Assembly (NCBI RefSeq): GCF_030373545.1
Contig: NZ_JAUDCO010000006.1
Coordinates: 1-64,000 of the forward strand
DNA: 64,000 nt
From: Collinsella tanakaei
Lineage (GTDB): Bacteria; Actinomycetota; Coriobacteriia; Coriobacteriales; Coriobacteriaceae
Reading direction: 5' to 3'
The position numbers and the translations under genes were made by a program. The first letter of the stretch is position 1; each line of letters begins with the position of its first letter. The notes beneath the pieces were generated by a model. The model was not told where the DNA came from and searched no databases. It was given only the letters and a program-made list of their open reading frames with translations. Shown here one piece after another: positions 1 to 64,000 of this stretch.

Positions 1-2
1 TT

Positions 3-75
3 GGGGGCGTAGCTCAGCTGGGAGAGCGCTTGACTGGCAGTCAAGAGGTCAGGGGTTCGATCCCCCTCGTCTCCA
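3..75 (+). tRNA. tRNA-Ala (anticodon GGC)
   Basis: The sequence folds as a 73-nt cloverleaf. A 7-bp acceptor stem with two G-U pairs joins 3-9 to 68-74. The anticodon arm CTTGA/TCAAG closes the loop CTGGCAG, whose middle triplet GGC reads alanine GCC codons. The T arm has an AGGGG/CCCCT stem and a TTCGATC loop. The discriminator is A75, and the following bases are CCC, so CCA is not encoded. Confidence 0.93.
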
Positions 76-88
76 CCCAAGAGACTTC

Positions 89-123
89 GCAGCCTTCGGT
101 TTCTCGAAGGCTGCTTTCTTTTT
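89..123 (+). terminator. Hairpin plus T-tract between two tRNA genes
   Basis: A perfect 10-bp stem (89-98 with 105-114) closes a 6-base loop and is followed by TTTCTTTTT. By form it is an intrinsic terminator of the tRNA-Ala transcript. It ends only about 4 bases before the next tRNA, which leaves no room for a separate promoter, so partial read-through or a processing role is also possible. Confidence 0.75.
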
Positions 124-127
124 ATAC

Positions 128-203
128 GGGCTCATGGCGCAACGGTTAGCGCAGGGGACTCATAATCCCTGGGTTGCAGGTTCGAATCCTGCTGGGCCCA
201 CCA
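128..203 (+). tRNA. tRNA with CAT anticodon (elongator Met or Ile2)
   Basis: A 76-nt cloverleaf with encoded CCA (201-203). The acceptor stem pairs 128-134 with 193-199 and starts with a G-C pair. The anticodon loop is CTCATAA. It is not the initiator: position 1 is paired, and the anticodon stem lacks the three consecutive G-C pairs next to the loop. The sequence alone does not separate elongator tRNA-Met from tRNA-Ile2, whose CAT anticodon is changed to lysidine-AT by TilS. Confidence 0.9.
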
Positions 204-211
204 GTCATCTT

Positions 212-241
212 CGCCGCTCCGCAATTTGGGCGGCGTTTTTA
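212..241 (+). terminator. Intrinsic terminator of the tRNA transcript
   Basis: CGCCGC (212-217) pairs with GCGGCG (230-235) and is followed at once by TTTTTATT. It lies 8 bases after the CCA end of the CAT tRNA and just past the end of the convergent HAD gene. The opposite strand has no T-tract after the stem, so it serves the plus strand only. Confidence 0.8.
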
Positions 242-838
242 TTATCTTGTGCCTGTGCGCTCGCGCGCCTCTTTCGGATCAAAGGGCGTGACGGTGTTTC
301 CCTTCACCAGATACGCTTTGCGCGCGAGCTTGAGCATCGGCAGGTCGACGAGGTTGTCGGTATAGAACTCGTCGGGTACCGCGTCGTCGCCGAAGGCTTC
401 TTTGAACGACTTGACCTTGTTGTCGCCGAAGTTCAGATGAATCAGGTCCAGGGTCTCGTAGTCGATGGTCGAGCAGATGCAGCATCGGATGCCCAGACGC
501 TTGACGACTTCGTCCATCGTGTAGTTAAACGAGGCGGTCATGATGACGTCGTCAGGACGCGGCGTGTACCATGAACGGATCTTGTGGATATGGGTGTCCC
601 AAAATGCTCTGACCATTGCCGGAATGTCGTCAAACGAAGACAGATACGCGTGAATATGGCGGTTGATGGCTCGCTCTACATCCTCTCGTGAGGTCCGTGA
701 GAGGTTATACCGGATCAGATGGAATATAACAGGCAGAATGTATTTGATATTGCTCGGACGATACCTCAGTGAGAACAGGTAGAAATCCAGAGGGCTCTCG
801 CCGTCGTAGATCGTATTGTCGAAATCGAGTACGCGCAT
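242..838 (-). CDS. HAD-superfamily phosphatase (HAD-IB, SerB-like)
   Basis: 198 aa. Motif I is DFDNT at residues 5-9 (nucleophile Asp5, acid/base Asp7). Motif II is the Ser/Thr at MTAS (100-103), a conserved-type Lys lies around 141-146, and motif IV is YTDNLVD (159-165). The helical segment at about 12-90 matches the C1 cap of phosphoserine-phosphatase-like HAD-IB enzymes. The substrate cannot be told; members act on phosphoserine, sugar phosphates or lipid phosphates. The ATG at 838 has a GGAGGG 13 bases upstream, a rather long spacing. It stands alone, convergent with the tRNAs and downstream of proS. Confidence 0.8.
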   Translation of the reverse strand: MRVLDFDNTIYDGESPLDFYLFSLRYRPSNIKYILPVIFHLIRYNLSRTSREDVERAINRHIHAYLSSFDDIPAMVRAFWDTHIHKIRSWYTPRPDDVIMTASFNYTMDEVVKRLGIRCCICSTIDYETLDLIHLNFGDNKVKSFKEAFGDDAVPDEFYTDNLVDLPMLKLARKAYLVKGNTVTPFDPKEARERTGTR

Positions 839-891
839 GAGGCGTCTGCATCCCTCCGGACTTGCTTGCGCTGCAAGTCATAATACGGCAA

Positions 892-922
892 GGAGGGTCC
901 GCTCCTGATGCGCGGACCCTCC
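892..922 (-). terminator. Strong hairpin downstream of proS
   Basis: A perfect 11-bp stem (892-902 with 912-922) with a 9-base loop lies about 47 bases after the proS stop codon. The minus strand after the stem reads TCCTTGCCG, so there is no real T-tract. It is a likely 3' end or transcript-stabilising hairpin rather than a textbook terminator. A second hairpin, a 7-bp stem 859-865 with 873-879, follows it. Confidence 0.5.
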
Positions 923-968
923 CCTGACCGAGCCTTTACAATTGTCTACCCGAAGTCAACTGAACCAA

Positions 969-2693
969 TCAGCTTCGGGCGGAAACGACGGCATCCGTCA
1001 ACCGCTGGATGACTTCATCGAGCGCGATATCCTCGCGCTCGCCGGTCTCGCGCACCTTCATCTCGACGGTGCCGTTCTTGAGGCCGCGCTTGCCCACGAT
1101 GAGCTGGTACGGGAAGCCCATGAGGTCGTTGTCGGCGAACTTCACGCCCGGCCGCTCGGCACGGTCGTCGAACACAACCTCGATACCGGCGGCGGCAAGA
1201 TCGTCGGCAAGCTGGGCTGCCGCATCGAATGCCTCGCCCTTCTTGTCGAGCGCGATCACCGAGACCTCGTAGGGCGCGATGGAGACCGGCCAGATGATGC
1301 CGTTCTCGTCGTTGTGCTGCTCCACGACCGCGGCGAGCGTACGGGAGATGCCCACGCCGTAGCAGCCCATGAGGAAGGGCTTTTCCTCACCGTTCTCGTC
1401 GGCGAAGGTGGCACCCATGGCCTCGGAGTACTTCGTGCCGAGCTGGAACACCTGGCTGACCTCGATACCGCGCGCACCCTCGAGGGGACGGCCGCAGTGC
1501 GGGCAGGGGTCGCCGGCCTTGACCGTCACGAGGTCGGCCCACTCGTCGACGGTGAAGTCGCGATCCGGGCAGGCGCCGGTGTAGTGGTAGTCGACCTCGT
1601 TGGCGCCGCAGGCCCACTTCTTGGAGTCGCGGAGGTTCTCGTCGACCACCAGGCGGATGCCCTCGGGCAGGTTCACCGGCCCGATGAAGCCCTTGTGCAG
1701 GCCATGGGCGACGAGCTCCTCGTCGGTCATGAGGTGGTAGGCACCGAAGAGGTGCTCGGCCTTGCAGTCGTTCAGCTCGTGGTTGCCCGGAACGATGGCG
1801 ACGACCGGCGTGCCGTCCTCGGCGATGAGCGCGAGCGACTTGCGCGTGCCGTTCTCGGGGAAGCCGAAGAACGCGGCGACCGCCTCGATGGTGCCGAGGC
1901 CCGGCGTATGGACCTTGGTGAGCGTGCCATCACCGGGGCCCTCGGTGACCTCGATCTTGGTCGTGGCGGCCTCCTCGTCGGCTGCGAAACCGCACTCGTC
2001 GCAGTAGACGAGCGCTGCCTCGCCGGCGTCGGCGAGCGCCATGAACTCGACGGAGGTGTCGCCGCCGATCTGGCCGGAGTCGGCCACGACCGGCAGGGCG
2101 TGCAGGCCGCAGCGCTCGCAAATGTTGGCGTAGGCCTGCTTCATGTCGTCGTAGATCTCCTGCAGCGACTCCTGCGTGGCGGAGAACGAGTAGCCGTCCT
2201 TCATGATGAACTCGCGGCCGCGCATGAGGCCGAAGCGGGGACGCATCTCATCGCGGAACTTGTCCTGGATCTGGTAGAGGTTCACGGGAAGCTGCTTGTA
2301 GCTGCGCAGCTCGTTGGTGATCAGATCGGTGACCGTCTCCTCGTGTGTGGGGCCGAGGGCGAACTCGCGCTCGTGGCGGTCGGTGACGCGCATGAGCTCG
2401 GGGCCGTAGGCGTTCCAGCGGCCGCTCTCGCGCCAGAGCTCAGCGTCGGTCAGGATCGGCATGAGGAGCTCTTGGGCGCCGGCTGAATCCATCTCGTCGC
2501 GCACGATGGCCTCGATCTTCTTGAGGGAGCGCCAGGCGAGCGGCAGGTAGGAGTACAGGCCCGCCGCCTGCTTGCGGATCATGCCGGCGCGCAGCAGCAG
2601 GCGATGGCTCGCGAGCTCCGCCTCGGCGGGGTCCTCTTTCAGGGTGGGCGCGTAGAGCGCGGACATCTTCATGACGCGGGTGTGTGCAGTCAC
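969..2693 (-). CDS. proS: Prolyl-tRNA synthetase (bacterial type with editing domain)
   Basis: 574 aa from a GTG start at 2693, chosen because GAGGAG precedes it and family homology begins a few residues later. Cytoplasmic class II synthetase that charges tRNA-Pro. The class II core is seen in LGPTHEE (113-119) and the motif 2 region FRDEMRPRFGLMRGREF (146-162). The middle, about residues 230-390, fits the bacterial INS editing domain that clears Ala-tRNA-Pro. The C-terminal half has the motif 3 stretch GCYGVGISR and an anticodon-binding domain. It lies 96 bases after ispG and may be the last gene of the isoprenoid run. Confidence 0.96.
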   Translation of the reverse strand: MTAHTRVMKMSALYAPTLKEDPAEAELASHRLLLRAGMIRKQAAGLYSYLPLAWRSLKKIEAIVRDEMDSAGAQELLMPILTDAELWRESGRWNAYGPELMRVTDRHEREFALGPTHEETVTDLITNELRSYKQLPVNLYQIQDKFRDEMRPRFGLMRGREFIMKDGYSFSATQESLQEIYDDMKQAYANICERCGLHALPVVADSGQIGGDTSVEFMALADAGEAALVYCDECGFAADEEAATTKIEVTEGPGDGTLTKVHTPGLGTIEAVAAFFGFPENGTRKSLALIAEDGTPVVAIVPGNHELNDCKAEHLFGAYHLMTDEELVAHGLHKGFIGPVNLPEGIRLVVDENLRDSKKWACGANEVDYHYTGACPDRDFTVDEWADLVTVKAGDPCPHCGRPLEGARGIEVSQVFQLGTKYSEAMGATFADENGEEKPFLMGCYGVGISRTLAAVVEQHNDENGIIWPVSIAPYEVSVIALDKKGEAFDAAAQLADDLAAAGIEVVFDDRAERPGVKFADNDLMGFPYQLIVGKRGLKNGTVEMKVRETGEREDIALDEVIQRLTDAVVSARS

Positions 2694-2789
2694 GGTTGCT
2701 CTCTCCTCATGTGGACGTACTTGCATATCTGCAGCATGGTACCGCATACACGGCGTGCATGCGATGGGGCCTGCGGGGTCACTTCGACT

Positions 2790-3857
2790 TCACAGCCGGT
2801 CGATCTCGGCCATGAGCTCGTCGACGATGTCGGCCTCGGCGATCTTGCGGACGACCTCGCCGTGACGGAACAGCAGTGCACTCCCCTTGCCGCAGGCAAC
2901 GCCCACGTCGGCGTCGGACGCCTCGCCCGGGCCGTTGACGACGCATCCCATCACGGCGACCGTGATGGGCTTGGTTGCCGACAGCAGGCGCCTCTCGACC
3001 TCCTGGGCGATCGGGATGAGGTCGACCTGCGTGCGGCCGCATGTGGGACAGCTCACGAGCTCGGGCCCGCGCCGACGGATCCCCAGGCACTCGAGGATGC
3101 CCCAGGCCACGGGCGGTTCCTCGGTGGGATCCGCGGTGAGCGACACGCGCAGGGTGTCGCCGATGCCCTCGGCGAGCAGGACGCCAAGTCCCACGGAGCT
3201 CTTGATGGTGCCCTGGCGGAGGGTACCGGCCTCGGTGACGCCGAGGTGAAGCGGGACGTGCGGGAGCTCCCGCGAGAGCGCGCGGTAGGTCTCGATGGTC
3301 GTGGGGACGCTATGGGCTTTCGCCGAAAGAACGATGTCGGTGAATCCGCGCGCCTCGAAATGCTCGACGAACTTAAGTGACGACATGACGAGCTTTTCGG
3401 GCAACGTGAGCTCGGAGCGCTCGGCGATGTCGGATTCGAGCGAGCCGGCGTTGACGCCGATGCGGATGGCGGCTCCAGCCTCGCCCGCCGCGTCGATCAC
3501 GGCGTCGACGCGCTCCCAAGAGCCGATGTTGCCGGGATTGATGCGCAGCTTCGCCGCCCCCGCCTCGACGGCTGCGATGGCGAGCCGATAGTCAAAATGG
3601 ATGTCGGCGACGATGGGGACAGGGCTTTGCGCGCAGATGGTGCGAAAACTGTCGCATGCCTCGGCACGCGGCAGGGTGACGCGAACGATATCGCATCCGG
3701 CTTGGGCAAGCTGGCGAACCTGCTTGAGCGTGGCTTCAGCGTCAGCGGTATCGGTGCAGGTCATGGATTGCACGACCACCGGCGCACCGCCGCCAATGGT
3801 TACGCCGCCGACCGAGACGGGACGCGTGCGATCACGGGGCAACAGCTGCTCGCTCAT
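2790..3857 (-). CDS. ispG: 4-hydroxy-3-methylbut-2-enyl diphosphate synthase
   Basis: 355 aa, the usual length of the short bacterial form without the plant-type insert. It makes HMBPP from MEcPP, the penultimate step of the MEP isoprenoid pathway, with a [4Fe-4S] cluster. The cluster ligands are Cys270, Cys273 and Cys305, and the family Glu is Glu312 in the GCVVNGPGE motif. The N-terminal part is the TIM barrel. The ATG at 3857 has AAAGG 7 bases upstream. It follows the site-2 protease gene by 21 bases and shares the run with dxr and uppS, so three isoprenoid or polyprenyl genes sit together. Confidence 0.97.
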   Translation of the reverse strand: MSEQLLPRDRTRPVSVGGVTIGGGAPVVVQSMTCTDTADAEATLKQVRQLAQAGCDIVRVTLPRAEACDSFRTICAQSPVPIVADIHFDYRLAIAAVEAGAAKLRINPGNIGSWERVDAVIDAAGEAGAAIRIGVNAGSLESDIAERSELTLPEKLVMSSLKFVEHFEARGFTDIVLSAKAHSVPTTIETYRALSRELPHVPLHLGVTEAGTLRQGTIKSSVGLGVLLAEGIGDTLRVSLTADPTEEPPVAWGILECLGIRRRGPELVSCPTCGRTQVDLIPIAQEVERRLLSATKPITVAVMGCVVNGPGEASDADVGVACGKGSALLFRHGEVVRKIAEADIVDELMAEIDRL

Positions 3858-3878
3858 GGTGGAGCCTTTCTCTGGACG

Positions 3879-5234
3879 TTATAGGAAGCGCAGGATATCG
3901 AGGTGAAGCATGTAGAAGAACAGAGCTAGGAACAGGGCGATTCCCGCGTACGAGACGAAGGTTTGGATGCGACGGGGCACAGGCTTATGCGCCAGCGCGC
4001 CGATTGCCTCAATGAGCAGCTTTCCTCCGTCAAGCGGAGGGATGGGCAGCAGGTTCATGAAGCCAAGCGACAGCGAAATCAGGCCCGCAAAGGTGAGATA
4101 GATGCTCGGACCGCTTGCCGCGGCCTGCGCGGACATGACCGATATGCCGACGATGGATGTCGAGCTGTCGAGGACCTCCATCGTGCGCGTCGGAATGAGC
4201 AGCTGGGCGACACCCTGCGCCGTCTGGGCGATGTAGTCGAGGGTTACCTGGAACGAGGTGATCGGGTCGAGCCGATAGCGCTCATAGCGGATTCCGATGC
4301 CGATGAGCCCATCGGATGCGCGCTCGAGCGTGACGTCATGGGTCGAGCCGTCGCGTTCGTAGGTTATGGAGAGTCGATCGGACTCCACAGAGGACAGCGT
4401 GTCGACGATCGCGCTCCAGGAGTCGACCTCGATGTCGTCGATGGTGACGATTCGGTCGTCGGCGCGGATGCCGGCCTCCCAAGCCGGCGAGCCCTGCTCG
4501 ACAGAGCCGATCTGGTTGGTATCGATGGCGACATCCACCCCGATAATGGAATACACGCTCATGATGAGCACGATGGCAACGATGATATTCACCAGAATGC
4601 CGGCGACAAGGATGAGGGCGCGCCGAGGAAACCCGATGCCGCTATAGGTACGGAGACGCTCCTGCTCAAAGAAATCGGCATCGCTCATCGGAGGCGACCA
4701 GGGCTCCCCTTCCGCTGTGGCGTGAAGGAGATCGAACGAGCGGCCGTCAAACACCGTCTTGCCATGGGTGTCGCGGGGCACGGATGCATAGCAGCTCGGA
4801 TAATAGGAGCCGCGCGGGCCGTCCCCATCAAGGTAGCGCGGGGCGATCGAGCCCCAACCCAGCAGCTGGATGCAGGCGTCTTCGACTTCCTCCACGTCGC
4901 ACGAGAGCTCTTCTGCAAGCTCGCGCACCGTGGCGACGCCACGGCGGTGCACGGCGGCGAGCACGGCGGGCGCACAGGGAGCGTTCGTGTCATCCATGCC
5001 GGCGACGGCGGCGTATCCGCCGAGCAGAAGGGGCGTCACGCCGAACGTCGTACCTGAGCGCCGCGAGGTGTGCGCAAGGCGATAGCGGCAGGGCAGCCCT
5101 AAAAAGAACTCGGTCACGCGCACTCCGCATGCGCGGGCGGCGAGATAGTGTCCGCCTTCGTGGACGAACACGAGTAATGATATGGTCAGCAGTCCCCAAA
5201 AGACCGTGCTGATGATTCCAAAGATGTCAATCAT
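3879..5234 (-). CDS. rseP: RseP-like M50 site-2 protease with winged-helix-like insertion
   Basis: 451 aa membrane zinc metalloprotease. HEGGH (25-29) gives two His ligands and the catalytic Glu26. The third ligand region is NLLPIPPLDGG (394-404), and a PDZ domain spans about 240-310. Further membrane segments are near 205-228, 375-395 and 430-450. AGILVN (211-216) stands for the usual AGPxxN. Between the GGY strand (72-74) and the second membrane helix are about 120 extra residues. The first part (87-135) looks like a winged helix (three helices, then a short wing). In RseP this loop faces the cytoplasm. The dxr-RseP-ispG neighbourhood is standard; the insertion is not. Confidence 0.88.
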   Translation of the reverse strand: MIDIFGIISTVFWGLLTISLLVFVHEGGHYLAARACGVRVTEFFLGLPCRYRLAHTSRRSGTTFGVTPLLLGGYAAVAGMDDTNAPCAPAVLAAVHRRGVATVRELAEELSCDVEEVEDACIQLLGWGSIAPRYLDGDGPRGSYYPSCYASVPRDTHGKTVFDGRSFDLLHATAEGEPWSPPMSDADFFEQERLRTYSGIGFPRRALILVAGILVNIIVAIVLIMSVYSIIGVDVAIDTNQIGSVEQGSPAWEAGIRADDRIVTIDDIEVDSWSAIVDTLSSVESDRLSITYERDGSTHDVTLERASDGLIGIGIRYERYRLDPITSFQVTLDYIAQTAQGVAQLLIPTRTMEVLDSSTSIVGISVMSAQAAASGPSIYLTFAGLISLSLGFMNLLPIPPLDGGKLLIEAIGALAHKPVPRRIQTFVSYAGIALFLALFFYMLHLDILRFL

Positions 5235-5255
5235 CGTGCGTTCCGAACGTAACCG

Positions 5256-6446
5256 TCAGCGACGTGCGGACAGCACGGATCGCGCGTATGCGCGAGCCCA
5301 CGCGTCGACATCGGAAAGCTGCTCGAGGGTTTGGACCGGCTGGACGTCATGGGCATCCATGCAGGCGGCAACGACGGTGTCGATATCGGTGAAGGAGCAC
5401 GATCCGGCGAGGAACGCGGCGACCGCGACCTCGTTGGCGGCGTTCAGGACGCACGGAAGCGTCCCTCCCCTTCTGCCCGCCTGCTCGGCTAAAGCAAGGC
5501 AGCGGAACGTGTCGGCATCCGCTTCAGCGAAGTCCAACGACCCGATGGTGCGGAAGTCCACGCGGGGCGCAGGCGTCTGCCAGCGATCGGGATACGAGAA
5601 GGCGAACTGGATGGGAATGCGCATATCCGAGGCTCCCAGATGGGCGATGACCGATCCGTCATCGTATTCCACCATGGAGTGAATTTTAGACTGACGCTGA
5701 ATGACGACCTGGATGAAATCCATATCGACGGCGAACAGGTGCATCGCCTCGATACGCTCGAGGCCCTTGTTCATGAGGGTGGCGGAGTCGATGGTGATTT
5801 TGGCGCCCATGTTCCAGGTGGGATGTGCGAGCGCGTCGGCGACCGTCACATGGGAGAGCTGATCGCGCGTGTATCCATAGAACGGGCCACCCGAGCAGGT
5901 AAGCCAGATCGCATGGGCGCGACGAGGGTCTTCGCCCAGATAGCACTGGAATATCGCAGAGTGCTCAGAATCGACCGGGATCAGCTGGTCTTTACGCGCG
6001 AGCGGCATGAGTAGATCGCCGCCGACGACCAAGGACTCCTTGTTCGCGAGGGCGAGTCGCTTGCCGGATGAGAGGACCGCCGCGCTCGCGGCTAGACCCG
6101 CGGCTCCGACGATGGCGACGAGGACGCAGTCGACATCGTCCTCCAGGCAGATCGACAGCGCAGCGTCAGGACCCGTATAGAAGGCGCATCCGTCGGGGAG
6201 CTCGGCAAGAATCGGGTCGTCAGCATGAGCGGGGTCGGTGACGGCGACGCGTTTCAGCGAGAACTCGCGGGCAAAGCGAACGAGATCCTCGGTGCGGCTG
6301 TGAGCAGAACAGGCCACGACCTGCAATCGATCGGCGTGCTGACGGCATACGTCAAGCGCTTGCGTGCCAATCGATCCGGTGCAGCCGAGAATCGCCACGC
6401 GAAGGCGCGCGGCGTGTTGGTTCAACGCGGTATCAGCGAGCTCCAT
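5256..6446 (-). CDS. dxr: 1-deoxy-D-xylulose 5-phosphate reductoisomerase
   Basis: 396 aa. It converts DXP to MEP with NADPH and a divalent metal, the committed MEP-pathway step. The nucleotide-binding motif GCTGSIG is at 21-27. Active-site segments NKESLVVGG and DSEHSAIFQ are in the middle, and ANEVAVAAF in the C-terminal helical part. The start ATG at 6446 shares its A with the TAA stop of cdsA (TAATG), so the two are translationally coupled. An upstream in-frame ATG at 6491 lies inside cdsA and is not favoured. Confidence 0.97.
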   Translation of the reverse strand: MELADTALNQHAARLRVAILGCTGSIGTQALDVCRQHADRLQVVACSAHSRTEDLVRFAREFSLKRVAVTDPAHADDPILAELPDGCAFYTGPDAALSICLEDDVDCVLVAIVGAAGLAASAAVLSSGKRLALANKESLVVGGDLLMPLARKDQLIPVDSEHSAIFQCYLGEDPRRAHAIWLTCSGGPFYGYTRDQLSHVTVADALAHPTWNMGAKITIDSATLMNKGLERIEAMHLFAVDMDFIQVVIQRQSKIHSMVEYDDGSVIAHLGASDMRIPIQFAFSYPDRWQTPAPRVDFRTIGSLDFAEADADTFRCLALAEQAGRRGGTLPCVLNAANEVAVAAFLAGSCSFTDIDTVVAACMDAHDVQPVQTLEQLSDVDAWARAYARSVLSARR

Positions 6447-7330
6447 TAGATGACGCCCCCGATCTTGAGGATGAGATAGGCGGTGATACAACCGAAGATA
6501 AGGGAATCAGAGCGGTCGAGCATCCCGCCGTGCCCCGGGATGAGATTGCCGGAATCCTTGACCCCGACGCCGCGCTTGATGCGAGACTCGATCAGGTCGC
6601 CAAACACGCCGAGGACGGATACCGCAAGACCGGTAGCAACGGCGAAGACGAGGTCGAATCCATACAGCCCCGTGGCCCATAGGATAAGCCAGATGACAAC
6701 GGAGCCGGCAAGACCGCCTGCGAAGCCCTCCCAGCTCTTATGAGGGGAGATCTTGGGGACCATCTTATGTTTGCCGAATTTGCTGCCCACGAGGTAGGCG
6801 AACGAATCGCTCGCCCAAAGCGAAGCGCACACCCCAACCGAGAGCAGCGCGCCGGGAAAGCCGGCAACCGAATCGCGCAGCAGCACGATGGCCGACAACA
6901 TGAAGCCGGTGTACATCGCGCCGAACGCGGTGATGGCGACATCGGCCAGGCGCGTCCGCGGAAAAAAGACGTACCAAAGGCCGAGCGAGAGCACGAGCAC
7001 GAACAGCAGGGCGGAGAGCCACAACGGATCGACGAGAGCGGAAAGCGGGAAAAGAACCGCCGCGGCAAGGCCGAGCAGTTCGTTGGGAACCTTGCCGTCA
7101 AGCCGCATCATGCGGAAGAACTCGAAACAGCACAGCCAGCTCATGGCGGCGACGAACAGGGCGGTCGGAAGCGTTCCTGCAATAAGACAGCCGATGAACA
7201 GCGCAGCGTAGATGAGGCCGAAGGCGGTTCTTACGACAAGACCGCTCGGCTGTCGCTTCGATTCCTGTGCGCTTCCTGTCCCCGAGTCACGACGGGGACG
7301 CGATGTGTCTTGACGACGTTGTTCCAACAA
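6446..7330 (-). CDS. cdsA: Phosphatidate cytidylyltransferase
   Basis: 294 aa integral membrane enzyme that makes CDP-diacylglycerol from phosphatidate and CTP. It has about eight hydrophobic segments after a charged 30-residue cytoplasmic N terminus. Family residues include Asp175 in ASDSFAYLVG, SPHKSWEG (195-202) and the signature KDSGNLIPGHGGMLDRSDS (258-276). No ATG precedes the conserved region. Two tandem TTG codons (7330 and 7327) follow GAGGAG, and the second has the better spacing. The usual uppS-cdsA-dxr order is kept. Confidence 0.94.
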   Translation of the reverse strand: MLEQRRQDTSRPRRDSGTGSAQESKRQPSGLVVRTAFGLIYAALFIGCLIAGTLPTALFVAAMSWLCCFEFFRMMRLDGKVPNELLGLAAAVLFPLSALVDPLWLSALLFVLVLSLGLWYVFFPRTRLADVAITAFGAMYTGFMLSAIVLLRDSVAGFPGALLSVGVCASLWASDSFAYLVGSKFGKHKMVPKISPHKSWEGFAGGLAGSVVIWLILWATGLYGFDLVFAVATGLAVSVLGVFGDLIESRIKRGVGVKDSGNLIPGHGGMLDRSDSLIFGCITAYLILKIGGVI

Positions 7331-7358
7331 AATGCTCCTCAGGATAGGAAAGATTCGG

Positions 7359-8147
7359 TCACGAGGCGGTGTTCAGACCTCCGAAACGCCGATTCCTGCC
7401 CTGGAAGGCAAGGATGGCGCGAATCAGCTCCCATCGGTCGAAATCAGGCCAATACGTATCGGTGATGTAGAACTCCGCATAGGCGATCTGCCACAGCAGA
7501 TAATTGGATACGCGAAGCTCACCGGACGTGCGGATGACCAACTCCGGGTCAGGAAGGCCAGCGGTATACAGGTGTGACGCGACGGTGTCCTCGTCGATGC
7601 GGTCGGGATCGAGCGTACCGGCAGCTGCCTCTTGTGCAAGCTCGCGCGCGGCGCGGACGAGCTCTGCACGTCCACCGTAGTTGACGGCGAGCGCAAGGAC
7701 CATTCCCGTGTGCTCGCTGCATTCGGTCAGGCCGTATTCGAAGACCTGGCGCGTACGCTCGGGAAGCGCGGAGATGTCGCCGAGGAAGACGACGCGAACG
7801 TTCTCGCGCTTGAGCAGCGGCAGCTCGTCGATAAAGGTCTTGGCGAACAGATGCATGAGAACGTTGACCTCATGCTTGGGGCGATTCCAGTTCTCAGTGG
7901 AAAACGCATACGCCGACAGCACATCGACACCGAGGCGCACGCAGGCGGTGATGATCTCGCGAAGCGAGACGATACCGGCCTTGTGGCCCTCGGTGCGAGC
8001 GAGGCCGCGGGAGGTGGCCCATCGGCCGTTGCCATCCATGATGCAGGAGATATGGCGCGGGATGCGCGCCATATCCACCATGTCGAGCGTTACGTCGGAC
8101 GGGTGATCGCTGAAGTACTCCGCTCGCTTTGCTTCGTCTACCAGCAC
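7359..8147 (-). CDS. uppS: Undecaprenyl (polyprenyl) diphosphate synthase, cis-type
   Basis: 262 aa from a GTG at 8147, one base after the frr stop; GGAG lies 7 bases before it inside the end of frr. The enzyme adds cis isoprene units to make the lipid carrier for peptidoglycan. Catalytic Asp38 lies in MDGNGRW (37-43), followed by the usual Arg/His/Ser-rich substrate loop and SAYAFSTENW. The C terminus holds the R-x-S-G-E-x-R-x-S-N motif (IRTSGELRVSNY), which binds isopentenyl diphosphate. A longer in-frame reading up to 8252 would overlap frr and lacks family similarity. Confidence 0.96.
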   Translation of the reverse strand: MLVDEAKRAEYFSDHPSDVTLDMVDMARIPRHISCIMDGNGRWATSRGLARTEGHKAGIVSLREIITACVRLGVDVLSAYAFSTENWNRPKHEVNVLMHLFAKTFIDELPLLKRENVRVVFLGDISALPERTRQVFEYGLTECSEHTGMVLALAVNYGGRAELVRAARELAQEAAAGTLDPDRIDEDTVASHLYTAGLPDPELVIRTSGELRVSNYLLWQIAYAEFYITDTYWPDFDRWELIRAILAFQGRNRRFGGLNTAS

Positions 8148-8148
8148 G

Positions 8149-8682
8149 TTAGATCTCCATGACCTCGGCTTCTTTAACCTTGAGCAGCTCGTCGATCTTC
8201 GCGACGTAGGTGTCGGTGTGCTTCTGGACCTTGGCCTGCTCGCGACGGACATCGTCCTCGGTCAGGTCCTCGTCGCGGTCGAGCTTGTTGTTCGCATCGC
8301 GACGGATGTTGCGGATAGCCACCTTGGCCTGCTCGGCAAGCTCACGGCACTCCTTGACGAGCTCGCGGCGGCGCTCCTCGGTCGGCGCCGGGAACGGAAG
8401 GCGGATGACGGTGCCGTCAGAGGAGGGCGTGATGCCTAGGTCTGAGGCGGAGATCGCCTTCACGATGGCGTTGAGCAGTGCCTTGTCCCACGGCTCGACC
8501 ATGAGCATGTGGGCTTCGGGAGCCTTGACGGCCGCCACCTGGGTGATGGGGGTGGCGACGCCGTAGTAGTCGACGGTGATGTCCGCGAGGACGTTGGCGT
8601 TGGCGCGCCCGGTGCGGACCTTGGCGAAATTATGCTTCAGGTTCTCGATGGTCTTGTCCATCTGCGCAGTGATATCGGCCAT
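8149..8682 (-). CDS. frr: Ribosome recycling factor
   Basis: 177 aa, slightly shorter than the usual 185. It splits post-termination ribosomes with EF-G. The N-terminal helix runs into the KVRTGRAN region, the small beta domain holds YYGVATPI, and the C-terminal helices hold RRDANNKLDRDEDLTEDD. The ATG at 8682 has AGGAGG 8 bases before it and starts 2 bases after the pyrH stop. Confidence 0.97.
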   Translation of the reverse strand: MADITAQMDKTIENLKHNFAKVRTGRANANVLADITVDYYGVATPITQVAAVKAPEAHMLMVEPWDKALLNAIVKAISASDLGITPSSDGTVIRLPFPAPTEERRRELVKECRELAEQAKVAIRNIRRDANNKLDRDEDLTEDDVRREQAKVQKHTDTYVAKIDELLKVKEAEVMEI

Positions 8683-8684
8683 TG

Positions 8685-9407
8685 CTAATCCTCCTGTACG
8701 ACGACGGTACCGACGGGCTCGCCCTTGAGGGCGCGCTTGATGTTGTCCTCGCCCTCGATGTTGAGGACGATGATGGGCATGTGGTTATCCTGGCACAGGG
8801 CCGCAGCGGTGGAGTCCATGACCTGCAGACCGCGCACGAGGACCTCGTGGTGCGTGATGCGCTCGAAACGCACGGCATCGTCGTTGGAAACCGGGTCCTT
8901 ATCGTAGATGCCGTCGACCTTCGTCGCCTTGAGCAGGCAGTCGGCGCCGATCTCGCAGGCGCGCAGCGCGGCGGCGGTGTCGGTGGTGAAGTAGGGGTTG
9001 CCCGAGCCGGCGGCGAAGATGACGATATCGCCCTTCTCGAGGTGGTTGATGGCGCGACGGCGGATGTAGGGCTCGCAGACCTCGTTCATCTGGATCGCGC
9101 TCATGACGCGACACGATGCGCCGACGCGCTCGAAGGCGTCCTGCAGCGCAAGCGCGTTCATGACCGTCGCGAGCATGCCCATGTAGTCGGCCTGCGCGCG
9201 GTCCATGCCCTTTGCCGAGCCCGCGAGACCGCGGAAGATATTGCCGCCGCCCACGACGATGCCGATCTCGACGCCATCGTCGTGCAGCTGCTTGATCTGG
9301 GTGGCGAGACGCTCGGTGACCTGAGGGTCGATGCCATAGCGACCCTCCCCCATCAGGGCCTCACCGGACAGCTTGAGCAGCGCGCGGCTGTAGAGGTACT
9401 CAGACAC
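8685..9407 (-). CDS. pyrH: UMP kinase
   Basis: 240 aa hexameric amino-acid-kinase-fold enzyme that phosphorylates UMP to UDP. It begins with [10 protein letters not shown], followed by the [10 protein letters not shown] loop and the central [17 protein letters not shown] segment that binds ATP and phosphate. The GTG start at 9407 has AGGAGG 5 bases upstream; an in-frame ATG further up lies beyond a good -10 and is not used. Head of the pyrH-frr-uppS-cdsA-dxr run. Confidence 0.97.
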
Positions 9408-9438
9408 AGTGTCCTCCTTATCTAGGTATATCTCAGAC

Positions 9439-9444
9439 ATTCTA
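9439..9444 (-). promoter_or_regulatory. Probable -10 of the pyrH promoter
   Basis: TAGAAT on the minus strand about 31 bases upstream of the pyrH GTG, downstream of the tsf terminator. No convincing -35 is seen at 16-18 bases. It gives pyrH its own start after termination of rpsB-tsf. Confidence 0.4.
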
Positions 9445-9466
9445 GCGTACTTGCGTGGTCGACCCA

Positions 9467-9504
9467 TAAAAAAGCAGGCCATAGGTCGAAACCCACAGCC
9501 TGCT
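9467..9504 (-). terminator. Intrinsic terminator after tsf
   Basis: AGCAGGC/GCCTGCT stem (9473-9479 with 9498-9504), an 18-base loop and a run of six T on the minus strand, just after the tsf stop codon. It ends the rpsB-tsf transcript. Confidence 0.8.
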
Positions 9505-9526
9505 CGGTAGGCATCGCGAATGCGCG

Positions 9527-10405
9527 CTAGTTAGCGGACTCGCCGCTGACCAGACGGTCGAAGGCGACGACGCGAACGGTGTCGCCGACCTCCTTGGAGA
9601 CCTTCTCGGCGTACTGCTTGATGGTGATGCTGGGGTCCTTGATGAACTCCTGCTCGTTCAGGACGAAGCCCTTGAAGAACTTCTCCAGACGGCCGAGGGC
9701 CATCTTCTCCTGGATGGCCTCGGGCTTGCCGGACTCGGCAGCCTGCGCCTTGTAGATGGCGATCTCGTGATCGATCGTCTCGGCGGGCACATCCTCGCGC
9801 ACAGCGCTGATAGGTGCGGTGGCAGCGACCTGCATCGCGACATCGTGAGCGAAGGTCTTGAAGGCGTCGCTTGCGGCGGTCTCGGGCTTATCGAAGCCGA
9901 ACTCGACGAGGGCGCCGATCTTGCCGCCCATGTGGATATAGCTGGCGACAGCGCCGGCGGCGGGCTTACGGATGGCGAAGCGGGTGAGCTTCATGTTCTC
10001 GCCGATGACGTGGATCATCTCGGTGAGGGCCTCGTTCACGGTCTCGCCGCCCATGTCGGTGGCGAGCAGCGCGTCGACGTCAGCGGGCTCGGTCTCGCAG
10101 ACGACCTGAGCGATCTTGGCGACGAAGCCGGTGAACTTGGGGTTGGAGCTGACGAAGTCGGTCTCGCAGGCGACCTCGGCGAGCGCGCCTGCGCAGCCGT
10201 TCTCGGCGATGTAGGCGGCGACGGCACCCTCGTTGGTGGCACGACCGGCCTTCTTGGCGGCCTTCGCGATGCCGTTCTTACGAAGGATGTCGACGGCGGC
10301 GTCCATATCGCCCTCGGCCTCGACGAGAGCCTTCTTGCACTCCATCATCGGGGAGTCGGTCATCTCGCGGAGCTGCTTGACCATAGCGGCGGTGATCTGA
10401 GCCAT
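9527..10405 (-). CDS. tsf: Elongation factor Ts
   Basis: 292 aa guanine-nucleotide exchange factor for EF-Tu. The N-terminal UBA-like domain runs to the signature [16 protein letters not shown] near residue 10-25. The TDFVSS motif that contacts EF-Tu follows around residue 80. Two core subdomains and a C-terminal module complete it. The ATG at 10405 is preceded by AAGGA; an ATG 7 codons upstream lacks a ribosome site. Confidence 0.97.
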
Positions 10406-10456
10406 GCTGGTTCCTTTCGAACTCAATGATGAACGAACGATTGGCGTATAGATTGC

Positions 10457-11236
10457 TTACTCGGCAGCGGCCTCGGTGGCAGCCTCGGCAGCCGGGGCCT
10501 CCTCAGCGGCGGGCTCGGCGGCGCCGGCCATCTCGGCCTCGGAGATCTGCTCCTTGCCGGAGCCCGCGAGGCAGGCGTCGGCGAACAGCTCGCACATGAG
10601 GGAGACAGCGGAGATGGCGTCGTCGTTGCAGGGGATGCCGTAGTCGACGTCGTCGGGATCGGAGTTGGTGTCGATGAGGGCGACGACCGGGATGTGCAGG
10701 CGCTTGGCCTCCTTGATGGCGTTCTCCTCGCGCTTGGTGTCGATGACGAAGAGGGCCGCGGGCAGCGACTTCATGTCACGGGCACCGCCGAGGTTGGTCT
10801 GGAGCTTGGCGAGCTCCTTGCCGAGAACGGCCTGCTCCTTCTTGCCGCGCAGGGCCATGGAACCGTCGGCGACCATGCCCTCGAGCTCCTCCATGCGGTT
10901 CATACGGGAGCGGATGGTCACGAAGTTGGTGAGCATGCCGCCGAGCCAACGCTGGTTGATGTAGGGCATGCTGGCGCGCTCGGCAGCGGCCTTGACGGCC
11001 TCCTGGGCCTGCTTCTTGGTGCCGACGAACAGCACCTTGCCGCCATGGGCGCAGGTGTTCTTCAGGAACGTGTAGGCGCGGTCGGCCTCGACGATGGTCT
11101 GCTTGAGGTCGAGGATGTAGATGCCGTTGCGCTCACCGAAGATGTAGGGGCGCATCTTGGGGTTCCAGCGACGGGTCTGGTGACCGAAGTGGCAGCCGGC
11201 CTCGAGAAGGGTGCGGATGTTGATCTTGGTAGCCAT
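10457..11236 (-). CDS. rpsB: Ribosomal protein S2
   Basis: 259 aa. It opens with the typical LLEAGCHFGHQTRRWNPKM region and keeps the central coiled coil and the IPVVALIDTNSDP segment. The last 30 residues are an Ala/Glu-rich acidic tail, found in several actinobacterial S2 proteins. The ATG at 11236 has CAGGAGGT 4-5 bases upstream. First gene of rpsB-tsf, with its own promoter and a leader of about 140 nt. Confidence 0.97.
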   Translation of the reverse strand: MATKINIRTLLEAGCHFGHQTRRWNPKMRPYIFGERNGIYILDLKQTIVEADRAYTFLKNTCAHGGKVLFVGTKKQAQEAVKAAAERASMPYINQRWLGGMLTNFVTIRSRMNRMEELEGMVADGSMALRGKKEQAVLGKELAKLQTNLGGARDMKSLPAALFVIDTKREENAIKEAKRLHIPVVALIDTNSDPDDVDYGIPCNDDAISAVSLMCELFADACLAGSGKEQISEAEMAGAAEPAAEEAPAAEAATEAAAE

Positions 11237-11380
11237 TGATACCTCCTGTGGTTCGCCTCCGCGCAGGCGTCTAACCTCGTTCGCCACCCGGCCAAAAGCT
11301 ACCTGGAAGCCGGGCACCACGGCAGGACGAGTAGCCGCGCGTGTGTGATGGATACGGTTGCGCCAGACGCAACCTGATGC

Positions 11381-11409
11381 ATGATAGCAGCTCCGAGGGG
11401 CAAATCCAA
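11381..11409 (-). promoter_or_regulatory. rpsB promoter (-35 TTGGAT, 17-bp spacer, -10 TATCAT)
   Basis: On the minus strand, TTGGAT (11404-11409) and TATCAT (11381-11386) are spaced by exactly 17 bases. The predicted start near 11374 leaves a 5' leader of about 138 nt before rpsB. The leader holds a small GTTGCG/CGCAAC hairpin right after the start and could host S2 autoregulation, though no known leader motif was recognised. Confidence 0.65.
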
Positions 11410-11443
11410 GCGATCGCACGCCTTTGTGTGCAGCTTGTGGGGC

Positions 11444-12370
11444 TCAGGCGCGCGGATGGGCCCCCTTGAGCGCCCCTTTGAGCCGCTCGGGAGTCAGATG
11501 GGTGTACAGCTGCGTGGTCGAAAGGCTCGCGTGCCCGAGGAGCTCCTGCACGCTTCGCAAGTCGGCTCCCCCGCTCAACAGGTCGGTTGCGAACGTATGG
11601 CGCATCGCGTGGGGCGTAAGGTCGCTCGGCAGGCCGGCGCGCGCGGCGAGCAGGCGAAAACGGTGGCGGAGGGCATCCGCGCTCATAGCGCGACCGCGGG
11701 TCGAGATGAACAGCGCCCGTGTGGTCGCCGCCTCGCCGTCGCGCCGGCAGGCAAGCAGCTGAGGGCGCGCATGGCTGATGTAGCCGGACACGGCGTCTGC
11801 CGCCCGCCGATAGATCGGCACGATGCGCTCCTTCGACCCTTTACCGAACAGGCGGATGCACGATCCGGACCAATCGATCGAATCAAGCGTCAGTCCCGCT
11901 ACCTCGGAGATTCGGGCGCCTGTTGCGTACAGGAGCTCGAGCATCGCCGCGTCGCGCACCCCTTCAGGCGAGTCGAGCTGCGGGGCTGCCATGAGCGCAT
12001 CCATCTGCTGCTCGGTCAGAACATGCGGCAGGCTCTTGGGGATCTTGGGCGTCGCGAGCGGGCAGGCGGGGTCGGAATCGATGCGCTCATCGAGCAGAAG
12101 CCAGCGATAGAGCGCCCGTATTGAGGACAGATGGGCAGCGACCGTCTTGGGCGCGTAGCGCGCGGCTTTGAGCTCGGCGAGATAGCTGCGGATATCGCGC
12201 GTGCGAACACCTGAAAGGCTCGCATCGCGGCGTGCGAGCCATCGGACGTAGGCCGAAAGATGCGATCGGTAGGCGCGCACCGTCTCGGGGGAAACGCCTT
12301 CGACCTTGGCTATATAGTCCAAAAACCGCTCGACGTCTGCGGGAAGGGCGTCGGCGTCAGGGGCGCTCAT
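11444..12370 (-). CDS. xerC: Tyrosine recombinase, XerC/XerD type
   Basis: 308 aa. The N-terminal SAM-like core-binding domain covers about 10-95. The catalytic domain has Arg153 (ATGARISE), Lys180 (GKGSK), His254 and Arg257 (HAMRHTF), His280 (LGHAS) and nucleophile Tyr289 (LYTHL), so the full active-site set is present. With this gene order and no integrase-type neighbours, it most likely resolves chromosome dimers at dif with a Xer partner. XerC versus XerD cannot be decided. Its ATG overlaps the trmFO stop (ATGA). Confidence 0.92.
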   Translation of the reverse strand: MSAPDADALPADVERFLDYIAKVEGVSPETVRAYRSHLSAYVRWLARRDASLSGVRTRDIRSYLAELKAARYAPKTVAAHLSSIRALYRWLLLDERIDSDPACPLATPKIPKSLPHVLTEQQMDALMAAPQLDSPEGVRDAAMLELLYATGARISEVAGLTLDSIDWSGSCIRLFGKGSKERIVPIYRRAADAVSGYISHARPQLLACRRDGEAATTRALFISTRGRAMSADALRHRFRLLAARAGLPSDLTPHAMRHTFATDLLSGGADLRSVQELLGHASLSTTQLYTHLTPERLKGALKGAHPRA

Positions 12371-13704
12371 CGCGTCTCCGCGGAAAACAGATCCGGTCGC
12401 GATTCGATATAGCGCGAAAGATCGTCCATGGCGCGTGCGGCATACAGGCCGTAACGGTCGCGCTTGGAGCGGCGTTTTCCGTCGTCCAGGGGCGGCACAA
12501 GCCCAAAGTTGACGTGCATGGGCTGGTAGCCCTGCGTGTTGGGATCGGTGGCGTAGGCGACCAGCGAACCGAAGGCGCCGGTCACGGGAAGCGTTGCGTG
12601 CGCGATGCCGGCAAGGTCGGCGTAGGTGTTCAGAGCTGCGAGAAGGCCCGAGGCGATAGCCTCGGTATAGCCCTCGGTGCCGGTGATCTGTCCGGCGAGG
12701 CGGATATGCGTATCGGGAATGCGGAAGGTCCCGTCCAACACGTGCGGAGAATCGACGAACGTGTTGCGATGCATGACGCCGTAGCGGAAGAACTCAGCGT
12801 TCTCAAGGCCGGGAATCATGCGGAAGACGCGCTTCTGCTCGGCAAAAGTGAGATTGGTCTGGAACCCGACGAGATTGTACGCGGTGCGCTCAGCGTTCTC
12901 GGCACGCAGCTGTACGGCGGCCCAAGGCCTGCGTCCGGTTCTGGGGTCGGTAAGGCCGACGGGCTTCATCGCGCCGAATCGAATCGCGTCTTTGCCGGTA
13001 CGAGCCACCTCTTCGGCGGGCTGACAGGCGGAGAAGAGCTCGCGACGCTCGAAATCCTTCAGGATGACGCGGTCTGCGCCCACGAGCGCTTCGATAAACG
13101 CCTCGTATTCCTCCTTGTTGAGCGGAGCGTTGAGATAATCCGCTCCCGTCCCGTCGTCATAGCGCGACTGGGCGAACAGGACATCCATATCGAGCGTCGA
13201 GGCGTCCACGATGGGCGCGGCGGCGTCGAAGAACGAAAGCGCATCCCCGCCGACGCGGGCGAGCAGCGCATCGCACAGCGTCTTTGAGCACAGCGGACCG
13301 GCTGCGATGACGGTATGGCCGACAGGAAGCTCGCGAACTTCCTCGCGTACAACGGTGATACGCGGACGCTCGGCGATGCTGCGCTCGACGAGACGTGAGA
13401 ACACGTCGCGATCCACGGCCAGCGCGCCTCCTGCGGGAACGGCGGCCTGCTTGGCGCACCGGATGAGCTGGGACCCCATCGCAAGCAGCTCGTCCTTGAG
13501 AAGGCCCGCCGCAGAATCATAGCGCGTGGACTTGAAGGAATTGGAGCACACGAGCTCTGCGAGGTGATCGGTATGGTGAGCGGGAGATTTCGCGAGCGGC
13601 CGCATCTCATAGAGCGTGACGTCCACTCCCCTGTCGGCAAGCTGGCACGCGCACTCGCATCCCGCCAAGCCGCCGCCGACAACGGTCGCCTGCATCGCTG
13701 ACAT
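12367..13704 (-). CDS. trmFO: Folate/FAD-dependent tRNA m5U54 methyltransferase
   Basis: 445 aa flavoprotein that makes m5U at position 54 of tRNA with methylenetetrahydrofolate. The FAD-binding GGGLAG is near residue 10-15, followed by LYEMRP, the ELVCSNSFKS segment and, late, the second nucleotide motif AGQITGTEGY. The chosen ATG at 13704 is one base after the dprA stop and has GGAGG 6 bases upstream. It lies between dprA and the Xer recombinase as in Firmicutes, but with no topA between. Confidence 0.95.
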   Translation of the reverse strand: MSAMQATVVGGGLAGCECACQLADRGVDVTLYEMRPLAKSPAHHTDHLAELVCSNSFKSTRYDSAAGLLKDELLAMGSQLIRCAKQAAVPAGGALAVDRDVFSRLVERSIAERPRITVVREEVRELPVGHTVIAAGPLCSKTLCDALLARVGGDALSFFDAAAPIVDASTLDMDVLFAQSRYDDGTGADYLNAPLNKEEYEAFIEALVGADRVILKDFERRELFSACQPAEEVARTGKDAIRFGAMKPVGLTDPRTGRRPWAAVQLRAENAERTAYNLVGFQTNLTFAEQKRVFRMIPGLENAEFFRYGVMHRNTFVDSPHVLDGTFRIPDTHIRLAGQITGTEGYTEAIASGLLAALNTYADLAGIAHATLPVTGAFGSLVAYATDPNTQGYQPMHVNFGLVPPLDDGKRRSKRDRYGLYAARAMDDLSRYIESRPDLFSAETR

Positions 13705-13705
13705 C

Positions 13706-14647
13706 CTATACCTCCGCTTCGCTGTGCTTGCCGCTCGACAGAATCGCCGATCGCGCACGAAAGGCGCGCACGGTCGGCGTAAAGGTGCCGTCGGGCATTC
13801 GTTCGATATCCCCTTGCATCATCATTCTGCTCAAGTGGGAAAGACAGTCCATAGGGCTCATCGATAGCATGGCGGCAATCTCCTCCAGGCGCAAGGGGCT
13901 CGCAAAAAGCGCGTCGAGTACCTGAGAGCATTCATCGCTCGCCGGGTTGATATTCGGGGCTAAACGCTGATACCGCAGCGTGCCGAATATCCTCGATATC
14001 GCGACCTCAACGGATTCCTCGTCGATCAGACATCCCGCACCGTTGGCAATGAGGTGGTTGGCCCCGCGAGAGAGCGAAGACGTGATGGCACCCGGTGCGG
14101 CAAGCACCTCGCGTCCAAGTTCGAGCGCAGCCTCTGCTGTGGAAAACGTACCGGACGGCAGTCCGGCTTCGGCGATGAAGACCGCCTGGGAGAGCGCGGC
14201 GATGATGCGATTTCGCTTGGGAAACGCGAATCGTCTGGGACCGGTCCCCCATCGCTCAAGCGATACGATCGCACCGCCGCACGCAAGCGTACGGTCGAAG
14301 AGCTCGGCTGAGGTACGCGGATAGATGACATCCGCTCCTGTCCCGGCAACGATAACGTGGGCGCCGCCCGCATCAATCGCTGCGGTTCCGGCAGCGAAAT
14401 CGCATCCCTTGGCTCCGCCGGACACCACGGTGATGCCCGATTCGGCAGCTGCCGTGGCTATCATGTCGGCAACCACCATGCCATAGGGCGTAGCCCGGCG
14501 GGAACCGATAACGGCTGCCGCGCGGCCGTAGAGCGCGGTAAGGTTGCCGATGACGTAGAGCATTGGTGCGCAGGCGAGGTCCTTCACGCATGAAGGGTAA
14601 CGGGTATCGTCCGGAGCAAGCTCGTATCTCGGATAGCTATCTCCCAT
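13706..14647 (-). CDS. dprA: DNA processing protein DprA
   Basis: 313 aa. It loads RecA on incoming single-stranded DNA in natural transformation. The Rossmann-like core has VIGSRRAT (46-53), SGGAKGCD (76-83) and PRRFAFPKRN followed by RIIAALS (137-153). A winged-helix domain follows at about 240-290. The N-terminal SAM domain of longer DprA proteins is missing; the protein starts right before the conserved YP segment. The only usable start is ATG 14647, which overlaps the comM end by 11 bases with GGAGG directly before it, an unusually short spacing. Residues upstream in the same frame do not look conserved. Confidence 0.9.
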   Translation of the reverse strand: MGDSYPRYELAPDDTRYPSCVKDLACAPMLYVIGNLTALYGRAAAVIGSRRATPYGMVVADMIATAAAESGITVVSGGAKGCDFAAGTAAIDAGGAHVIVAGTGADVIYPRTSAELFDRTLACGGAIVSLERWGTGPRRFAFPKRNRIIAALSQAVFIAEAGLPSGTFSTAEAALELGREVLAAPGAITSSLSRGANHLIANGAGCLIDEESVEVAISRIFGTLRYQRLAPNINPASDECSQVLDALFASPLRLEEIAAMLSMSPMDCLSHLSRMMMQGDIERMPDGTFTPTVRAFRARSAILSSGKHSEAEV

Positions 14648-16160
14648 CCTCCACCACCCCGCGAAACATCGATGCTTCCAGGATATGGGCATCGCTGACC
14701 TGTTTGCTCTCCGCAAGATCGGCGATGGTGCGCGCCACGCGGCACAGCCGGACGATGCCGCGTGCCGAGAGCACCCCGACGTGGGCAAGGCGCACCAGAA
14801 CGGTCCGTGCCGCCTCGTCAAGCTGGTACGGTGCCGTCACTCCCTCGAGGGTTCGTTCGTCTCCGGGCGCACGCTTGCCGTCGTGCGCCTTACGCCAACG
14901 GCGAAACGCCCGTCCCCGCTCGACGTCGGCTGCCATGGATTTCGAATCCATGCCCTCTTCCCCTTTGACGATCAACTCCGGGTCCGGTCGAAGCACGTCG
15001 ATGGTCATATCGATTCGATCGGCAAGGGGCCCCGAGAGCTTGGATCGGTACCGGTCGATCGCGGCAGGCGTGCACGTACAGGGCACTTCTCGATCCCCGA
15101 GATGCCCGCAGGGACAGGGATTGCTTGCCGCCAGCAGCTGGAAGCGCGAGGGAAACGTGTACGCGCCCTCCGCGCGAACGATTCTCACCTCTCCAGATTC
15201 CATGGGCTGTCTGAGCGTCTGAAGGACACTGGAGGGAAACTCCCCGAGCTCGTCGAGGTGAAGCACCCCACCGTGAGCCAAGCTGATTTCACCGGGTCGC
15301 ACGGGTTTTCCGCCGCCGATGAGCCCCGCAGTCGAAATGCTATGGTGTGGGCTGCGGAAGGGACGTGTCCCCGCGAGGATGTCATCGAGCGGCTCATCGG
15401 CAACCGAGTGGATGCAGAGGGCCTCAAGGCGCTCCGCCTCGTCAAGCGCTGGGAGAATTGAGGTCATACGCTTGGCAAGCATCGATTTGCCGGCTCCCGG
15501 CGCACCGATCATCAACAGACCGTGTTCGCCGGTCGCGGCGATGACCATTCCGCGTTTCGCGACATCCTGCCCGATGACATCGGCAAAATCCAAGCTGTGC
15601 ATCGGCTTGCGATCGGTCTCGCTCATGAGAGGAAGCGATGTCGCTTCGAGGACACCTAGGCGCAGTGAGCCGATATGGTCGAGTACGCGCCGTTGCACAC
15701 CGGTAATTGACACATCCGTGGCGGCTCGCGCGGAAACGAGCGTCAGACCCTGCTCGCGTGCAAGCAGCTGATATGCGATGTCTCCGGAGGTGGGGCTGGT
15801 GCATCCGTCAAGACCAAGCTCTGCTACGAAGAGGCAATCGTCAAGGCCTGCCGGCGGTATCTGTCGCGAGGCTGCGAGGATGGCCACGGCGATCGGCAGG
15901 TCGAATCCCGACCCGCTCTTGCGCATGTCTCCCGGGGCGAGATTGACGGTAATGCTGCTGCGCGGGATCTCAAAACCTGCGGCACGCAGGGCGCATCGAA
16001 TTCGACCGCGCGCCTCGAGCACGCCTGAATCGGCCATGCCGACGATGGACATGCCGGGGATGCCGCCGGTCATGGAGACCTCGACGGTCACCGGCCTGGC
16101 CTCGACACCGCGAATGCAGGCGGCATGGACGGCGAACATGCCGCGCACCGGCCCGCTCAT
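14637..16160 (-). CDS. comM: ComM/YifB-like Mg-chelatase-type AAA+ ATPase
   Basis: 507 aa. The N-terminal ChlI (Lon-protease-like) domain covers roughly residues 1-165. The AAA+ module has Walker A GAPGAGKS (219-226), then FRSPHHSIS and the Walker B region LHLDELGEF. The C-terminal Mg_chelatase_C domain follows. ComM in Vibrio is a helicase that promotes branch migration during transformation. Next to dprA, it suggests DNA-uptake processing. The ATG at 16160 overlaps the yraN stop (ATGA). Confidence 0.92.
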   Translation of the reverse strand: MSGPVRGMFAVHAACIRGVEARPVTVEVSMTGGIPGMSIVGMADSGVLEARGRIRCALRAAGFEIPRSSITVNLAPGDMRKSGSGFDLPIAVAILAASRQIPPAGLDDCLFVAELGLDGCTSPTSGDIAYQLLAREQGLTLVSARAATDVSITGVQRRVLDHIGSLRLGVLEATSLPLMSETDRKPMHSLDFADVIGQDVAKRGMVIAATGEHGLLMIGAPGAGKSMLAKRMTSILPALDEAERLEALCIHSVADEPLDDILAGTRPFRSPHHSISTAGLIGGGKPVRPGEISLAHGGVLHLDELGEFPSSVLQTLRQPMESGEVRIVRAEGAYTFPSRFQLLAASNPCPCGHLGDREVPCTCTPAAIDRYRSKLSGPLADRIDMTIDVLRPDPELIVKGEEGMDSKSMAADVERGRAFRRWRKAHDGKRAPGDERTLEGVTAPYQLDEAARTVLVRLAHVGVLSARGIVRLCRVARTIADLAESKQVSDAHILEASMFRGVVEDGR

Positions 16161-16609
16161 CGGTCGCCGTCCCATTCGAAGGCGCTGAAGAGGTGCTCGA
16201 TCTCCGCGTTGAAACCTGGCCTGAGCGTGACGGCGACGATGTCGAATCGAACGGCGAAGACCGGGAAGTGCTCGAGGACGTAGCAGGCTGCTATCCGGGC
16301 GTAACGGGCGCGTTTTCGCTCATCGACGGCAAGCTCGGGATACGTGGCCTCATCTGACGGCGCCCTTCTCGTCTTAACCTCAACGAGGACGCATTCGCCG
16401 CTGTCGGCATCGAGCACGATGAGGTCGGCTTCACCCTCGCGGCATCGGTAGCCGCATGCCTCGACGACGTATCCGCGCGTTTCCAGATACGCGCGCGCGA
16501 TCTGCTCGCCGAGCCGTCCGATCTCCTTGGTGCTCAGACTTTCTACCAGGGCGGGATCGTCGGTGCACTCCCGCAGCAGATCGAATCTATCGTCGCGTTT
16601 CCTGCCCAT
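16157..16609 (-). CDS. yraN: YraN family (UPF0102) nuclease-fold protein
   Basis: 150 aa. The restriction-endonuclease-like PD-(D/E)xK core shows Glu60, Asp62, Glu77 and Lys79 in EGEADLIVLD and LVEVKTR. About 25 extra residues precede the family start, and an in-frame ATG at 16609 with AGGAG 6 bases upstream supports them. Its function is not firmly known; it commonly sits between rnhB and comM. Confidence 0.88.
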   Translation of the reverse strand: MGRKRDDRFDLLRECTDDPALVESLSTKEIGRLGEQIARAYLETRGYVVEACGYRCREGEADLIVLDADSGECVLVEVKTRRAPSDEATYPELAVDERKRARYARIAACYVLEHFPVFAVRFDIVAVTLRPGFNAEIEHLFSAFEWDGDR

Positions 16610-16784
16610 CTGAAACTCCTCTCATCGGTGGATGCAAGGAGTATGAAGGGCCAAACTGACCGCAGGAATACGTTGTTCCGACGCATATCAGACCGGGATT
16701 CGCACGAAACCCGACCAGGATGCAACACGGGAGCATGCAGGGCATGCGAAGCGCGTATCGCATGCATGGGCGTGAGGATGCGAT

Positions 16785-17573
16785 TCAGAACAGGCGGCCG
16801 GTCTCCAGGAAGTTTCCGCAAAAGCTGACGCGATGGTAAGGGCTCAACCCAAGCTTTTTGATGGCGGCGATGTGCTCGGCAGACGCATATCCCTTCGACT
16901 GCGCGAAGTGATAGCCGGGACACTCGGCGTCCAGCTCGACCATAAGCTCATCACGAGTCACTTTGGCGACAATGGAGGCGGCGGCGATGCACGCCACGGT
17001 CGCATCCCCATGGACGACATCGCGTTCGCAGGCAAGGGCCCCGAGCGGATTGCCATCCATGAGCACGCAGTCCGGCTCGATCCCGCAATCTTCGACGGCG
17101 CCGACGACAGCCCGGCGCAGGCAGTGCGCCATGCCCTGCGTATCGATGTCCGCGGGCGGAATGTGGCAGATGCCAATGGCGGTCGCGACCTCGGCGATAC
17201 GAGCCGCGAGCACTTCGCGGCGCGCAGGCGTCAGCTGCTTCGAGTCGTTGATGCCCCAGATGAGGGGCTCCGGCGGAAGACACACGGCGCACACGGTCAG
17301 CGGGCCGGCGACCGATCCCCTGCCGACCTCGTCGACACCGATGATGACGCCATCTCCCCCGAGCTCGAACATCGCGCGGTACATGCCCTCGACGCGCTCG
17401 CGCTCCGCGCGTTCGCGATCAAGGCGTTTGGCGGCGCGCTCTATGGCCTTCTGCACCTGAACGCGCGGGTCGTCGCGGTATCGCTCGATGAGGGACGGCA
17501 CCTGGTCGAACGGAGCGCTTGCGAGTTCGGCGGCAACGTGGGCGGCCGAGCGCGAGCTCGTCATATTTGCCAT
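16785..17573 (-). CDS. rnhB: Ribonuclease HII
   Basis: 262 aa. It cuts RNA in RNA-DNA hybrids and removes misincorporated ribonucleotides. Active-site acids are Asp81 and Glu82 (GVDEVGRGS), Asp173 (LMDG) and Asp208 (VTRDE). The family Gly-Arg-Gly is 84-86. Residues 1-70 form a helical N-terminal extension like that of Bacillus-type RnhB. The ATG at 17573 has AGGAGG 4 bases before it. It follows rplS after a terminator. The 175 bases after its stop hold no gene and no clear signal. Confidence 0.95.
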   Translation of the reverse strand: MANMTSSRSAAHVAAELASAPFDQVPSLIERYRDDPRVQVQKAIERAAKRLDRERAERERVEGMYRAMFELGGDGVIIGVDEVGRGSVAGPLTVCAVCLPPEPLIWGINDSKQLTPARREVLAARIAEVATAIGICHIPPADIDTQGMAHCLRRAVVGAVEDCGIEPDCVLMDGNPLGALACERDVVHGDATVACIAAASIVAKVTRDELMVELDAECPGYHFAQSKGYASAEHIAAIKKLGLSPYHRVSFCGNFLETGRLF

Positions 17574-17587
17574 AGGGCCTCCTTGTG

Positions 17588-17622
17588 CAAAAAAGGCCAC
17601 CTCGGTATCGAGGCGGCCTTTG
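17588..17622 (-). terminator. Intrinsic terminator after rplS
   Basis: A long near-perfect stem (17592-17604 with 17609-17621, one A-C mismatch) with a tetra-base loop and six T on the minus strand. It lies between the rplS stop and the rnhB start, so rnhB would depend on read-through or an unseen promoter. Confidence 0.85.
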
Positions 17623-17649
17623 AAAACCTGAAGATGGCTTGCGGGCTTC

Positions 17650-17991
17650 TTAGCGCTTCTCGGGAATGCGAGCAGCCTTGCCGATCTTGTCGCGCAGGTA
17701 GTAGAGCTTCGCGCGACGGACGCGGCCGTGACGGATGACCTCGAGCTTGGCGATCTTGGGGCTGTGAAGCGGGAAGGTGCGCTCGACACCGATGCCGAAG
17801 GAAAGCTTGCGCACGGTGAAGGTCTCGCGGGAGGAGCCGCCGCTCATGCGGATGACGTCACCCTGGAAGACCTGGATGCGCTCGCGGTCACCCTCCTTGA
17901 TGCGGTAGTGAACCTTGACGTTGTCGCCGACGCGGACCTGCGGGATGTCCTCGCGCATGTCCTGGCGCTCGATAGCGCGGATGTAGTCCAT
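17650..17991 (-). CDS. rplS: Ribosomal protein L19
   Basis: 113 aa, normal length. The conserved segments [27 protein letters not shown] and the basic [14 protein letters not shown] tail are all present. The ATG at 17991 has AGGAT 7 bases upstream. It is transcribed from its own promoter and closed by a strong terminator. It has left the rpsP-trmD cluster, which lies 5 kb away, with glyQS in between. Confidence 0.97.
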
Positions 17992-18056
17992 GTTTCGATC
18001 CTAACTCTTGCCAGAGGTGCCGCGTCCGACGGCACATGGGTTGAACAAACGTGATA

Positions 18057-18084
18057 AGTATACGCAAACCGCAAGGGAGCGCAA
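18057..18084 (-). promoter_or_regulatory. rplS promoter (-35 TTGCGC, 16-bp spacer, -10 TATACT)
   Basis: Minus-strand TTGCGC (18079-18084) and TATACT (18057-18062) are 16 bases apart. They lie directly after the glyS terminator and give a leader of about 60 nt for rplS. Confidence 0.6.
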
Positions 18085-18085
18085 G

Positions 18086-18127
18086 GAAAAACGTGGGATT
18101 TCGAAGGACGTCCACGAAACCCCACGT
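18086..18127 (-). terminator. Intrinsic terminator after glyS
   Basis: A stem of about 13 bp with one mismatch (18091-18103 with 18115-18127) is followed by TTTTCC on the minus strand, 4 bases after the glyS stop codon. Confidence 0.8.
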
Positions 18128-18130
18128 CGG

Positions 18131-20221
18131 TTACTTCTTAGCGAGCGCACCCATGTCGGCGACGTCGGCGAAAACAGCCTCGAAGCGGTTGAGCAGACGC
18201 AGGCGGTTCTCGCGCAAGGCCATGTCCTCGTCCATGACCATGACGTCATCGAAGAAGCGATCGATCGGCTCGCGCAGCGCGGCGAGACTCAGGATAAGCC
18301 GCTGGAAATCCTTATGTTCGAGGGCATCGCGAACAAGGCCGCTCGCGTCGTCGGTCGCACGCAGAAGCGCGCGCTCGGCATCGCCCATCAGGGCCTCATC
18401 GACCTCGCTGCCCAAAGAGGCATCTGCCAGATGGCTTGCACGTGCATAGGCGGTCGCCAAGTTCTCGAAGGTCTCGGGATCGATTCTGCGCGCGTCCTCG
18501 AGGGCATGGGCGAGCGCGAAGTAGTCGACCGGAGCGGAAACGCTACCGGCGGAAACGGCGGCAACGGTATCGGGTGCGATCTTCTCGTCGCGCGCCATCT
18601 GCTCCATGCGGCCCTTGATGAAGGTGCACACCGCCTGGGCGACCGCGTCCTTATCGAAGGCAAGGCCCTGCTCAGCGTAGGCGTCGAGCGCGGGGCCGAC
18701 GAGCTCCTCGTAGCCGCAGTGCAGGCGCTCGCGCAGGATATTCAGGACGCCGATGGCGCTTCGGCGCAGGGCGAAGGGGTCCTTCGAGCCGGTGGGCGGC
18801 TCATCGATAGCGAACATGCCGACGATGGTGTCGAGTTTATCGGCGACGGCGACGACGCAGCCGGCGATGCCGGCGGGCAGTTCATCTCCGGCGAAGCGGG
18901 GGCGGTAGTGGTCGCGGATGGCGTCGGCGACCGCATCGCTCTCCCCTGCCGCCTTGGCGTAGTATCCGCCCATGACGCCCTGCTGGCTCGTGAACTCGAC
19001 GACGGCGGAGCTCACGAGGTCAGCTTTCGCAAGATGGGCGGCGCGCTGCGCATCGGATGCGGCATGTGCCCCGATACGGGCGGCCGACGCGATGGCAAGG
19101 GCAAGATCCTCCATGCGCTCGGACTTCTGCAACACGCTGCCGAGCTTCTCCTGGAAGGCGACGTCGGCCAGGCGCGCACGGAAGTCCTCGAGCGACACCT
19201 TGAGATCCTCGTCATAGAAGAACTTCGCGTCGTAGAGGCGTGCGCGCACGACGCGCTCGTTGCCGTCGATAATGACGGCGGCGTTGTCGGGGCGACCGTT
19301 ACCGACGACGACGAACTCGCGGGTCAGGGCGCCGGAAGCGTCGTAAATCGGGAAATAACGCTGGTTGGAGAGCATCGATTCGCAGATGATCTCGTGCGGA
19401 ACGTGGAGGAACTCCTCATCGAAGGTACCCACCAGCACGGTCGGCCACTCACAGAGGTTCACGACCTCGTCGAGGACCTTGCGCGGCGTGTCGACATGCG
19501 CGCCGGAGCGCTCTGCCTCGATCTGAGCGATGCCGTCGGCGATCACCTGACGGCGGCGCTCCTCGGATAGGACGCCGGCGTCTTCGAGTACCTGCTCATA
19601 GGCAGCGGGCTCGGCAACGACATGCTCACCGGGGCCGAGCACGCGGTGGCCGCGGGTGGTGTTGCCGCTCGTGACGTCGGCGTAGCTGACGGGAACGACC
19701 TCAGAGCCCAGCAGGGCGCAGATCCAACGGATCGGGCGCACGAACGTATCGTGAGAGGTGCCCCAGCGCTGGCTGCGGTAATTGGGCCATTCAAGATTGG
19801 CGATCACATCGTGGAAGAGCTTGGAGAGCAGCGGCATGGCAGGCGCGGCGGGAATGTCCTTCTCGGCGAACACATACTCGCGGCCGTCGGAATCTTCGCG
19901 GCGGATGAGCTCAGCGGCGGCGACGCCGCACTTGCGCGCGAAGCCGCAAGCAGCTTTCGTGGGGTTGCCGTCGGCGTCGAAGGCGATATTGGCAGCGGGG
20001 CCGCGCTTGACGTCATGAATCGCCTCGGTCTCGGTCGCCACGCTCGACAGGACGGCCAGACGACGCGGGGTCGAGATCACACGGATCTCGCCGTGTGCGA
20101 GCCCGGCGGCATCGAGTCCGTCGGCGACCAGTCGGGGCAGCTGCTTCACGGCGTTCATGAGGGGCGCAGACGGCATCTCCTCGGTGCCGATCTCAAACAG
20201 AAAGTCACGAATCTCGGCCAT
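18131..20221 (-). CDS. glyS: Glycyl-tRNA synthetase beta subunit
   Basis: 696 aa, normal for the beta chain of the bacterial alpha2beta2 enzyme. It opens with FLFEIGTEEMPS and has the STPRRLAV and RYFPIYD regions, an HD-like central segment and a C-terminal anticodon-binding domain. The ATG at 20221 follows the glyQ TAA by one base, so the subunits are coupled for equal output. An ATG six codons upstream falls inside glyQ. Confidence 0.97.
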   Translation of the reverse strand: MAEIRDFLFEIGTEEMPSAPLMNAVKQLPRLVADGLDAAGLAHGEIRVISTPRRLAVLSSVATETEAIHDVKRGPAANIAFDADGNPTKAACGFARKCGVAAAELIRREDSDGREYVFAEKDIPAAPAMPLLSKLFHDVIANLEWPNYRSQRWGTSHDTFVRPIRWICALLGSEVVPVSYADVTSGNTTRGHRVLGPGEHVVAEPAAYEQVLEDAGVLSEERRRQVIADGIAQIEAERSGAHVDTPRKVLDEVVNLCEWPTVLVGTFDEEFLHVPHEIICESMLSNQRYFPIYDASGALTREFVVVGNGRPDNAAVIIDGNERVVRARLYDAKFFYDEDLKVSLEDFRARLADVAFQEKLGSVLQKSERMEDLALAIASAARIGAHAASDAQRAAHLAKADLVSSAVVEFTSQQGVMGGYYAKAAGESDAVADAIRDHYRPRFAGDELPAGIAGCVVAVADKLDTIVGMFAIDEPPTGSKDPFALRRSAIGVLNILRERLHCGYEELVGPALDAYAEQGLAFDKDAVAQAVCTFIKGRMEQMARDEKIAPDTVAAVSAGSVSAPVDYFALAHALEDARRIDPETFENLATAYARASHLADASLGSEVDEALMGDAERALLRATDDASGLVRDALEHKDFQRLILSLAALREPIDRFFDDVMVMDEDMALRENRLRLLNRFEAVFADVADMGALAKK

Positions 20222-20222
20222 G

Positions 20223-21125
20223 TTAGGCGACCTCCCCATGCGAATCGTCGGCGCCGGCGACCTCGGCCATATAGGCCTCGCAGCAGGCCTTGGCGACGGT
20301 GCGGACGCGCAGGATGTAGTTGGCGCGCTCGACGGCGGACAGGGCGCCGCGCGCGTCGAGGATGTTGAAGGCGTGGCTGCATTTCATGACGCAGTCGTAG
20401 GCGGGAAGCGGAAGACCGGCATCGAGACAGGAATGGCACTCGCGCTCGTAGTCATCGAACTTCTGGCGCATCATCTCGACGTTGGCGACCTCGAAGTTAT
20501 ACGCACTGAACTCGCGCTCGTTCTCGAGGAACACGTCGCCATAGGTCATGGCCGTGCCGTCGGGCAGGTAGCTCCACACCAGATCGTAGACGGACGTCAC
20601 GTTCTGCACGTACATAGCGAGGCGCTCGAGACCATAGGTGATCTCGACGGGCACGGGATCGACTTCGATGCCGCCGACTTGCTGGAAGTAGGTGAACTGC
20701 GTGACCTCCATGCCGTTGAGCCACACTTCCCAGCCCAGGCCCCAGGCGCCGAGCGTCGGGCTCTCCCAGTCGTCCTCGACGAAACGGACATCATGGTCAG
20801 CAGGGTCGATGCCGATAGCCTTGAGGGAATCGAGGTAGAGCTCCTGCGAGTTTTCCGGGCTCGGCTTGATGAGCACCTGGAACTGATAGTAGTGCTGCAT
20901 GCGATTGGGGTTCTCGCCGTAGCGGCCGTCTGCGGGACGGCGGCAGGGCTGCGCGTAGCAGGTGCGCCAGGGCTTGGGACCGAGGCTGCGAAGCGTCGTG
21001 GCCGTGTGGAACGTACCGGCGCCGACTTCGGAGTCATAGGGCTGCATGATGACGCAGCCGTGGCTGCCCCAGAACTGCTGGAGGCGCAAGATGATCTCCT
21101 GGAAGGTGAGAGCGGATTTTTCCAT
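20223..21125 (-). CDS. glyQ: Glycyl-tRNA synthetase alpha subunit
   Basis: 300 aa class II catalytic subunit. It starts with [14 protein letters not shown] and shows [16 protein letters not shown], the motif 2 region [13 protein letters not shown], and [11 protein letters not shown]. The start ATG 21125 has AGGAG very close and GAGGGG 9 bases upstream. An 83-base gap separates it from lepB. A minus-strand TATCAT lies within that gap, but no T-box-like glycine leader is visible. Confidence 0.97.
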
Positions 21126-21208
21126 GCTCCTGATTCCCCTCGTCAGTGGTTTATGGACAGATAGCTTGTCATGATAGACCAAACGGTCCGTGAAGTGCCC
21201 CGCTTCAG

Positions 21209-21772
21209 CTACGAAAGCGAACCGAAACGATTGAGGGGCCAGTATCTCAGTACGACCACACCGATGACGTCGTCTTCCGAGATGGCGCCGAAGTAGCGCG
21301 AATCGGCGGAATTCTCACGGTTGTCGCCCATGACCCACAGGCACCCTTCGGGAACTTCATAGGGATACCCGACGACCGTACCCGGTGCCACACTCGCAAG
21401 CGGCCAGCTTTCGCCGAGCGTGTAGGATTCATCCAGGGGCTGGCCGTCCACGACGACGCGGCCGTCTTCGAAATCGACGGTCTGCCCGGCGGTCGCGATG
21501 ACGCGCTTGACGAGCACGTCGTGATCGGACGAGCCGTCGGGGTTCCTGAACACGATGATATCGCCGGCCGAAGGCGCCATGTTGAGGTTCGTCGTCACCT
21601 TCTGCGCGAACACCTGGTCACCGATCTCGATGGTGGATTCCATGGACCCGGTCGGAACGACATACGGCTCAAGGATAAAGGTGCGGACGCACAGCATGGC
21701 GAGCACGGAGATGGCGATGATCGCGACCCATTCGACGAGGCTGCGAAAAAACGAATGCACGTGCGGGGTCAC
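21209..21772 (-). CDS. lepB: Signal peptidase I
   Basis: 187 aa. One N-terminal membrane helix (about 13-34) is followed by the extracytoplasmic catalytic domain with Ser43 in PTGSMESTI and Lys89 in VLVKRV. Box E is [12 protein letters not shown]. It removes signal peptides from Sec and Tat substrates. The GTG start at 21772 overlaps the trmD stop (GTGA) and has AGGAGG 4 bases before it. Gram-positive-type single-anchor enzyme. Confidence 0.95.
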
Positions 21773-22551
21773 AGCTCCTCCTTTGCGCTTTCAGATGCAG
21801 GCGTCTGTTCATGATAGCGTGCGATGAGCTCATGCGCACGGGCCCGCTCCTCATCGTTGAGGCGCGCCGTGGCGATGAGGTCCGGCCGCCAACGGCACGT
21901 GCGCTCGATCGCGTTGGCACGGCGCCAGGCAGCGACCTTGGCGTGATCGCCTGATAGAAGCACCGGAGGAACCTCAGCGCCCTCAAAGGATGCGGGACGC
22001 GTGTACTGCGCATACTCGAGAAGCCCGCCATCGCCTGCCGTTGAAAACGACTCGTCCTTATTTGACATCTCGTCACCGAGTGCCCCGGGGATCAGCCGCA
22101 CGACGGCGTCGGTCACGACCATCGCCGGCAGCTCTCCACCGGTCAGGACAAAGTCTCCGATCGAAAGCGTCTCGTCAGCCAAGGCGTACGCGCGCTCGTC
22201 CATGCCCTCATATCGGCCGCAGACGAACAGGATGCGCTCCTTTGAGGCAAGACGTTCGGCGATATGCTGGTCGAAACGCCGCCCGCACGGGCTGAAAAAG
22301 ACGACATGGGGGCGCGGTCCGGTCGAAGCGATGTCGCGCACGGCCTCGGCGATGGGCTCGACCTTCATGAGCATACCCTGGCCGCCGCCATAGGGCTCAT
22401 CATCCACCGTGCGGTGCCGATCATGAGTCCAATCGCGCAGATCGTATGCCTGGAAAGAAAACAGCCCCGAGCGCTGCGCGCGCCCGAGAATGGATGTCGC
22501 CATAACGTTGTCGAACATCTCGGGAAACACCGAGAGGGTCTCGATGATCAT
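21769..22551 (-). CDS. trmD: tRNA (guanine37-N1) methyltransferase
   Basis: 260 aa trefoil-knot SPOUT enzyme that makes m1G37 and prevents +1 frameshifts. It starts with VFPEMF. The SAM-knot region is FVCGRYEGMDER, then SIGDFVLTGGE, with catalytic-region VVRLIPGALG and the C-terminal PVLLSGDH. The ATG overlaps the rimM stop by 4 bases (ATGA). Confidence 0.97.
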   Translation of the reverse strand: MIIETLSVFPEMFDNVMATSILGRAQRSGLFSFQAYDLRDWTHDRHRTVDDEPYGGGQGMLMKVEPIAEAVRDIASTGPRPHVVFFSPCGRRFDQHIAERLASKERILFVCGRYEGMDERAYALADETLSIGDFVLTGGELPAMVVTDAVVRLIPGALGDEMSNKDESFSTAGDGGLLEYAQYTRPASFEGAEVPPVLLSGDHAKVAAWRRANAIERTCRWRPDLIATARLNDEERARAHELIARYHEQTPASESAKEEL

Positions 22552-23081
22552 GTTTCCTCCCCCGTCGGCGCCGCGCAGTCGATAAGGCCGTCCATGATGT
22601 GGACCCGAATACCTCCCTCGTCAGGGATATCGAGAACAACCTGTTCGATGGCGGGAATCAGCACCTCGCCATACGAAGCGCCCTCGATGACCCAGACGTT
22701 GTTGGCAGGGGTCTCGAGCACCTCGACGATCTTTCCCAGCGCACCGTAGCGCTCATCGTGAACCTCTCGGCCGATGAGGTCGTCAAACGGCAGCTCAAGG
22801 GCACCGAGCTCAAGTTCGTCCTCGCGGGCCAGCACGTAGCAGCCCGCGATCGACTCGGCCCGGTCGAGGTTGTCGATGCCGGAGAACGCCACGAGCGCCG
22901 CCTGATCGTTCACGCGCTCGACGGTGCAGAAACGGTCGCGTGAAAGCGACGGCGGCGTGAGCGCGACGGTCATGCCATCGCGCAACAGAAAGGGAAGCCC
23001 CCGTAGCGGCGCTACGGAGACCTCCCCTTTCGTACCGTGCGGGGAAACCACACGGGCTATGTTCCGATAAGCGATCGACAA
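22548..23081 (-). CDS. rimM: 16S rRNA processing protein RimM
   Basis: 177 aa. An N-terminal RimM barrel opens with ARVVSPHGTKGEV and is followed by the PRC-barrel domain (DDLIGREVHDE, then ILIP-like VLIPAIEQVVLDI). It helps 30S head assembly with S19. The start is a TTG at 23081, three bases after the khpA stop. The nearest SD-like GAGG is 13 bases upstream, so initiation is probably coupled to khpA. Confidence 0.94.
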   Translation of the reverse strand: MSIAYRNIARVVSPHGTKGEVSVAPLRGLPFLLRDGMTVALTPPSLSRDRFCTVERVNDQAALVAFSGIDNLDRAESIAGCYVLAREDELELGALELPFDDLIGREVHDERYGALGKIVEVLETPANNVWVIEGASYGEVLIPAIEQVVLDIPDEGGIRVHIMDGLIDCAAPTGEET

Positions 23082-23083
23082 GG

Positions 23084-23386
23084 CTAGCCCAGAACCTCGA
23101 CCTCGACGGACGTGCCAAGACGGGCCGCGAGCGCACGGGAGAGCGTGCGAATGGCCTTGATAGTGCGACCATGACGGCCGATAACCTTGGCGACATCGTC
23201 GTCGGCAACGGAGACCTCGATGGTCGAGGAAGCCTCGCCATCGATGACCTCAAGGCTGACGGAATCGGTGTCGTCAACGATGCTCACGACGAGATATTCG
23301 ACCAGATCGGCAATGCGATCGGAAACGAGCTCCTCGTCCTCAGGCGCGGACTCGGCGTCGATGCGCTCGGTAAGCTCCTCGGACAA
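23084..23386 (-). CDS. khpA: KH-domain RNA-binding protein KhpA
   Basis: 100 aa. A single KH domain has the GRHG loop at 70-73 (VIGRHGRTIKAIR) after an acidic N terminus. It usually partners KhpB/Jag in Gram-positive bacteria to bind RNA and affect cell division. The TTG start at 23386 lies 2 bases after the rpsP stop and has GAGGAG 5 bases upstream inside rpsP. The position between rpsP and rimM is conserved in many Gram-positive genomes. Confidence 0.93.
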   Translation of the reverse strand: MSEELTERIDAESAPEDEELVSDRIADLVEYLVVSIVDDTDSVSLEVIDGEASSTIEVSVADDDVAKVIGRHGRTIKAIRTLSRALAARLGTSVEVEVLG

Positions 23387-23388
23387 AG

Positions 23389-23733
23389 TTACTCCTCGGA
23401 ACCCTCAGCGGCAGCCTCGGCAGCGCGCTTGGCCTCCTCGGCCTCACGGGCGAGCTGCTTCTTGGACTTCTTCTCGACCGTCTCGGTCTTGGGGCCGGCT
23501 TCGGCGGCGCGCACGAGCGCGGCGACGGAATCGGTGAGCTGAGCGCCCTTGGCCTGCCAGTCGGCGATCTTCTCGAGATCGAGATTGATGGTCTTCGGCG
23601 TGGTCAGCGGGTTGTAGCGGCCGACCTCCTCGATGAAACGACCGTCGCGGGGCGAACGGGAATCAGCGACGACAACGCGGTAGTACGGACGCTTGTGAGA
23701 GCCGTGACGAGCGAGGCGGATCTTAACTGCCAA
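23389..23733 (-). CDS. rpsP: Ribosomal protein S16
   Basis: 114 aa. The family core [29 protein letters not shown] is present (first 30 residues). An Ala/Glu/Lys-rich tail of about 30 residues follows, longer than the usual 80-90 aa protein. The TTG at 23733 is the start: GGAGGAG lies 6-7 bases before it and the S16 core begins at the second residue. An ATG five codons upstream overlaps the SD site. First gene of rpsP-khpA-rimM-trmD-lepB. Confidence 0.94.
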
Positions 23734-23791
23734 TGAAAACTCCTCCAACCGAGCAGCTGATAAGCTGCGACGTTAAAACAAACGGTTTGTA

Positions 23792-23820
23792 ATAATACGC
23801 CAACGGCCCGAGCAGGTGAA
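23792..23820 (-). promoter_or_regulatory. rpsP promoter (-35 TTCACC, 17-bp spacer, -10 TATTAT)
   Basis: Minus-strand TTCACC (23815-23820) and TATTAT (23792-23797) are spaced by 17 bases. The leader of about 50 nt contains a GCAGCT-tatc-AGCTGC hairpin shortly before the ribosome site, a possible control element for the operon. Confidence 0.5.
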
Positions 23821-23897
23821 GTCCGTGAGAGTAACTTCTTCGGAATGGCCATAGGCAAATCCATATTTTGACCACTTGCGATGCGAATGCAAGGCCT

Positions 23898-25214
23898 TCA
23901 CAAAATCGATGAGCGATCGCGGTCTTTCCCGTCAAGATCGGAAAACTTATCCTGACGGATAAGATCGCCGTCGAAGCGCACCGCACGGCCGTAGCCGACC
24001 GATGAGGCGCCAAAGCGCTCGCGAACCTGATCGAGCGCGACTGAGAGCTCGCGCCGGTCGCTCGATTGGGCACCGCGCTCATCGACCTCGCAGAACAGAT
24101 CGGTCTGCACGCCGCCGTGCAGGTTGAAATCGCTCAGGCCGACTCCGACGAGGCGGACCGGCATGCCTTGAGACCAGATGCCGTCCAGCAGCTCGCGGGC
24201 AACCGGGACGAATACGTTCTCGTCGTCCGTCGGATGGGAAAGCTTGCGCTGGGCGCTTTTCCCTGAGCCGTAGGAGTATTTCAGCTTTAAGGTGACCGTC
24301 CATCCTGCGAGCCCGCGCTTTCGGAGCCTGCGACCGACCGATTCACCTAAAAGGCTGATCGCGGCCTCGATGTCAGCACGCTCGCGCAAGTCGTGGGCAA
24401 AGGTGCGCTCGTTGCTGACCGATTTCACCTCATCGGCCTCATCGAGCGCCGATACGCGACTTACCTCCGCGCCCTGTGCGCGACGTCGCATGACATCGGC
24501 GTTGACGCCGAAGACGCGCCTCAGGGCGGTCTGATCGGCCACGGCAAGTTGGCCGAGCGTATGGATGCCGAGCCGCTTGAGCTCGCGCTCGGCGGAGGCC
24601 CCGATCCCGCTCATCGCTCTTACCGGCAGCGGCGCCAAAAACGTTCGCTCGGTACCGGGCACCACGACGGTGAGGCCGCGCGGCTTTTCCCGCTCGCTGG
24701 CGATCTTCGCGATGGTCTTGTTCGTTCCGAGCCCGATGGAGCACGTCACGCCAAGATCGCTGACGCGAGCCGCAATGCGCTGGCAGATGGAGACGGGATG
24801 CTCGGAGGAATAGCGACCGGGCGATATGTCGAAAAAGGCCTCGTCGATCGAGACGCGGTCGACAAAGGGCGTCTCATCGGCAAGAATGGCCATCACCTGG
24901 GCGCTCATCTCGCGATAGCGATCGAAATGCCCATGCGTCCATATCGCCTGCGGGCACAGGCGCTTGGCCTGTGCGGAGGGCATCGCCGAGCGGACACCGA
25001 ACACGCGCGCCTCATACGAGGCGGTCGAGACGACGCCGCGCTTGTCGGGGTCTCCTCCGACGATGACGGGCTTGCCGCGCCATGCAGGATGGTCGAGCTG
25101 CTCGACGCTTGCGAAGAATGCGTCGAGGTCGAGCAGACCGATGGCACTTCCCTCCCACGGGCCGAACAGCTCGAAGGCAGGGGCGTTTGAATCCTGAGGG
25201 GCACGGTTGTCCAT
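23898..25214 (-). CDS. dinB: DNA polymerase IV (Y-family)
   Basis: 438 aa error-prone translesion polymerase. Palm-domain metal ligands are Asp29 (LLDLDAFF) and Asp124-Glu125 (VSIDEAFFD). The helix-hairpin-helix region is MSGIGASAERELKRLG, and the little-finger domain runs to about 365. A beta-clamp motif QTDLF lies at 370-374, followed by an extra 60-residue charged tail. It is a single-gene unit. There is no ribosome site before the ATG at 25214, and a TATACT -10 lies 6 bases upstream, which suggests a leaderless mRNA. No LexA box was recognised. Confidence 0.94.
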   Translation of the reverse strand: MDNRAPQDSNAPAFELFGPWEGSAIGLLDLDAFFASVEQLDHPAWRGKPVIVGGDPDKRGVVSTASYEARVFGVRSAMPSAQAKRLCPQAIWTHGHFDRYREMSAQVMAILADETPFVDRVSIDEAFFDISPGRYSSEHPVSICQRIAARVSDLGVTCSIGLGTNKTIAKIASEREKPRGLTVVVPGTERTFLAPLPVRAMSGIGASAERELKRLGIHTLGQLAVADQTALRRVFGVNADVMRRRAQGAEVSRVSALDEADEVKSVSNERTFAHDLRERADIEAAISLLGESVGRRLRKRGLAGWTVTLKLKYSYGSGKSAQRKLSHPTDDENVFVPVARELLDGIWSQGMPVRLVGVGLSDFNLHGGVQTDLFCEVDERGAQSSDRRELSVALDQVRERFGASSVGYGRAVRFDGDLIRQDKFSDLDGKDRDRSSIL

Positions 25215-25220
25215 GGATAC

Positions 25221-25226
25221 AGTATA
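25221..25226 (-). promoter_or_regulatory. dinB -10 box placed for leaderless transcription
   Basis: TATACT on the minus strand ends 6 bases before the A of the dinB ATG, so a start 7 bases downstream would fall exactly on that A. The 17-18-base upstream position holds only TTCGAG, a poor -35. The lack of any Shine-Dalgarno sequence supports the reading. Confidence 0.5.
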
Positions 25227-25284
25227 CCCCGCCGCGCCGATACACTCGAAAGCGCGAGTCCCTGCCGCCGACGAAGGCGCTGCA

Positions 25285-25312
25285 ACAAAAAACGGGGCCG
25301 TTCGGCCCCGTA
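25285..25312 (-). terminator. Intrinsic terminator after rsfS
   Basis: A perfect 9-bp stem (25292-25300 with 25303-25311) with a 2-base loop as drawn and six T on the minus strand, about 25 bases after the rsfS stop. It ends the rplU/obg/nadD/yqeK/rsfS run. Confidence 0.85.
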
Positions 25313-25336
25313 TGCAGACGATGGCAGGAGACGCCG

Positions 25337-25783
25337 TCAGTCAAGCTCGAGTGCGAGCTCGGGCGCGTCGCCCCACAGCTTCTCGAGGCGGTAGTAGTCG
25401 CGCGCCTCAGGCGTGAAGACATGTATGATCACCGAGCCGTAATCCATGAGAATCCAGCTTCCCTCATCGCGACCCTCGATGGAAAACGGGTGCTCGGAGC
25501 AGGACGCGGCCACCTTCTCCTCGATCTCATCGATGACCGAGTCGGCGAGACGGCGGTTGGACGCGGTCGCGATGACGAAGTAGTCGCAGACGTCCGACAG
25601 CGAGGTGAGGTCGAGGACGACGATGTCCTCGGCCTTCTTGTCGTATGCGGCCTGCGCGGCTACACGGGCCACCGCAAGCGCCTCGATACCGGCAGAGGAT
25701 ACGGAGGCTGCGGTGCGCTCCTCATCGGCAGTGAACGCGTCGGCGGGGAGCTCCTCGATGGTTTCAGGGGTCAGTTCGGTCAT
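25337..25783 (-). CDS. rsfS: Ribosome silencing factor RsfS
   Basis: 148 aa. It binds L14 and blocks subunit joining in starved cells. The core (from about residue 34) holds AEDIVVLDL, SDVCDYFVIATASNRR, the SWILMDYGSVIIHVF block and YYRLEKLWGDA. The first 33 residues are an acidic extension not needed by the family. The ATG at 25783 has GAAAGG 6 bases upstream. It follows yqeK in the usual nadD-yqeK-rsfS order. Confidence 0.95.
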   Translation of the reverse strand: MTELTPETIEELPADAFTADEERTAASVSSAGIEALAVARVAAQAAYDKKAEDIVVLDLTSLSDVCDYFVIATASNRRLADSVIDEIEEKVAASCSEHPFSIEGRDEGSWILMDYGSVIIHVFTPEARDYYRLEKLWGDAPELALELD

Positions 25784-25794
25784 AGCGGGCCTTT

Positions 25795-26424
25795 CTAGCG
25801 AGCGCATTCGAGCGCATAGCGATTGTAGATGTCCAAGGCGGTGGGATACAGGTACCGTCCCGTGGAGATCACGTAGACGATACCTTGGGAGAAACAGGAG
25901 AAGAAGAGGCGTTCGAGCGAAACCTTCCCCACCTGCTCGCGAAGCGCTTCGGCGTAGTCGCCCTTGCGCTGCGGCTCGATGGCGTCGGCGATAAACACGA
26001 CCATATCGAGCGGGCTCATATCGACAGCGGCCGACGTGTGCCGTGCGACGGCCTGGAAAACGCTGGCGGGAAGCTCTTTGAACAGATTGGGGAGCTCGAC
26101 AGCAGCGACCGGACCGTGCAGCACGGCAACCGCGTTGGCAGCAGAGCCGACAACGGGAAGGTTGTACTGGACCGCACGGGCTAAAAGCTCGTCATCTGTC
26201 AGCACCTTGTCCCAGTCGTGGGTAAGGCCGGCGGCCTCGGCCAAAAAGGTATCGACCCCATAGGTCTCAGCAAGCTGGCGAGCGGTACGGGCGACGCCGA
26301 GCGAATGCGTATGGCGGCGCGGATGGTCAGCCATGCGCACGTCGAGCAGATCGCGCATGCGTGCAAGGTACGCGCTCGTATCAGCGATATCGTAGCTGTC
26401 GTGCAAGAATGCATCCCTCCCCAT
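25795..26424 (-). CDS. yqeK: YqeK-type HD-domain symmetrical Ap4A hydrolase
   Basis: 209 aa. HD-superfamily metal ligands can be seen at His40 (RRHTHSLGVA), His69-Asp70 (LTHDWDK), then HGP, ARHTSA and Asp in FIADAIEP. YqeK enzymes split Ap4A to two ADP. The ATG shares its A with the nadD stop (TGATG), so it is coupled. The C-terminal 60 residues are hydrophobic-aromatic and typical of the family. Confidence 0.9.
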   Translation of the reverse strand: MGRDAFLHDSYDIADTSAYLARMRDLLDVRMADHPRRHTHSLGVARTARQLAETYGVDTFLAEAAGLTHDWDKVLTDDELLARAVQYNLPVVGSAANAVAVLHGPVAAVELPNLFKELPASVFQAVARHTSAAVDMSPLDMVVFIADAIEPQRKGDYAEALREQVGKVSLERLFFSCFSQGIVYVISTGRYLYPTALDIYNRYALECAR

Positions 26425-27109
26425 CAGCGAGCCGTCGCGCCGTCAACGCGCTCGACCGCATGAGAGCTGTAAAGGCCATTTTTTCGAATATAGCCGATTA
26501 CCGACTCGGACGTCAGGTAGCGAACGCTTTTTTTGGCGCTCACGCGCGCGCGGATGTTGGTCGAGCTGATGGCGAGCGCAGGGATCTCGATGTAGCGGAC
26601 ATCAAAGGGAACGCCCGAAGCGGCCACCCGTTGGCGCGCCTGCTCGATGTCGTATCCCGGCCTCGTCGCGGCGATAAACGTCGCGAGCTCCGCCATGGCG
26701 GCGGCATCGTGCCAGGTCACGAGATCGAGGATGGCGTCGGCGCCCGTGATGAAGAACAGCTTCACGTTATCGGGATAGTTCGCCCGCAGCGCGCGCAGGG
26801 TATCGATGGTGTACGTGACGCCATCGCGGTCGATCTCGAAACGGCTGGCGTCGAACGCCGGATTGGCGGCCGTCGCCAACACCGTCATGGCATAGCGGTC
26901 CTCGGCATCGGTCACGCGTTTGTCCTGCTTGAACGCCGGAATACCGGCGGGCATGAACAGGACCAGATCGAGTTCGAGCGCCTCGCGAGCCTGCTCGGCG
27001 GTAACGAGATGGCCGTAGTGGATGGGATCGAAGGTTCCGCCCATGATACCCAGGCGATATTCGCGCTGACGGTCGGCTCCCAGTTCGGGAAGGCGCGGCG
27101 CAGCGTGCA

Positions 27110-27110
<1 letters not shown>
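26424..27110 (-). CDS. nadD: Nicotinate-nucleotide adenylyltransferase
   Basis: 228 aa. It makes deamido-NAD from nicotinate mononucleotide and ATP. The nucleotidyltransferase motif GGTFDPIHYGH covers 24-34, and the second motif is the ISSTNIR stretch near residue 190. A 20-residue leader precedes the fold. The start overlaps the obg stop (TGATG). Its partner enzyme NadK lies in the 55 kb cluster. Confidence 0.95.
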
Positions 27111-28848
<1,738 letters not shown>

Positions 28849-28881
28849 GGTGTTTCCTTCTTTCTACAGTTCTCGGTGCGG

Positions 28882-29244
28882 TTACTCAGCCGCAGGAGCC
28901 TCGGCCTCGGCCGTGGTCTTCTTGGTGGCGCGAGAGGTCGCCTGAACCTTGGTGATCTTCAGGCGGGTGAGCTGCTGACGATGGCCCTGGAGGCGACGAT
29001 AGCGCTTGCGCTTGTGGAACTTGAAGACAAGCTGCTTCTTGCCCTTGAACTGCTCGACGATCTCAGCAGTGACCTTAGCCTTCGCAAGCTTGGCAGGATC
29101 CGTGATGATCTTCTTGCCGTCGTTCAGGAAGATGACGGGAAGCTCGACCTTGTCGCCGACTTCGCCCTCGATCTTCTCGACGTTCAGAACATCATCGGTG
29201 GCGACCTTGTACTGCTTGCCGCCGGTTGTAACGATTGCGTACAT
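28882..29244 (-). CDS. rplU: Ribosomal protein L21
   Basis: 120 aa. It starts MYAIVTTGGKQYKV and ends with the KFHKRKRYRRLQGHRQ segment plus an Ala/Glu tail. The ATG at 29244 is preferred over one five codons upstream because that upstream sequence contains the AAGGGC ribosome site. It has a strong promoter and is co-transcribed with rpmA. Confidence 0.96.
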   Translation of the reverse strand: MYAIVTTGGKQYKVATDDVLNVEKIEGEVGDKVELPVIFLNDGKKIITDPAKLAKAKVTAEIVEQFKGKKQLVFKFHKRKRYRRLQGHRQQLTRLKITKVQATSRATKKTTAEAEAPAAE

Positions 29245-29284
29245 TGTTTTGCCCTTCATGCATCAGTTAGTGCAACAGCCGAAT

Positions 29285-29313
29285 ATCCTATCAGGTGGTT
29301 TTGCGTGCGTCAA
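29285..29313 (-). promoter_or_regulatory. rplU promoter (-35 TTGACG, 17-bp spacer, -10 TAGGAT)
   Basis: Minus-strand TTGACG (29308-29313) and TAGGAT (29285-29290), 17 bases apart. The leader is only about 34 nt. A 6-bp hairpin GCGAAT/ATTCGC (29318-29333) just upstream may weakly close the preceding operon. Confidence 0.7.
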
Positions 29314-29342
29314 CAGAGCGAATTGGCATTCGCCCTGCTAAT

Positions 29343-30161
29343 TCACAAGGACGGCACAGACGAGACAGATTTGGGAGCAGCAGGCGTCTCGTCGGTACGC
29401 AGCGGACTCAAGAGGGATCCGTCAGCATCCTCCGCGTACTGGGCAGTCCGACATACAGAATAGCGCTTGAAGGCCGAAAGGTCTTGGATTCCCGTGGAAA
29501 CGATAGGACCTTCACGAACGGGGCCGTCCTCAAGCGCGCGATCGAGCGCGGCGACGAGGATTTCGGGACGAAGCGACCCTTCGTTGCTGATGCGCGTGTC
29601 AAGCAGAAGCGTGCAGCAATCGGCCCCCGTCTGCTCGACCGATGCGCTCACGAGCAGGCGCGCCACATCGAGCACCTTGTCCTTCTTGCCGCGGACATAC
29701 GCAATGGTCCCGTCGGTAACCAGCCCCTCGAGCGCGCGGCGGATCGCGGAGGCGTCGATGGGGGCATCGCTGCGGAAGAACAGGTCGATGCGGTAGGACA
29801 CGCGGGTGATGGCAGCGGTCAGCGCCGGCGCGCGCACATCCAGATAGCAGACGGCATAGGGCGCGAGGTCCTCGGGAGCGCAGGCGCGAAGGCGCGCAAG
29901 CGCCCGCTCGGGCTCGATGTACTCGGTCATGAACAGATCGAAATACTCGGCCTCAGAGGATGTCCCGACCGGCAAGGCGGAGGAGAACGCCGCGCGCATA
30001 TGGGGCGAGAAGCCCTGCGTCACCGCAAACGGCAGGCCCGCGCGCCGCACGATGCGCTCGATGGTGTGCAGCACCTCGAGATGGCCGAGATACGCCAGGC
30101 GGCCGCGCTTCACGAACGCGCACCTGAGTCTGAACAGGGCGGTTGCGGAGGTCTCGCTCAT
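29343..30161 (-). CDS. DUF2344 (TIGR03936) radical-SAM-linked protein
   Basis: 272 aa, soluble. The N-terminal half has the family features RLRCAFVKRGRLAYLGHLEVL and QGFSPHMRAAFSSALPVGTSSEAEYFD. The C-terminal part is less conserved and ends in a Ser/Pro tail. No catalytic motif is evident. In other genomes it is fused or adjacent to TIGR03960 radical SAM proteins and sits beside rplU. Here its ATG overlaps the stop of that partner (ATGA), so the two are made together. The function is unknown. Confidence 0.85.
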   Translation of the reverse strand: MSETSATALFRLRCAFVKRGRLAYLGHLEVLHTIERIVRRAGLPFAVTQGFSPHMRAAFSSALPVGTSSEAEYFDLFMTEYIEPERALARLRACAPEDLAPYAVCYLDVRAPALTAAITRVSYRIDLFFRSDAPIDASAIRRALEGLVTDGTIAYVRGKKDKVLDVARLLVSASVEQTGADCCTLLLDTRISNEGSLRPEILVAALDRALEDGPVREGPIVSTGIQDLSAFKRYSVCRTAQYAEDADGSLLSPLRTDETPAAPKSVSSVPSL

Positions 30162-32035
30162 CGTCTATCACCCACCAAAACGTTATCGACACCCAAGGTG
30201 GGACAGATGCCGCACCCCGTGCAGGACGTGCGCGTGCAATCCGCGGTGGTCTGCGCATTCAGCGCCCGACGGTATTCACGCTCAAAGAAACCGCGCGAGG
30301 CGCCGGTGCTGATGTGCTCCCAAGGCAGGCGCTGGACAAGGTCATAGGGCTGCTGCGCGATCGAGCGCAGCTCGAGCCCTGCTGCACATGCCGCCTGCTC
30401 CCAGGCGTCAAGCGAGAACTGCTCGGTCCACGCGTCGAAACGCGCGCCGCGCTTCCAAGCGCCCAGCACGATGTCGGCGACATCGCGGCCACCGCGCGAA
30501 AGCACCGCCTCGATAAGCGAGGTGTCCGCATCGTGATAATGGACGCGGACCGCACGGTTCCTGACGGAATGGAGCAGGAGCTGCTGGCGGCGCTTGACCT
30601 CGGCGTCGTCGAGCTGCCCGCACCACTGGAACGGAGTGGATGCCTTGGGGATGAACACCGAGCACGAAACGGAGACAGATATGCCGCCGCGCTGAGCGGG
30701 CGGAACGACCTCGCGCGCAAGCTCATAGGTGCGATCGGCCAGCTCGGCTATGGCGACGATATCCTCATCGGTCTCCTGCGGCAACCCCATCATGAAGTAG
30801 AGCTTCACGCGGCGCCAACCGGCCTCAAAGCCGGCACGGGTGGCGCGCTCGAGGTCCTCTTCGGTGACGTTTTTGTTGATGACATCGCGCAGCCGCTGGC
30901 TTCCCGCCTCAGGTGCAAACGTCAGGCCGCCCTTCTTCTCGCCGGCGACGCTCGCCGCCATGTCGATGCCGAACGAGTCAAGGCGCTGCGAAGGAATCGA
31001 GATGCGCGTGCCGGTGTCCCCCAGACGTGCGTTCAGGCGGCCGAGGATCTCGCGGCAGCAGGAATGGTCGGTCGTCGAAAGCGACGTGAGCGACACCTCG
31101 TCGTAGCCGGTCTTCTCGAGGCCGGCGATGACGGCGGAGACGATCTGGTCGCTTGTGCGCTCGCGGACGGGTCGATAGGTCATGCCCGCCTGGCAGAAAC
31201 GGCATCCGCGCGCGCAGCCGCGCAGGACCTCGATGGACAAGCGGTCGTGCACGAGCTGAGCGAACGGCACGATCGACTGGGCAACCGGATCGGTAGCTCC
31301 GAAGTCGGCCACGATGCGCTTGTAGATCGTCTCGGGCGCATGCGAGCCGGCGCGCGGACGCGCGAACCCGTGCGCGGTGCAGGGCTCGTCGAAGCGCACC
31401 TCGTAGAGGCTCGGCACATAGGTGCCGGGGATATCGGCCAAGCGGCGCAAGATCTCGTCGCGCGATGCCCCGGCGTCGCGCAGGCGCTCGTGCTCGCGGC
31501 AGAGCTCGACGATGTGCTCCTCCCCTTCCCCGATGAGGAACGCATCGATGAAGGGAGCGAGCGGTTCGGGGTTGTAGACCGAAGGCCCGCCGGCGATGAT
31601 GAGGGGGTCGTCCTCGCCGCGCTCGGACGACAGCAGCGAGATGCCGGCAAGATCGAGGGTCTCGAGCACATTGGTGGCAGCCATCTCGTGCGGGATATGG
31701 ATGCCGACGACGTCGAAGGAGGCGACGGGCGCTGCACCCTCAAGCGACAGCAGCGGAACGCCCGCCTCGCGCATGAGGTCGGCCATGTCGACCCACGGCA
31801 CGTACCCGCGCTCGCAGGAGATGCCTTCCTGGGCATTCAGGGCCGCATAGAGGATCGCGATGCCCTGATTGGGAAGACCGACTTCGTAGACGTCGGGATA
31901 GATCAGACACGCACGATAGCGCGCCTCAGAGCTCGAAAGGGTGCCCCACTCATGGTCGATATAGCGGCTCGGCTTCTCGACGCGCGGAAGCAGCGGCTCG
32001 AGCTCGGCGAAACGGTTTTCGTATGCAACGCGCAC
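30158..32035 (-). CDS. TIGR03960-type radical SAM protein
   Basis: 625 aa. Residues about 40-180 resemble a B12-binding-like Rossmann domain (LIYPDVYEVGLPNQG, VVGIHIPHEM, IIAGGPSVYNPEP). The radical SAM core binds [4Fe-4S] through Cys274, Cys278 and Cys281 (CARGCRFC). Near the C terminus lies a second Cys set (600, 605, 608, 611; CTGCGIC), a likely further iron-sulfur or metal site. GTG start at 32035 with GGAGGG 7 bases upstream, 2 bases after the preceding stop. The substrate is unknown; the conserved place next to rplU-rpmA suggests RNA or ribosome modification, which is inference. Confidence 0.87.
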   Translation of the reverse strand: MRVAYENRFAELEPLLPRVEKPSRYIDHEWGTLSSSEARYRACLIYPDVYEVGLPNQGIAILYAALNAQEGISCERGYVPWVDMADLMREAGVPLLSLEGAAPVASFDVVGIHIPHEMAATNVLETLDLAGISLLSSERGEDDPLIIAGGPSVYNPEPLAPFIDAFLIGEGEEHIVELCREHERLRDAGASRDEILRRLADIPGTYVPSLYEVRFDEPCTAHGFARPRAGSHAPETIYKRIVADFGATDPVAQSIVPFAQLVHDRLSIEVLRGCARGCRFCQAGMTYRPVRERTSDQIVSAVIAGLEKTGYDEVSLTSLSTTDHSCCREILGRLNARLGDTGTRISIPSQRLDSFGIDMAASVAGEKKGGLTFAPEAGSQRLRDVINKNVTEEDLERATRAGFEAGWRRVKLYFMMGLPQETDEDIVAIAELADRTYELAREVVPPAQRGGISVSVSCSVFIPKASTPFQWCGQLDDAEVKRRQQLLLHSVRNRAVRVHYHDADTSLIEAVLSRGGRDVADIVLGAWKRGARFDAWTEQFSLDAWEQAACAAGLELRSIAQQPYDLVQRLPWEHISTGASRGFFEREYRRALNAQTTADCTRTSCTGCGICPTLGVDNVLVGDRR

Positions 32036-32037
32036 GG

Positions 32038-32943
32038 CTACGCCCTCCCCGCTTGGGACGACAGGCGATCGGTGAGCGCCGAGGCCGCTTGGCGCACGCG
32101 GGAAAACGCGCCGCCCACAAGCTCGTTGGCTCGGGTGTAATCGATGTCGCGCTCATAGGCAAGCACGAGCGCCCGCCCCATGGCGACCGTTCCGCCCGCC
32201 GCAATTAACGCCTTGGTGACAAAGGCGAGGCGCGGAGCGCTCTGGACCGCAGCGCGGGCGACGGCGCGCAGGGCAAGACCGGATAGCAGGAGCGCACCGA
32301 TCTCGTATCCGCGCTCAGGACGGATGGGTTTTCCAAAGGCAGCGGCAAGATCGAGCAGCATGCCGACCTGAGAGACGGCCATGACCGGGTAGTCGGCACC
32401 CGGAATGAAGATCAGCGCGCCGGTCGCCATGTTCGTGAGCGCGCAGGACGTGATGATCTGGTTAGCGGCGGCAATGCGCATGAAGGGGAAGTTGGCAGCA
32501 AACGCGATCCGCTTCTCGCTGCGGTCGAGAATCCAGCGGGCCAGCGTCTCGAGCAGGTAGGTCCGATCGCTCGAGGCAATCATGCCGAGCATGGGCGTAT
32601 CCTGCGCGATGAAGGGAACCTCCACGCTCGATTCGCAGAGCACGACCGTCGGGGCGCCAGCAACCACGATGCGCTGCACGGCGCTCTCGAGCTGGCTGGA
32701 GCCGCACGAGATGACGATGGCGACGTCGGTATCGGGTTTGATCTCAACCGTATCGGACAGTCGCGCCACGCGAACCAGCGCGGACGTTGTCTGCGGAACG
32801 AGGGCCTCCTTGACGGAGTCGATCAGAAATGGGGTGGCGCTATCGTCCACCAGCACCGCGACGCGAACGGGGTCGTCGGCGTCGCGCAGGGTGGACACGC
32901 CCATCTTCAAGGCCTCCCCCATCTTCTCAAACGGAATGCGCAT
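32038..32943 (-). CDS. DUF697-like membrane-associated protein
   Basis: 301 aa. An N-terminal alpha/beta part (about 20-150) has a CGSSQLE loop that is not a P-loop. A hydrophobic C-terminal half has RIAAANQIITSCALTNMAT, IPGADYPVMAVSQVGM and ALLLSGLALRAVARA, the pattern of DUF697 (YcjF/GTPase-associated) membrane domains. A second ATG (32943) has the better SD spacing (GGAGG, 7 bases) than the first at 32949. It follows rodA by 22 bases. The function is unknown, and the DUF697 link is by pattern only. Confidence 0.65.
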   Translation of the reverse strand: MRIPFEKMGEALKMGVSTLRDADDPVRVAVLVDDSATPFLIDSVKEALVPQTTSALVRVARLSDTVEIKPDTDVAIVISCGSSQLESAVQRIVVAGAPTVVLCESSVEVPFIAQDTPMLGMIASSDRTYLLETLARWILDRSEKRIAFAANFPFMRIAAANQIITSCALTNMATGALIFIPGADYPVMAVSQVGMLLDLAAAFGKPIRPERGYEIGALLLSGLALRAVARAAVQSAPRLAFVTKALIAAGGTVAMGRALVLAYERDIDYTRANELVGGAFSRVRQAASALTDRLSSQAGRA

Positions 32944-32965
32944 GGCCATACCTCCTCTGATATGC

Positions 32966-34168
32966 TTAGGCGGTCTTGGAACGAAGCCGCCAGATTGATT
33001 GAACGATACCGACGTTTGCCATCTGCATGAGCATGGAGCTGGAACCGAAGCTGATAAATGGCAGCGGGATGCCGGTGATGGGCATGAGGCCGATGCACAT
33101 GCCGACGTTTTCGAGCAGCTGGAACATCCAGATTCCCACTACACCCACGGCGACGAGCTTGAGGTAGAGCGATGAGCTGCGAAACGCGACGCGGATGGCG
33201 GAAAAGATCAGCAGGGCGAACAGGGCGAGCAGCACGAGGGCGCCTGCGAAACCGAACTCCTCGCTCAGCAGGGCGAAGACGAAGTCGGTGTGCGCCTCGG
33301 GCAGAAAGCCCTCGCCAGCCTGCGTCGCCGCACCGATTCCCTTGCCGAAAAATCCGCCGGATCCCACGGCGATGAGCGACTGCATGAGGTTGTAGCCCGA
33401 CCCCGAGGTGTCGGCCGTGGGATCGATGAAGACCAGCAGGCGATTGATCTGATACTGCTTGAGCAGCACGTCGTGACCGAGCAGGCGATCCACCACCGAA
33501 TCGGCGGCGAGCAGCAGGGCGACAAGGCCGATGATGATGGCGATGGTGGAAAGGACCCATTCCTTTTTTGGGCCGCTCATCATGATGATGATCGCACCGG
33601 AGAAGAAGACAACCAGACCGCTGCCCAGATCGCCCGCCAGGATGATCGCGCAGAAGGGTATGGCCAGCATGCCACAGATCTTCACGTAGTCCCTGACCGT
33701 CTCGATATGGCCGTTGTACTGGGCACCGTATGCCGCCATCACGAACACCGTGATGATCTTGGCGAGCTCGACCGGCTGGAACGTAAGGCCGATGAAGGGA
33801 ATCTGAATCCAGCCCGTCATGCCCATCGCGTTATAGGAGAGGCCGGGGATATAGGGCGAGAAAATGACAATAACATCCAGGATGAGCAGCGGGGTCGTGA
33901 TGTTGGAAAGCCCGCGCAGGTCGGTGCGCCAGCACAGCACGCCGAGCACGGCGCCGAGTCCGATGCCGAGCAGATGGCGCGGGAAGGAGGCCTCGGGCAT
34001 GGTGAGCGAGGCGGACCAGATGACCAGGGCGCCGTACGCGATCAGGAGCACGGCGGCGACGAGCAGCGGGATGTTCACATTGCGCGAGAACGAGCCGCGC
34101 GTGGCGCTCACCTGACGGTTTACGCGCTTGAGCGCGTCGCTGGATGCGTCTGTTGCGGTCTGAGGCAT
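32966..34168 (-). CDS. rodA: SEDS peptidoglycan glycosyltransferase RodA
   Basis: 400 aa with about ten membrane segments after a 30-residue cytoplasmic start. SEDS hallmarks are present: FQPVELAKI, ILAGDLGSGLVV with the catalytic-region Asp, QSLIAVGSGGFFGKGIG, LPEAHTDFVFALLSEEFG and the closing ITGIPLPFISFGSSSM. RodA is chosen over FtsW because mreB, mreC, mreD and mrdA precede it. It polymerises glycan strands with the class B PBP encoded just upstream. Confidence 0.93.
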   Translation of the reverse strand: MPQTATDASSDALKRVNRQVSATRGSFSRNVNIPLLVAAVLLIAYGALVIWSASLTMPEASFPRHLLGIGLGAVLGVLCWRTDLRGLSNITTPLLILDVIVIFSPYIPGLSYNAMGMTGWIQIPFIGLTFQPVELAKIITVFVMAAYGAQYNGHIETVRDYVKICGMLAIPFCAIILAGDLGSGLVVFFSGAIIIMMSGPKKEWVLSTIAIIIGLVALLLAADSVVDRLLGHDVLLKQYQINRLLVFIDPTADTSGSGYNLMQSLIAVGSGGFFGKGIGAATQAGEGFLPEAHTDFVFALLSEEFGFAGALVLLALFALLIFSAIRVAFRSSSLYLKLVAVGVVGIWMFQLLENVGMCIGLMPITGIPLPFISFGSSSMLMQMANVGIVQSIWRLRSKTA

Positions 34169-34195
34169 GTCGTGAACCCTCCTCTCGCAGGCGAA

Positions 34196-36238
34196 CTACT
34201 GGGACTCGCCCATGGTGACCGAAGCGGTGTCGGGCGAATCGTAGATGGAACCGAGAACCGTGCGGACGGCGTACAGGGCCGAGTTGGAGCCGAATCCGCC
34301 CTGCTCGATCACGGAGGCGATGACGTATTTGGGGTCGTCGGCAGGCGCGTAGGCGACAAACCAGCCGTAGTCGTCCTGCCCGGATTTCTCGCCGGTTCCG
34401 GTCTTGCCCGCCACGGTCACATCCAGATTGGTGAAGTGGGCCGCTTGGCTCGGGGACTCGTCGTAGATGACGCCGATAAGGCCGTTCTTGACGAGCTCCA
34501 GATCCGAATCCTTGCGGAACTCGCCGGTCAGTCGCTCGCGCGGCTCGTAGGTCACCGCATCGCCGACCCCATCGCGGCTGAGGGCGGAAAGCAGGATGTG
34601 CGGGGTGAACTCCTTTCCGCCGTTCGCGATGCCCGCATAGACGCACGCCATCTGGAGCGGCGTGACGAGGATATCGCCCTGGCCGATGACGATGTTGCAC
34701 ATATCGCCGGGATTCCAGGTTCGATCGGCATCGTCCCAGCTGGAGAAGTACTCGTTTTTCCATGCGGCGTCAGGGACACGGCCGACGCCCTCACCGGGCA
34801 GGTCGACGCCGGTTGCCTCTCCAAGGCCCCACCGGCGGAACACCTCCTGGAGGCCCTCGGGGTTCTTCTCGCTGTCGTAGAAGCCCTTGCCGATCTCGTA
34901 GAACACGACGTCGCACGACATGGTGAGGCCGTACTGCAGGTTGATGGTGCCGTGTCCGGAGTGGTTGTAGCACCAGCGGCCGTTGCTCTCGCCCATACCG
35001 GTCCACCATCCCTCGCAGACGGTCGACTGGGTGTCGGTGAAGATATCGTATTCGAGCGCAGCGAGCGCGGAGAGCGGCTTGATCGTGGAGGCGGACATGT
35101 ACTCGCCGGCGATCGAGCGGTTGATCATGGGATAGCCGCCGTCCTCGCTGTTGAGCATTGCCCAGTCATCGTTTGATACGCCGCCGATGAAGACGGAGGG
35201 GTCGAACGTGGGCGCGCTCGCCATGCCGAGAATATCACCGTTCGTGCAGTCGAGGCACACGCAGGCGCCGCATTTCGCGTTGGTGAAGCCGAACTGGTGA
35301 GCGACCTCGAGGGCGCGATCGAGTCCCTCCTCGCAGGCACGCTGGATGTCGATGTCAAGCGTAAGCTTGATATCGCTGCCCGGCTCGGGTGGAATGGCGG
35401 CCGTCGCATCCGTGACGTTGCCGGAGGCGTCAACCTGAACGGTTTGCTCGCCGCGAATGCCCTGCAGCAGCGACTCATACTGGATCTCAACGCCCGCCTG
35501 GCCGACGATATCGCCGGACTCGTAGTGGATAGCGCCGGCATCGGTGCCGTCTTCCGACTGACCCTCAAGCTGCTCCTGCGTGATGGTGCCGGTATAGCCG
35601 AGCACATGGGCGGCGAGGTCACCTTCCGGGTAGACGCGCTCCGTGCGCTCGACGACCTCGACGCCGGCGAAATCGACCGGATGCTCTTGGATGTGGGCGA
35701 CGGTGGAACGGCGGACATCGGTGGCGATCGTATGCAGGCTCTGAGCACCCTGGTTGTAGTCCTGAATGTTGCGCCGCACGGCGACATAGGGCATGCCGAG
35801 CACGTTTGAGAGATGACGGACCACGATGGTGTTGTCGGCCATGTCACGATAGGCGGCGACCGTCAGGCTGGCGCGGTTGGTCACCAGCGGACGGCCGTTG
35901 CGGTCGAGGATGCGCCCACGCGGGGCGGGCGTGGTGACGGTGCGCGTCTGATTTTGAACCGCAAGGTCCTCATAGTAGTCAGAGGAGACCATCTGCATGC
36001 TCCACAGGCGCGCTATGATGGCGGCAAAGATGGAGCCGGCGCCGATGGCGAGCATGGTGAAGCGGCCCTTGAACGTCACGCCGGGTGTGCTCCCCTCGCC
36101 CTCGGTCGCACGGGGGCGGGTGCCGTTCTGCGTATCGAAAGTAAAGCGGCCCCCGTTGGTCCTCAGCACGACGAGCGATGCGATGATGACGAAAACGAGG
36201 ATGACGCCGGCGATAACGACTACGATCTGAGCGTCCAC
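34196..36238 (-). CDS. mrdA: Class B penicillin-binding protein 2
   Basis: 680 aa transpeptidase partner of RodA. Hydrophobic segments are at about 4-26 and 60-82, so two N-terminal membrane helices are possible instead of one. The PBP dimerisation domain (APRGRILDRNGRPL, 105-118) leads to the transpeptidase domain with SxxK Ser384-Lys387 (STIK), S441-C-D and KTG 612-614. The cytoplasmic loop 27-59 is charged. GTG start at 36238 with GGAGGG 4 bases upstream. It overlaps nothing and lies 9 bases after mreD. Confidence 0.94.
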   Translation of the reverse strand: MDAQIVVVIAGVILVFVIIASLVVLRTNGGRFTFDTQNGTRPRATEGEGSTPGVTFKGRFTMLAIGAGSIFAAIIARLWSMQMVSSDYYEDLAVQNQTRTVTTPAPRGRILDRNGRPLVTNRASLTVAAYRDMADNTIVVRHLSNVLGMPYVAVRRNIQDYNQGAQSLHTIATDVRRSTVAHIQEHPVDFAGVEVVERTERVYPEGDLAAHVLGYTGTITQEQLEGQSEDGTDAGAIHYESGDIVGQAGVEIQYESLLQGIRGEQTVQVDASGNVTDATAAIPPEPGSDIKLTLDIDIQRACEEGLDRALEVAHQFGFTNAKCGACVCLDCTNGDILGMASAPTFDPSVFIGGVSNDDWAMLNSEDGGYPMINRSIAGEYMSASTIKPLSALAALEYDIFTDTQSTVCEGWWTGMGESNGRWCYNHSGHGTINLQYGLTMSCDVVFYEIGKGFYDSEKNPEGLQEVFRRWGLGEATGVDLPGEGVGRVPDAAWKNEYFSSWDDADRTWNPGDMCNIVIGQGDILVTPLQMACVYAGIANGGKEFTPHILLSALSRDGVGDAVTYEPRERLTGEFRKDSDLELVKNGLIGVIYDESPSQAAHFTNLDVTVAGKTGTGEKSGQDDYGWFVAYAPADDPKYVIASVIEQGGFGSNSALYAVRTVLGSIYDSPDTASVTMGESQ

Positions 36239-36247
36239 GTCACCCTC

Positions 36248-36793
36248 CTACCTGGTCATCTTATAGCGCGATCCGCGTCCCCGGGCGCTGAACGAACGGG
36301 TAGGGGCAGATGACGGATTGAACATGAGGAACAGCGCGGACACGATGGCATCGAGCACCGTCGAGGAGATGCCATGGCCCAGCAGCGCCCAAAGCAGGTC
36401 GCTTTGCACACCCATGAAGAACAGGCACAATCCGTAGACGAGATTGACGACAAACATGGTGCCCACAACCAAGCGAAGCGAATCAGGGGTCAGGCCGCCG
36501 AGCGCGCCGCGCGAGGACCCGGCGAGCAGGAAGCTGGAGACGGTCAGAAGAAGCGACATGAGCCCGATGGGGGCCGCGGAGGTCAAATCGAAAAACAGTC
36601 CGCTGAAAAAGCCGATATACACCGCACTCGGGGCATCGCTCGACAGGGAGAGAACGCAGCTCAAGACGAGCATGAAGTTGATGCTTCCGCCCAAGATGCT
36701 GATCTGGGGAGAAAGCGCGACCTGGCAGACGGCCGCAACGGCGCACATGATCGCGATCGAGCGCGTCGATCGACCGGTATCGCGAATCTGCAT
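36248..36793 (-). CDS. mreD: Rod shape-determining protein MreD
   Basis: 181 aa, five to six membrane helices with short loops, as usual for MreD. The SDAPSAVYIGFFSGLFFDLTSAAPIG segment (in the first half) is the recognisable part. A basic C terminus (RSFSARGRGSRYK) faces the cytoplasm. The ATG at 36793 follows GGGGAGGAG. It lies between mreC and mrdA. Confidence 0.88.
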   Translation of the reverse strand: MQIRDTGRSTRSIAIMCAVAAVCQVALSPQISILGGSINFMLVLSCVLSLSSDAPSAVYIGFFSGLFFDLTSAAPIGLMSLLLTVSSFLLAGSSRGALGGLTPDSLRLVVGTMFVVNLVYGLCLFFMGVQSDLLWALLGHGISSTVLDAIVSALFLMFNPSSAPTRSFSARGRGSRYKMTR

Positions 36794-36806
36794 GTCTCCT
36801 CCCCTC

Positions 36807-37832
36807 TTACTCGGCGTCAGAGTCCGCATCGGACCCATCGGATTGTTCCCCATCATCCGCTGACGACTCGTCGGAACCATCGGCATCCGTCGAATCCCCA
36901 CCGTCGTCGGTGACCTCGGGCGCGTCAGCATCGTTGGCGGCCGCGACATCCTCGTCCGTTGCCAGCTCCTCGGTGGTGAGCGACGTGATGACGAGCACCT
37001 CTTCATTGTTCTCGGTCGAGGCCTGCGTGCGCACGACGATGGTGTAGTAGATGTCGTTATCGCTGCGCTCGACAGATGTCACCGTACCGATGGGAAGCCC
37101 CTTGGGGAACACGCCTCCCAGACCTGAGGTGATCACGATGTCTCCGACGCGAACGTCATCATCGGTGGAGACGTATTCGAGGCGCAGGGTGCCATCGGGC
37201 TGGCCGCGCACCATGCCTTGAGCGCGGGACCGCTGGTCCATCGCGGAAACACCCGAGGTCTCGTCGTTGATGAGCAGCACCGTCGAAGCGTTCGGGGCGA
37301 TGTCGATGATCTGGCCGATCACACCGTAGGCGTTGCACACGGGCATGCCGAGCTCGAGGCCATCGAGGGAACCCTTATCGATCGTGACGCATTGGGTCCA
37401 CGCATCGCTGGAACCCCCGATGATGCGCGCGGCGGTCGACTCGAAGTTGTAGGAGGACTGCAGACCGACCAGCTCCTGGAGTCGATCGGCGGTGTTTTTC
37501 GCCTCGGAAAGCTCGGCGACCTGCGCAGTGAGACGCGCGTTCTCCTCTTTGAGGTCGGAGAGGGTCTCCTGCGAGGCGGTGAGGTTGGAAACCACGTTGC
37601 CGAGGGCGTTGAACGGCGTCGCGACAACGGAGCCGGCGAGCCGCAGCGGGGTCGTGATGGTGGTCACGCCGGAGCGGACGGCATGGATCGGCCCGGACTG
37701 CCCCTCACGGATATAGAACGTGAGCAGCAGGATCGAGACGATGCACAAAACAATCAACGGGCGCATTCCCGTTGATTGCCGTTTCGTATTCAGATGTGCT
37801 GAGGCGAAGCTTCTCTTTTGCTTGCGTGGCAC
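36807..37832 (-). CDS. mreC: Rod shape-determining protein MreC
   Basis: 341 aa bitopic scaffold of the elongasome. A basic cytoplasmic start and a membrane helix (about 24-42) are followed by a coiled coil at 80-120 and two beta barrels (IDKGSLDGLELGMPV, ITSGLGGVFPKGLPIGTV). After residue 288 comes about 50 residues of nearly pure Asp, Ser, Glu, Ala and Thr, an extracytoplasmic acidic tail not part of the family core. GTG start at 37832 with GGAAGGG 9 bases upstream. Confidence 0.93.
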   Translation of the reverse strand: MPRKQKRSFASAHLNTKRQSTGMRPLIVLCIVSILLLTFYIREGQSGPIHAVRSGVTTITTPLRLAGSVVATPFNALGNVVSNLTASQETLSDLKEENARLTAQVAELSEAKNTADRLQELVGLQSSYNFESTAARIIGGSSDAWTQCVTIDKGSLDGLELGMPVCNAYGVIGQIIDIAPNASTVLLINDETSGVSAMDQRSRAQGMVRGQPDGTLRLEYVSTDDDVRVGDIVITSGLGGVFPKGLPIGTVTSVERSDNDIYYTIVVRTQASTENNEEVLVITSLTTEELATDEDVAAANDADAPEVTDDGGDSTDADGSDESSADDGEQSDGSDADSDAE

Positions 37833-37850
37833 CGGACGAAACCCTTCCGC

Positions 37851-38882
37851 CTACGCGTTGCTCTGGACGAAGCCGCCGTCGAACGCGTTGGCCTCAAGGA
37901 CACGGGCGCAGCCGTTGACGACGTTGTCGAGAGCGGTCGGGCTCACGTTGACGGCGACGCCGGTCTCGTCGCGCAGGCGCACGTCGAGACCGCGGAGCAG
38001 CGCTCCGCCGCCGGTCAGAAGGATGCCGTAGTACATGAGGTCGGACGCAAGATCGGGCGGCGTGGCATCGAGCGCTTCCTTGACCGCCTTCGTCATCTCG
38101 TCGAGCGGCTTGTTGAGCGCGCGACGGATCTCCTCGCTCTCGATGCGAACGGTCTTGGGCAGGCCCGAGATGACATCGCGGCCGTTGACCTCGACATCAA
38201 GCTCGTCTTTCAGCGGGACGGCGGAGCCGACCTTGATCTTGATGTCCTCGGCCGTGCGCTCGCCGATGGCGAGGTTGTAGGCATCGCGCACATGCGACAG
38301 GATGGCCTGGTCAAACTCATCGCCGGCGATGCGGATCGACTGCGACACGACGATACCGCCCATGGCGATGACGGCAACCTCGGTCGTACCGCCACCGATG
38401 TCGACGACCATCGAGCCGGTGGGCTCTTCCACGGGCAGGTCGGCACCGATGGCTGCGGCCATGGGCTCCTCGATCAGGTAGGCCTGACGGGCGCCGGCAG
38501 AGATGGTCGCCTCGAAGACCGCGCGCTTCTCGACGCTCGTGACGCCGGAAGGAACGCAGACCACGACGCGCGGGCGCGGGGTCCACGGATAACGCTTGTC
38601 GGAGGCCTTGTCGATGAAGTAGCGAAGCATGGCCTCGGTGACATCGAAGTCAGCGATGACGCCGTCCTTGAGCGGGCGAACGGCGACGATGTTGCCGGGC
38701 GTACGGCCGAGCATGCGCTTGGCGTCGATGCCCACGGCGAGGATGCGCTCGTCGTTCTTGTCGATTGCGACGACGGAGGGCTCACGGATGACGATGCCCT
38801 TGCCGCGGACGGAAACGAGCGTGTTGGCAGTGCCGAGGTCGATGGCGAGATCGCCCCCGTACTGACCGAAGAACATGTCCAT
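37851..38882 (-). CDS. mreB: Actin-like cell-shape protein MreB
   Basis: 343 aa. Actin-fold phosphate loops are IDLGTANTLV near residue 14 and DIGGGTTEVAV in the middle. The C-terminal TGGGALLRGLD completes the nucleotide site. MreB filaments guide RodA/PBP2. The start is uncertain: ATG 38882 or 38876 lacks a close ribosome site. A TTG 12 bases further up has GGAG 5 bases before it and would add four residues. A perfect hairpin lies 80 bases upstream. Confidence 0.94.
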   Translation of the reverse strand: MDMFFGQYGGDLAIDLGTANTLVSVRGKGIVIREPSVVAIDKNDERILAVGIDAKRMLGRTPGNIVAVRPLKDGVIADFDVTEAMLRYFIDKASDKRYPWTPRPRVVVCVPSGVTSVEKRAVFEATISAGARQAYLIEEPMAAAIGADLPVEEPTGSMVVDIGGGTTEVAVIAMGGIVVSQSIRIAGDEFDQAILSHVRDAYNLAIGERTAEDIKIKVGSAVPLKDELDVEVNGRDVISGLPKTVRIESEEIRRALNKPLDEMTKAVKEALDATPPDLASDLMYYGILLTGGGALLRGLDVRLRDETGVAVNVSPTALDNVVNGCARVLEANAFDGGFVQSNA

Positions 38883-38964
38883 CAAAGAAAACAAAACCGC
38901 TCCAAAGGTCTTGTGCCGATACGGTCGAGGTGTCAATCCGTAGCAGTGTACTGCACGAACAGGT

Positions 38965-38990
38965 CGAATCGCACAGTATGGTGCGATTCG
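38965..38990 (-). other. Perfect 10-bp hairpin between the TPR gene and mreB
   Basis: CGAATCGCAC (38965-38974) pairs fully with GTGCGATTCG (38981-38990) around a 6-base loop. No T-tract follows on either strand. It lies 18 bases after the TPR stop and about 80 bases before mreB, so it may be an atypical terminator, an RNA-processing site or an operator controlling mreB. Confidence 0.55.
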
Positions 38991-39008
38991 GCAAAGAATA
39001 CATCGCGC

Positions 39009-40412
39009 TTAGGCGGCCGGCTCGGCCTCGCCCTCGTCAGCAGCGCTCGTGTCCTGCTCGCCGTCGGAAGGCGTCACGGTCTGATCGTCCGTGGCGCTCG
39101 CGTCGGTCTGGGCATCGCTGCCGTCGAGCGGCTCGGAGTCAAGATCGCCGAAATCAGGCGTGAAGGACTCGACAGCCCAGCCGATGTAGTTGGAGCTGCG
39201 GACAAAGTGCACGTCATAGGTGAGCGTACCGCCCTGGGAAAGCTCGACGGTGACCGTCGCATCGCACTCGGTCATGCTCGCATCGAGACCGGAGACCTCA
39301 GGCGAGGCGTCACCGAGGCCCTCGACCGTGCTCACAATGGTGTTCTTGTCGGCATCGGAGAGGCGCGGGGACAGGTACTGGTCGGCGTCGCCGCCCTCAG
39401 CCACAGCGGTAAACAGGCCGCTCAGCGCATCCTGCTGCGACGGGAATCCGAAGCCCCTCGTATAGAGGAAGCCGAGTGCGCCGGCAGCGATCAGCAGCAG
39501 CAGGAAGATGACGAGGAAGACCTTGAGGCCGGTGTGGCGGTGCTTGCGGCGAACCTTGGAACGCCGACGGTCCTCCTGGATCATCTCGGACTCGGTGATG
39601 GTGAAAAAGCCGGTGTCTGAAGGGTCGGGCATGAAGTTACCGGTCTGGCCCATGGGGTCGAGCGGATCGGCAACGGCTGCGGGGACGGACCCGGTCGCAG
39701 CGACCATGGCGTTGGAGGCAGCGAGGGCGTCGCGCGCGGCGGCGAACGCCTGCTCCTGGTCAGCGTCCAGCTGGTAGATGCCGTCGGAGGTGGCACGCGT
39801 GAAGGCGTCCACCGCGTCAGCGGAGCGGCCGGCGCTCTGGTACGCGACGCCAAGCGACGCCTCGATGGCGCGCGGATCGTCGTGCGGGCCGACATAGTCG
39901 AGGGCGGTGAGATACGACTCGACGGCATCGGCGGGACGGCCGAGCTTGACGAAGCACTCGCCCAGGCTCGCGAGCGCAGAGGCGGGCGCAGGATTCGTCC
40001 CGTCGATGGCGGCGGAGCGATAGGCGACGCCGGCCTCGGAAACGTTGCCGAGCTTCAGCTGGGCGTTGGCAAGACCGATATAGGCCTTGTACGGCGTGGC
40101 GTAGGAGGAGTCCTGTGTGGCGGCGGTGAAGGAGTTGACCGCGCCCTCGAGGTCGCCGCTCGCGGTCAGGGCCTTGCCCTGATTGGTGAGCAGGGCACCG
40201 GCCTTGCCATAGGAGGTGTCGGCGAGGGCGTCGGCATACGCCTGGGCGGCGTCGGCGAACAGGCCGAGCTTCATCAGCGAGTTGCCGCGAAGGTGATCGA
40301 CCTCGCCGGCGAGCTCGCCGGGCTCCTTCGCGGCGAGGAACATCTGGGCAGCGGCGGAATAGTCGCCGGAACGGTAGGCCGCGCGGGCGCGATCGAAGTA
40401 CTGTGCGTTCAC
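39009..40412 (-). CDS. TPR-repeat membrane protein with extracytoplasmic domain
   Basis: 467 aa. Residues 1-235 hold about six tetratricopeptide repeats (for example DYSAAAQMFLAAKE and LGRPADAVESYLTAL). A linker with the basic patch DRRRSKVRRKHRH (281-293) leads to one membrane helix (295-318). A 110-residue domain (about 320-425) and an acidic Thr/Ser/Asp tail lie outside. The topology is TPRs in, domain out. The GTG start overlaps the ppiB stop (TAGTG). It is not a known family to me; the position before mreB suggests a scaffold for envelope growth, which is inference. Confidence 0.8.
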   Translation of the reverse strand: MNAQYFDRARAAYRSGDYSAAAQMFLAAKEPGELAGEVDHLRGNSLMKLGLFADAAQAYADALADTSYGKAGALLTNQGKALTASGDLEGAVNSFTAATQDSSYATPYKAYIGLANAQLKLGNVSEAGVAYRSAAIDGTNPAPASALASLGECFVKLGRPADAVESYLTALDYVGPHDDPRAIEASLGVAYQSAGRSADAVDAFTRATSDGIYQLDADQEQAFAAARDALAASNAMVAATGSVPAAVADPLDPMGQTGNFMPDPSDTGFFTITESEMIQEDRRRSKVRRKHRHTGLKVFLVIFLLLLIAAGALGFLYTRGFGFPSQQDALSGLFTAVAEGGDADQYLSPRLSDADKNTIVSTVEGLGDASPEVSGLDASMTECDATVTVELSQGGTLTYDVHFVRSSNYIGWAVESFTPDFGDLDSEPLDGSDAQTDASATDDQTVTPSDGEQDTSAADEGEAEPAA

Positions 40413-40954
40413 TATTGCTCCTTATGGACGATCTCTACGTGCTCGATCGTATCGCCGGCGCGAAGCTCGGAGATGACGTCGAGACCCTCGAGGGTTTGGC
40501 CGAACACCGTATAGCCCGAATCCAGCCCGTGCTGGGGGCCGAGGCAGAAGTAGAACTGAGAGCCGGCGGAATCGGGATCCATGGAGCGCGCCATGGCGAG
40601 CGCGCCGTCCTCATGGCTGTTGTTGGGATTGGTGGCGAACTCACCCTTGATGGCGTAGCCGGGACCGCCGGTGCCGGGACGGCCCTCGGGGCCTGCGACG
40701 CCGCGGGCGACATCCTCGCCGGACATGCAGCGCGTGTTGGGGTCGCCGCCCTGGATGACGAATCCGGGGACGTAGCGATGGAACTTCAACCCGTCGTAGA
40801 ACCCATGGAGGGCAAGTTCGCAGAAATTGGCGACGTGGATGGGAGCGCCTGCCGCGTCGAGCTGAACGCGGATGGTGCCCTTGGACGTCTCGATCACTGC
40901 GACCTCATCGCCCACGGGGGCGTATTCGGGCGTGTAGAGCCTCTTCCCAAACAT
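40412..40954 (-). CDS. Cyclophilin-type peptidyl-prolyl isomerase
   Basis: 180 aa, cytoplasmic (no signal peptide). Cyclophilin core: IHVANFCELALHGFYDGLKFHRYVPGFVIQGGDP with the catalytic Arg in FHR, then SQFYFCLGP and YTVFGQTLEG. A longer loop, MSGEDVARGVAGPEGRPGTGG, precedes the active-site face. It is translationally coupled to the TPR protein; a folding role for envelope proteins is possible but not shown. Confidence 0.93.
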   Translation of the reverse strand: MFGKRLYTPEYAPVGDEVAVIETSKGTIRVQLDAAGAPIHVANFCELALHGFYDGLKFHRYVPGFVIQGGDPNTRCMSGEDVARGVAGPEGRPGTGGPGYAIKGEFATNPNNSHEDGALAMARSMDPDSAGSQFYFCLGPQHGLDSGYTVFGQTLEGLDVISELRAGDTIEHVEIVHKEQ

Positions 40955-40993
40955 CTTGGACCCCTTTGCGCAGAGAAATTGAACATCCTCGCT

Positions 40994-41002
40994 ATTCTAT
41001 CA
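40994..41002 (-). promoter_or_regulatory. Extended -10 promoter for the cyclophilin/TPR unit
   Basis: TGATAGAAT on the minus strand fits an extended -10 (TGn followed by TAGAAT) about 40 bases before the cyclophilin ATG. The -35 region is poor, which extended -10 promoters tolerate. Confidence 0.4.
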
Positions 41003-41060
41003 AGAACAACGGGGGTTCACACGTTTGGCATATGGGAGAACGGCTGCATCGCGCCTCGCG

Positions 41061-42152
41061 CTATCGAGAACGGGGATCCCACTCGTAGAAATGCGCGTCG
41101 AAGTTCTCGAGGTCAGAGGAGCCCGCCTCGCGCATGGGCTGCAAGATGTCATCTTGCGCGGCCAGCGTGGACTCCCCTTCCGGAATCGCCAGCGAGACGT
41201 CCCACGAGGCGCAGATCTGGTCGACCCTGCCCATGAACCATTCGGCGAGCTGACGCACATGCTCGAGATCCTCAAGATAGGCGCAGTCGGGCTCGCAGAC
41301 GATGGCGTCGAGGTCGTCGATGGTCTGCTGCACGGCATCGCGAAGCTCGTAAGCGGACTTTGAACGCTCGGTGCGCTCGGTAAGGTCGGGCTCGAGATAG
41401 TAGCTGTTGAACGAATCGATGACCTCGCCGATCACCTCATCCGAATCGTAGGCGGCAAGCTGGTCGTAGGCCTCGGTGACGCGCACGTAGACCTCGTCAT
41501 CGGTCAGAACGCGCCCCTCATCGTCATCGGAGGGTGCCTCGGTCTCAGCGGCGGGGGCGGACACGGACGCGCTGCCGGTCTCGGCGAGCTGGCGGGAAGG
41601 GAACGCCTCGCGAGCGGCCGACTTGAACGAATCGTAGAAACCGGGCATGACGCCGAGCGGATCATACACGACGAATGACGCGGCGCCGGCAAGCACGGCG
41701 ATCGCGACGAGAACGCCGATCAGGCGAGCATGCGAACGCCGAGCGGGATGATAGGGATCCTCGCCGACGGGCTGCGGCGTCACCCCGGCCGCACGCTGGA
41801 TATCGTCAAGGTTGAGGACGTTGGTGGCGGAAGGGTCGACGGAATCGTCGAGCGTCCTGGCAGCAGACGTCGGTTCGACCTGGGGCGCCTCGGTCTGAAT
41901 GGCGCTTTTGGTGAGACGCGGGAAGCTCGCGGTCCTGCCCGCCGCAAGATCGGAGGATGCCGATTCGACCGAAAGGATGCCGGGGGCGGGACGTCCGCAC
42001 TTGGGACAGGTGCGGTCGTGCGCGGACAGGCGGGCGCCGCAGCCGTCGCAAAAGACGAACTCGCTACTGGAAGCAGAGCCCACATACCCGTGGCAATGCG
42101 GGCAGAAGGTCTCGGTGTCGTCGATGGTCTTTAGGCAATGCGGGCAGATCAC
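41061..42152 (-). CDS. Double zinc-ribbon single-pass membrane protein
   Basis: 363 aa. Two zinc ribbons open the protein: Cys3, Cys6, Cys17, Cys20 and Cys35, Cys38, Cys49, Cys52. A disordered stretch, then one membrane helix (143-163), leads to an acidic extracytoplasmic region (about 200-363) that is helical and has a C-x-x-x-C pair (VCEPDCAY). The ribbons should be cytoplasmic. GTG start with GAGGA 4-5 bases upstream. The architecture resembles many actinobacterial and Firmicutes zinc-ribbon sensors, but no function is assigned. Confidence 0.8.
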   Translation of the reverse strand: MICPHCLKTIDDTETFCPHCHGYVGSASSSEFVFCDGCGARLSAHDRTCPKCGRPAPGILSVESASSDLAAGRTASFPRLTKSAIQTEAPQVEPTSAARTLDDSVDPSATNVLNLDDIQRAAGVTPQPVGEDPYHPARRSHARLIGVLVAIAVLAGAASFVVYDPLGVMPGFYDSFKSAAREAFPSRQLAETGSASVSAPAAETEAPSDDDEGRVLTDDEVYVRVTEAYDQLAAYDSDEVIGEVIDSFNSYYLEPDLTERTERSKSAYELRDAVQQTIDDLDAIVCEPDCAYLEDLEHVRQLAEWFMGRVDQICASWDVSLAIPEGESTLAAQDDILQPMREAGSSDLENFDAHFYEWDPRSR

Positions 42153-42252
42153 AGGTTCCTCGCTTCGCAGGACGGGTTCAGAAGGGCGGCCGTAGGTTTA
42201 TCCACGCAAGAATACCACGCCGACGCACGACGCGCCCATGCGGACGAATGCG

Positions 42253-45003
42253 CTATTTGGACGAGCGCTTGCGCCCGCCCATCGAGACCTTGATGCCGGA
42301 CGAGGATTTCACGATGCGCCTGCGGCGCTCGGCGCGCGAACGCTCCCCCTCCTGCTCCACGGCCTTTGCGGCCGAGGTGCGGGCGCGCTCGAGCTGCCGC
42401 TTGCCCGACACGGAGGACGCGAGCGCCTGCAGGGTGCGGCGCGCAGATGAGCCCGTCGACGTGACGCGCCTCGAACCGCGGCCGAGCGACATCTTGACGC
42501 CGCGGCCGAAGCCCGTCGCCGAGCGATTCGAGCGGGCGCCGAGCTTCTCCAAGGGACGGCACAGGCCAAAAAAGCTCACGCAGCCGATGAACGCGACGAC
42601 GAGCGTCGCGATGGCGAGTCGCAGCGATAGCGGCGCGATGGAGAACAGGTCGGAAAAGAACAGCACGCCGCCGCACAGGCCTACGACGACGAAGACGAAG
42701 ACGGCGAGGCGCAAGCGGGTGAAGGGCCAGGAGATGCGCCATATCAGGCAGCATCCGACCGACGCCGTGCAGATGAGACACATCGTCGACAGCGAGAGCT
42801 CGTCCAAACCGAGCGCGCTGACCATCAGCATGCACAGCCCGCACGCGATGACGACCGCGGCGGACGCGGGACAGGCGCGGCGCAAGACGTTTGTCAGGAA
42901 GCGACCCGAGATGCGGGAGCGGTTGGGTTCAAGCGCCAGCACGAAGCTCGGGAACCCGATGCAGAAGAAATTGATGAGGGTCATCGTGATGGGCTGGAAC
43001 GGATAGGGCGGGAAAAAGACGCAGATCGCAGCCAAACCCATGGAGAACAGCGTTTTGGTCAAAAACAGCGCGGCCGAGCGCTGAAGGTTGTTGATGGAGC
43101 GCCTGCCCTCGGCCACGACCTCGGGCATCGAGGCGAAATCGTTGTCGACAAGGACGATCTCGGCAACGTTGCGGGCGGCATCGGAGCCGGCCGCCATCGC
43201 GACCGAGCAGTCGGCCTCCTTGAGCGCAAGCACGTCGTTCACGCCGTCGCCCGTCATGGCAACCGTGTGGCCGCGCCCCTTCAGAGCGACCACGAGCTCG
43301 CGCTTCTGCTGGGGGGTCACGCGCCCGAACACGTGATAGCGGTCGACGGCCGCCTCGATCTTGGCGGGCGTATCGAGCGTCGTCGCATCGACATAGGCGT
43401 CGGCGTGCGGGATGCCGACACTGCGGGCGATCGAGGAGACGGTGCGCGGGTCGTCGCCGGAGATGACGTTCAGCGTCACGTCCTGCTGCTTGAAGTAGCG
43501 GATGGTTTCCGCTGCCGAGGATCGGATCTCGTCGCGGATGGTCACGAATCCGATGGGTATAGCTTCTCCCACCATGTCGCCTGTATCCGTGAACCCATCG
43601 ACGCGGGCGATCACCAGCACGCGGCATGTCTCGGCAAACCCGTTGACGATGGACTCGACACGTGCGAACGTGTCTTCCGACAGGCAGAACTGGGCGGCGC
43701 CCATGATGAACGATCCCTGCGCGAAGGTCGCTCCGCTCCATTTCTTCGTAGACGAGAACGGTACGACCGTGACGGCACGCTCCTCACAGGTCTCGCGAAG
43801 GGCGTAGTACGAAAGCACGGCGCGGCAGGTCTCATTTGCGTCCGCTTCCGTGGCGCGCGCGATGCCCGCCAGCGCGCCGTCCACGACTGAGGCGGCATCG
43901 CGGTCGGCCTGATCGGCTAAGACCACATCGCCGTCGCCGTCGAGCACGTAGACCCCCTCGACCTCCATGCGGCCGGACGTGATGGTGCCGGTCTTATCGA
44001 GGCAGAGGACGTCCACGCGCGCGAGCGTCTCGATGCAGTAGAGCTGCTGGGCGAGCACCTTGCGGCGCGCAAGCCGAAAGGTCGCGATGGCGAGCACCGA
44101 GGAGGTCAGCAGCACCAGGCCCTGCGGGATCATGCCGAGCAGCGCACCGACCGTCGTCAAGATGGCAGCGGCGATATCGCTCCAGGCAGCGGTGTCGGAC
44201 ATGAGCCAATGGATCATGGTGGTCATGGAGTCGGGCGACGTCTGCGCCCACGCCTCGTAGCTCTCGTGCGTGCTCGCGTAGAACAGGGCGATACCGAGCG
44301 GCAGCATGATGATGCTCGCGAAACGCACGATGGCGTTCAGCGCGTTCATGATCTCGGAGTTGACCTTCTTGACGTATTTCGCCTCATTGTTGATGCGCGC
44401 GACGTAGTTGTCGGCGCCGACGTGCTCGACCTGCGCGCAGACGATACCGGAATCGACGAAGCTTCCGCTCATGAGATGCGAGCCGGGCGTCTTGCGAATC
44501 AGGTCGCTCTCGCCGGTCAGCAAGCTCTCGTTGACGTAGGCCTCGCCCTGGACAACGACGGCGTCAGCGGGGATCTGATCGCCGCGCCCGAGGCGAACCA
44601 GATCATCTTGGACGATCTGGTCAAGATCGACCTCGCACTCCTCCCCTTCCCGGATGACCGTCGCGCGCTTGCTCACCAGAAGCGTCAGCTTGTCGACCAT
44701 ACGCTTCGAGCGCAGAGCCTGAAAGATGCCAATGCCGGTATTCAGGATGACGATCAAAAGAAAGGTCAGGTTCTTATAAGAGCCGGTCGCGATGACCAGG
44801 GCCGCAAGGACGATATTGATGAGGTTGAACAGCGTGCAGACGTTTTCGAGCACGAGCTCGCGCACCGATTTGGTCTTCAGGTCGGTGTTGACGTTGACCT
44901 TCCCGGCGTCGATGCGCTGCTGTACCTCGTCAAGCGAAAGGCCGCGCAGCACCCGCGCATCGCGCGCTGGGCTCTCCTCGTTATCAGACCGTTTGTCTGC
45001 CAC
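42253..45003 (-). CDS. P-type cation-transporting ATPase, CtpE/Exp7-like
   Basis: 916 aa. Actuator TGES 163-166, phosphorylation site DKTGT 336-340 and hinge GDGVND (within MTGDGVNDVLALKEADC) are intact, with about ten membrane helices. The order after the membrane loop (LYCIETLARVDVLCLDKTGTITSG region) fits the CtpE/Exp7 group, linked to Ca uptake in Mycobacterium and Streptococcus. The membrane motif reads PQGL (293-296), not PEGL as in typical Ca pumps. The last 99 residues form a very basic cytoplasmic tail. The GTG start at 45003 follows GGGGAG; an in-frame start further up runs toward the tRNA. Confidence 0.88.
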   Translation of the reverse strand: MADKRSDNEESPARDARVLRGLSLDEVQQRIDAGKVNVNTDLKTKSVRELVLENVCTLFNLINIVLAALVIATGSYKNLTFLLIVILNTGIGIFQALRSKRMVDKLTLLVSKRATVIREGEECEVDLDQIVQDDLVRLGRGDQIPADAVVVQGEAYVNESLLTGESDLIRKTPGSHLMSGSFVDSGIVCAQVEHVGADNYVARINNEAKYVKKVNSEIMNALNAIVRFASIIMLPLGIALFYASTHESYEAWAQTSPDSMTTMIHWLMSDTAAWSDIAAAILTTVGALLGMIPQGLVLLTSSVLAIATFRLARRKVLAQQLYCIETLARVDVLCLDKTGTITSGRMEVEGVYVLDGDGDVVLADQADRDAASVVDGALAGIARATEADANETCRAVLSYYALRETCEERAVTVVPFSSTKKWSGATFAQGSFIMGAAQFCLSEDTFARVESIVNGFAETCRVLVIARVDGFTDTGDMVGEAIPIGFVTIRDEIRSSAAETIRYFKQQDVTLNVISGDDPRTVSSIARSVGIPHADAYVDATTLDTPAKIEAAVDRYHVFGRVTPQQKRELVVALKGRGHTVAMTGDGVNDVLALKEADCSVAMAAGSDAARNVAEIVLVDNDFASMPEVVAEGRRSINNLQRSAALFLTKTLFSMGLAAICVFFPPYPFQPITMTLINFFCIGFPSFVLALEPNRSRISGRFLTNVLRRACPASAAVVIACGLCMLMVSALGLDELSLSTMCLICTASVGCCLIWRISWPFTRLRLAVFVFVVVGLCGGVLFFSDLFSIAPLSLRLAIATLVVAFIGCVSFFGLCRPLEKLGARSNRSATGFGRGVKMSLGRGSRRVTSTGSSARRTLQALASSVSGKRQLERARTSAAKAVEQEGERSRAERRRRIVKSSSGIKVSMGGRKRSSK

Positions 45004-45077
45004 GAACTCCCCTTTTCGATACCCATCGATATGAAAAGAGAACCGGCGATGGAATCGCGCGGCTCTCCGATACGCGA

Positions 45078-45098
45078 GCAATGCTGCGCGAGCATTGC
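45078..45098 (-). other. Hairpin downstream of tRNA-Arg
   Basis: GCAATGCT pairs perfectly with AGCATTGC (8 bp) around a 5-base loop, 13 bases after the tRNA CCA. No T-tract follows. It is probably a 3'-end or processing signal for the tRNA transcript, or a weak terminator ahead of the ATPase gene. Confidence 0.45.
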
Positions 45099-45110
45099 GA
45101 TTGTTACAAC

Positions 45111-45187
45111 TGGTGCCCCATGTCGGATTCGAACCAACGGCCTTCTGCTCCGGAGGCAGACGCTCTGATCCCCTGAGCTAATGGGGC
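45111..45187 (-). tRNA. tRNA-Arg (anticodon CCG)
   Basis: A 77-nt cloverleaf on the minus strand with encoded CCA (45111-45113). The acceptor GCCCCAT pairs with ATGGGGC. The anticodon stem TCTGC/GCAGA closes loop CTCCGGA, so the anticodon is CCG and reads CGG. The T loop is TTCGAAT. Confidence 0.93.
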
Positions 45188-45199
45188 ACGACGCAAGCC

Positions 45200-45205
45200 A
45201 TTATA
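45200..45205 (-). promoter_or_regulatory. tRNA-Arg -10 box (TATAAT)
   Basis: A consensus TATAAT on the minus strand, 12 bases before the tRNA 5' end, the right distance for a start just upstream of the mature RNA. The -35 site (TGGCGC at 17 bases) is weak. Confidence 0.6.
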
Positions 45206-45342
45206 GCGATGCGCCGATTTCCGCGCCACCCGGCACACAAAGATTATGCCGCCCGCGCACGACGCGTTCGCGTCGCCGCCGCATGCATCGCCGCTTCGCT
45301 ATATTAAAGTTTCACGCGCGCATCGGCGCGACGCCGCATTGG

Positions 45343-45348
45343 TATACA
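45343..45348 (+). promoter_or_regulatory. Possible aro operon extended -10 box
   Basis: TGGTATACA on the plus strand could act as an extended -10 about 55 bases before aroF. There is no good -35. The 200 bases between tRNA-Arg and aroF also hold a GC-rich inverted repeat (GACGCG-tt-CGCGTC), but no recognisable attenuator or riboswitch. Confidence 0.3.
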
Positions 45349-45403
45349 CTGCTCCATTACTGGAAAACGAATCGCCGTTCGCATACGGCCGGAAGGGACG
45401 TCC

Positions 45404-46423
45404 ATGATCGCAATCCTTCGCAAGACCGCTTCGGATGAGGCTGTCGACCAGCTCGTTCGCTGGATCGAGAACAAAGGCCTGAAGACCGATGTGTCCCGCG
45501 GCGAAAACGAGATCGTCATCGGCTTGGTCGGAGACACCACCGTGATCGATCCGTTTCTTCTCGAATCGATGGATATCGTCGAGCGCGTCCAGCGCGTATC
45601 CGAGCCGTTCAAGAAAGCCAACCGCAAGTTCCACCCCGCAGACACCGTCGTCGACTGCGGCCACGGCGTGCTCATAGGCGGCGGGCATTTCCAAGTCATC
45701 GCCGGCCCCTGCTCGGTCGAGGGCGAAAACCTTGCCCCCATTGCGCGCCGCGTCCACGCCGCCGGCGCCACGATGCTGCGCGGCGGGGCCTACAAGCCGC
45801 GCACGTCGCCCTACGCATACCAGGGCATGGGCGAGCACGGTCTCGATATCCTGCTCGACGTGGCAGGCGAGCTCGACATGCCGGTCGTGACCGAGATCAT
45901 GGACCCGCGCGACGTCGGCCTGTTTTGCGACAAGGGCATCGACGTCATGCAGATCGGCGCCCGCAATGCCCAAAACTTCCCGCTGCTCAAAGAGGTCGGC
46001 AAGACCAACGTGCCCGTGCTGCTCAAGCGCGGCATGTCGGGCACGATCGACGAGCTGCTGATGGCTGCCGAGTACATCATGAGCGAGGGCAACCCCAACG
46101 TCATCCTGTGCGAACGCGGCATCCGCACGTTTGAGACGCGCACGCGCAACACGTTCGACCTCAACGCCGTGCCCGTGCTCCATCATCTGTCGCACCTGCC
46201 CGTCGTCGCCGACCCGAGCCACGCCACCGGCTACACGCGCTACGTGCAGCCCATGGCGCTCGCCGCCTGCGCCGCCGGTGCCGACGGCCTCGAGATCGAG
46301 GTGCACGATTGCCCCGAGCGCGCGTGGTCCGACGGTGCCCAGGCGCTCACGCCCGACCAATTCGACCGCACCATGGAGCGCATTCGCGCCATCCGCTCCG
46401 TGATCGCACCGGCGGATGAGTAG
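45404..46423 (+). CDS. aroF: DAHP synthase, type I-beta with ferredoxin-like N-terminal domain
   Basis: 339 aa. It condenses PEP and erythrose 4-phosphate, the entry step to aromatics. Residues 1-70 are the ferredoxin-like regulatory domain of Thermotoga-type enzymes, which binds Tyr or Phe for feedback control. The barrel has GPCSVE (101-106), GGAYKPRTSPYAYQG (127-141), IGARNAQNF and ADPSHATG. The ATG at 45404 has GGAAGGGA 5 bases upstream. First gene of the aro operon. Confidence 0.96.
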   Translation: MIAILRKTASDEAVDQLVRWIENKGLKTDVSRGENEIVIGLVGDTTVIDPFLLESMDIVERVQRVSEPFKKANRKFHPADTVVDCGHGVLIGGGHFQVIAGPCSVEGENLAPIARRVHAAGATMLRGGAYKPRTSPYAYQGMGEHGLDILLDVAGELDMPVVTEIMDPRDVGLFCDKGIDVMQIGARNAQNFPLLKEVGKTNVPVLLKRGMSGTIDELLMAAEYIMSEGNPNVILCERGIRTFETRTRNTFDLNAVPVLHHLSHLPVVADPSHATGYTRYVQPMALAACAAGADGLEIEVHDCPERAWSDGAQALTPDQFDRTMERIRAIRSVIAPADE

Positions 46424-47321
46424 CATGGGCGCGTCTGCCACCTCCCTGACGGTGGGAATCGTCGGACTCGGTCTCATAGGCGGGAGCTTTGCGCGGGGCT
46501 ACCGGGCCCACGGCGCCTGTGTGTATGCCTATGATCCCGACCAGGACACGATGGGCGCCGCGCGTATCGAGACCATTGCGGGAACGCTGGACGACGACAC
46601 GATTCCCGCATGCGACCTCATCGTGCTTGCCGCCTATCCGGACGCCTGCCTTGGCTGGCTGCGCGAGCATGCCAAGGTGCTTGGCGCCTGTTCGTCTGCG
46701 GACGAGAAGCGCGGACCTTTGGTCGTCGACACCGCGGGCGTCAAGACCGCGATCTGCTCCGAGGCGTTTCGACTGGCATTCGACTATGGTTTTTCCTTCC
46801 TGGGCGCCCATCCCATGGCCGGAACCGAGCACTCGGGATTCGCGCATGCGCGCGCCGACCTGTTCTGCGGAGCACCCATGGTCCTCACGCCCCCGCCGTG
46901 CGGCGACATGGATCGCCTCGAGCTGCTCGACCGCGCCCACACGCTGCTCGAACCGCTTGGATTCGGCAGCTACAGCGTCACGACCCCCGAGGCGCACGAC
47001 GAGGTGATCGCCTTTACCAGCCAGCTCGCCCACGTCGTCTCCAACGCGTACGTCAAGAGTCCGACTGCCCAGGTCCACCATGGGTTTTCAGCGGGCAGCT
47101 ATCGCGACCTGACGCGCGTCGCCCACCTGAACGCCTCCATGTGGGCCGAGCTCATGTGCGACGACGCGGAGAACCTGAGCCGCGAGATCGGATGGCTCAT
47201 AGATGCGCTGGCAGCCTACCGCGACGCGCTCGATGCAAACGATCGCGATCGCCTGCGCATGCTGCTTGCCGAGGGCGATCGCATCAAGCGCTCACTGGAC
47301 GACGGCGACATGAATGAGTAG
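46416..47321 (+). CDS. tyrA: Prephenate dehydrogenase
   Basis: 301 aa. It oxidises prephenate to 4-hydroxyphenylpyruvate for tyrosine. The Rossmann motif GLGLIGGS is at 17-24. The active-site segment HPMAGTEHSG (132-141) has the two His residues, followed by a C-terminal helical domain with TSQLAHVVSNAY. There is no ACT domain, so feedback probably acts elsewhere. The ATG at 46416 overlaps aroF by 8 bases; ATG 46425 is an alternative. Confidence 0.94.
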   Translation: MSSMGASATSLTVGIVGLGLIGGSFARGYRAHGACVYAYDPDQDTMGAARIETIAGTLDDDTIPACDLIVLAAYPDACLGWLREHAKVLGACSSADEKRGPLVVDTAGVKTAICSEAFRLAFDYGFSFLGAHPMAGTEHSGFAHARADLFCGAPMVLTPPPCGDMDRLELLDRAHTLLEPLGFGSYSVTTPEAHDEVIAFTSQLAHVVSNAYVKSPTAQVHHGFSAGSYRDLTRVAHLNASMWAELMCDDAENLSREIGWLIDALAAYRDALDANDRDRLRMLLAEGDRIKRSLDDGDMNE

Positions 47322-47335
47322 TCGGGAGGTACAGC

Positions 47336-48436
47336 GTGTATACCCTAGATATCGATACCGAACGTCCCTATCGTGTACTCATCGGCACGTTGCTGCTCGA
47401 GCAATGCGGCGAGATCGTGCGCGAAGCGAGCGGAGGCTCGCGCGCGCTCATCGTGACCGACACGAACGTCGGCGCGCTCTACGCGGCGCCCGTACGTCGC
47501 AGCCTCGAGGAGGCGGGCTACGAAACGAGCGTCCACGTCTTCGAGGCCGGCGAGGAGCACAAGCGGGCTGAGACCTACCTTGCCATACTTGAGGACGCGG
47601 CTCGTCATGAGATGACGCGCGGCGATGTCATCGTCGCCCTTGGCGGCGGCGTGGTCGGCGATGTCGCCGGCTTCGCTGCGGCGACCTACATGCGCGGCTG
47701 CCATTTCGTCCAGGTTCCCACGAGCCTGCTGGCCATGGTCGACTCGTCGGTCGGGGGAAAGACGGCGATCGATCTCGCTTGCGGCAAAAACCTTGTCGGC
47801 GCTTTCTGGCAGCCCGATGTCGTCATCGCCGACGTCGGGTGCCTGGCCACGCTTGAGCCCGACCAATTTATCGACGGGTGCGGAGAGGTCGTCAAGCACG
47901 CTGTCATCGCCGATGAGGAACTGTTCTGCGAGCTCGAGAAAACGCCGCTCACCCGGGAGCTCCTGCTCGCCGACCTCTCCCGCGTCGCGTACCTCATCGC
48001 GCGCAACATCGATATCAAGCGCGCCGTCGTCAGCGCCGACGAGCGGGAAGCGGGCGTACGGAAGCTGCTCAACTTTGGCCACAGCATCGGCCACGCCGTC
48101 GAAGCGTGCTCGGACTTTCGCCTCGGCCACGGCGCATGCGTGGCGATCGGCATGGTCGCCATGGCGACGGCATGCGTTCGCACCGGTCTTTGCGAACCTT
48201 CCGTGCGCGACCGAATCCGCGCGCTTGCAGCCGCACACGGACTTCCCACGAGCTGCGACTTCACCGCCGATGAGCTGTACGCCGCCGCCCTGCATGATAA
48301 AAAGCGCTCGGGGGACGCGATCGATCTCGTGCTACCCGAGGGCATCGGAACCTGCCGTATCGCAAACGTTCCGCTTCTGGAGTTCAAGCAGCTCATCGCA
48401 CTCGGTATCGAAACCGAAGGGAGCGTCGAGGCATGA
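47336..48436 (+). CDS. aroB: 3-dehydroquinate synthase
   Basis: 366 aa. It turns DAHP to 3-dehydroquinate with NAD and zinc. All key parts are visible: GGGVVGD (103-109), VDSSVGGKTAID (135-146), GCGEVVKH (181-188) with metal ligand Glu184, NFGHSIGH with His249, and LGHG with His265. The GTG start has GGGAGG 6 bases upstream. This is the intact AroB of the genome region; a degenerate relative lies at 60.3 kb. Confidence 0.97.
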   Translation: MYTLDIDTERPYRVLIGTLLLEQCGEIVREASGGSRALIVTDTNVGALYAAPVRRSLEEAGYETSVHVFEAGEEHKRAETYLAILEDAARHEMTRGDVIVALGGGVVGDVAGFAAATYMRGCHFVQVPTSLLAMVDSSVGGKTAIDLACGKNLVGAFWQPDVVIADVGCLATLEPDQFIDGCGEVVKHAVIADEELFCELEKTPLTRELLLADLSRVAYLIARNIDIKRAVVSADEREAGVRKLLNFGHSIGHAVEACSDFRLGHGACVAIGMVAMATACVRTGLCEPSVRDRIRALAAAHGLPTSCDFTADELYAAALHDKKRSGDAIDLVLPEGIGTCRIANVPLLEFKQLIALGIETEGSVEA

Positions 48437-49752
48437 TCGCGACCATTCACCCACGAGAACTTGCGGGATCCGTGCCCGCCATCGCGTCCAAGTCCATGGC
48501 GCATCGACTCATCATCGCCGCGGCGCTCTCGAGCTCGTCGACGCACGTCGTCTGCAACACGACGTGTGACGATATCGAGGCGACCATCCGCTGCCTGACC
48601 GCCCTGGGCGCGCGCATCGAGGCGACTGGCGACGGCTACGAGGTCCATCCGGTACCGAAGAGCATCGAGCTCGGCGTTCTCAAAGCGTTTCAGGGTGCCA
48701 CGCTCGACTGCGGAGAGTCGGGCAGCACGTTGCGCTTCATGCTGCCCGTCGCCTGCGCCCTGGGTGCGAATGCGTCCTTTACCGGTGCCGCGCGTCTCGC
48801 CGAACGGCCCCTCGGTCCGCTGGTTGACGAGCTTATCGCTGCGGGGTGCGATATCGCCGCCACCGGCGCGTTTCCGATGACCGCCGGAGGCCGTCTGCGT
48901 CCGGGCGTCTTCAAACTGCCCGGCACGGTAAGCTCTCAGTTCATCTCAGGTCTGCTCCTCGCCTTCCCGGTGCTTCCCGGCGCCTGCGAGATCGAGGTGT
49001 CCGGCCGCATCGAAAGCCGGCCCTACATCAATCTGACCCTTCAGGCGCTCAAGATGTTCGGCGTGGATGTCGCCGTCGAGCGCACGACCGCGCCCGACGG
49101 CATCACCGAGCTCACGCGATTCCGCTCGACGGGGCGCCCCTACCGTTCGCCGGGCGAGGTGCGCGTCGAGGGCGATTGGTCCAACGCCGCCTTCTGGCTG
49201 TGCGCCGGAGCCCTGGGCAGCGAGCCCATCGAGGTCAAGGGCGTATCGCTCACCTCCGCCCAAGGCGACCGCAACGTCCTCGCGGCGCTCTCGCGCTTCG
49301 GTGCGCGTACCCGCAGGACCGCCGAGTCGGCGATCGTGCAACCCGACGCCCTGCATGCGTTCTCGATGAGCGCACAGGATATCCCCGATCTTGTTCCGGT
49401 GATCGCCGCCGTGGCCGCCTGCTGCGAGGGGACGACGATCATCCGCGACTGCGCTCGGCTCCGCATCAAGGAGTCCGATCGCCTCGCGACGACCACCTCG
49501 GAGCTGCGGGCGCTCGGCGCGAACGTCTCCATCGACCGCGACAGCCTGGTCATCTGCGGCAAGCCGCGCTTGAGCGGCGGCGTCGTCGAGGCGCACAACG
49601 ACCATCGTATCGCGATGATGGCCGCCGTGGCCGCGGTTCGCTGCGACGACGACGTGGTCATACGCGGGGCGCAGGCGGTCGACAAATCGTATCCGACCTT
49701 TTTTGAGCACTACCGCATGCTCGGCGGTGACGTCGAGCTCTCCCAGGATTAG
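48433..49752 (+). CDS. aroA: EPSP synthase (3-phosphoshikimate 1-carboxyvinyltransferase)
   Basis: 439 aa two-domain inside-out barrel. Substrate-binding residues appear in SKSMAHRL (Lys and Ser near 16-17), the glycine-rich CGESGSTLRFMLP, ERPLGPL and SSQFISGLL. Catalytic Asp and His/Arg occur in the DIPDLVP, RIKESDR and DHRIAMMAAV segments. The ATG overlaps the aroB stop (ATGA). Confidence 0.97.
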   Translation: MIATIHPRELAGSVPAIASKSMAHRLIIAAALSSSSTHVVCNTTCDDIEATIRCLTALGARIEATGDGYEVHPVPKSIELGVLKAFQGATLDCGESGSTLRFMLPVACALGANASFTGAARLAERPLGPLVDELIAAGCDIAATGAFPMTAGGRLRPGVFKLPGTVSSQFISGLLLAFPVLPGACEIEVSGRIESRPYINLTLQALKMFGVDVAVERTTAPDGITELTRFRSTGRPYRSPGEVRVEGDWSNAAFWLCAGALGSEPIEVKGVSLTSAQGDRNVLAALSRFGARTRRTAESAIVQPDALHAFSMSAQDIPDLVPVIAAVAACCEGTTIIRDCARLRIKESDRLATTTSELRALGANVSIDRDSLVICGKPRLSGGVVEAHNDHRIAMMAAVAAVRCDDDVVIRGAQAVDKSYPTFFEHYRMLGGDVELSQD

Positions 49753-49761
49753 GAGGGTCCC

Positions 49762-50895
49762 ATGGCATCGGTGTTCGGCAACGCCCTGAAGCTCTCGATC
49801 TTCGGCCAGTCACACTCCCCCGCCATCGGTTTTACGCTCGACGGGGTGCCCGCCGGCATCCCGGTTGACACCGAGCGTCTCCAGGCGTTCATGGATCGGC
49901 GCGCGCCCGGCCGGGCTCGGACCTCCACCGCACGCCGCGAAGCCGATGCCCCTGAGTTTTTGGGAGGCCTCACCGACGGCCACACCAACGGCGCGCCGCT
50001 CGCCGCCATTATCCGCAACGGAGATGCGCGTTCGCACGACTATGACGAGCTCAGACGCATCCCGCGCCCGGGCCATGCCGACCTGCCGGCACGTATCAAG
50101 TACCGCAACAACCATGACGTCGCGGGTGGCGGCCACTTCTCCGGCCGTCTTACCGCCGCGCTGTGCGCAGCGGGCGGCGTGGCGCTCCAAGCTCTCGAGA
50201 GCCGTGGCATCCACATCGTCGCCCACATCGCCTCGCTCGGTCCTAAGCCCATCACCGACATGCCGCTCGATGCGATGGCATACAATCCCGCCCAAGCGAC
50301 GCTCATCGGCGCCAACAAGCTCCCCTGCATCAGTTCAGATGCCGCCGAGCGCATGCAGGCGTGCATCCTTGACGCCGCCGAAAAGCTCGACAGCGTGGGC
50401 GGCGTCATCGAGTGCGCGGCCTATGGCATGCCCGCCGGTATCGGAGACCCCATGTTCGACGGTATCGAGAACCGCATCGCACACATCGCATTCGGTATCC
50501 CCGCCGTCAAGGGCGTCGAGTTCGGCACCGGCTTCGCCGCCGCCCGCCTGCGGGGCAGCGAGAACAACGACCCGTATCGCATGGGGTCCGACGGCGCGCA
50601 CCCGGTGTCCAATCACGCTGGAGGCATCCTCGGCGGCATCACCGATGGGGCGCCGGTGGTCTGGCGCATGGCCATAAAGCCCACGCCCTCGATTGCCCAG
50701 TCGCAACGAAGCGTCGACCTTGACGCGGGCATCGATGCCGACCTATCCGTACGCGGACGGCACGACCCGTGCATCGTCGCGCGCGCCGTACCGGTCGCCG
50801 AGGCGGCCTGTGCGCTCGCACTCATGGATGCCCTGGTGGAAGATGAGGGCCAACGTGCCTTCGGCACCTCAGCGGAGCCGTACGACGCGTTGTAG
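49762..50895 (+). CDS. aroC: Chorismate synthase
   Basis: 377 aa FMN-dependent enzyme making chorismate from EPSP. Signatures are FGQSHSPAIG near the start, the RTSTARREADAPEFLGG loop, YDELRRIPRPGHADL, GGGHFSGRLTA and, late, the Arg/His-rich HDPCIVARAVPVAEA. The ATG at 49762 has AGGAGG 4-5 bases upstream, 9 bases after aroA. Confidence 0.97.
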   Translation: MASVFGNALKLSIFGQSHSPAIGFTLDGVPAGIPVDTERLQAFMDRRAPGRARTSTARREADAPEFLGGLTDGHTNGAPLAAIIRNGDARSHDYDELRRIPRPGHADLPARIKYRNNHDVAGGGHFSGRLTAALCAAGGVALQALESRGIHIVAHIASLGPKPITDMPLDAMAYNPAQATLIGANKLPCISSDAAERMQACILDAAEKLDSVGGVIECAAYGMPAGIGDPMFDGIENRIAHIAFGIPAVKGVEFGTGFAAARLRGSENNDPYRMGSDGAHPVSNHAGGILGGITDGAPVVWRMAIKPTPSIAQSQRSVDLDAGIDADLSVRGRHDPCIVARAVPVAEAACALALMDALVEDEGQRAFGTSAEPYDAL

Positions 50896-50931
50896 AGACG
50901 TCGCTTCTCGCCCGAGCACAAAGGAGACCCC

Positions 50932-52074
50932 ATGGACCTGACCGATATCCGCACACGCATCGATCGCATCGACGACGAGCTGCTCGAGCGTTTCGTTGAT
51001 CGCATGGAGATCGCGACCGAGGTCGCCCGCTCCAAAAAGGAGACGGGAAAGGCGGTCTTCGATCCGGCACGCGAGCGCGATAAGCTCGCTGCGGTCGCCG
51101 CACAGGCGCCCGAGCGTTTCCGCGACCAGGCGGTCAGCCTGTTCTCGCTGCTCATGAGCATGAACAAAGCCGAGCAGCTCCGCGTGCTGCACGGAAGCAA
51201 CCCATCCGATGCCGCCGGCGCCGTCAGGCGCGAGCTCGACGCACCGCGAGCCGCGTTTCCTCGCTCCGCGCGCATCGCCTGCCAGGGCGTCGAGGGGGCG
51301 TACAGCCAGATTGCAGCGTGTCGCCTCTTCAGGCTCCCCACGATCACCTACTGCAATACGTTCGAGGACGTCTTCCGCGCCGTCCGCGACGGCGCATGCG
51401 ACTACGGCGTCGTCCCCATCGAGAACTCGACGGCGGGATCGGTCAACGCGGTATACGACCTGCTCGCTGCCTACTCGTGCTCCATCGTCAAATCGCTGCG
51501 GCAAAAGATCGACCATCAGCTGCTGGCCAAGCCCGGATCGTCCCTCGACGACATCCGGGAGGTGTACTCGCACGAGCAGGCGGTCGCCCAATGCTCGGGT
51601 TTTCTTGCCGAGCTCGGCGCGCACGTCAACGTCTTCGATAACACCGCAATGGCCGCGGAGTTCGTGGCCTCGTCTGACCGTCGCGATGTCGCCGCGCTCT
51701 CCTCGCGCGACTGCGCGAAACTCTACGGGCTCGATGTCCTCGCATCGGACGTCCAGGATTCGGACAGCAACTACACGCGGTTCGTCGTCATAGCGCCACA
51801 GCTCGAGATCTACCCGGGCGCGATGCGCACCTCGCTCATGCTCACGCTTCCCCACGAGCCCGGAGCTCTCTACCGCGTGCTCGAACGGCTCTACGCGCTC
51901 GATGTCAACATGGTGAAGCTCGAGAGCAGACCGATCGTGGGACGTGACTTCGAGTTCACGTTCTACTTCGATCTTGAGTGCGCGGCCGATGAGCGGCTCA
52001 TCGGCCTGCTCAACGCGCTCGATGACGTATGCGAGCATCTGAGATATTTCGGATCATATACGGAGGTGCTCTAA
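50932..52074 (+). CDS. pheA: Bifunctional chorismate mutase / prephenate dehydratase
   Basis: 380 aa. The N-terminal AroQ-type chorismate mutase covers 1-90 (IDRIDDELLERFVDRM). Prephenate dehydratase runs from about 112 to 288 with GAYS (122-125), ENSTAGS (164-170) and YTRFVVI including TRF 282-284. The ACT regulatory domain at 298-375 has GALYRVL and the Phe-binding ESRP (331-334), so phenylalanine feedback is expected. It joins directly to the next gene with no gap. Confidence 0.96.
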   Translation: MDLTDIRTRIDRIDDELLERFVDRMEIATEVARSKKETGKAVFDPARERDKLAAVAAQAPERFRDQAVSLFSLLMSMNKAEQLRVLHGSNPSDAAGAVRRELDAPRAAFPRSARIACQGVEGAYSQIAACRLFRLPTITYCNTFEDVFRAVRDGACDYGVVPIENSTAGSVNAVYDLLAAYSCSIVKSLRQKIDHQLLAKPGSSLDDIREVYSHEQAVAQCSGFLAELGAHVNVFDNTAMAAEFVASSDRRDVAALSSRDCAKLYGLDVLASDVQDSDSNYTRFVVIAPQLEIYPGAMRTSLMLTLPHEPGALYRVLERLYALDVNMVKLESRPIVGRDFEFTFYFDLECAADERLIGLLNALDDVCEHLRYFGSYTEVL

Positions 52075-53337
52075 ATGGAGCAGACGCGACCCTACGGCGT
52101 ACTGGGCGAGAAACTCGGCCACAGCTATACGCCGGTTATCTACCGTGAGCTCGCGGGCTTGAACTACGTGAAATTCGAACGGGAGCCCGATCAGCTCGAA
52201 GCATTCCTGCGCGGAAACGAATGGGAGGGCGTGAACGTCACGATTCCCTACAAGAAAGCCGTTCTTCCCTATCTGGACGAGCTTTCCGACATCGCGCGCC
52301 GCATGGGCAACGTCAACACGGTGACCCGACTGGCAGACGGACGGCTTCGGGGCGACAACACCGACTACTTCGGTTTCAAGTTCCTGCTCGAATCGACCGG
52401 TGTCGATTACACCGACGCGCTCGTGCTCGTCCTGGGCGGTGACGGCGGCGCCGGGTCGACCGCCCTCAAGGTGCTCGCCGACCTGGGAGCACAGGCGGTC
52501 TCGGTCAATCGCGGCGGAGAGGTCACCTACGCGGACCTTGCACGCTATGCGCAGGCCGATGCCATCGTAAACTGCACGCCGGTCGGCATGTTTCCGGCCT
52601 GTCCGGCGACACCGTGCTCGCTCGACGGCTTCGAGAACCTCAAAGCCGTGGTCGACATCGTCTATAACCCCGCGCGCACCCAGATCATGATGGACGCGGA
52701 GCGTCGCGGCATCCCGACAGCCGGAGGTCTGCTGATGCTCGTCGCTCAGGCCGCGCAGGCGGTTGAGCGCTACACGGGACGGGTCCTTTCGGCCGCGCGC
52801 ATCCATGAGGTATGCGACGCCCTGCTTGCGACCGAGCAGAATATCGCGCTCATCGGCATGCCCGGCTCCGGGAAGACGTGCGTCGGCCAACAGCTCGCAG
52901 GGTTGCTGGGCCGCGAGCACATCGATATCGACCACGAGCTCGAGCTACGCCTCGGCTGCACGTGCGCGACGTTCATCGAGCAGCACGGAGAGCAGGCCTT
53001 CCGCGAGCGCGAGACCGCATGCCTGCGCGACATCGCCGGCCGCTCGCGTCTGGTCATCTCCAGCGGCGGCGGCGTGGTGACACGGCAGGAGAACTATGAC
53101 CTGCTCCATCAGAACAGCCGCATCGTCATGCTCAACCGCCCGCTCGAAGAGCTCTCCCGGAAGAACCGCCCCATAACCGCGCGCGACGGCATCGAGCGCC
53201 TTGCGACCGAGCGCATGCCCCGCTACCGCGCCTGGGCGGACGACATCGTCGATTCGCGGGAGCACGCGAAGGCGACGGCGCTCGCGGTGCGCGCCCTGCT
53301 GCCCCCTATGCTCGAGATGCCGGTCGCCGACGCGTAA
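52075..53337 (+). CDS. Shikimate dehydrogenase-shikimate kinase fusion
   Basis: 420 aa. AroE occupies about 1-255: HSYTP for shikimate binding, catalytic Lys60 (NVTIPYK) and Asp97 (DNTDYFG), cofactor loop GGDGGAGST (121-129) and CTPVGM. AroK occupies about 256-415: P-loop GMPGSGKT (261-268), Asp284/Asp286, Arg310 (AFRERE), GGG 331-333, RPIT lid and RYRAWAD near 383. It does two consecutive steps, dehydroshikimate to shikimate 3-phosphate. The ATG directly follows the pheA stop, with GGAGGT 7 bases before it in pheA. The fusion is continuous with no frameshift. Confidence 0.93.
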   Translation: MEQTRPYGVLGEKLGHSYTPVIYRELAGLNYVKFEREPDQLEAFLRGNEWEGVNVTIPYKKAVLPYLDELSDIARRMGNVNTVTRLADGRLRGDNTDYFGFKFLLESTGVDYTDALVLVLGGDGGAGSTALKVLADLGAQAVSVNRGGEVTYADLARYAQADAIVNCTPVGMFPACPATPCSLDGFENLKAVVDIVYNPARTQIMMDAERRGIPTAGGLLMLVAQAAQAVERYTGRVLSAARIHEVCDALLATEQNIALIGMPGSGKTCVGQQLAGLLGREHIDIDHELELRLGCTCATFIEQHGEQAFRERETACLRDIAGRSRLVISSGGGVVTRQENYDLLHQNSRIVMLNRPLEELSRKNRPITARDGIERLATERMPRYRAWADDIVDSREHAKATALAVRALLPPMLEMPVADA

Positions 53338-53360
53338 GACCCGCGCTTGAAAGGAGCCCC

Positions 53361-53804
53361 ATGAAGGCATTGGTTATCAACGGCCCGAACCTCAATATGC
53401 TCGGGCAGCGAGAACCGGATATCTACGGGCGCAGGACCTATGACGACCTCGTCCAAATCTGCCAGGATGCCGGTCGCCGCGCCGGATTCGACGAGGTCGA
53501 GGTCTTCCAATCCAACCACGAGGGCGCTCTCGTGGATGCGATTCAGGGCGCATGGGGCACCGCCGACGGCATCGTCATCAATCCGGCGGCGTACACGCAC
53601 ACCAGCGTGGCGATCCTTGACGCTCTGAAGGCCGTGGGGCTGCCCGCCATCGAGGTTCACATCTCCGCGGTCGAGCAGCGTGAGGACTTTCGTCAGATTT
53701 CCTACGCACGCATGGCGTGCATGGCGACGATCACCGGAGAAGGGCTGGATGGCTACGCCCACGCGCTCGAGCTGCTGGCAACGCATCTGAAGGACGCGAA
53801 GTAG
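53361..53804 (+). CDS. aroQ: 3-dehydroquinate dehydratase, type II
   Basis: 147 aa dodecamer-type enzyme. It starts with LVINGPNLNMLGQREPDIYG (the loop Arg and Tyr are present), then NPAAYTHTS with the catalytic-region Asn and His, EVHIS with His, and EDFRQISY with the substrate Arg. The residue after HIS is Ala where most family members have Asn. The ATG has AAAGGAG 4 bases upstream. Last gene of the aro operon; it converges with recN, and only 28 bases separate the stops. Confidence 0.95.
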   Translation: MKALVINGPNLNMLGQREPDIYGRRTYDDLVQICQDAGRRAGFDEVEVFQSNHEGALVDAIQGAWGTADGIVINPAAYTHTSVAILDALKAVGLPAIEVHISAVEQREDFRQISYARMACMATITGEGLDGYAHALELLATHLKDAK

Positions 53805-53832
53805 CCTCAAAGCGATCAATCGGTCCGAGCGC

Positions 53833-55470
53833 CTAGCGCTCCAGGTGCCCGGCCTCGCGCAGCATCTGGCGGGCATGCGCAAGCGAGGTCTCGCTCGCGT
53901 CGCCTGACAGCATGCGCGCGATCTCCGCAACGCGATTCTGTCCGCTCACGCGCACAAGCGATGTCTCGGGAAGGTCGTCGTCGGATTTCGAGACGACGTA
54001 ATGGGTGTCGCCCATAACCGCGACCTGCGCGAGGTGCGTCACGACGATAACCTGATGCGTGCTGGCCAAGTCGGCCAGGACAAGCCCGAGCGAACGGGCG
54101 GTAGAGCCGCCGACTCCCGCATCGACCTCGTCAAACACCAACGTGTCGACGCCGTCGGCCTGACCAAGCACGACCTTGGATGCAAGCATGACGCGGGACA
54201 GCTCGCCACCCGAGGCGATGCGCCGCAGGGGACGCGGCGTCATGCCCGCGCCGCTGCGATAGAGCAGCTCGCAGGCAGCAGAACCGCAAGTCGTCCACCG
54301 ATCGCGCGGAAGCTCGCGGGAATCCCAGACGAGCTCGGCGTGGCCCATCTCCAGGCGAGCCATCTGCTTTCCCACCTCGCGGCAGAATCGGGGCGCCGCC
54401 GCATTGCGGGCGCGCATCAGCGCGCGAGCGCATCGAGACAGATTCGCCTCGGCTTCGTCGCGCTCTTGGCGGGCGCGGCGAATGCGGGCCTCGCCGTCGT
54501 CGACGAGTGCGAGCAGCTCATGAGCCTCCTCACGCCGGCGCAGCACATCGTCCATAGTTGGCCCGAACTGCCGAAGCAGGCCCTTGAGCTCTCCATATCG
54601 CTCCTGCGCCTGCTGGAGTTCAGCGGGATCGAACTCGATATCGTCGCGATACCGGCGAAGATCGGCAGCGATGTCCTCGATCGTGATCGCCGCCCCGGCG
54701 AGCCCGTCGGCGAACTGAGCGAGCTTGGCATCGACTGAACCCATACGCGCGAGCCCCGCAATCGCCTCGTTCAGCGAGTCGAGGACACCGCCCTCGTCAC
54801 CGATGGCGGACTCGGCATCACGGGCGCATCCAACGAGCGCCTCGGCGTGTTCGGCGCGCGGCAGGACCTCCTCGAGCTCCTCGAGCTCGGTCTCACCTGG
54901 GTCGACCTCGTCGATACGGGTGAGCGCAAAGCGCGCCTCCTCGAGGCGCGAGCCCTGCGTGCGCGCCGCGGCCTCGACGCGCTCGAGTTCGCGGGCGGCG
55001 TCACGGGCGGCGGCGAAGGCCTCGCGGTAGGCGGCAAGCGGCTTTGCGATGGCCGCCCCGGCCCAGGCGTCGACCATATCGACATGGGTTGCAGGGTCGA
55101 GCAGGCGCTGGTGCTCGTGCTGGCCGCATAGGTCAATCTGCGAGCCGACGAGCTGCGCTAGCTCGCGAACGCTTGCCAACGCTCCGTCGATCTTGACACG
55201 GCTGCGCCCGTCGGCGCCCACGCGACGGGAAACGACGATTCCCTCGGTATCATGCGGATCGCGAAAGAGGCGCCCCTCGACATGGGCGGCATCCTGCCCT
55301 TCGCGGACAAGCGACGAGTCGGCTCGATCCCCCATGAGCAGACGGCAGGCAGAGAGCAGCGCCGTCTTGCCGGCGCCGGTCTCGCCGGTGAGCACCGTAA
55401 GGCCGGTGTCGGGCGAAAGCACCGCGTCGCGGATCAGCGCGAGGTCGGTGACGTGGATCTCATCGATCAT
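53833..55470 (-). CDS. recN: DNA repair protein RecN
   Basis: 545 aa SMC-like ATPase for double-strand-break repair. Walker A GETGAGKT (29-36), a long coiled coil at about 150-370, then the signature ASGGELSRVMLA and Walker B LVFDEVDAGVGG. The ATG at 55470 overlaps nadK by 11 bases. The gene ends in a small GAGCGC/GCGCTC hairpin centred on its stop codon. Confidence 0.95.
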   Translation of the reverse strand: MIDEIHVTDLALIRDAVLSPDTGLTVLTGETGAGKTALLSACRLLMGDRADSSLVREGQDAAHVEGRLFRDPHDTEGIVVSRRVGADGRSRVKIDGALASVRELAQLVGSQIDLCGQHEHQRLLDPATHVDMVDAWAGAAIAKPLAAYREAFAAARDAARELERVEAAARTQGSRLEEARFALTRIDEVDPGETELEELEEVLPRAEHAEALVGCARDAESAIGDEGGVLDSLNEAIAGLARMGSVDAKLAQFADGLAGAAITIEDIAADLRRYRDDIEFDPAELQQAQERYGELKGLLRQFGPTMDDVLRRREEAHELLALVDDGEARIRRARQERDEAEANLSRCARALMRARNAAAPRFCREVGKQMARLEMGHAELVWDSRELPRDRWTTCGSAACELLYRSGAGMTPRPLRRIASGGELSRVMLASKVVLGQADGVDTLVFDEVDAGVGGSTARSLGLVLADLASTHQVIVVTHLAQVAVMGDTHYVVSKSDDDLPETSLVRVSGQNRVAEIARMLSGDASETSLAHARQMLREAGHLER

Positions 55471-56329
55471 GGCGCCTCACCCCGTAGAACACGCGGGACA
55501 CGGAGTTGTAGAAGCTCTCGGGGCCGTAGTCGAGCAGCAGGATATCGGCAGCCCCGCGTCGCGATACGACGCGCTCCACGGTGCCATCGGCTTCGATGAA
55601 CTGACCGTCGACGGCGATCGCCGGCTGGGAGGGCCGATCGTGGGACATGGTCACCTCGATGACGTCGGCGGGCGAGGTCAGAAACGCGCGCGCCTGGATG
55701 GTGTGCGGGGCGATGGGCACGCACACCATGCCATCGAAGTCCGGGCTGACGATCGGGCCGCCCGCCGACAGCGCGTACCCGGTAGAGCCGGTGGCCGTGG
55801 AGACGACCACGCCGTCGCCGCGAAGCCGGTCGATGTGGTGGCCCGACACCGCGATATCGAACTCCACCATCTCGGAGAGCGGTCCGCGGGCGAGCGCCAT
55901 GTCGTTCAAGCCGGTTGCGGTGATAACCTGCTCAGTGCCGTCATCGCTGGCCACATGGACGTCGCAGTCGATCGTGGCACGGCGGCTCACGTGCATCTCG
56001 CCCGCAAGCGCATCGGAGACGACGGCGAGGATATCGCGGTCCTGGGGGCTCGCGGCGGTAAGGAAGCCCAGATGGCCGTAGGAAAGGCCAAGGATCGGGA
56101 TCTCGCGGCGGCCGACAAGGTGAGCGGCCCTCAACAGCGTCCCGTCGCCGCCCAGTGAAATGACGAGCTCGCACCCGTCGATCGCGGGCGCCTCGCGGGA
56201 GGCGATCTTGGATTCCTTGTCGGCGGCCCAGATGACGTCGTACCCCTGACGGGTCAGCCACAGCTCGAGCGTGAGTCCGCTTTGGACGGCCTCATCCTTG
56301 CTGTAATTGGGAACGAGCAGGATCTTCAT
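55460..56329 (-). CDS. nadK: NAD kinase
   Basis: 289 aa. It phosphorylates NAD to NADP. GGDGT (60-64) with catalytic Asp62, LGFLTAASP, GLNDMALARG, the Gly/Thr-rich STATGSTGYALSAGGPI and APHTI are present in order. The ATG at 56329 overlaps the tlyA stop (ATGA). The tlyA-nadK-recN order is common in Gram-positive bacteria. Confidence 0.96.
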   Translation of the reverse strand: MKILLVPNYSKDEAVQSGLTLELWLTRQGYDVIWAADKESKIASREAPAIDGCELVISLGGDGTLLRAAHLVGRREIPILGLSYGHLGFLTAASPQDRDILAVVSDALAGEMHVSRRATIDCDVHVASDDGTEQVITATGLNDMALARGPLSEMVEFDIAVSGHHIDRLRGDGVVVSTATGSTGYALSAGGPIVSPDFDGMVCVPIAPHTIQARAFLTSPADVIEVTMSHDRPSQPAIAVDGQFIEADGTVERVVSRRGAADILLLDYGPESFYNSVSRVFYGVRRHDR

Positions 56330-57129
56330 AATGAACCAGCCTTTCGCTTGAGCTCATCGACCTGGAGTGAGCGCTGCTCTGAGGTGGCCGCAGCGAAGGC
56401 GGCACGGTCACCGAGGAGGAAGAACTCGCGATTGCCCTTCGCGCCGTGAATGGGCGAGGCGCAGACATCCACCGGATACAGACCGTTGCCGGCGAACAGC
56501 TCGATCGCATCGCAAAGCACACGCGCGTGCACCGCAGGGTCGCGTACCACGCCGCCCTCCCCCACCTCGTTCGAGGGGGCCTCGAACTGAGGCTTCACCA
56601 AAGTCAGGAAACGGCCGCACGCGCCCAGCAGGTCGAGCACGGCCGGCAGCACCGTATGGATGCTCGTAAACGAGACGTCGCATACGGCGAGATCGAAGGC
56701 GCCGACGTATCCGAGGCCGGGCACGTCGACGATGTTGGTGCGCTCGAGCAGCGTGACGCGCCCGTCGTTGCGCAGGTTCCACGCGAACTGCGCGCGCCCC
56801 ACGTCCACCGCGACGACGCGGGCGGCACCGCGCTGCAGCAGGCAGTCGGTAAACCCGCCGGTGGAGCAGCCGATATCCAGACACGACAGCCCCTTCGGGT
56901 CGACGGCGAAGGTATCGAACGCGCCGGCGAGCTTGATGCCGCCTCGACCGACATAGGGAATCCTCCCCTTGACGTGCAGGTCGCATCCGGGTGCAACGCG
57001 CAGCGCAGGGGACTCTAGGCGCTCTCCGCCCGATGAGACGAGGCCCGCCATGCAAAAGCGCAGGGCCTCGTCACGATCGACGCACAGGCCCTGCGCTATG
57101 AGTTCATCGTCGAGTCGAACGCGCTTCAT
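56326..57129 (-). CDS. tlyA: TlyA-family rRNA 2'-O-methyltransferase
   Basis: 267 aa. An N-terminal S4 RNA-binding domain (1-60; RVRLDDELIAQGL) is followed by a FtsJ-like methyltransferase domain with the SAM site LDIGCSTGGFTD (84-95), CDVSF and KPQFE. TlyA in mycobacteria methylates 16S and 23S rRNA and is needed for capreomycin action. The old name hemolysin is not supported by the sequence. The ATG overlaps the xseB stop (ATGA). Confidence 0.93.
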   Translation of the reverse strand: MKRVRLDDELIAQGLCVDRDEALRFCMAGLVSSGGERLESPALRVAPGCDLHVKGRIPYVGRGGIKLAGAFDTFAVDPKGLSCLDIGCSTGGFTDCLLQRGAARVVAVDVGRAQFAWNLRNDGRVTLLERTNIVDVPGLGYVGAFDLAVCDVSFTSIHTVLPAVLDLLGACGRFLTLVKPQFEAPSNEVGEGGVVRDPAVHARVLCDAIELFAGNGLYPVDVCASPIHGAKGNREFFLLGDRAAFAAATSEQRSLQVDELKRKAGSL

Positions 57130-57398
57130 GCTTCGGTAGGCGCAACGTGCTCGTCGGCGACGGGAGCATCGGGCTCAGCGGCCGCGTCCTCGTCCATGGC
57201 GGCGGCAAGCTGATCCGCCTCGCGCTCGGAAAGATCGAACGTGTCGACCATATCGACGGCACGCGAACCGAGTTTGATCGCCTCGTCGAACAAATCGAGG
57301 CTGCGTTCGAGCGACGTGTCCTTCGAGCGGACGGTGGCGATGATCTCGTCCAGGCGAGCGGTGATATCGTCGAACGAATTGACCGCGGTGTCAGCCAT
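57126..57398 (-). CDS. xseB: Exodeoxyribonuclease VII small subunit
   Basis: 90 aa. The helical hairpin FDDITARLDEIIATVRSKDTSLERSLDLFDEAI (9-41) is the XseB signature, followed by an acidic tail. The ATG at 57398 has GGAGGG 8 bases upstream, 4 bases after the nusB stop. The large subunit gene xseA is not next to it and is not in this window. Confidence 0.9.
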   Translation of the reverse strand: MADTAVNSFDDITARLDEIIATVRSKDTSLERSLDLFDEAIKLGSRAVDMVDTFDLSEREADQLAAAMDEDAAAEPDAPVADEHVAPTEA

Positions 57399-57402
57399 TG
57401 AC

Positions 57403-57903
57403 CTATCCCTCCACCTCGACGGCGTCCTCGCTGCCATCGGTATCGGAAAGATCGGATGCGCCCTCGGAGACGCTCGGCAGCTCGGATTGGCGCGCAAGGC
57501 GGCCGAGCACGCCGTTGACGAAACGGGCGGAGCTATCGGTGCCATACGCCTTGGCGATCTCGACGGCCTCGTTGATCACGATGGAATCGTCGAGGGCATC
57601 ATCGCCCTCGAGCAGACGCATCTCATAGACGGCGATGCGCAGCAGGTTGCGGTCGGCCGACGGCATGCGGTAGAGGCTCCAGTTATCGGAGACCTCGTGC
57701 AGGGCGTCGTCGATACGATCGAGGTTCTCGTAGCAACCGCGGGCAAGCTGCTCGGCATAGGGCTGCAGGGGCTTGTCGGACGACAGCAAGAAATCGCCCT
57801 CAAGCACCTCGTCGACAGGCTTGTCCAGCGCCTCAGCCTGGAAAAGGATCTGCAGCGCCTGGCTGCGGGCGAGCGTGCGCCCGCGCTCAACTTTAAGACT
57901 CAC
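57403..57903 (-). CDS. nusB: Transcription antitermination factor NusB
   Basis: 166 aa all-helical protein binding boxA RNA with S10. Family features: RSQALQILFQAEA, LIDDALHEVSDNWSLYRM-like helix, DRNLLRIAVYEM and INEAVEIAKAYGTDSSARFVNGVLG. A 25-residue acidic tail follows. The GTG at 57903 has AAGGAG 6 bases upstream, 3 bases after the asp23 stop. Confidence 0.95.
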   Translation of the reverse strand: MSLKVERGRTLARSQALQILFQAEALDKPVDEVLEGDFLLSSDKPLQPYAEQLARGCYENLDRIDDALHEVSDNWSLYRMPSADRNLLRIAVYEMRLLEGDDALDDSIVINEAVEIAKAYGTDSSARFVNGVLGRLARQSELPSVSEGASDLSDTDGSEDAVEVEG

Positions 57904-57906
57904 TCG

Positions 57907-58269
57907 CTACTCCTTGGGAAACACCAGGTTGTCGATGCACACGTCGACGGCGGAGACGGCAACGCCCACCTGGCCGTCGATAGCCTTGACCACGGCGGCT
58001 CGCACGCTCTCGGCAAGCTTCTTGAAGGGATAGCCGAAAAACACCGTCAGGCGGACGGTGATGCGAAGGGCACCGTCGACGACTTCCGCCTCGACGGCAG
58101 GAAGCGCGGGCTGCGGGCTCTTCGCGGAAAACATGGAGACCAGGCTGGAGGCGAGGTCGTTGGTGCCCACCGAGGCGACTCCCTCGACGCCTTCCACGGC
58201 ACGGGAGACGATGATGGAAAGGACCTCGGGCGCGATGGCGATACCGTCTATCTTGATCTCTGCAGACAT
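57907..58269 (-). CDS. Asp23/Gls24 family envelope stress protein
   Basis: 120 aa. Typical Asp23 pattern: IAIAPEVLSIIVSRAVEGVEGVASV, then EVVDGALRITVRLTVFFGYPFKKLAESVRAAVVKAID. The family is a cytosolic, often membrane-linked, alkaline-shock protein; a copy between efp and nusB is common in Gram-positive bacteria. ATG 58269 is preferred; an ATG four codons upstream is an alternative. Confidence 0.9.
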   Translation of the reverse strand: MSAEIKIDGIAIAPEVLSIIVSRAVEGVEGVASVGTNDLASSLVSMFSAKSPQPALPAVEAEVVDGALRITVRLTVFFGYPFKKLAESVRAAVVKAIDGQVGVAVSAVDVCIDNLVFPKE

Positions 58270-58376
58270 GCTCTCACCCATTTCGGCATTAGACGCGGAT
58301 GGCATGAAGCCACAAAACCTCTTAACAGGATACCCCAAGCAAAACACCGCATAAAGTCAGATGTGCGCTCGGCAAC

Positions 58377-58406
58377 GAAAAAAGGGCGGGACACGTGTCC
58401 CGCCCC
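58377..58406 (-). terminator. Intrinsic terminator after efp
   Basis: A perfect 22-nt palindrome (58384-58405) followed by six T on the minus strand, 25 bases after the efp stop. The 110 bases from here to asp23 must therefore hold a promoter for asp23-nusB; a TTTATG/TATCCT pair with 17-base spacing is seen, but is weak. Confidence 0.85.
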
Positions 58407-58431
58407 AGACATACGCGATATGGAGCGCGCG

Positions 58432-58995
58432 CTACACGCGGGAGACGAACTTGCCGTCGCGCGTATCCACCTTGATGGTCTCGCCCACGTTGAGATACAT
58501 GGGGACCTGGATGGTGGCGCCGGTCTCGATGACCGCGGGCTTCGTGCCGCCCTGGACGGTGTCGCCCTTGAAGCCGGGATCGGTCTCGGTGATCTCGACC
58601 TCGATGAACATGGGGGGATTGACGCCCATGAGCTCGTCGTCGGCGTACAGCAGCTGGCAGACGTCGTTCTCCTTGAGCCACTTCTCGTTGTCGCCGATGA
58701 AGTCGGCGGGAACCGCGACCTGGTCGTAGGTCTCCATGTTCATGAAGTAGTAGTTGTCACCATCGTTGTACAGATACTGCATCTCGGTGGTGGTGAGGGT
58801 CACGCTCTCGAACTTGGAGCCCGCGTTGCAGGTCTGCTCGACGACGCGACCGGTCTTGATGTCCTTGGTCTTGTAGCGGACGAACGCGCCACCCTTGCCG
58901 GGCTTGACGTGCTGGAACTCAACGATGGTGCAGACCTTGTCCTTGATGCGCAGACCGAGGCCGTTCTTGAAATCAGCGGTGGTGATGGATGCCAT
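58432..58995 (-). CDS. efp: Elongation factor P
   Basis: 187 aa, three beta-barrel domains. The first-domain tip reads KPGKGGAF (residues 31-38), with the Lys that is modified or left bare in different clades. The third domain has DPGFKGDTVQGGTKPA and ends KVDTRDGKFVSRV. It rescues polyproline stalling. ATG 58995 with AAAGG upstream. A TATACT -10 lies about 40 bases upstream. Confidence 0.97.
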   Translation of the reverse strand: MASITTADFKNGLGLRIKDKVCTIVEFQHVKPGKGGAFVRYKTKDIKTGRVVEQTCNAGSKFESVTLTTTEMQYLYNDGDNYYFMNMETYDQVAVPADFIGDNEKWLKENDVCQLLYADDELMGVNPPMFIEVEITETDPGFKGDTVQGGTKPAVIETGATIQVPMYLNVGETIKVDTRDGKFVSRV

Positions 58996-59031
58996 GGATG
59001 ACCTTTCTCACTCAATACACAGAACAGGAAG

Positions 59032-59037
59032 AGTATA
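59032..59037 (-). promoter_or_regulatory. Possible efp -10 box
   Basis: TATACT on the minus strand about 37 bases before the efp ATG; no clear -35 at 17 bases (TTGCGC is at 19). A leader of about 30 nt is expected. Confidence 0.4.
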
Positions 59038-59103
59038 CGACACGGCGCGGCTGCGGGCGCAAAATGCGACAGAACAGCCATATCGAGCGCGCCCGACCGT
59101 ATC

Positions 59104-60234
59104 CTAGCAGTCGATAACCTGCAGCTCGTGCGGAGACGAGGTGAAGGGCATATAGCCGTCCTCGGTGACCACGCCGTAGTCCTCGAGGCGGACGCCGCCC
59201 ACCCCAGGCAGATACACGCCGGGCTCGACCGTCACGACCGAACCGGCTTCGACGATATTGCTCGCGCGGCCGAAGTTGGGCAGCTCGTGGATGTCGATGC
59301 CGACCCCGTGTCCGAGTCCGTGGCCGTAGTAGTCGCCGTACCCCGCATCCGAGATGATCTTCACGGACAGCATATGGATATCATGCCCGTCGACGCCCGC
59401 GTGGATGGCGCGCACGCACTCCTCGTGCGTGTGCTGGACCAGGTCGTACAGGGCGCGCTGCTCGGCGGTCGGCTCGCCCATGACGACGGTACGGGTCATA
59501 TCCGAATCGTAGTCGCGATAGCGCGCGCCGTAGTCCATGAGGACGAAATCGCCCTTCTGGACCACGCGATCGCTGGGGATGGCATGCGGGTTGGCGGTGT
59601 TGGGACCGGAGGCGACGATGGAATCGAAGGCAAGGCCGTCGGCGCCGTTGTCGAGCATGAAGCTCTCGAGCTCGACCCTGATCTGCTTCTCGGTCATGCC
59701 GGGCTTGATGAAGCCGAGCATGTGGGCGAAGGCAGCGTCGGTGATGGCCTGGGCATGGCGCATGAGCTCGATCTCCTCATCGTCCTTGACGGCGCGCATG
59801 CGACGAAGGTCGCCGTGCATCAGCGGAAGCTGGCAGACGATGGAGCGATCCTCGAGCCCGCGAACGATGCCCTGGTAGAAGGACAGCTGCATGTCGTCCT
59901 CGATCGCGACGACGCGACAGCGGCACGCAAGCGCGCGCTCGGCTACCCAACCCGGGATGTCATGGCCGTCCATATCGAGCTGCCAGGTGTGCCCTTCGGG
60001 AAGGTTCTCGGTAAAGCTGTTGAAATAACGCGAATCGGTATGCAGGAAGCACGCGTCGCGCGTGATAAACGCGGCGTGGGGGAACTCATAGGTGTAGTCG
60101 AACACGCCCATGGCGCCGGTGAGCCAGCGAAGGTTCGCTTCGTCGCGCACGACGACGGCGTCGTAGCCGCGCTCCTCCATCATTGCCCTCACGCGCTCGA
60201 TACGGGCGGCGGGACCCGAAACGATTTCAGCCAT
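59104..60234 (-). CDS. M24 family Xaa-Pro aminopeptidase
   Basis: 376 aa. A creatinase-like N-terminal domain (1-150) leads to a pita-bread metal domain with ligands Asp234, Asp245 ([16 protein letters not shown]), His309 (GHGLGHGVG), Glu337 (TVEPG) and Glu351 (RLEDYG). It frees N-terminal residues before proline in the cytoplasm. The pepP-efp adjacency is conserved widely. ATG 60234, 73 bases after the AroB-like gene. Confidence 0.93.
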
Positions 60235-60307
60235 AGATTCTCCTTTCGATACAAGGCGCCAGCACGCATCCGCGCATGCGATGGCGGCCGGCGCACATCA
60301 GACTCCC

Positions 60308-61408
60308 CTAATCGTCCTCGGTTTGGGATCTCGACGCAAGATAGGCCTCAGCGTGGCGCATGAGCAGGTCGTCGTCGATGTTGGCGAGACGAATCGAGCC
60401 AGCGAACCGCGGAAGCGCAAGCATGAATCGATTCGAGCGACGATAGCGCTCGCGCTTCAGGGCCTCCACGAAGCGATCGGCCGAAAGCTCGAAGGTCAGC
60501 TCCTCGACGCCAAGGTCCTCGAACAGATCATCTTGGTCGAAGACGACGTCGACATCAAGGCCGCAGACATCGTGCGCAAGGCGCGCCTCAAACCGCATGC
60601 CCTCGGCGAGCAGGCGATACCACGGAAACGAGGCGTCAAGGCACGAACGCAGAGCGCGGGCGGTGGCGACACCGTATTCGACCGCATGGCGCGACGAGGG
60701 ATTCGCAGAGCGTATGGACATGCTGCGGGCGGTCTGCGCACGGCAGAGCGCATCGGCAAAGGCCCGTTCCTGACCGGCGACCATGCCCTCGGCAAGACCG
60801 GGGAACTGCTCCCACGCGCGCTTGCTCTCGGCAAGCGCACACGAGAGCAACTCGACGTAGCCGGGACCAAGCGTCTCGGGGTCCCTGCCGATGACGAGGT
60901 CGAGCTCGCAGACGACCATGTCCCAGCGCGGCTGCACCGAGATCATCTCGGACGCCTCGCCGTATCCGAGCGGGGCCATGGAGGTGGCGACCCGCGCCAT
61001 CGCATCGAGGGTGAGCGGAATGGCGACGCTCGAGACGCCCTGGCACCACATACCCGAGCAGAACGCGACGGCCGAGCACAGCTCATAGCCGCCGACCGCG
61101 ACGACCAGGTCGTCAGCCGTCAAGGCGCTGCGCTCGAACTCGGCAAACAGTAAGACGGCGTCCTCTACGCGAGAAAGCCGCGCGGAAGCGCACGTGCACG
61201 TGAAAACCTGGAAGCCGGTGTCGATAAGCGCGCGCTCCACCTCGACGCGAATCGCCTCGTCGACGGGGTCCTCGAGAACCATGAGAGCGCGCTTGGGCGC
61301 TCCGACGACATGGGTGAGCAGACGCGGAAGCTCGGCAAAAGCGCCGCACCCGATCCGAAAATCGGTCGTTGTGCGACCGAAGTTGACGAGCTGGCGACGG
61401 ACGGTCAT
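60308..61408 (-). CDS. AroB-like protein with degenerate active site
   Basis: 366 aa, the same length as AroB at 47.3 kb, and alignable along the fold by eye. NAD loop GGGVVGD becomes GGYELCS (106-112). The GGKTAID region becomes ATSMAPLGYG (141-150). Metal-ligand positions Glu184, His249 and His265 of AroB correspond to Tyr184, Pro237 and Trp263, so dehydroquinate synthase activity is unlikely. HAVE (241-244) and EGM (269-271) remain as anchors. The reading frame is open with normal codon use, so it is a maintained gene, not wreckage. Its ATG overlaps the shikimate-kinase-like gene (ATGA). It could be a pseudoenzyme or a new activity. Confidence 0.75.
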   Translation of the reverse strand: MTVRRQLVNFGRTTTDFRIGCGAFAELPRLLTHVVGAPKRALMVLEDPVDEAIRVEVERALIDTGFQVFTCTCASARLSRVEDAVLLFAEFERSALTADDLVVAVGGYELCSAVAFCSGMWCQGVSSVAIPLTLDAMARVATSMAPLGYGEASEMISVQPRWDMVVCELDLVIGRDPETLGPGYVELLSCALAESKRAWEQFPGLAEGMVAGQERAFADALCRAQTARSMSIRSANPSSRHAVEYGVATARALRSCLDASFPWYRLLAEGMRFEARLAHDVCGLDVDVVFDQDDLFEDLGVEELTFELSADRFVEALKRERYRRSNRFMLALPRFAGSIRLANIDDDLLMRHAEAYLASRSQTEDD

Positions 61409-61938
61409 AGCAAACCACACTCCAAAAGCATCTCGGCGCAATCGTAGGAAACGTCGGTAAAGCCGCGGCCGCGGATATCGACGGTGAAATCAGCTGCCTG
61501 AAGGTACAGGGGGCGACGGTGCTCGAGCAGCTCGACGGCGTGGGACTCCGATTTGAAATCGGGCCGCGTGTCACGCCGCCTGATCTGGCGCAGGGAGTCA
61601 TCGATATCGCCATCGAGGTAGACACAGTAGCCCATCTCGTGCATGAGCTCGATGTTGCACGGCGTCTCGACGATGCCGCCGCCGCAAGACACGAGCAGGC
61701 TGCGCTCTGAGCGCAGCGAGCGCAGCGCGTCGGTCTCCAGCACCCGGAAGGCGTGCTCGCCCCGCGTGGCGAAGATCTTCGTCACCGATTGGCCGCAGCA
61801 GCGCTCGACCATGCGATCGGTATCGACATAGCGCCTGTTGAACATCTTACCGAGATTGCGCGCGAGCGTTGACTTGCCCGCACCGAGAAACCCGATGAAG
61901 AAGATGTGGTCGCATCCCCGCTTGTCGCAGCACGCCAT
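61405..61938 (-). CDS. Stand-alone shikimate kinase-like protein
   Basis: 177 aa. P-loop GFLGAGKST (16-24), shikimate-binding Asp39 and Asp41 (VDTDR), Arg65 (AFRVLE), GGG 86-88, the lid Arg125 region and RRPLY (141-145) are all present, so it may be an active kinase. The N terminus MACCDKRGCD is Cys-rich. It duplicates the AroK half of the fusion at 52-53 kb. It is coupled to the degenerate AroB-like protein, the ancestral aroK-aroB order of many bacteria. A changed substrate is possible. Confidence 0.82.
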   Translation of the reverse strand: MACCDKRGCDHIFFIGFLGAGKSTLARNLGKMFNRRYVDTDRMVERCCGQSVTKIFATRGEHAFRVLETDALRSLRSERSLLVSCGGGIVETPCNIELMHEMGYCVYLDGDIDDSLRQIRRRDTRPDFKSESHAVELLEHRRPLYLQAADFTVDIRGRGFTDVSYDCAEMLLECGLL

Positions 61939-61941
61939 CGC

Positions 61942-62442
61942 CTAGCGCTCCTCGCAAGGAACGCCGCGCAGCGCGAGCCGCTCGAAGATACGGAAGATCT
62001 TGGTGTACCACAAATCGACGGTGGTCTGAGGCTTGACGAGGATGGTGTCGACCCCTGCAAGTTTGCCGGCCCACACGTCGGTGTAGAGCTGGTCTCCGAT
62101 GAGCACGGCCGCCTCGTGCGGCTGCCCCATGCGCTTGAGCGCGGCATCGATAGCAAAAGGAAACGGCTTGCAGGCAAAGCAGATGGCACCGAGCCCGAGC
62201 TCGCCGGCAGAGCGCTCCACTTGGTCGCGGTGCCAGTTGTTGGAAACCATGTACAGCGAGAATCCGAGCTCTCGGGCATGGTCGAGCCATGCCGCGACCT
62301 CAGAGGGCGCCGTCGTGCGATCGCGTGGGACGAGCGTGTTATCGCGGTCGAGCATGATGGCGCGCTTGCCGGATGCGTAGAGCTCCTCGAGATCGATGAT
62401 GTCAACGGAAGCGACGTAGCGTCCAGGGGAAAGGATACTCAT
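61942..62442 (-). CDS. YqeG-type HAD phosphatase (HAD-IIIA)
   Basis: 166 aa. DRDNTLV (32-38) gives nucleophile Asp32 and Asp34, VSNN is motif II, Lys in CKPFPF is motif III and IGDQLYTDVWAG is motif IV. There is no cap domain. YqeG proteins in Firmicutes sit beside aroE or yqeH and nadD genes; their substrate is uncertain. Here it lies before the AroK-like gene and overlaps the mltG stop (ATGA). Confidence 0.88.
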   Translation of the reverse strand: MSILSPGRYVASVDIIDLEELYASGKRAIMLDRDNTLVPRDRTTAPSEVAAWLDHARELGFSLYMVSNNWHRDQVERSAGELGLGAICFACKPFPFAIDAALKRMGQPHEAAVLIGDQLYTDVWAGKLAGVDTILVKPQTTVDLWYTKIFRIFERLALRGVPCEER

Positions 62443-63668
62443 TGCAGCGACTCCCCGTACTCCTGGCTGAACTGCTCGAATTCCGCATAGTCATCGGTGA
62501 ACCGGTGCGTGCCATCCCCCGCCGCCGAGGCGACGTAATACAGGTAGTCAGTATCGTCAGGGGCGAGCGCCGCCTGGATCGACGAGAGGCTCGGGCTGCA
62601 GATGGGTCCGGGCGTCAGACCGTAGTTCTTGTAGACGTTGTAGGGCGAGTCGATCTCGAGGTCGTCATAGGTGACCGGATCGCTGCCGCCGCCGCGCGCG
62701 TACACGATCGCCGCATCGATCTGCAGGGGCATATCGATATCGAGTCGATTGTAGATGACACTCGCCACGGTCGGGCGCTCATCGTCGACCGCGGTCTCGC
62801 GCTCGACGAGCGAGGCCACCGTGATCACCTGCTGCGCGCTCAGGCCCGCCGGACCGGCGTCCAGATCGAGCGAGGCGGTCTCGGTAACGAACTGGTCGAG
62901 TAGGGCGCGAATGACCGAATCGGCGGTCGGATCGCTGATCGAATAGGTCTTGGGATACAGATAGCCCTCAAGCGAATCGTTGTACGCGCCCTCGAGGAAC
63001 GGATAGTCATCGACATAGTTGGACGCCTTCGCCTGCTCCAGGAACTCATCGGCGGAGATGCCGTAGGTCTCCTCGACGCGGGCGGCCGTCTGAGCGACCG
63101 TGAGGCCTTCCTGGATCACAAGCGAGGTGCCGGCGTTGGGACCGGCAACAAGCCGCTCGACGACCTCAGCGGGATCCTGCCCGGTATACAGCAGGTATTC
63201 GCCGGGCTTGATGGACGTCTCGGCGCCGGCGGCCGTAACCGCAGCGTAGTAGTCCTTCGGGTTGTCGATGACATGATGTTCCGCCATGAGCTGGGCGATC
63301 GCATCGCCCGACGCTCCCTCGGGAATCGTTAGGCGAACCTCCTGGCCCGCCTCGACCGCAGGGGTGTCGTCAACGAACATGCCGCGCACGGCGGGAACGA
63401 TGTAGCAGACGATGAGGGCGATGGCGACCAGCGCGACGACGGCGCCGATGATGCCGCCAACCGGAATGCCGCCCTGTCGCTGCGAGGTGCGGCGATGCGC
63501 GGAGGCAGCGGGCCTTCCCGACGAATAGCTCGACGGCCGGTAGGACTGCACGCCCGCCGCAGGGGTGCGGCGGTTGTCGGCGAAACGCTTGCCCGCCGGT
63601 CGAGCGGAGCGCGCAGTGGGGCGAGCAGCGGAGCTTCGCCTCGGATCGTTGTTCATCGTGTTAGGCAC
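62439..63668 (-). CDS. mltG: Endolytic murein transglycosylase MltG
   Basis: 409 aa. A basic disordered cytoplasmic stretch (1-65) and a membrane helix (69-92) precede a LysM-like region and the YceG domain with catalytic Glu289 in ASLVERET. Late segments include YDDLEIDSPYNVYKNYGLTPGPI and YYVAS. It cuts nascent glycan strands near the membrane and works with the elongation and division synthases. The GTG at 63668 is preferred over ATG 63656 because GAAAGGA lies 5 bases upstream; it overlaps ruvX by 8 bases. Confidence 0.92.
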   Translation of the reverse strand: MPNTMNNDPRRSSAARPTARSARPAGKRFADNRRTPAAGVQSYRPSSYSSGRPAASAHRRTSQRQGGIPVGGIIGAVVALVAIALIVCYIVPAVRGMFVDDTPAVEAGQEVRLTIPEGASGDAIAQLMAEHHVIDNPKDYYAAVTAAGAETSIKPGEYLLYTGQDPAEVVERLVAGPNAGTSLVIQEGLTVAQTAARVEETYGISADEFLEQAKASNYVDDYPFLEGAYNDSLEGYLYPKTYSISDPTADSVIRALLDQFVTETASLDLDAGPAGLSAQQVITVASLVERETAVDDERPTVASVIYNRLDIDMPLQIDAAIVYARGGGSDPVTYDDLEIDSPYNVYKNYGLTPGPICSPSLSSIQAALAPDDTDYLYYVASAAGDGTHRFTDDYAEFEQFSQEYGESLQ

Positions 63669-64000
63669 GTTCGTCCTTTCGATCGGTGCTGTCGAGCCAC
63701 GCCTGCAAAAACAGGGATGCGGCGACCATATCGACCTTGCCGCGCATGCGGCGCTCGTCAAGACCCTGCTCGCGCAGGATACGCTTCGCCTCGCGCGACG
63801 AGAGGCGCTCATCGGCGAAGGCCAAAGGAAGCCCCAATCGCTCTGACAGCTCGCAGGCGATGGCCCTGATGCGCTCGGCCTGCGGCCCGTCCTCGCCGGA
63901 AAGCGTCTGGGGCAAACCGCACACCAGGATATCCGGCTCATGATCCTCGACGATGGCGCGAAAGGTCCGCGCGCATCCGATGACCTCGGCGGCAGGCAGC
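63661..64000 (-). CDS. ruvX: RuvX/YqgF putative Holliday junction resolvase (partial)
   Basis: The gene runs off the window end, so the N terminus with the first catalytic Asp is missing. The visible 112 residues include PDILVCGLPQTLSGEDGPQAERI, the FADERLSSREAKRIL segment and KVDMVAASLFLQAWLD, with the conserved acids of the RNase-H-like fold. YqgF proteins process 16S rRNA ends or act on junctions. It precedes mltG as in many actinobacteria. Confidence 0.9.
   Translation of the reverse strand, partial: LPAAEVIGCARTFRAIVEDHEPDILVCGLPQTLSGEDGPQAERIRAIACELSERLGLPLAFADERLSSREAKRILREQGLDERRMRGKVDMVAASLFLQAWLDSTDRKDERA

Follow-up and report, generated by a model that had tools for sequence, protein, structure and literature searches.

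Members of the shikimate kinase family have been described in roles other than chorismate synthesis. Plant SKL1 and SKL2 are shikimate kinase duplicates with changed function whose ATP-site residues are under purifying selection, and SKL1 has lost the RPLL motif altogether and carries extra motifs, according to the portions of PMC2593004 drawn on here; the same portions discuss a second activity of E. coli AroK, a further precedent for other roles. A homoserine kinase of D. vulgaris belongs to the AroK family and acts on another substrate, with a separate true shikimate kinase present (excerpts of PMC5764234). In fungi, the QutR and GaaX repressors contain shikimate-pathway domains that are thought to be catalytically dead and to bind ligand, as stated in the available parts of PMC10512348 and PMC6528562. 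Among the open-access matches listed, we found no paper recognisably on the pair of proteins described below or on a bacterial AroB pseudoenzyme.

We analysed a stretch of 64,000 nucleotides of Collinsella tanakaei DNA, hereafter the window, in which a shikimate-kinase-family protein (SKL) and an AroB-fold protein (ABL) are encoded within the minus-strand gene order mltG, yqeG, SKL, ABL, pepP, efp (Table 1). Elsewhere in the window, at 45404-53804, lies the complete operon aroF-tyrA-aroB-aroA-aroC-pheA-aroEK-aroQ. A preceding sequence-only reading had described the pair as a degenerate AroB coupled to an intact kinase and released from the pathway by this operon; the coordinates that it gave, the protein lengths of 366 and 177 aa, the uninterrupted frames and the gene overlap are all correct, and a complete operon able to run the pathway is indeed present in the window. 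The stop of SKL and the start of ABL share 4 bases (ATGA, GTGA or TTGA) in 65 of the 66 other loci with both genes identified, and these overlapping genes are presumably co-translated. Our preferred reading, to which we give a probability of about one half, is that SKL would be a kinase that acts on a new substrate, and ABL an AroB-fold protein that binds a ligand without catalysis. Three things are new here: 1) the change in the kinase pocket; 2) the retention of the pair in genomes without the pathway; and 3) the mutual independence of ABL and SKL. Families are given below by code: f1 is the window's family and f5 its sister family, which we take to be Atopobiaceae, and f2 is presumably Eggerthellaceae.

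Table 1. Features of the SKL-ABL locus and of the replacing operon in the window
Feature	Position	Strand	Remark
ABL, AroB-fold protein, 366 aa	60308..61408	-	without metal, NAD and most catalytic DHQS residues
SKL, shikimate-kinase-family protein, 177 aa	61405..61938	-	P-loop kept, lid changed
ATGA stop-start overlap of SKL and ABL, 4 bases	61405..61408	-	
YqeG family HAD phosphatase, conserved neighbour	61942..62442	-	
mltG, endolytic transglycosylase, conserved neighbour	62439..63527	-	longest ORF extends to 63941, start uncertain
pepP/M24 peptidase, conserved neighbour directly after ABL	59104..60234	-	
efp, elongation factor P, conserved neighbour	58432..58995	-	
aroF, DAHP synthase, replacing operon	45404..46423	+	
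tyrA, prephenate dehydrogenase	46416..47321	+	
canonical aroB	47336..48436	+	catalytic residues kept
aroA, EPSP synthase	48433..49752	+	
aroC, chorismate synthase	49762..50895	+	
pheA, chorismate mutase/prephenate dehydratase	50932..52074	+	
aroE-aroK fusion (AroEK)	52075..53337	+	standard shikimate-kinase domain, lid RPI
aroQ, type II dehydroquinase	53361..53804	+	

Synteny was compared across 40 fetched loci. Half of them (families f2, f4, f6, f7 and f9) have a canonical AroB, which lies beside aroC in 20/20; a kinase was detected in 19 of these, 16 have mltG and yqeG upstream, and 16 have pepP downstream in the same orientation; some neighbours are missing because a contig ends. The other 20 comprised loci of the operon, loci that have ABL or SKL and lack a canonical AroB, and other places. 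Relatives of the window's genome have intact aroC-aroK-aroB at the same locus, and a profile of ABL gave 221 bits for the canonical AroB of G081, the one ancestral-locus version that this search included, and 56-105 bits for operon AroBs. In an unrooted AroB tree, one branch (100/98) sets apart all 26 ABLs and a second one (100/99) all 22 operon AroBs, G071 and G240 forming long ABL branches of unsure placement; in a kinase tree, likewise unrooted, 19 SKLs group together (100/99) among ancestral-locus kinases, apart from AroEK. Synteny and trees thus support the view, already put forward in the sequence-only reading, that the pair probably represents the ancestral locus, and they also support its release by the operon. 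SKL and ABL would be the vertically inherited aroK-aroB of a locus of the form mltG-yqeG-aroE-aroC-aroK-aroB-pepP-efp; in the presumed order of events, chorismate synthesis passed to a complete aro operon containing an AroE-AroK fusion, and both genes were then freed.

ABL is genuinely homologous to AroB, though only distantly, and has the fold of dehydroquinate synthase (DHQS). It scored 39 bits against TIGR01357 (E 5e-10), short of the cut-off of 305 bits, and is 21% identical to the window's AroB over 321 columns; its closest named relative, from an uncultured Collinsella, is 96% identical. Structure prediction, which had been proposed as a check, gave a model of moderate confidence (pLDDT 69, pTM 0.67, five-sequence alignment) whose best structure matches are DHQS (3okf: Z 26.7, rmsd 4.8, 325 residues), with a Foldseek match to DHQS at E 5e-15. 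The metal ligands of DHQS are Glu-His-His, and a substrate Arg is among its active-site residues. We scored 13 active-site positions in an alignment of 70 sequences that included 26 ABLs and 42 canonical AroBs, 22 of the latter from operons and 20 from the ancestral locus. Canonical AroBs keep 11-13 of the 13 residues and ABLs 0-4. Glu184, His249, His265, Lys142, Lys151, Asn152, Lys187, Asn246, His253, Arg120 and Arg242 are each kept in 42/42 canonical AroBs, and Lys322 and Lys323 in 41/42. Among the 26 ABLs, His249, His265 and Lys323 are kept in none, Asn152, Lys187, Arg120 and Lys322 in one each, Lys142, Lys151, Asn246 and His253 in two each, and Glu184 in three. All three metal ligands are present in 42/42 canonical AroBs, and at least two of the three in 0/26 ABLs; the GGG and Asp of the NAD loop are likewise found in 42/42 and 0/26.

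At the metal-ligand positions the window's ABL has Glu186, Val247 and Trp263. The sequence-only reading had named Tyr184, Pro237 and Trp263; the 70-sequence alignment upholds Trp263, at His265, and replaces the other two with Glu186 and Val247. The alignment bears out the change of the NAD loop from the canonical GGGVVGD to GGYELCS. Conservation of the changed residues was found for the metal histidines, lost in 26/26, and was incomplete at the first ligand position, where three of the 26 still have Glu. The statement that every functional site is altered goes slightly too far: Arg240, the equivalent of Arg242, is kept in 23/26 ABLs and, with Glu186, makes up the 2 of 13 active-site residues that the window's ABL retains. 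We take Arg242 to lie on the substrate side in DHQS structures. Other residues conserved in ABL divide between old and new: Arg240, Gly246 and Gly270 are common to 42/42 canonical AroBs, and Arg228 and Arg327 occur in 0/42, Trp121 in 2/42 and Arg340 in 4/42. The arginines at 18, 228, 272, 276, 327 and 340 are invariant or near-invariant among ABLs. We infer that ABL retains an anion pocket; dehydroquinate synthase activity appears very unlikely.

Conservation within the order, which had been suggested as a test, proved extensive. As a divergent AroB with at least 40% identity to the query P0001, ABL occurs in 64/65 f1 genomes, the exception being G037, a genome 72% complete. It also occurs in 90/91 f5 genomes, 89 by P0001 (E 4.3e-27 or better; a hand count of matches, of which those fetched were aligned) and G240 by profile; G150 (f5, 98% complete) has lost both ABL and SKL and kept the pathway. 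In G046 ABL is split, which we treated as an assembly fault because the scaffold has an N gap and repeated neighbour fragments. There are no internal stops in the f1 ABL matches. The stops flagged in 13 f5 matches, and three flagged in the profile search, all lie at the C-terminal end and are therefore terminal stops, not frameshifts. For six Collinsella loci (15 pairs, summed; Nei-Gojobori), dN/dS was 0.098 for ABL, 0.038 for SKL, 0.042 for yqeG and 0.013 for pepP; for ABL it was 0.103 between the window and L035 and 0.26 between the window and L038, which is more distant, with dS near 1. ABL is the fastest evolving among the genes compared at the locus, and its long-term rate, from quick trees, is about 1.5 times that of PepP. 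A ratio of about 0.10 among close relatives agrees with the earlier suggestion of selection rather than decay. As far as sequence can tell, these data establish that ABL is under purifying selection and is not decaying. The possibility of a pseudogene was considered and is ruled out by dN/dS, open frames and distribution.

As a separate observation, ABL and PepP of G053 are encoded in a single open frame of 734 aa (L060:6885-9089), which may be a natural fusion or a sequencing indel; in L065, from a genus mate of G053, they are separate genes.

Purifying selection on ABL might also reflect catalysis. ABL might still be an enzyme, using a new chemistry that is free of NAD and metal and working with SKL in a new small-molecule pathway; the near-invariance of Arg228, Arg240, Glu269, Arg272, Arg276, Asp293, Arg327 and Arg340 and the kinase residues retained by SKL would suit such a role. 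We find this doubtful, however, since only the Arg242 equivalent is generally kept of the 13 old active-site residues, ABL has evolved about 1.5 times as fast as PepP, and, among the ORFs in the query set, no pathway gene other than the ancestral neighbours was seen to accompany the pair in the displayed loci.

Membership of SKL in the Pfam family PF01202 is clear (122 bits, cut-off 22). The P-loop Lys22 and the equivalents of the shikimate-binding Asp34, Arg58 and Arg136 and of the catalytic lid Arg117 are each found in 69/69 SKL sequences, and the window's SKL retains the P-loop, Asp41, Arg65, Arg125 and Arg141. The kinase had been regarded as simply intact and of shikimate type, which does not hold for the lid: at the shikimate pocket the lid residue is Asp in 68/69 sequences, RPL(L/F) having become RPD(F/L), and in the window the motif is RPDF, with Asp127. 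In M. tuberculosis SK the shikimate pocket is lined by Pro118, Leu119 and Gly79-81, as given in the part of PMC7144000 available, and we mapped this Leu119 to Asp127 of SKL through the RPLL motif. All 34 kinases that lie beside an intact AroB (19) or in AroEK (15) have GGG and a hydrophobic lid residue. The ancestral-locus kinases without an intact AroB have RPD in f1, f5 and f3, GDG in f8 (G071), GEG in genus g42 of f2 (2/2 examined), RPY in g35 (2/2) and KPL in G067 of f4, a pattern that comprises few independent events and was found after the fact. G158 (L088) is an exception, with the kinase motif intact and no intact AroB; its kinase may still serve the pathway, as the only aroC match of that genome adjoins it. 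SKL matched 29 NCBIfam models and reached the cut-off of none of the 25 listed, a weak argument alone because the window's AroEK also falls below its listed kinase-model cut-offs; against NF040667, the model for SK-type homoserine kinase, SKL scored 84.1 bits, short of the cut-off of 197. The comparison of motifs thus demonstrates a changed pocket at the level of residues. The lid Asp could mean that substrate binding in SKL was lost and not changed, and we infer that the substrate of SKL is probably other than shikimate.

Two genera of f2 were also found to carry altered shikimate-pathway genes at the ancestral locus. In g42, an aroC-like gene lacks both catalytic-histidine motifs, GESHG and RPGHAD, in the two loci examined (L106:6816-7943 in G155 and L109:6999-8162 in G116). 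It adjoins the aroK in which GGG has become GEG, there is no aroB at the locus, and two aroC matches occur in 10/11 g42 genomes. This AroC is a second retired shikimate enzyme retained beside AroK. In g35, the ancestral-locus AroB is degenerate, with 0/13 active-site residues in 2/2 sequences (L089:5932-7050 in G100 and L138:6053-7171 in G211); a canonical AroB is encoded elsewhere, and the AroK lid is RPYL. A single origin of this AroB and ABL would be compatible with the AroB tree, and the g35 kinase groups with f2 kinases in the kinase tree.

Genomes that appear to have no chorismate pathway bear on what the pair serves. An aroC match was absent in 19 of 297 genomes of the order, 13 of which are under 90% complete; from the remaining six we followed G056 (99% complete, one contig), G071 (94%), G036 (95%, 90 contigs) and G240 (94%, 1.0 Mb), leaving out G077 and G247. 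None of the four has an aroC match, or an aroA or canonical aroB above the cut-offs; the aroA search gave one match of 68-82 bits in each, taken as MurA, and G036 gave a further partial aroB match of 20 bits. ABL is present in all four and SKL in G056, G071 and G036; SKL was not found in G240, in a search of the locus only. In G036, given its completeness and 90 contigs, the operon could sit in an assembly gap. ABL keeps 26 of 27 signature residues in G056, 18 in G071 and 13 in G240, and this erosion makes slow decay of ABL possible in the latter two. The retention of the pair in genomes where aroA, aroB and aroC were not found agrees with the proposed release from the pathway and, judged by gene content, shows that the pair is independent of chorismate synthesis.

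Each partner also occurs alone. In whole-genome searches, SKL was not found in G276 (89% complete) and G230 (95%), which gave only an AroEK-type kinase, and ABL there keeps 27/27 and 24/27 signature residues, respectively. The ABL/PepP path ratios of G276, G230 and G240 (1.47, 1.52 and 1.41) are ordinary for a set that ranges from 1.09 to 2.24 over 24 rows and lies mostly at 1.3-1.7 (quick trees); coupled decay, that is, faster evolution of ABL without SKL, was thus not seen. Conversely, in f3 (G066 and G074) SKL lies directly before pepP and no ABL was found by profile. The pair is not obligate, since ABL persists where SKL was not found (G276, G230 and, at the locus, G240) and SKL without ABL (f3), and this argues against ABL as a mere subunit of SKL. 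The earlier proposal of an allosteric partner of the kinase is weakened from both sides, by an ABL that is conserved and unchanged in rate relative to pepP where SKL was not found, and by the f3 kinase without ABL.

We also noted an ORF between yqeG and ABL, in the place of SKL, in G276 (L040:7431-7937) and G240 (L135:7916-8449), which we read from its sequence as a prepilin-peptidase-like membrane protein.

The same genomes bear on a reading in which SKL simply serves as an additional, ordinary shikimate kinase and ABL is its pseudoenzyme partner, devoted to helping or inhibiting flux through the shikimate pathway. SKL does retain the Arg and Asp residues that bind the shikimate carboxylate, and the genes overlap in 65/66 loci, but the Asp in the lid pocket, the retention of the pair where aroA, aroB and aroC were not found, and the full 27/27 signature of G276, with no SKL found there, make this reading unlikely.

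A known kinase step could instead have been taken over. A standard ThrB is encoded in the window's genome (243 bits against a cut-off of 168), so homoserine kinase is not needed from SKL there, and SKL as a homoserine kinase by need is ruled out for this genome. No ThrB above the cut-off was found in G056, G071, G066, G081 and G230 (sub-cut-off or no match). That SKL has come to perform a different known kinase step, on an amino acid or a polyol, with ABL as a hitch-hiker, would accord with the D. vulgaris precedent (excerpts of PMC5764234), with the acidic pocket residue in three kinase lineages and with the presence of SKL in G056, G071 and G066, which have no ThrB above the cut-off; it is nevertheless quite improbable in view of the NF040667 score (84 bits, cut-off 197) and of the dN/dS of ABL, which speaks against a hitch-hiker. 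Least credible, and already contradicted, is a decaying ABL kept open only because pepP-efp expression needs translation through the operon: ABL is the fastest evolving of the compared locus genes, but its dN/dS is about 0.10, it has no internal stops and its invariant residues span two families.

On the preferred reading, AroB would have become ABL, with the same fold, by losing the ability to bind Zn and NAD together with almost every catalytic residue, and ABL would bind a phosphorylated or carboxylated small molecule without turnover, as a sensor or scaffold. AroK would have become SKL, an active-looking P-loop kinase with the lid Leu changed to Asp in the shikimate pocket, which may phosphorylate a different substrate, perhaps one whose amino group faces Asp127. 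SKL and ABL may form a physical complex but need not, because each occurs without the other; this mutual independence makes an allosteric partner less likely and favours two new functions that are linked but can be separated. A more tentative extension is that in Coriobacteriia the ancestral-locus aroK would repeatedly have given rise to kinases for another, possibly common substrate, and that a set of dead shikimate enzymes would serve a pathway-independent metabolic or signalling module. It is based on the lineages examined: those that have lost the aroB of this locus or carry a dead one, and that either possess another shikimate kinase or no longer have the pathway, show a changed pocket or lid. 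Retired neighbours are retained as AroB in f1, f5, f8 and g35 and as AroC in g42, and would be kept as non-catalytic proteins.

The locus presents a natural experiment: a whole set of enzymes of a central pathway gave way to new ones, and two of the old copies stayed on, apparently in a new role, in two families. Common gut bacteria offer here a candidate small-molecule kinase and a putative pseudoenzyme with the AroB fold. There is a warning for annotation as well: genes named 'aroK' and 'aroB' at an mltG-pepP-efp locus are probably not chorismate enzymes, and these names would mask the apparent aromatic auxotrophy of G056, G071 and G036.

Set against the known systems, ABL resembles AroB (TIGR01357, PF01761/PF24621) in fold, length, locus and descent and differs from it in being without metal, NAD and nearly all catalytic residues (39 versus 305 bits). 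SKL has in common with AroK (PF01202) the P-loop and the equivalents of Asp34, Arg58, Arg117 and Arg136, whereas the AroK lid RPL(L/F) is RPD(F/L) in 68/69 SKLs. Compared with plant SKL1, as portrayed in the portions of PMC2593004 drawn on, the catalytic lid Arg is retained here, the change falls on the Leu of the pocket, and the adjacent aroB is altered as well. QutR and GaaX, in the parts of their descriptions available, are multi-domain repressors that act on a zinc-cluster activator, whereas two separate proteins are found here; there is no DNA-binding domain among the Pfam matches of SKL or ABL, and neither has the QutR/GaaX combination of SK, dehydratase and shikimate dehydrogenase in one chain. 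Unlike the D. vulgaris system, the window's genome has ThrB, and SKL misses the NF040667 cut-off. The SKL-ABL case would belong with neofunctionalised, non-catalytic paralogues.
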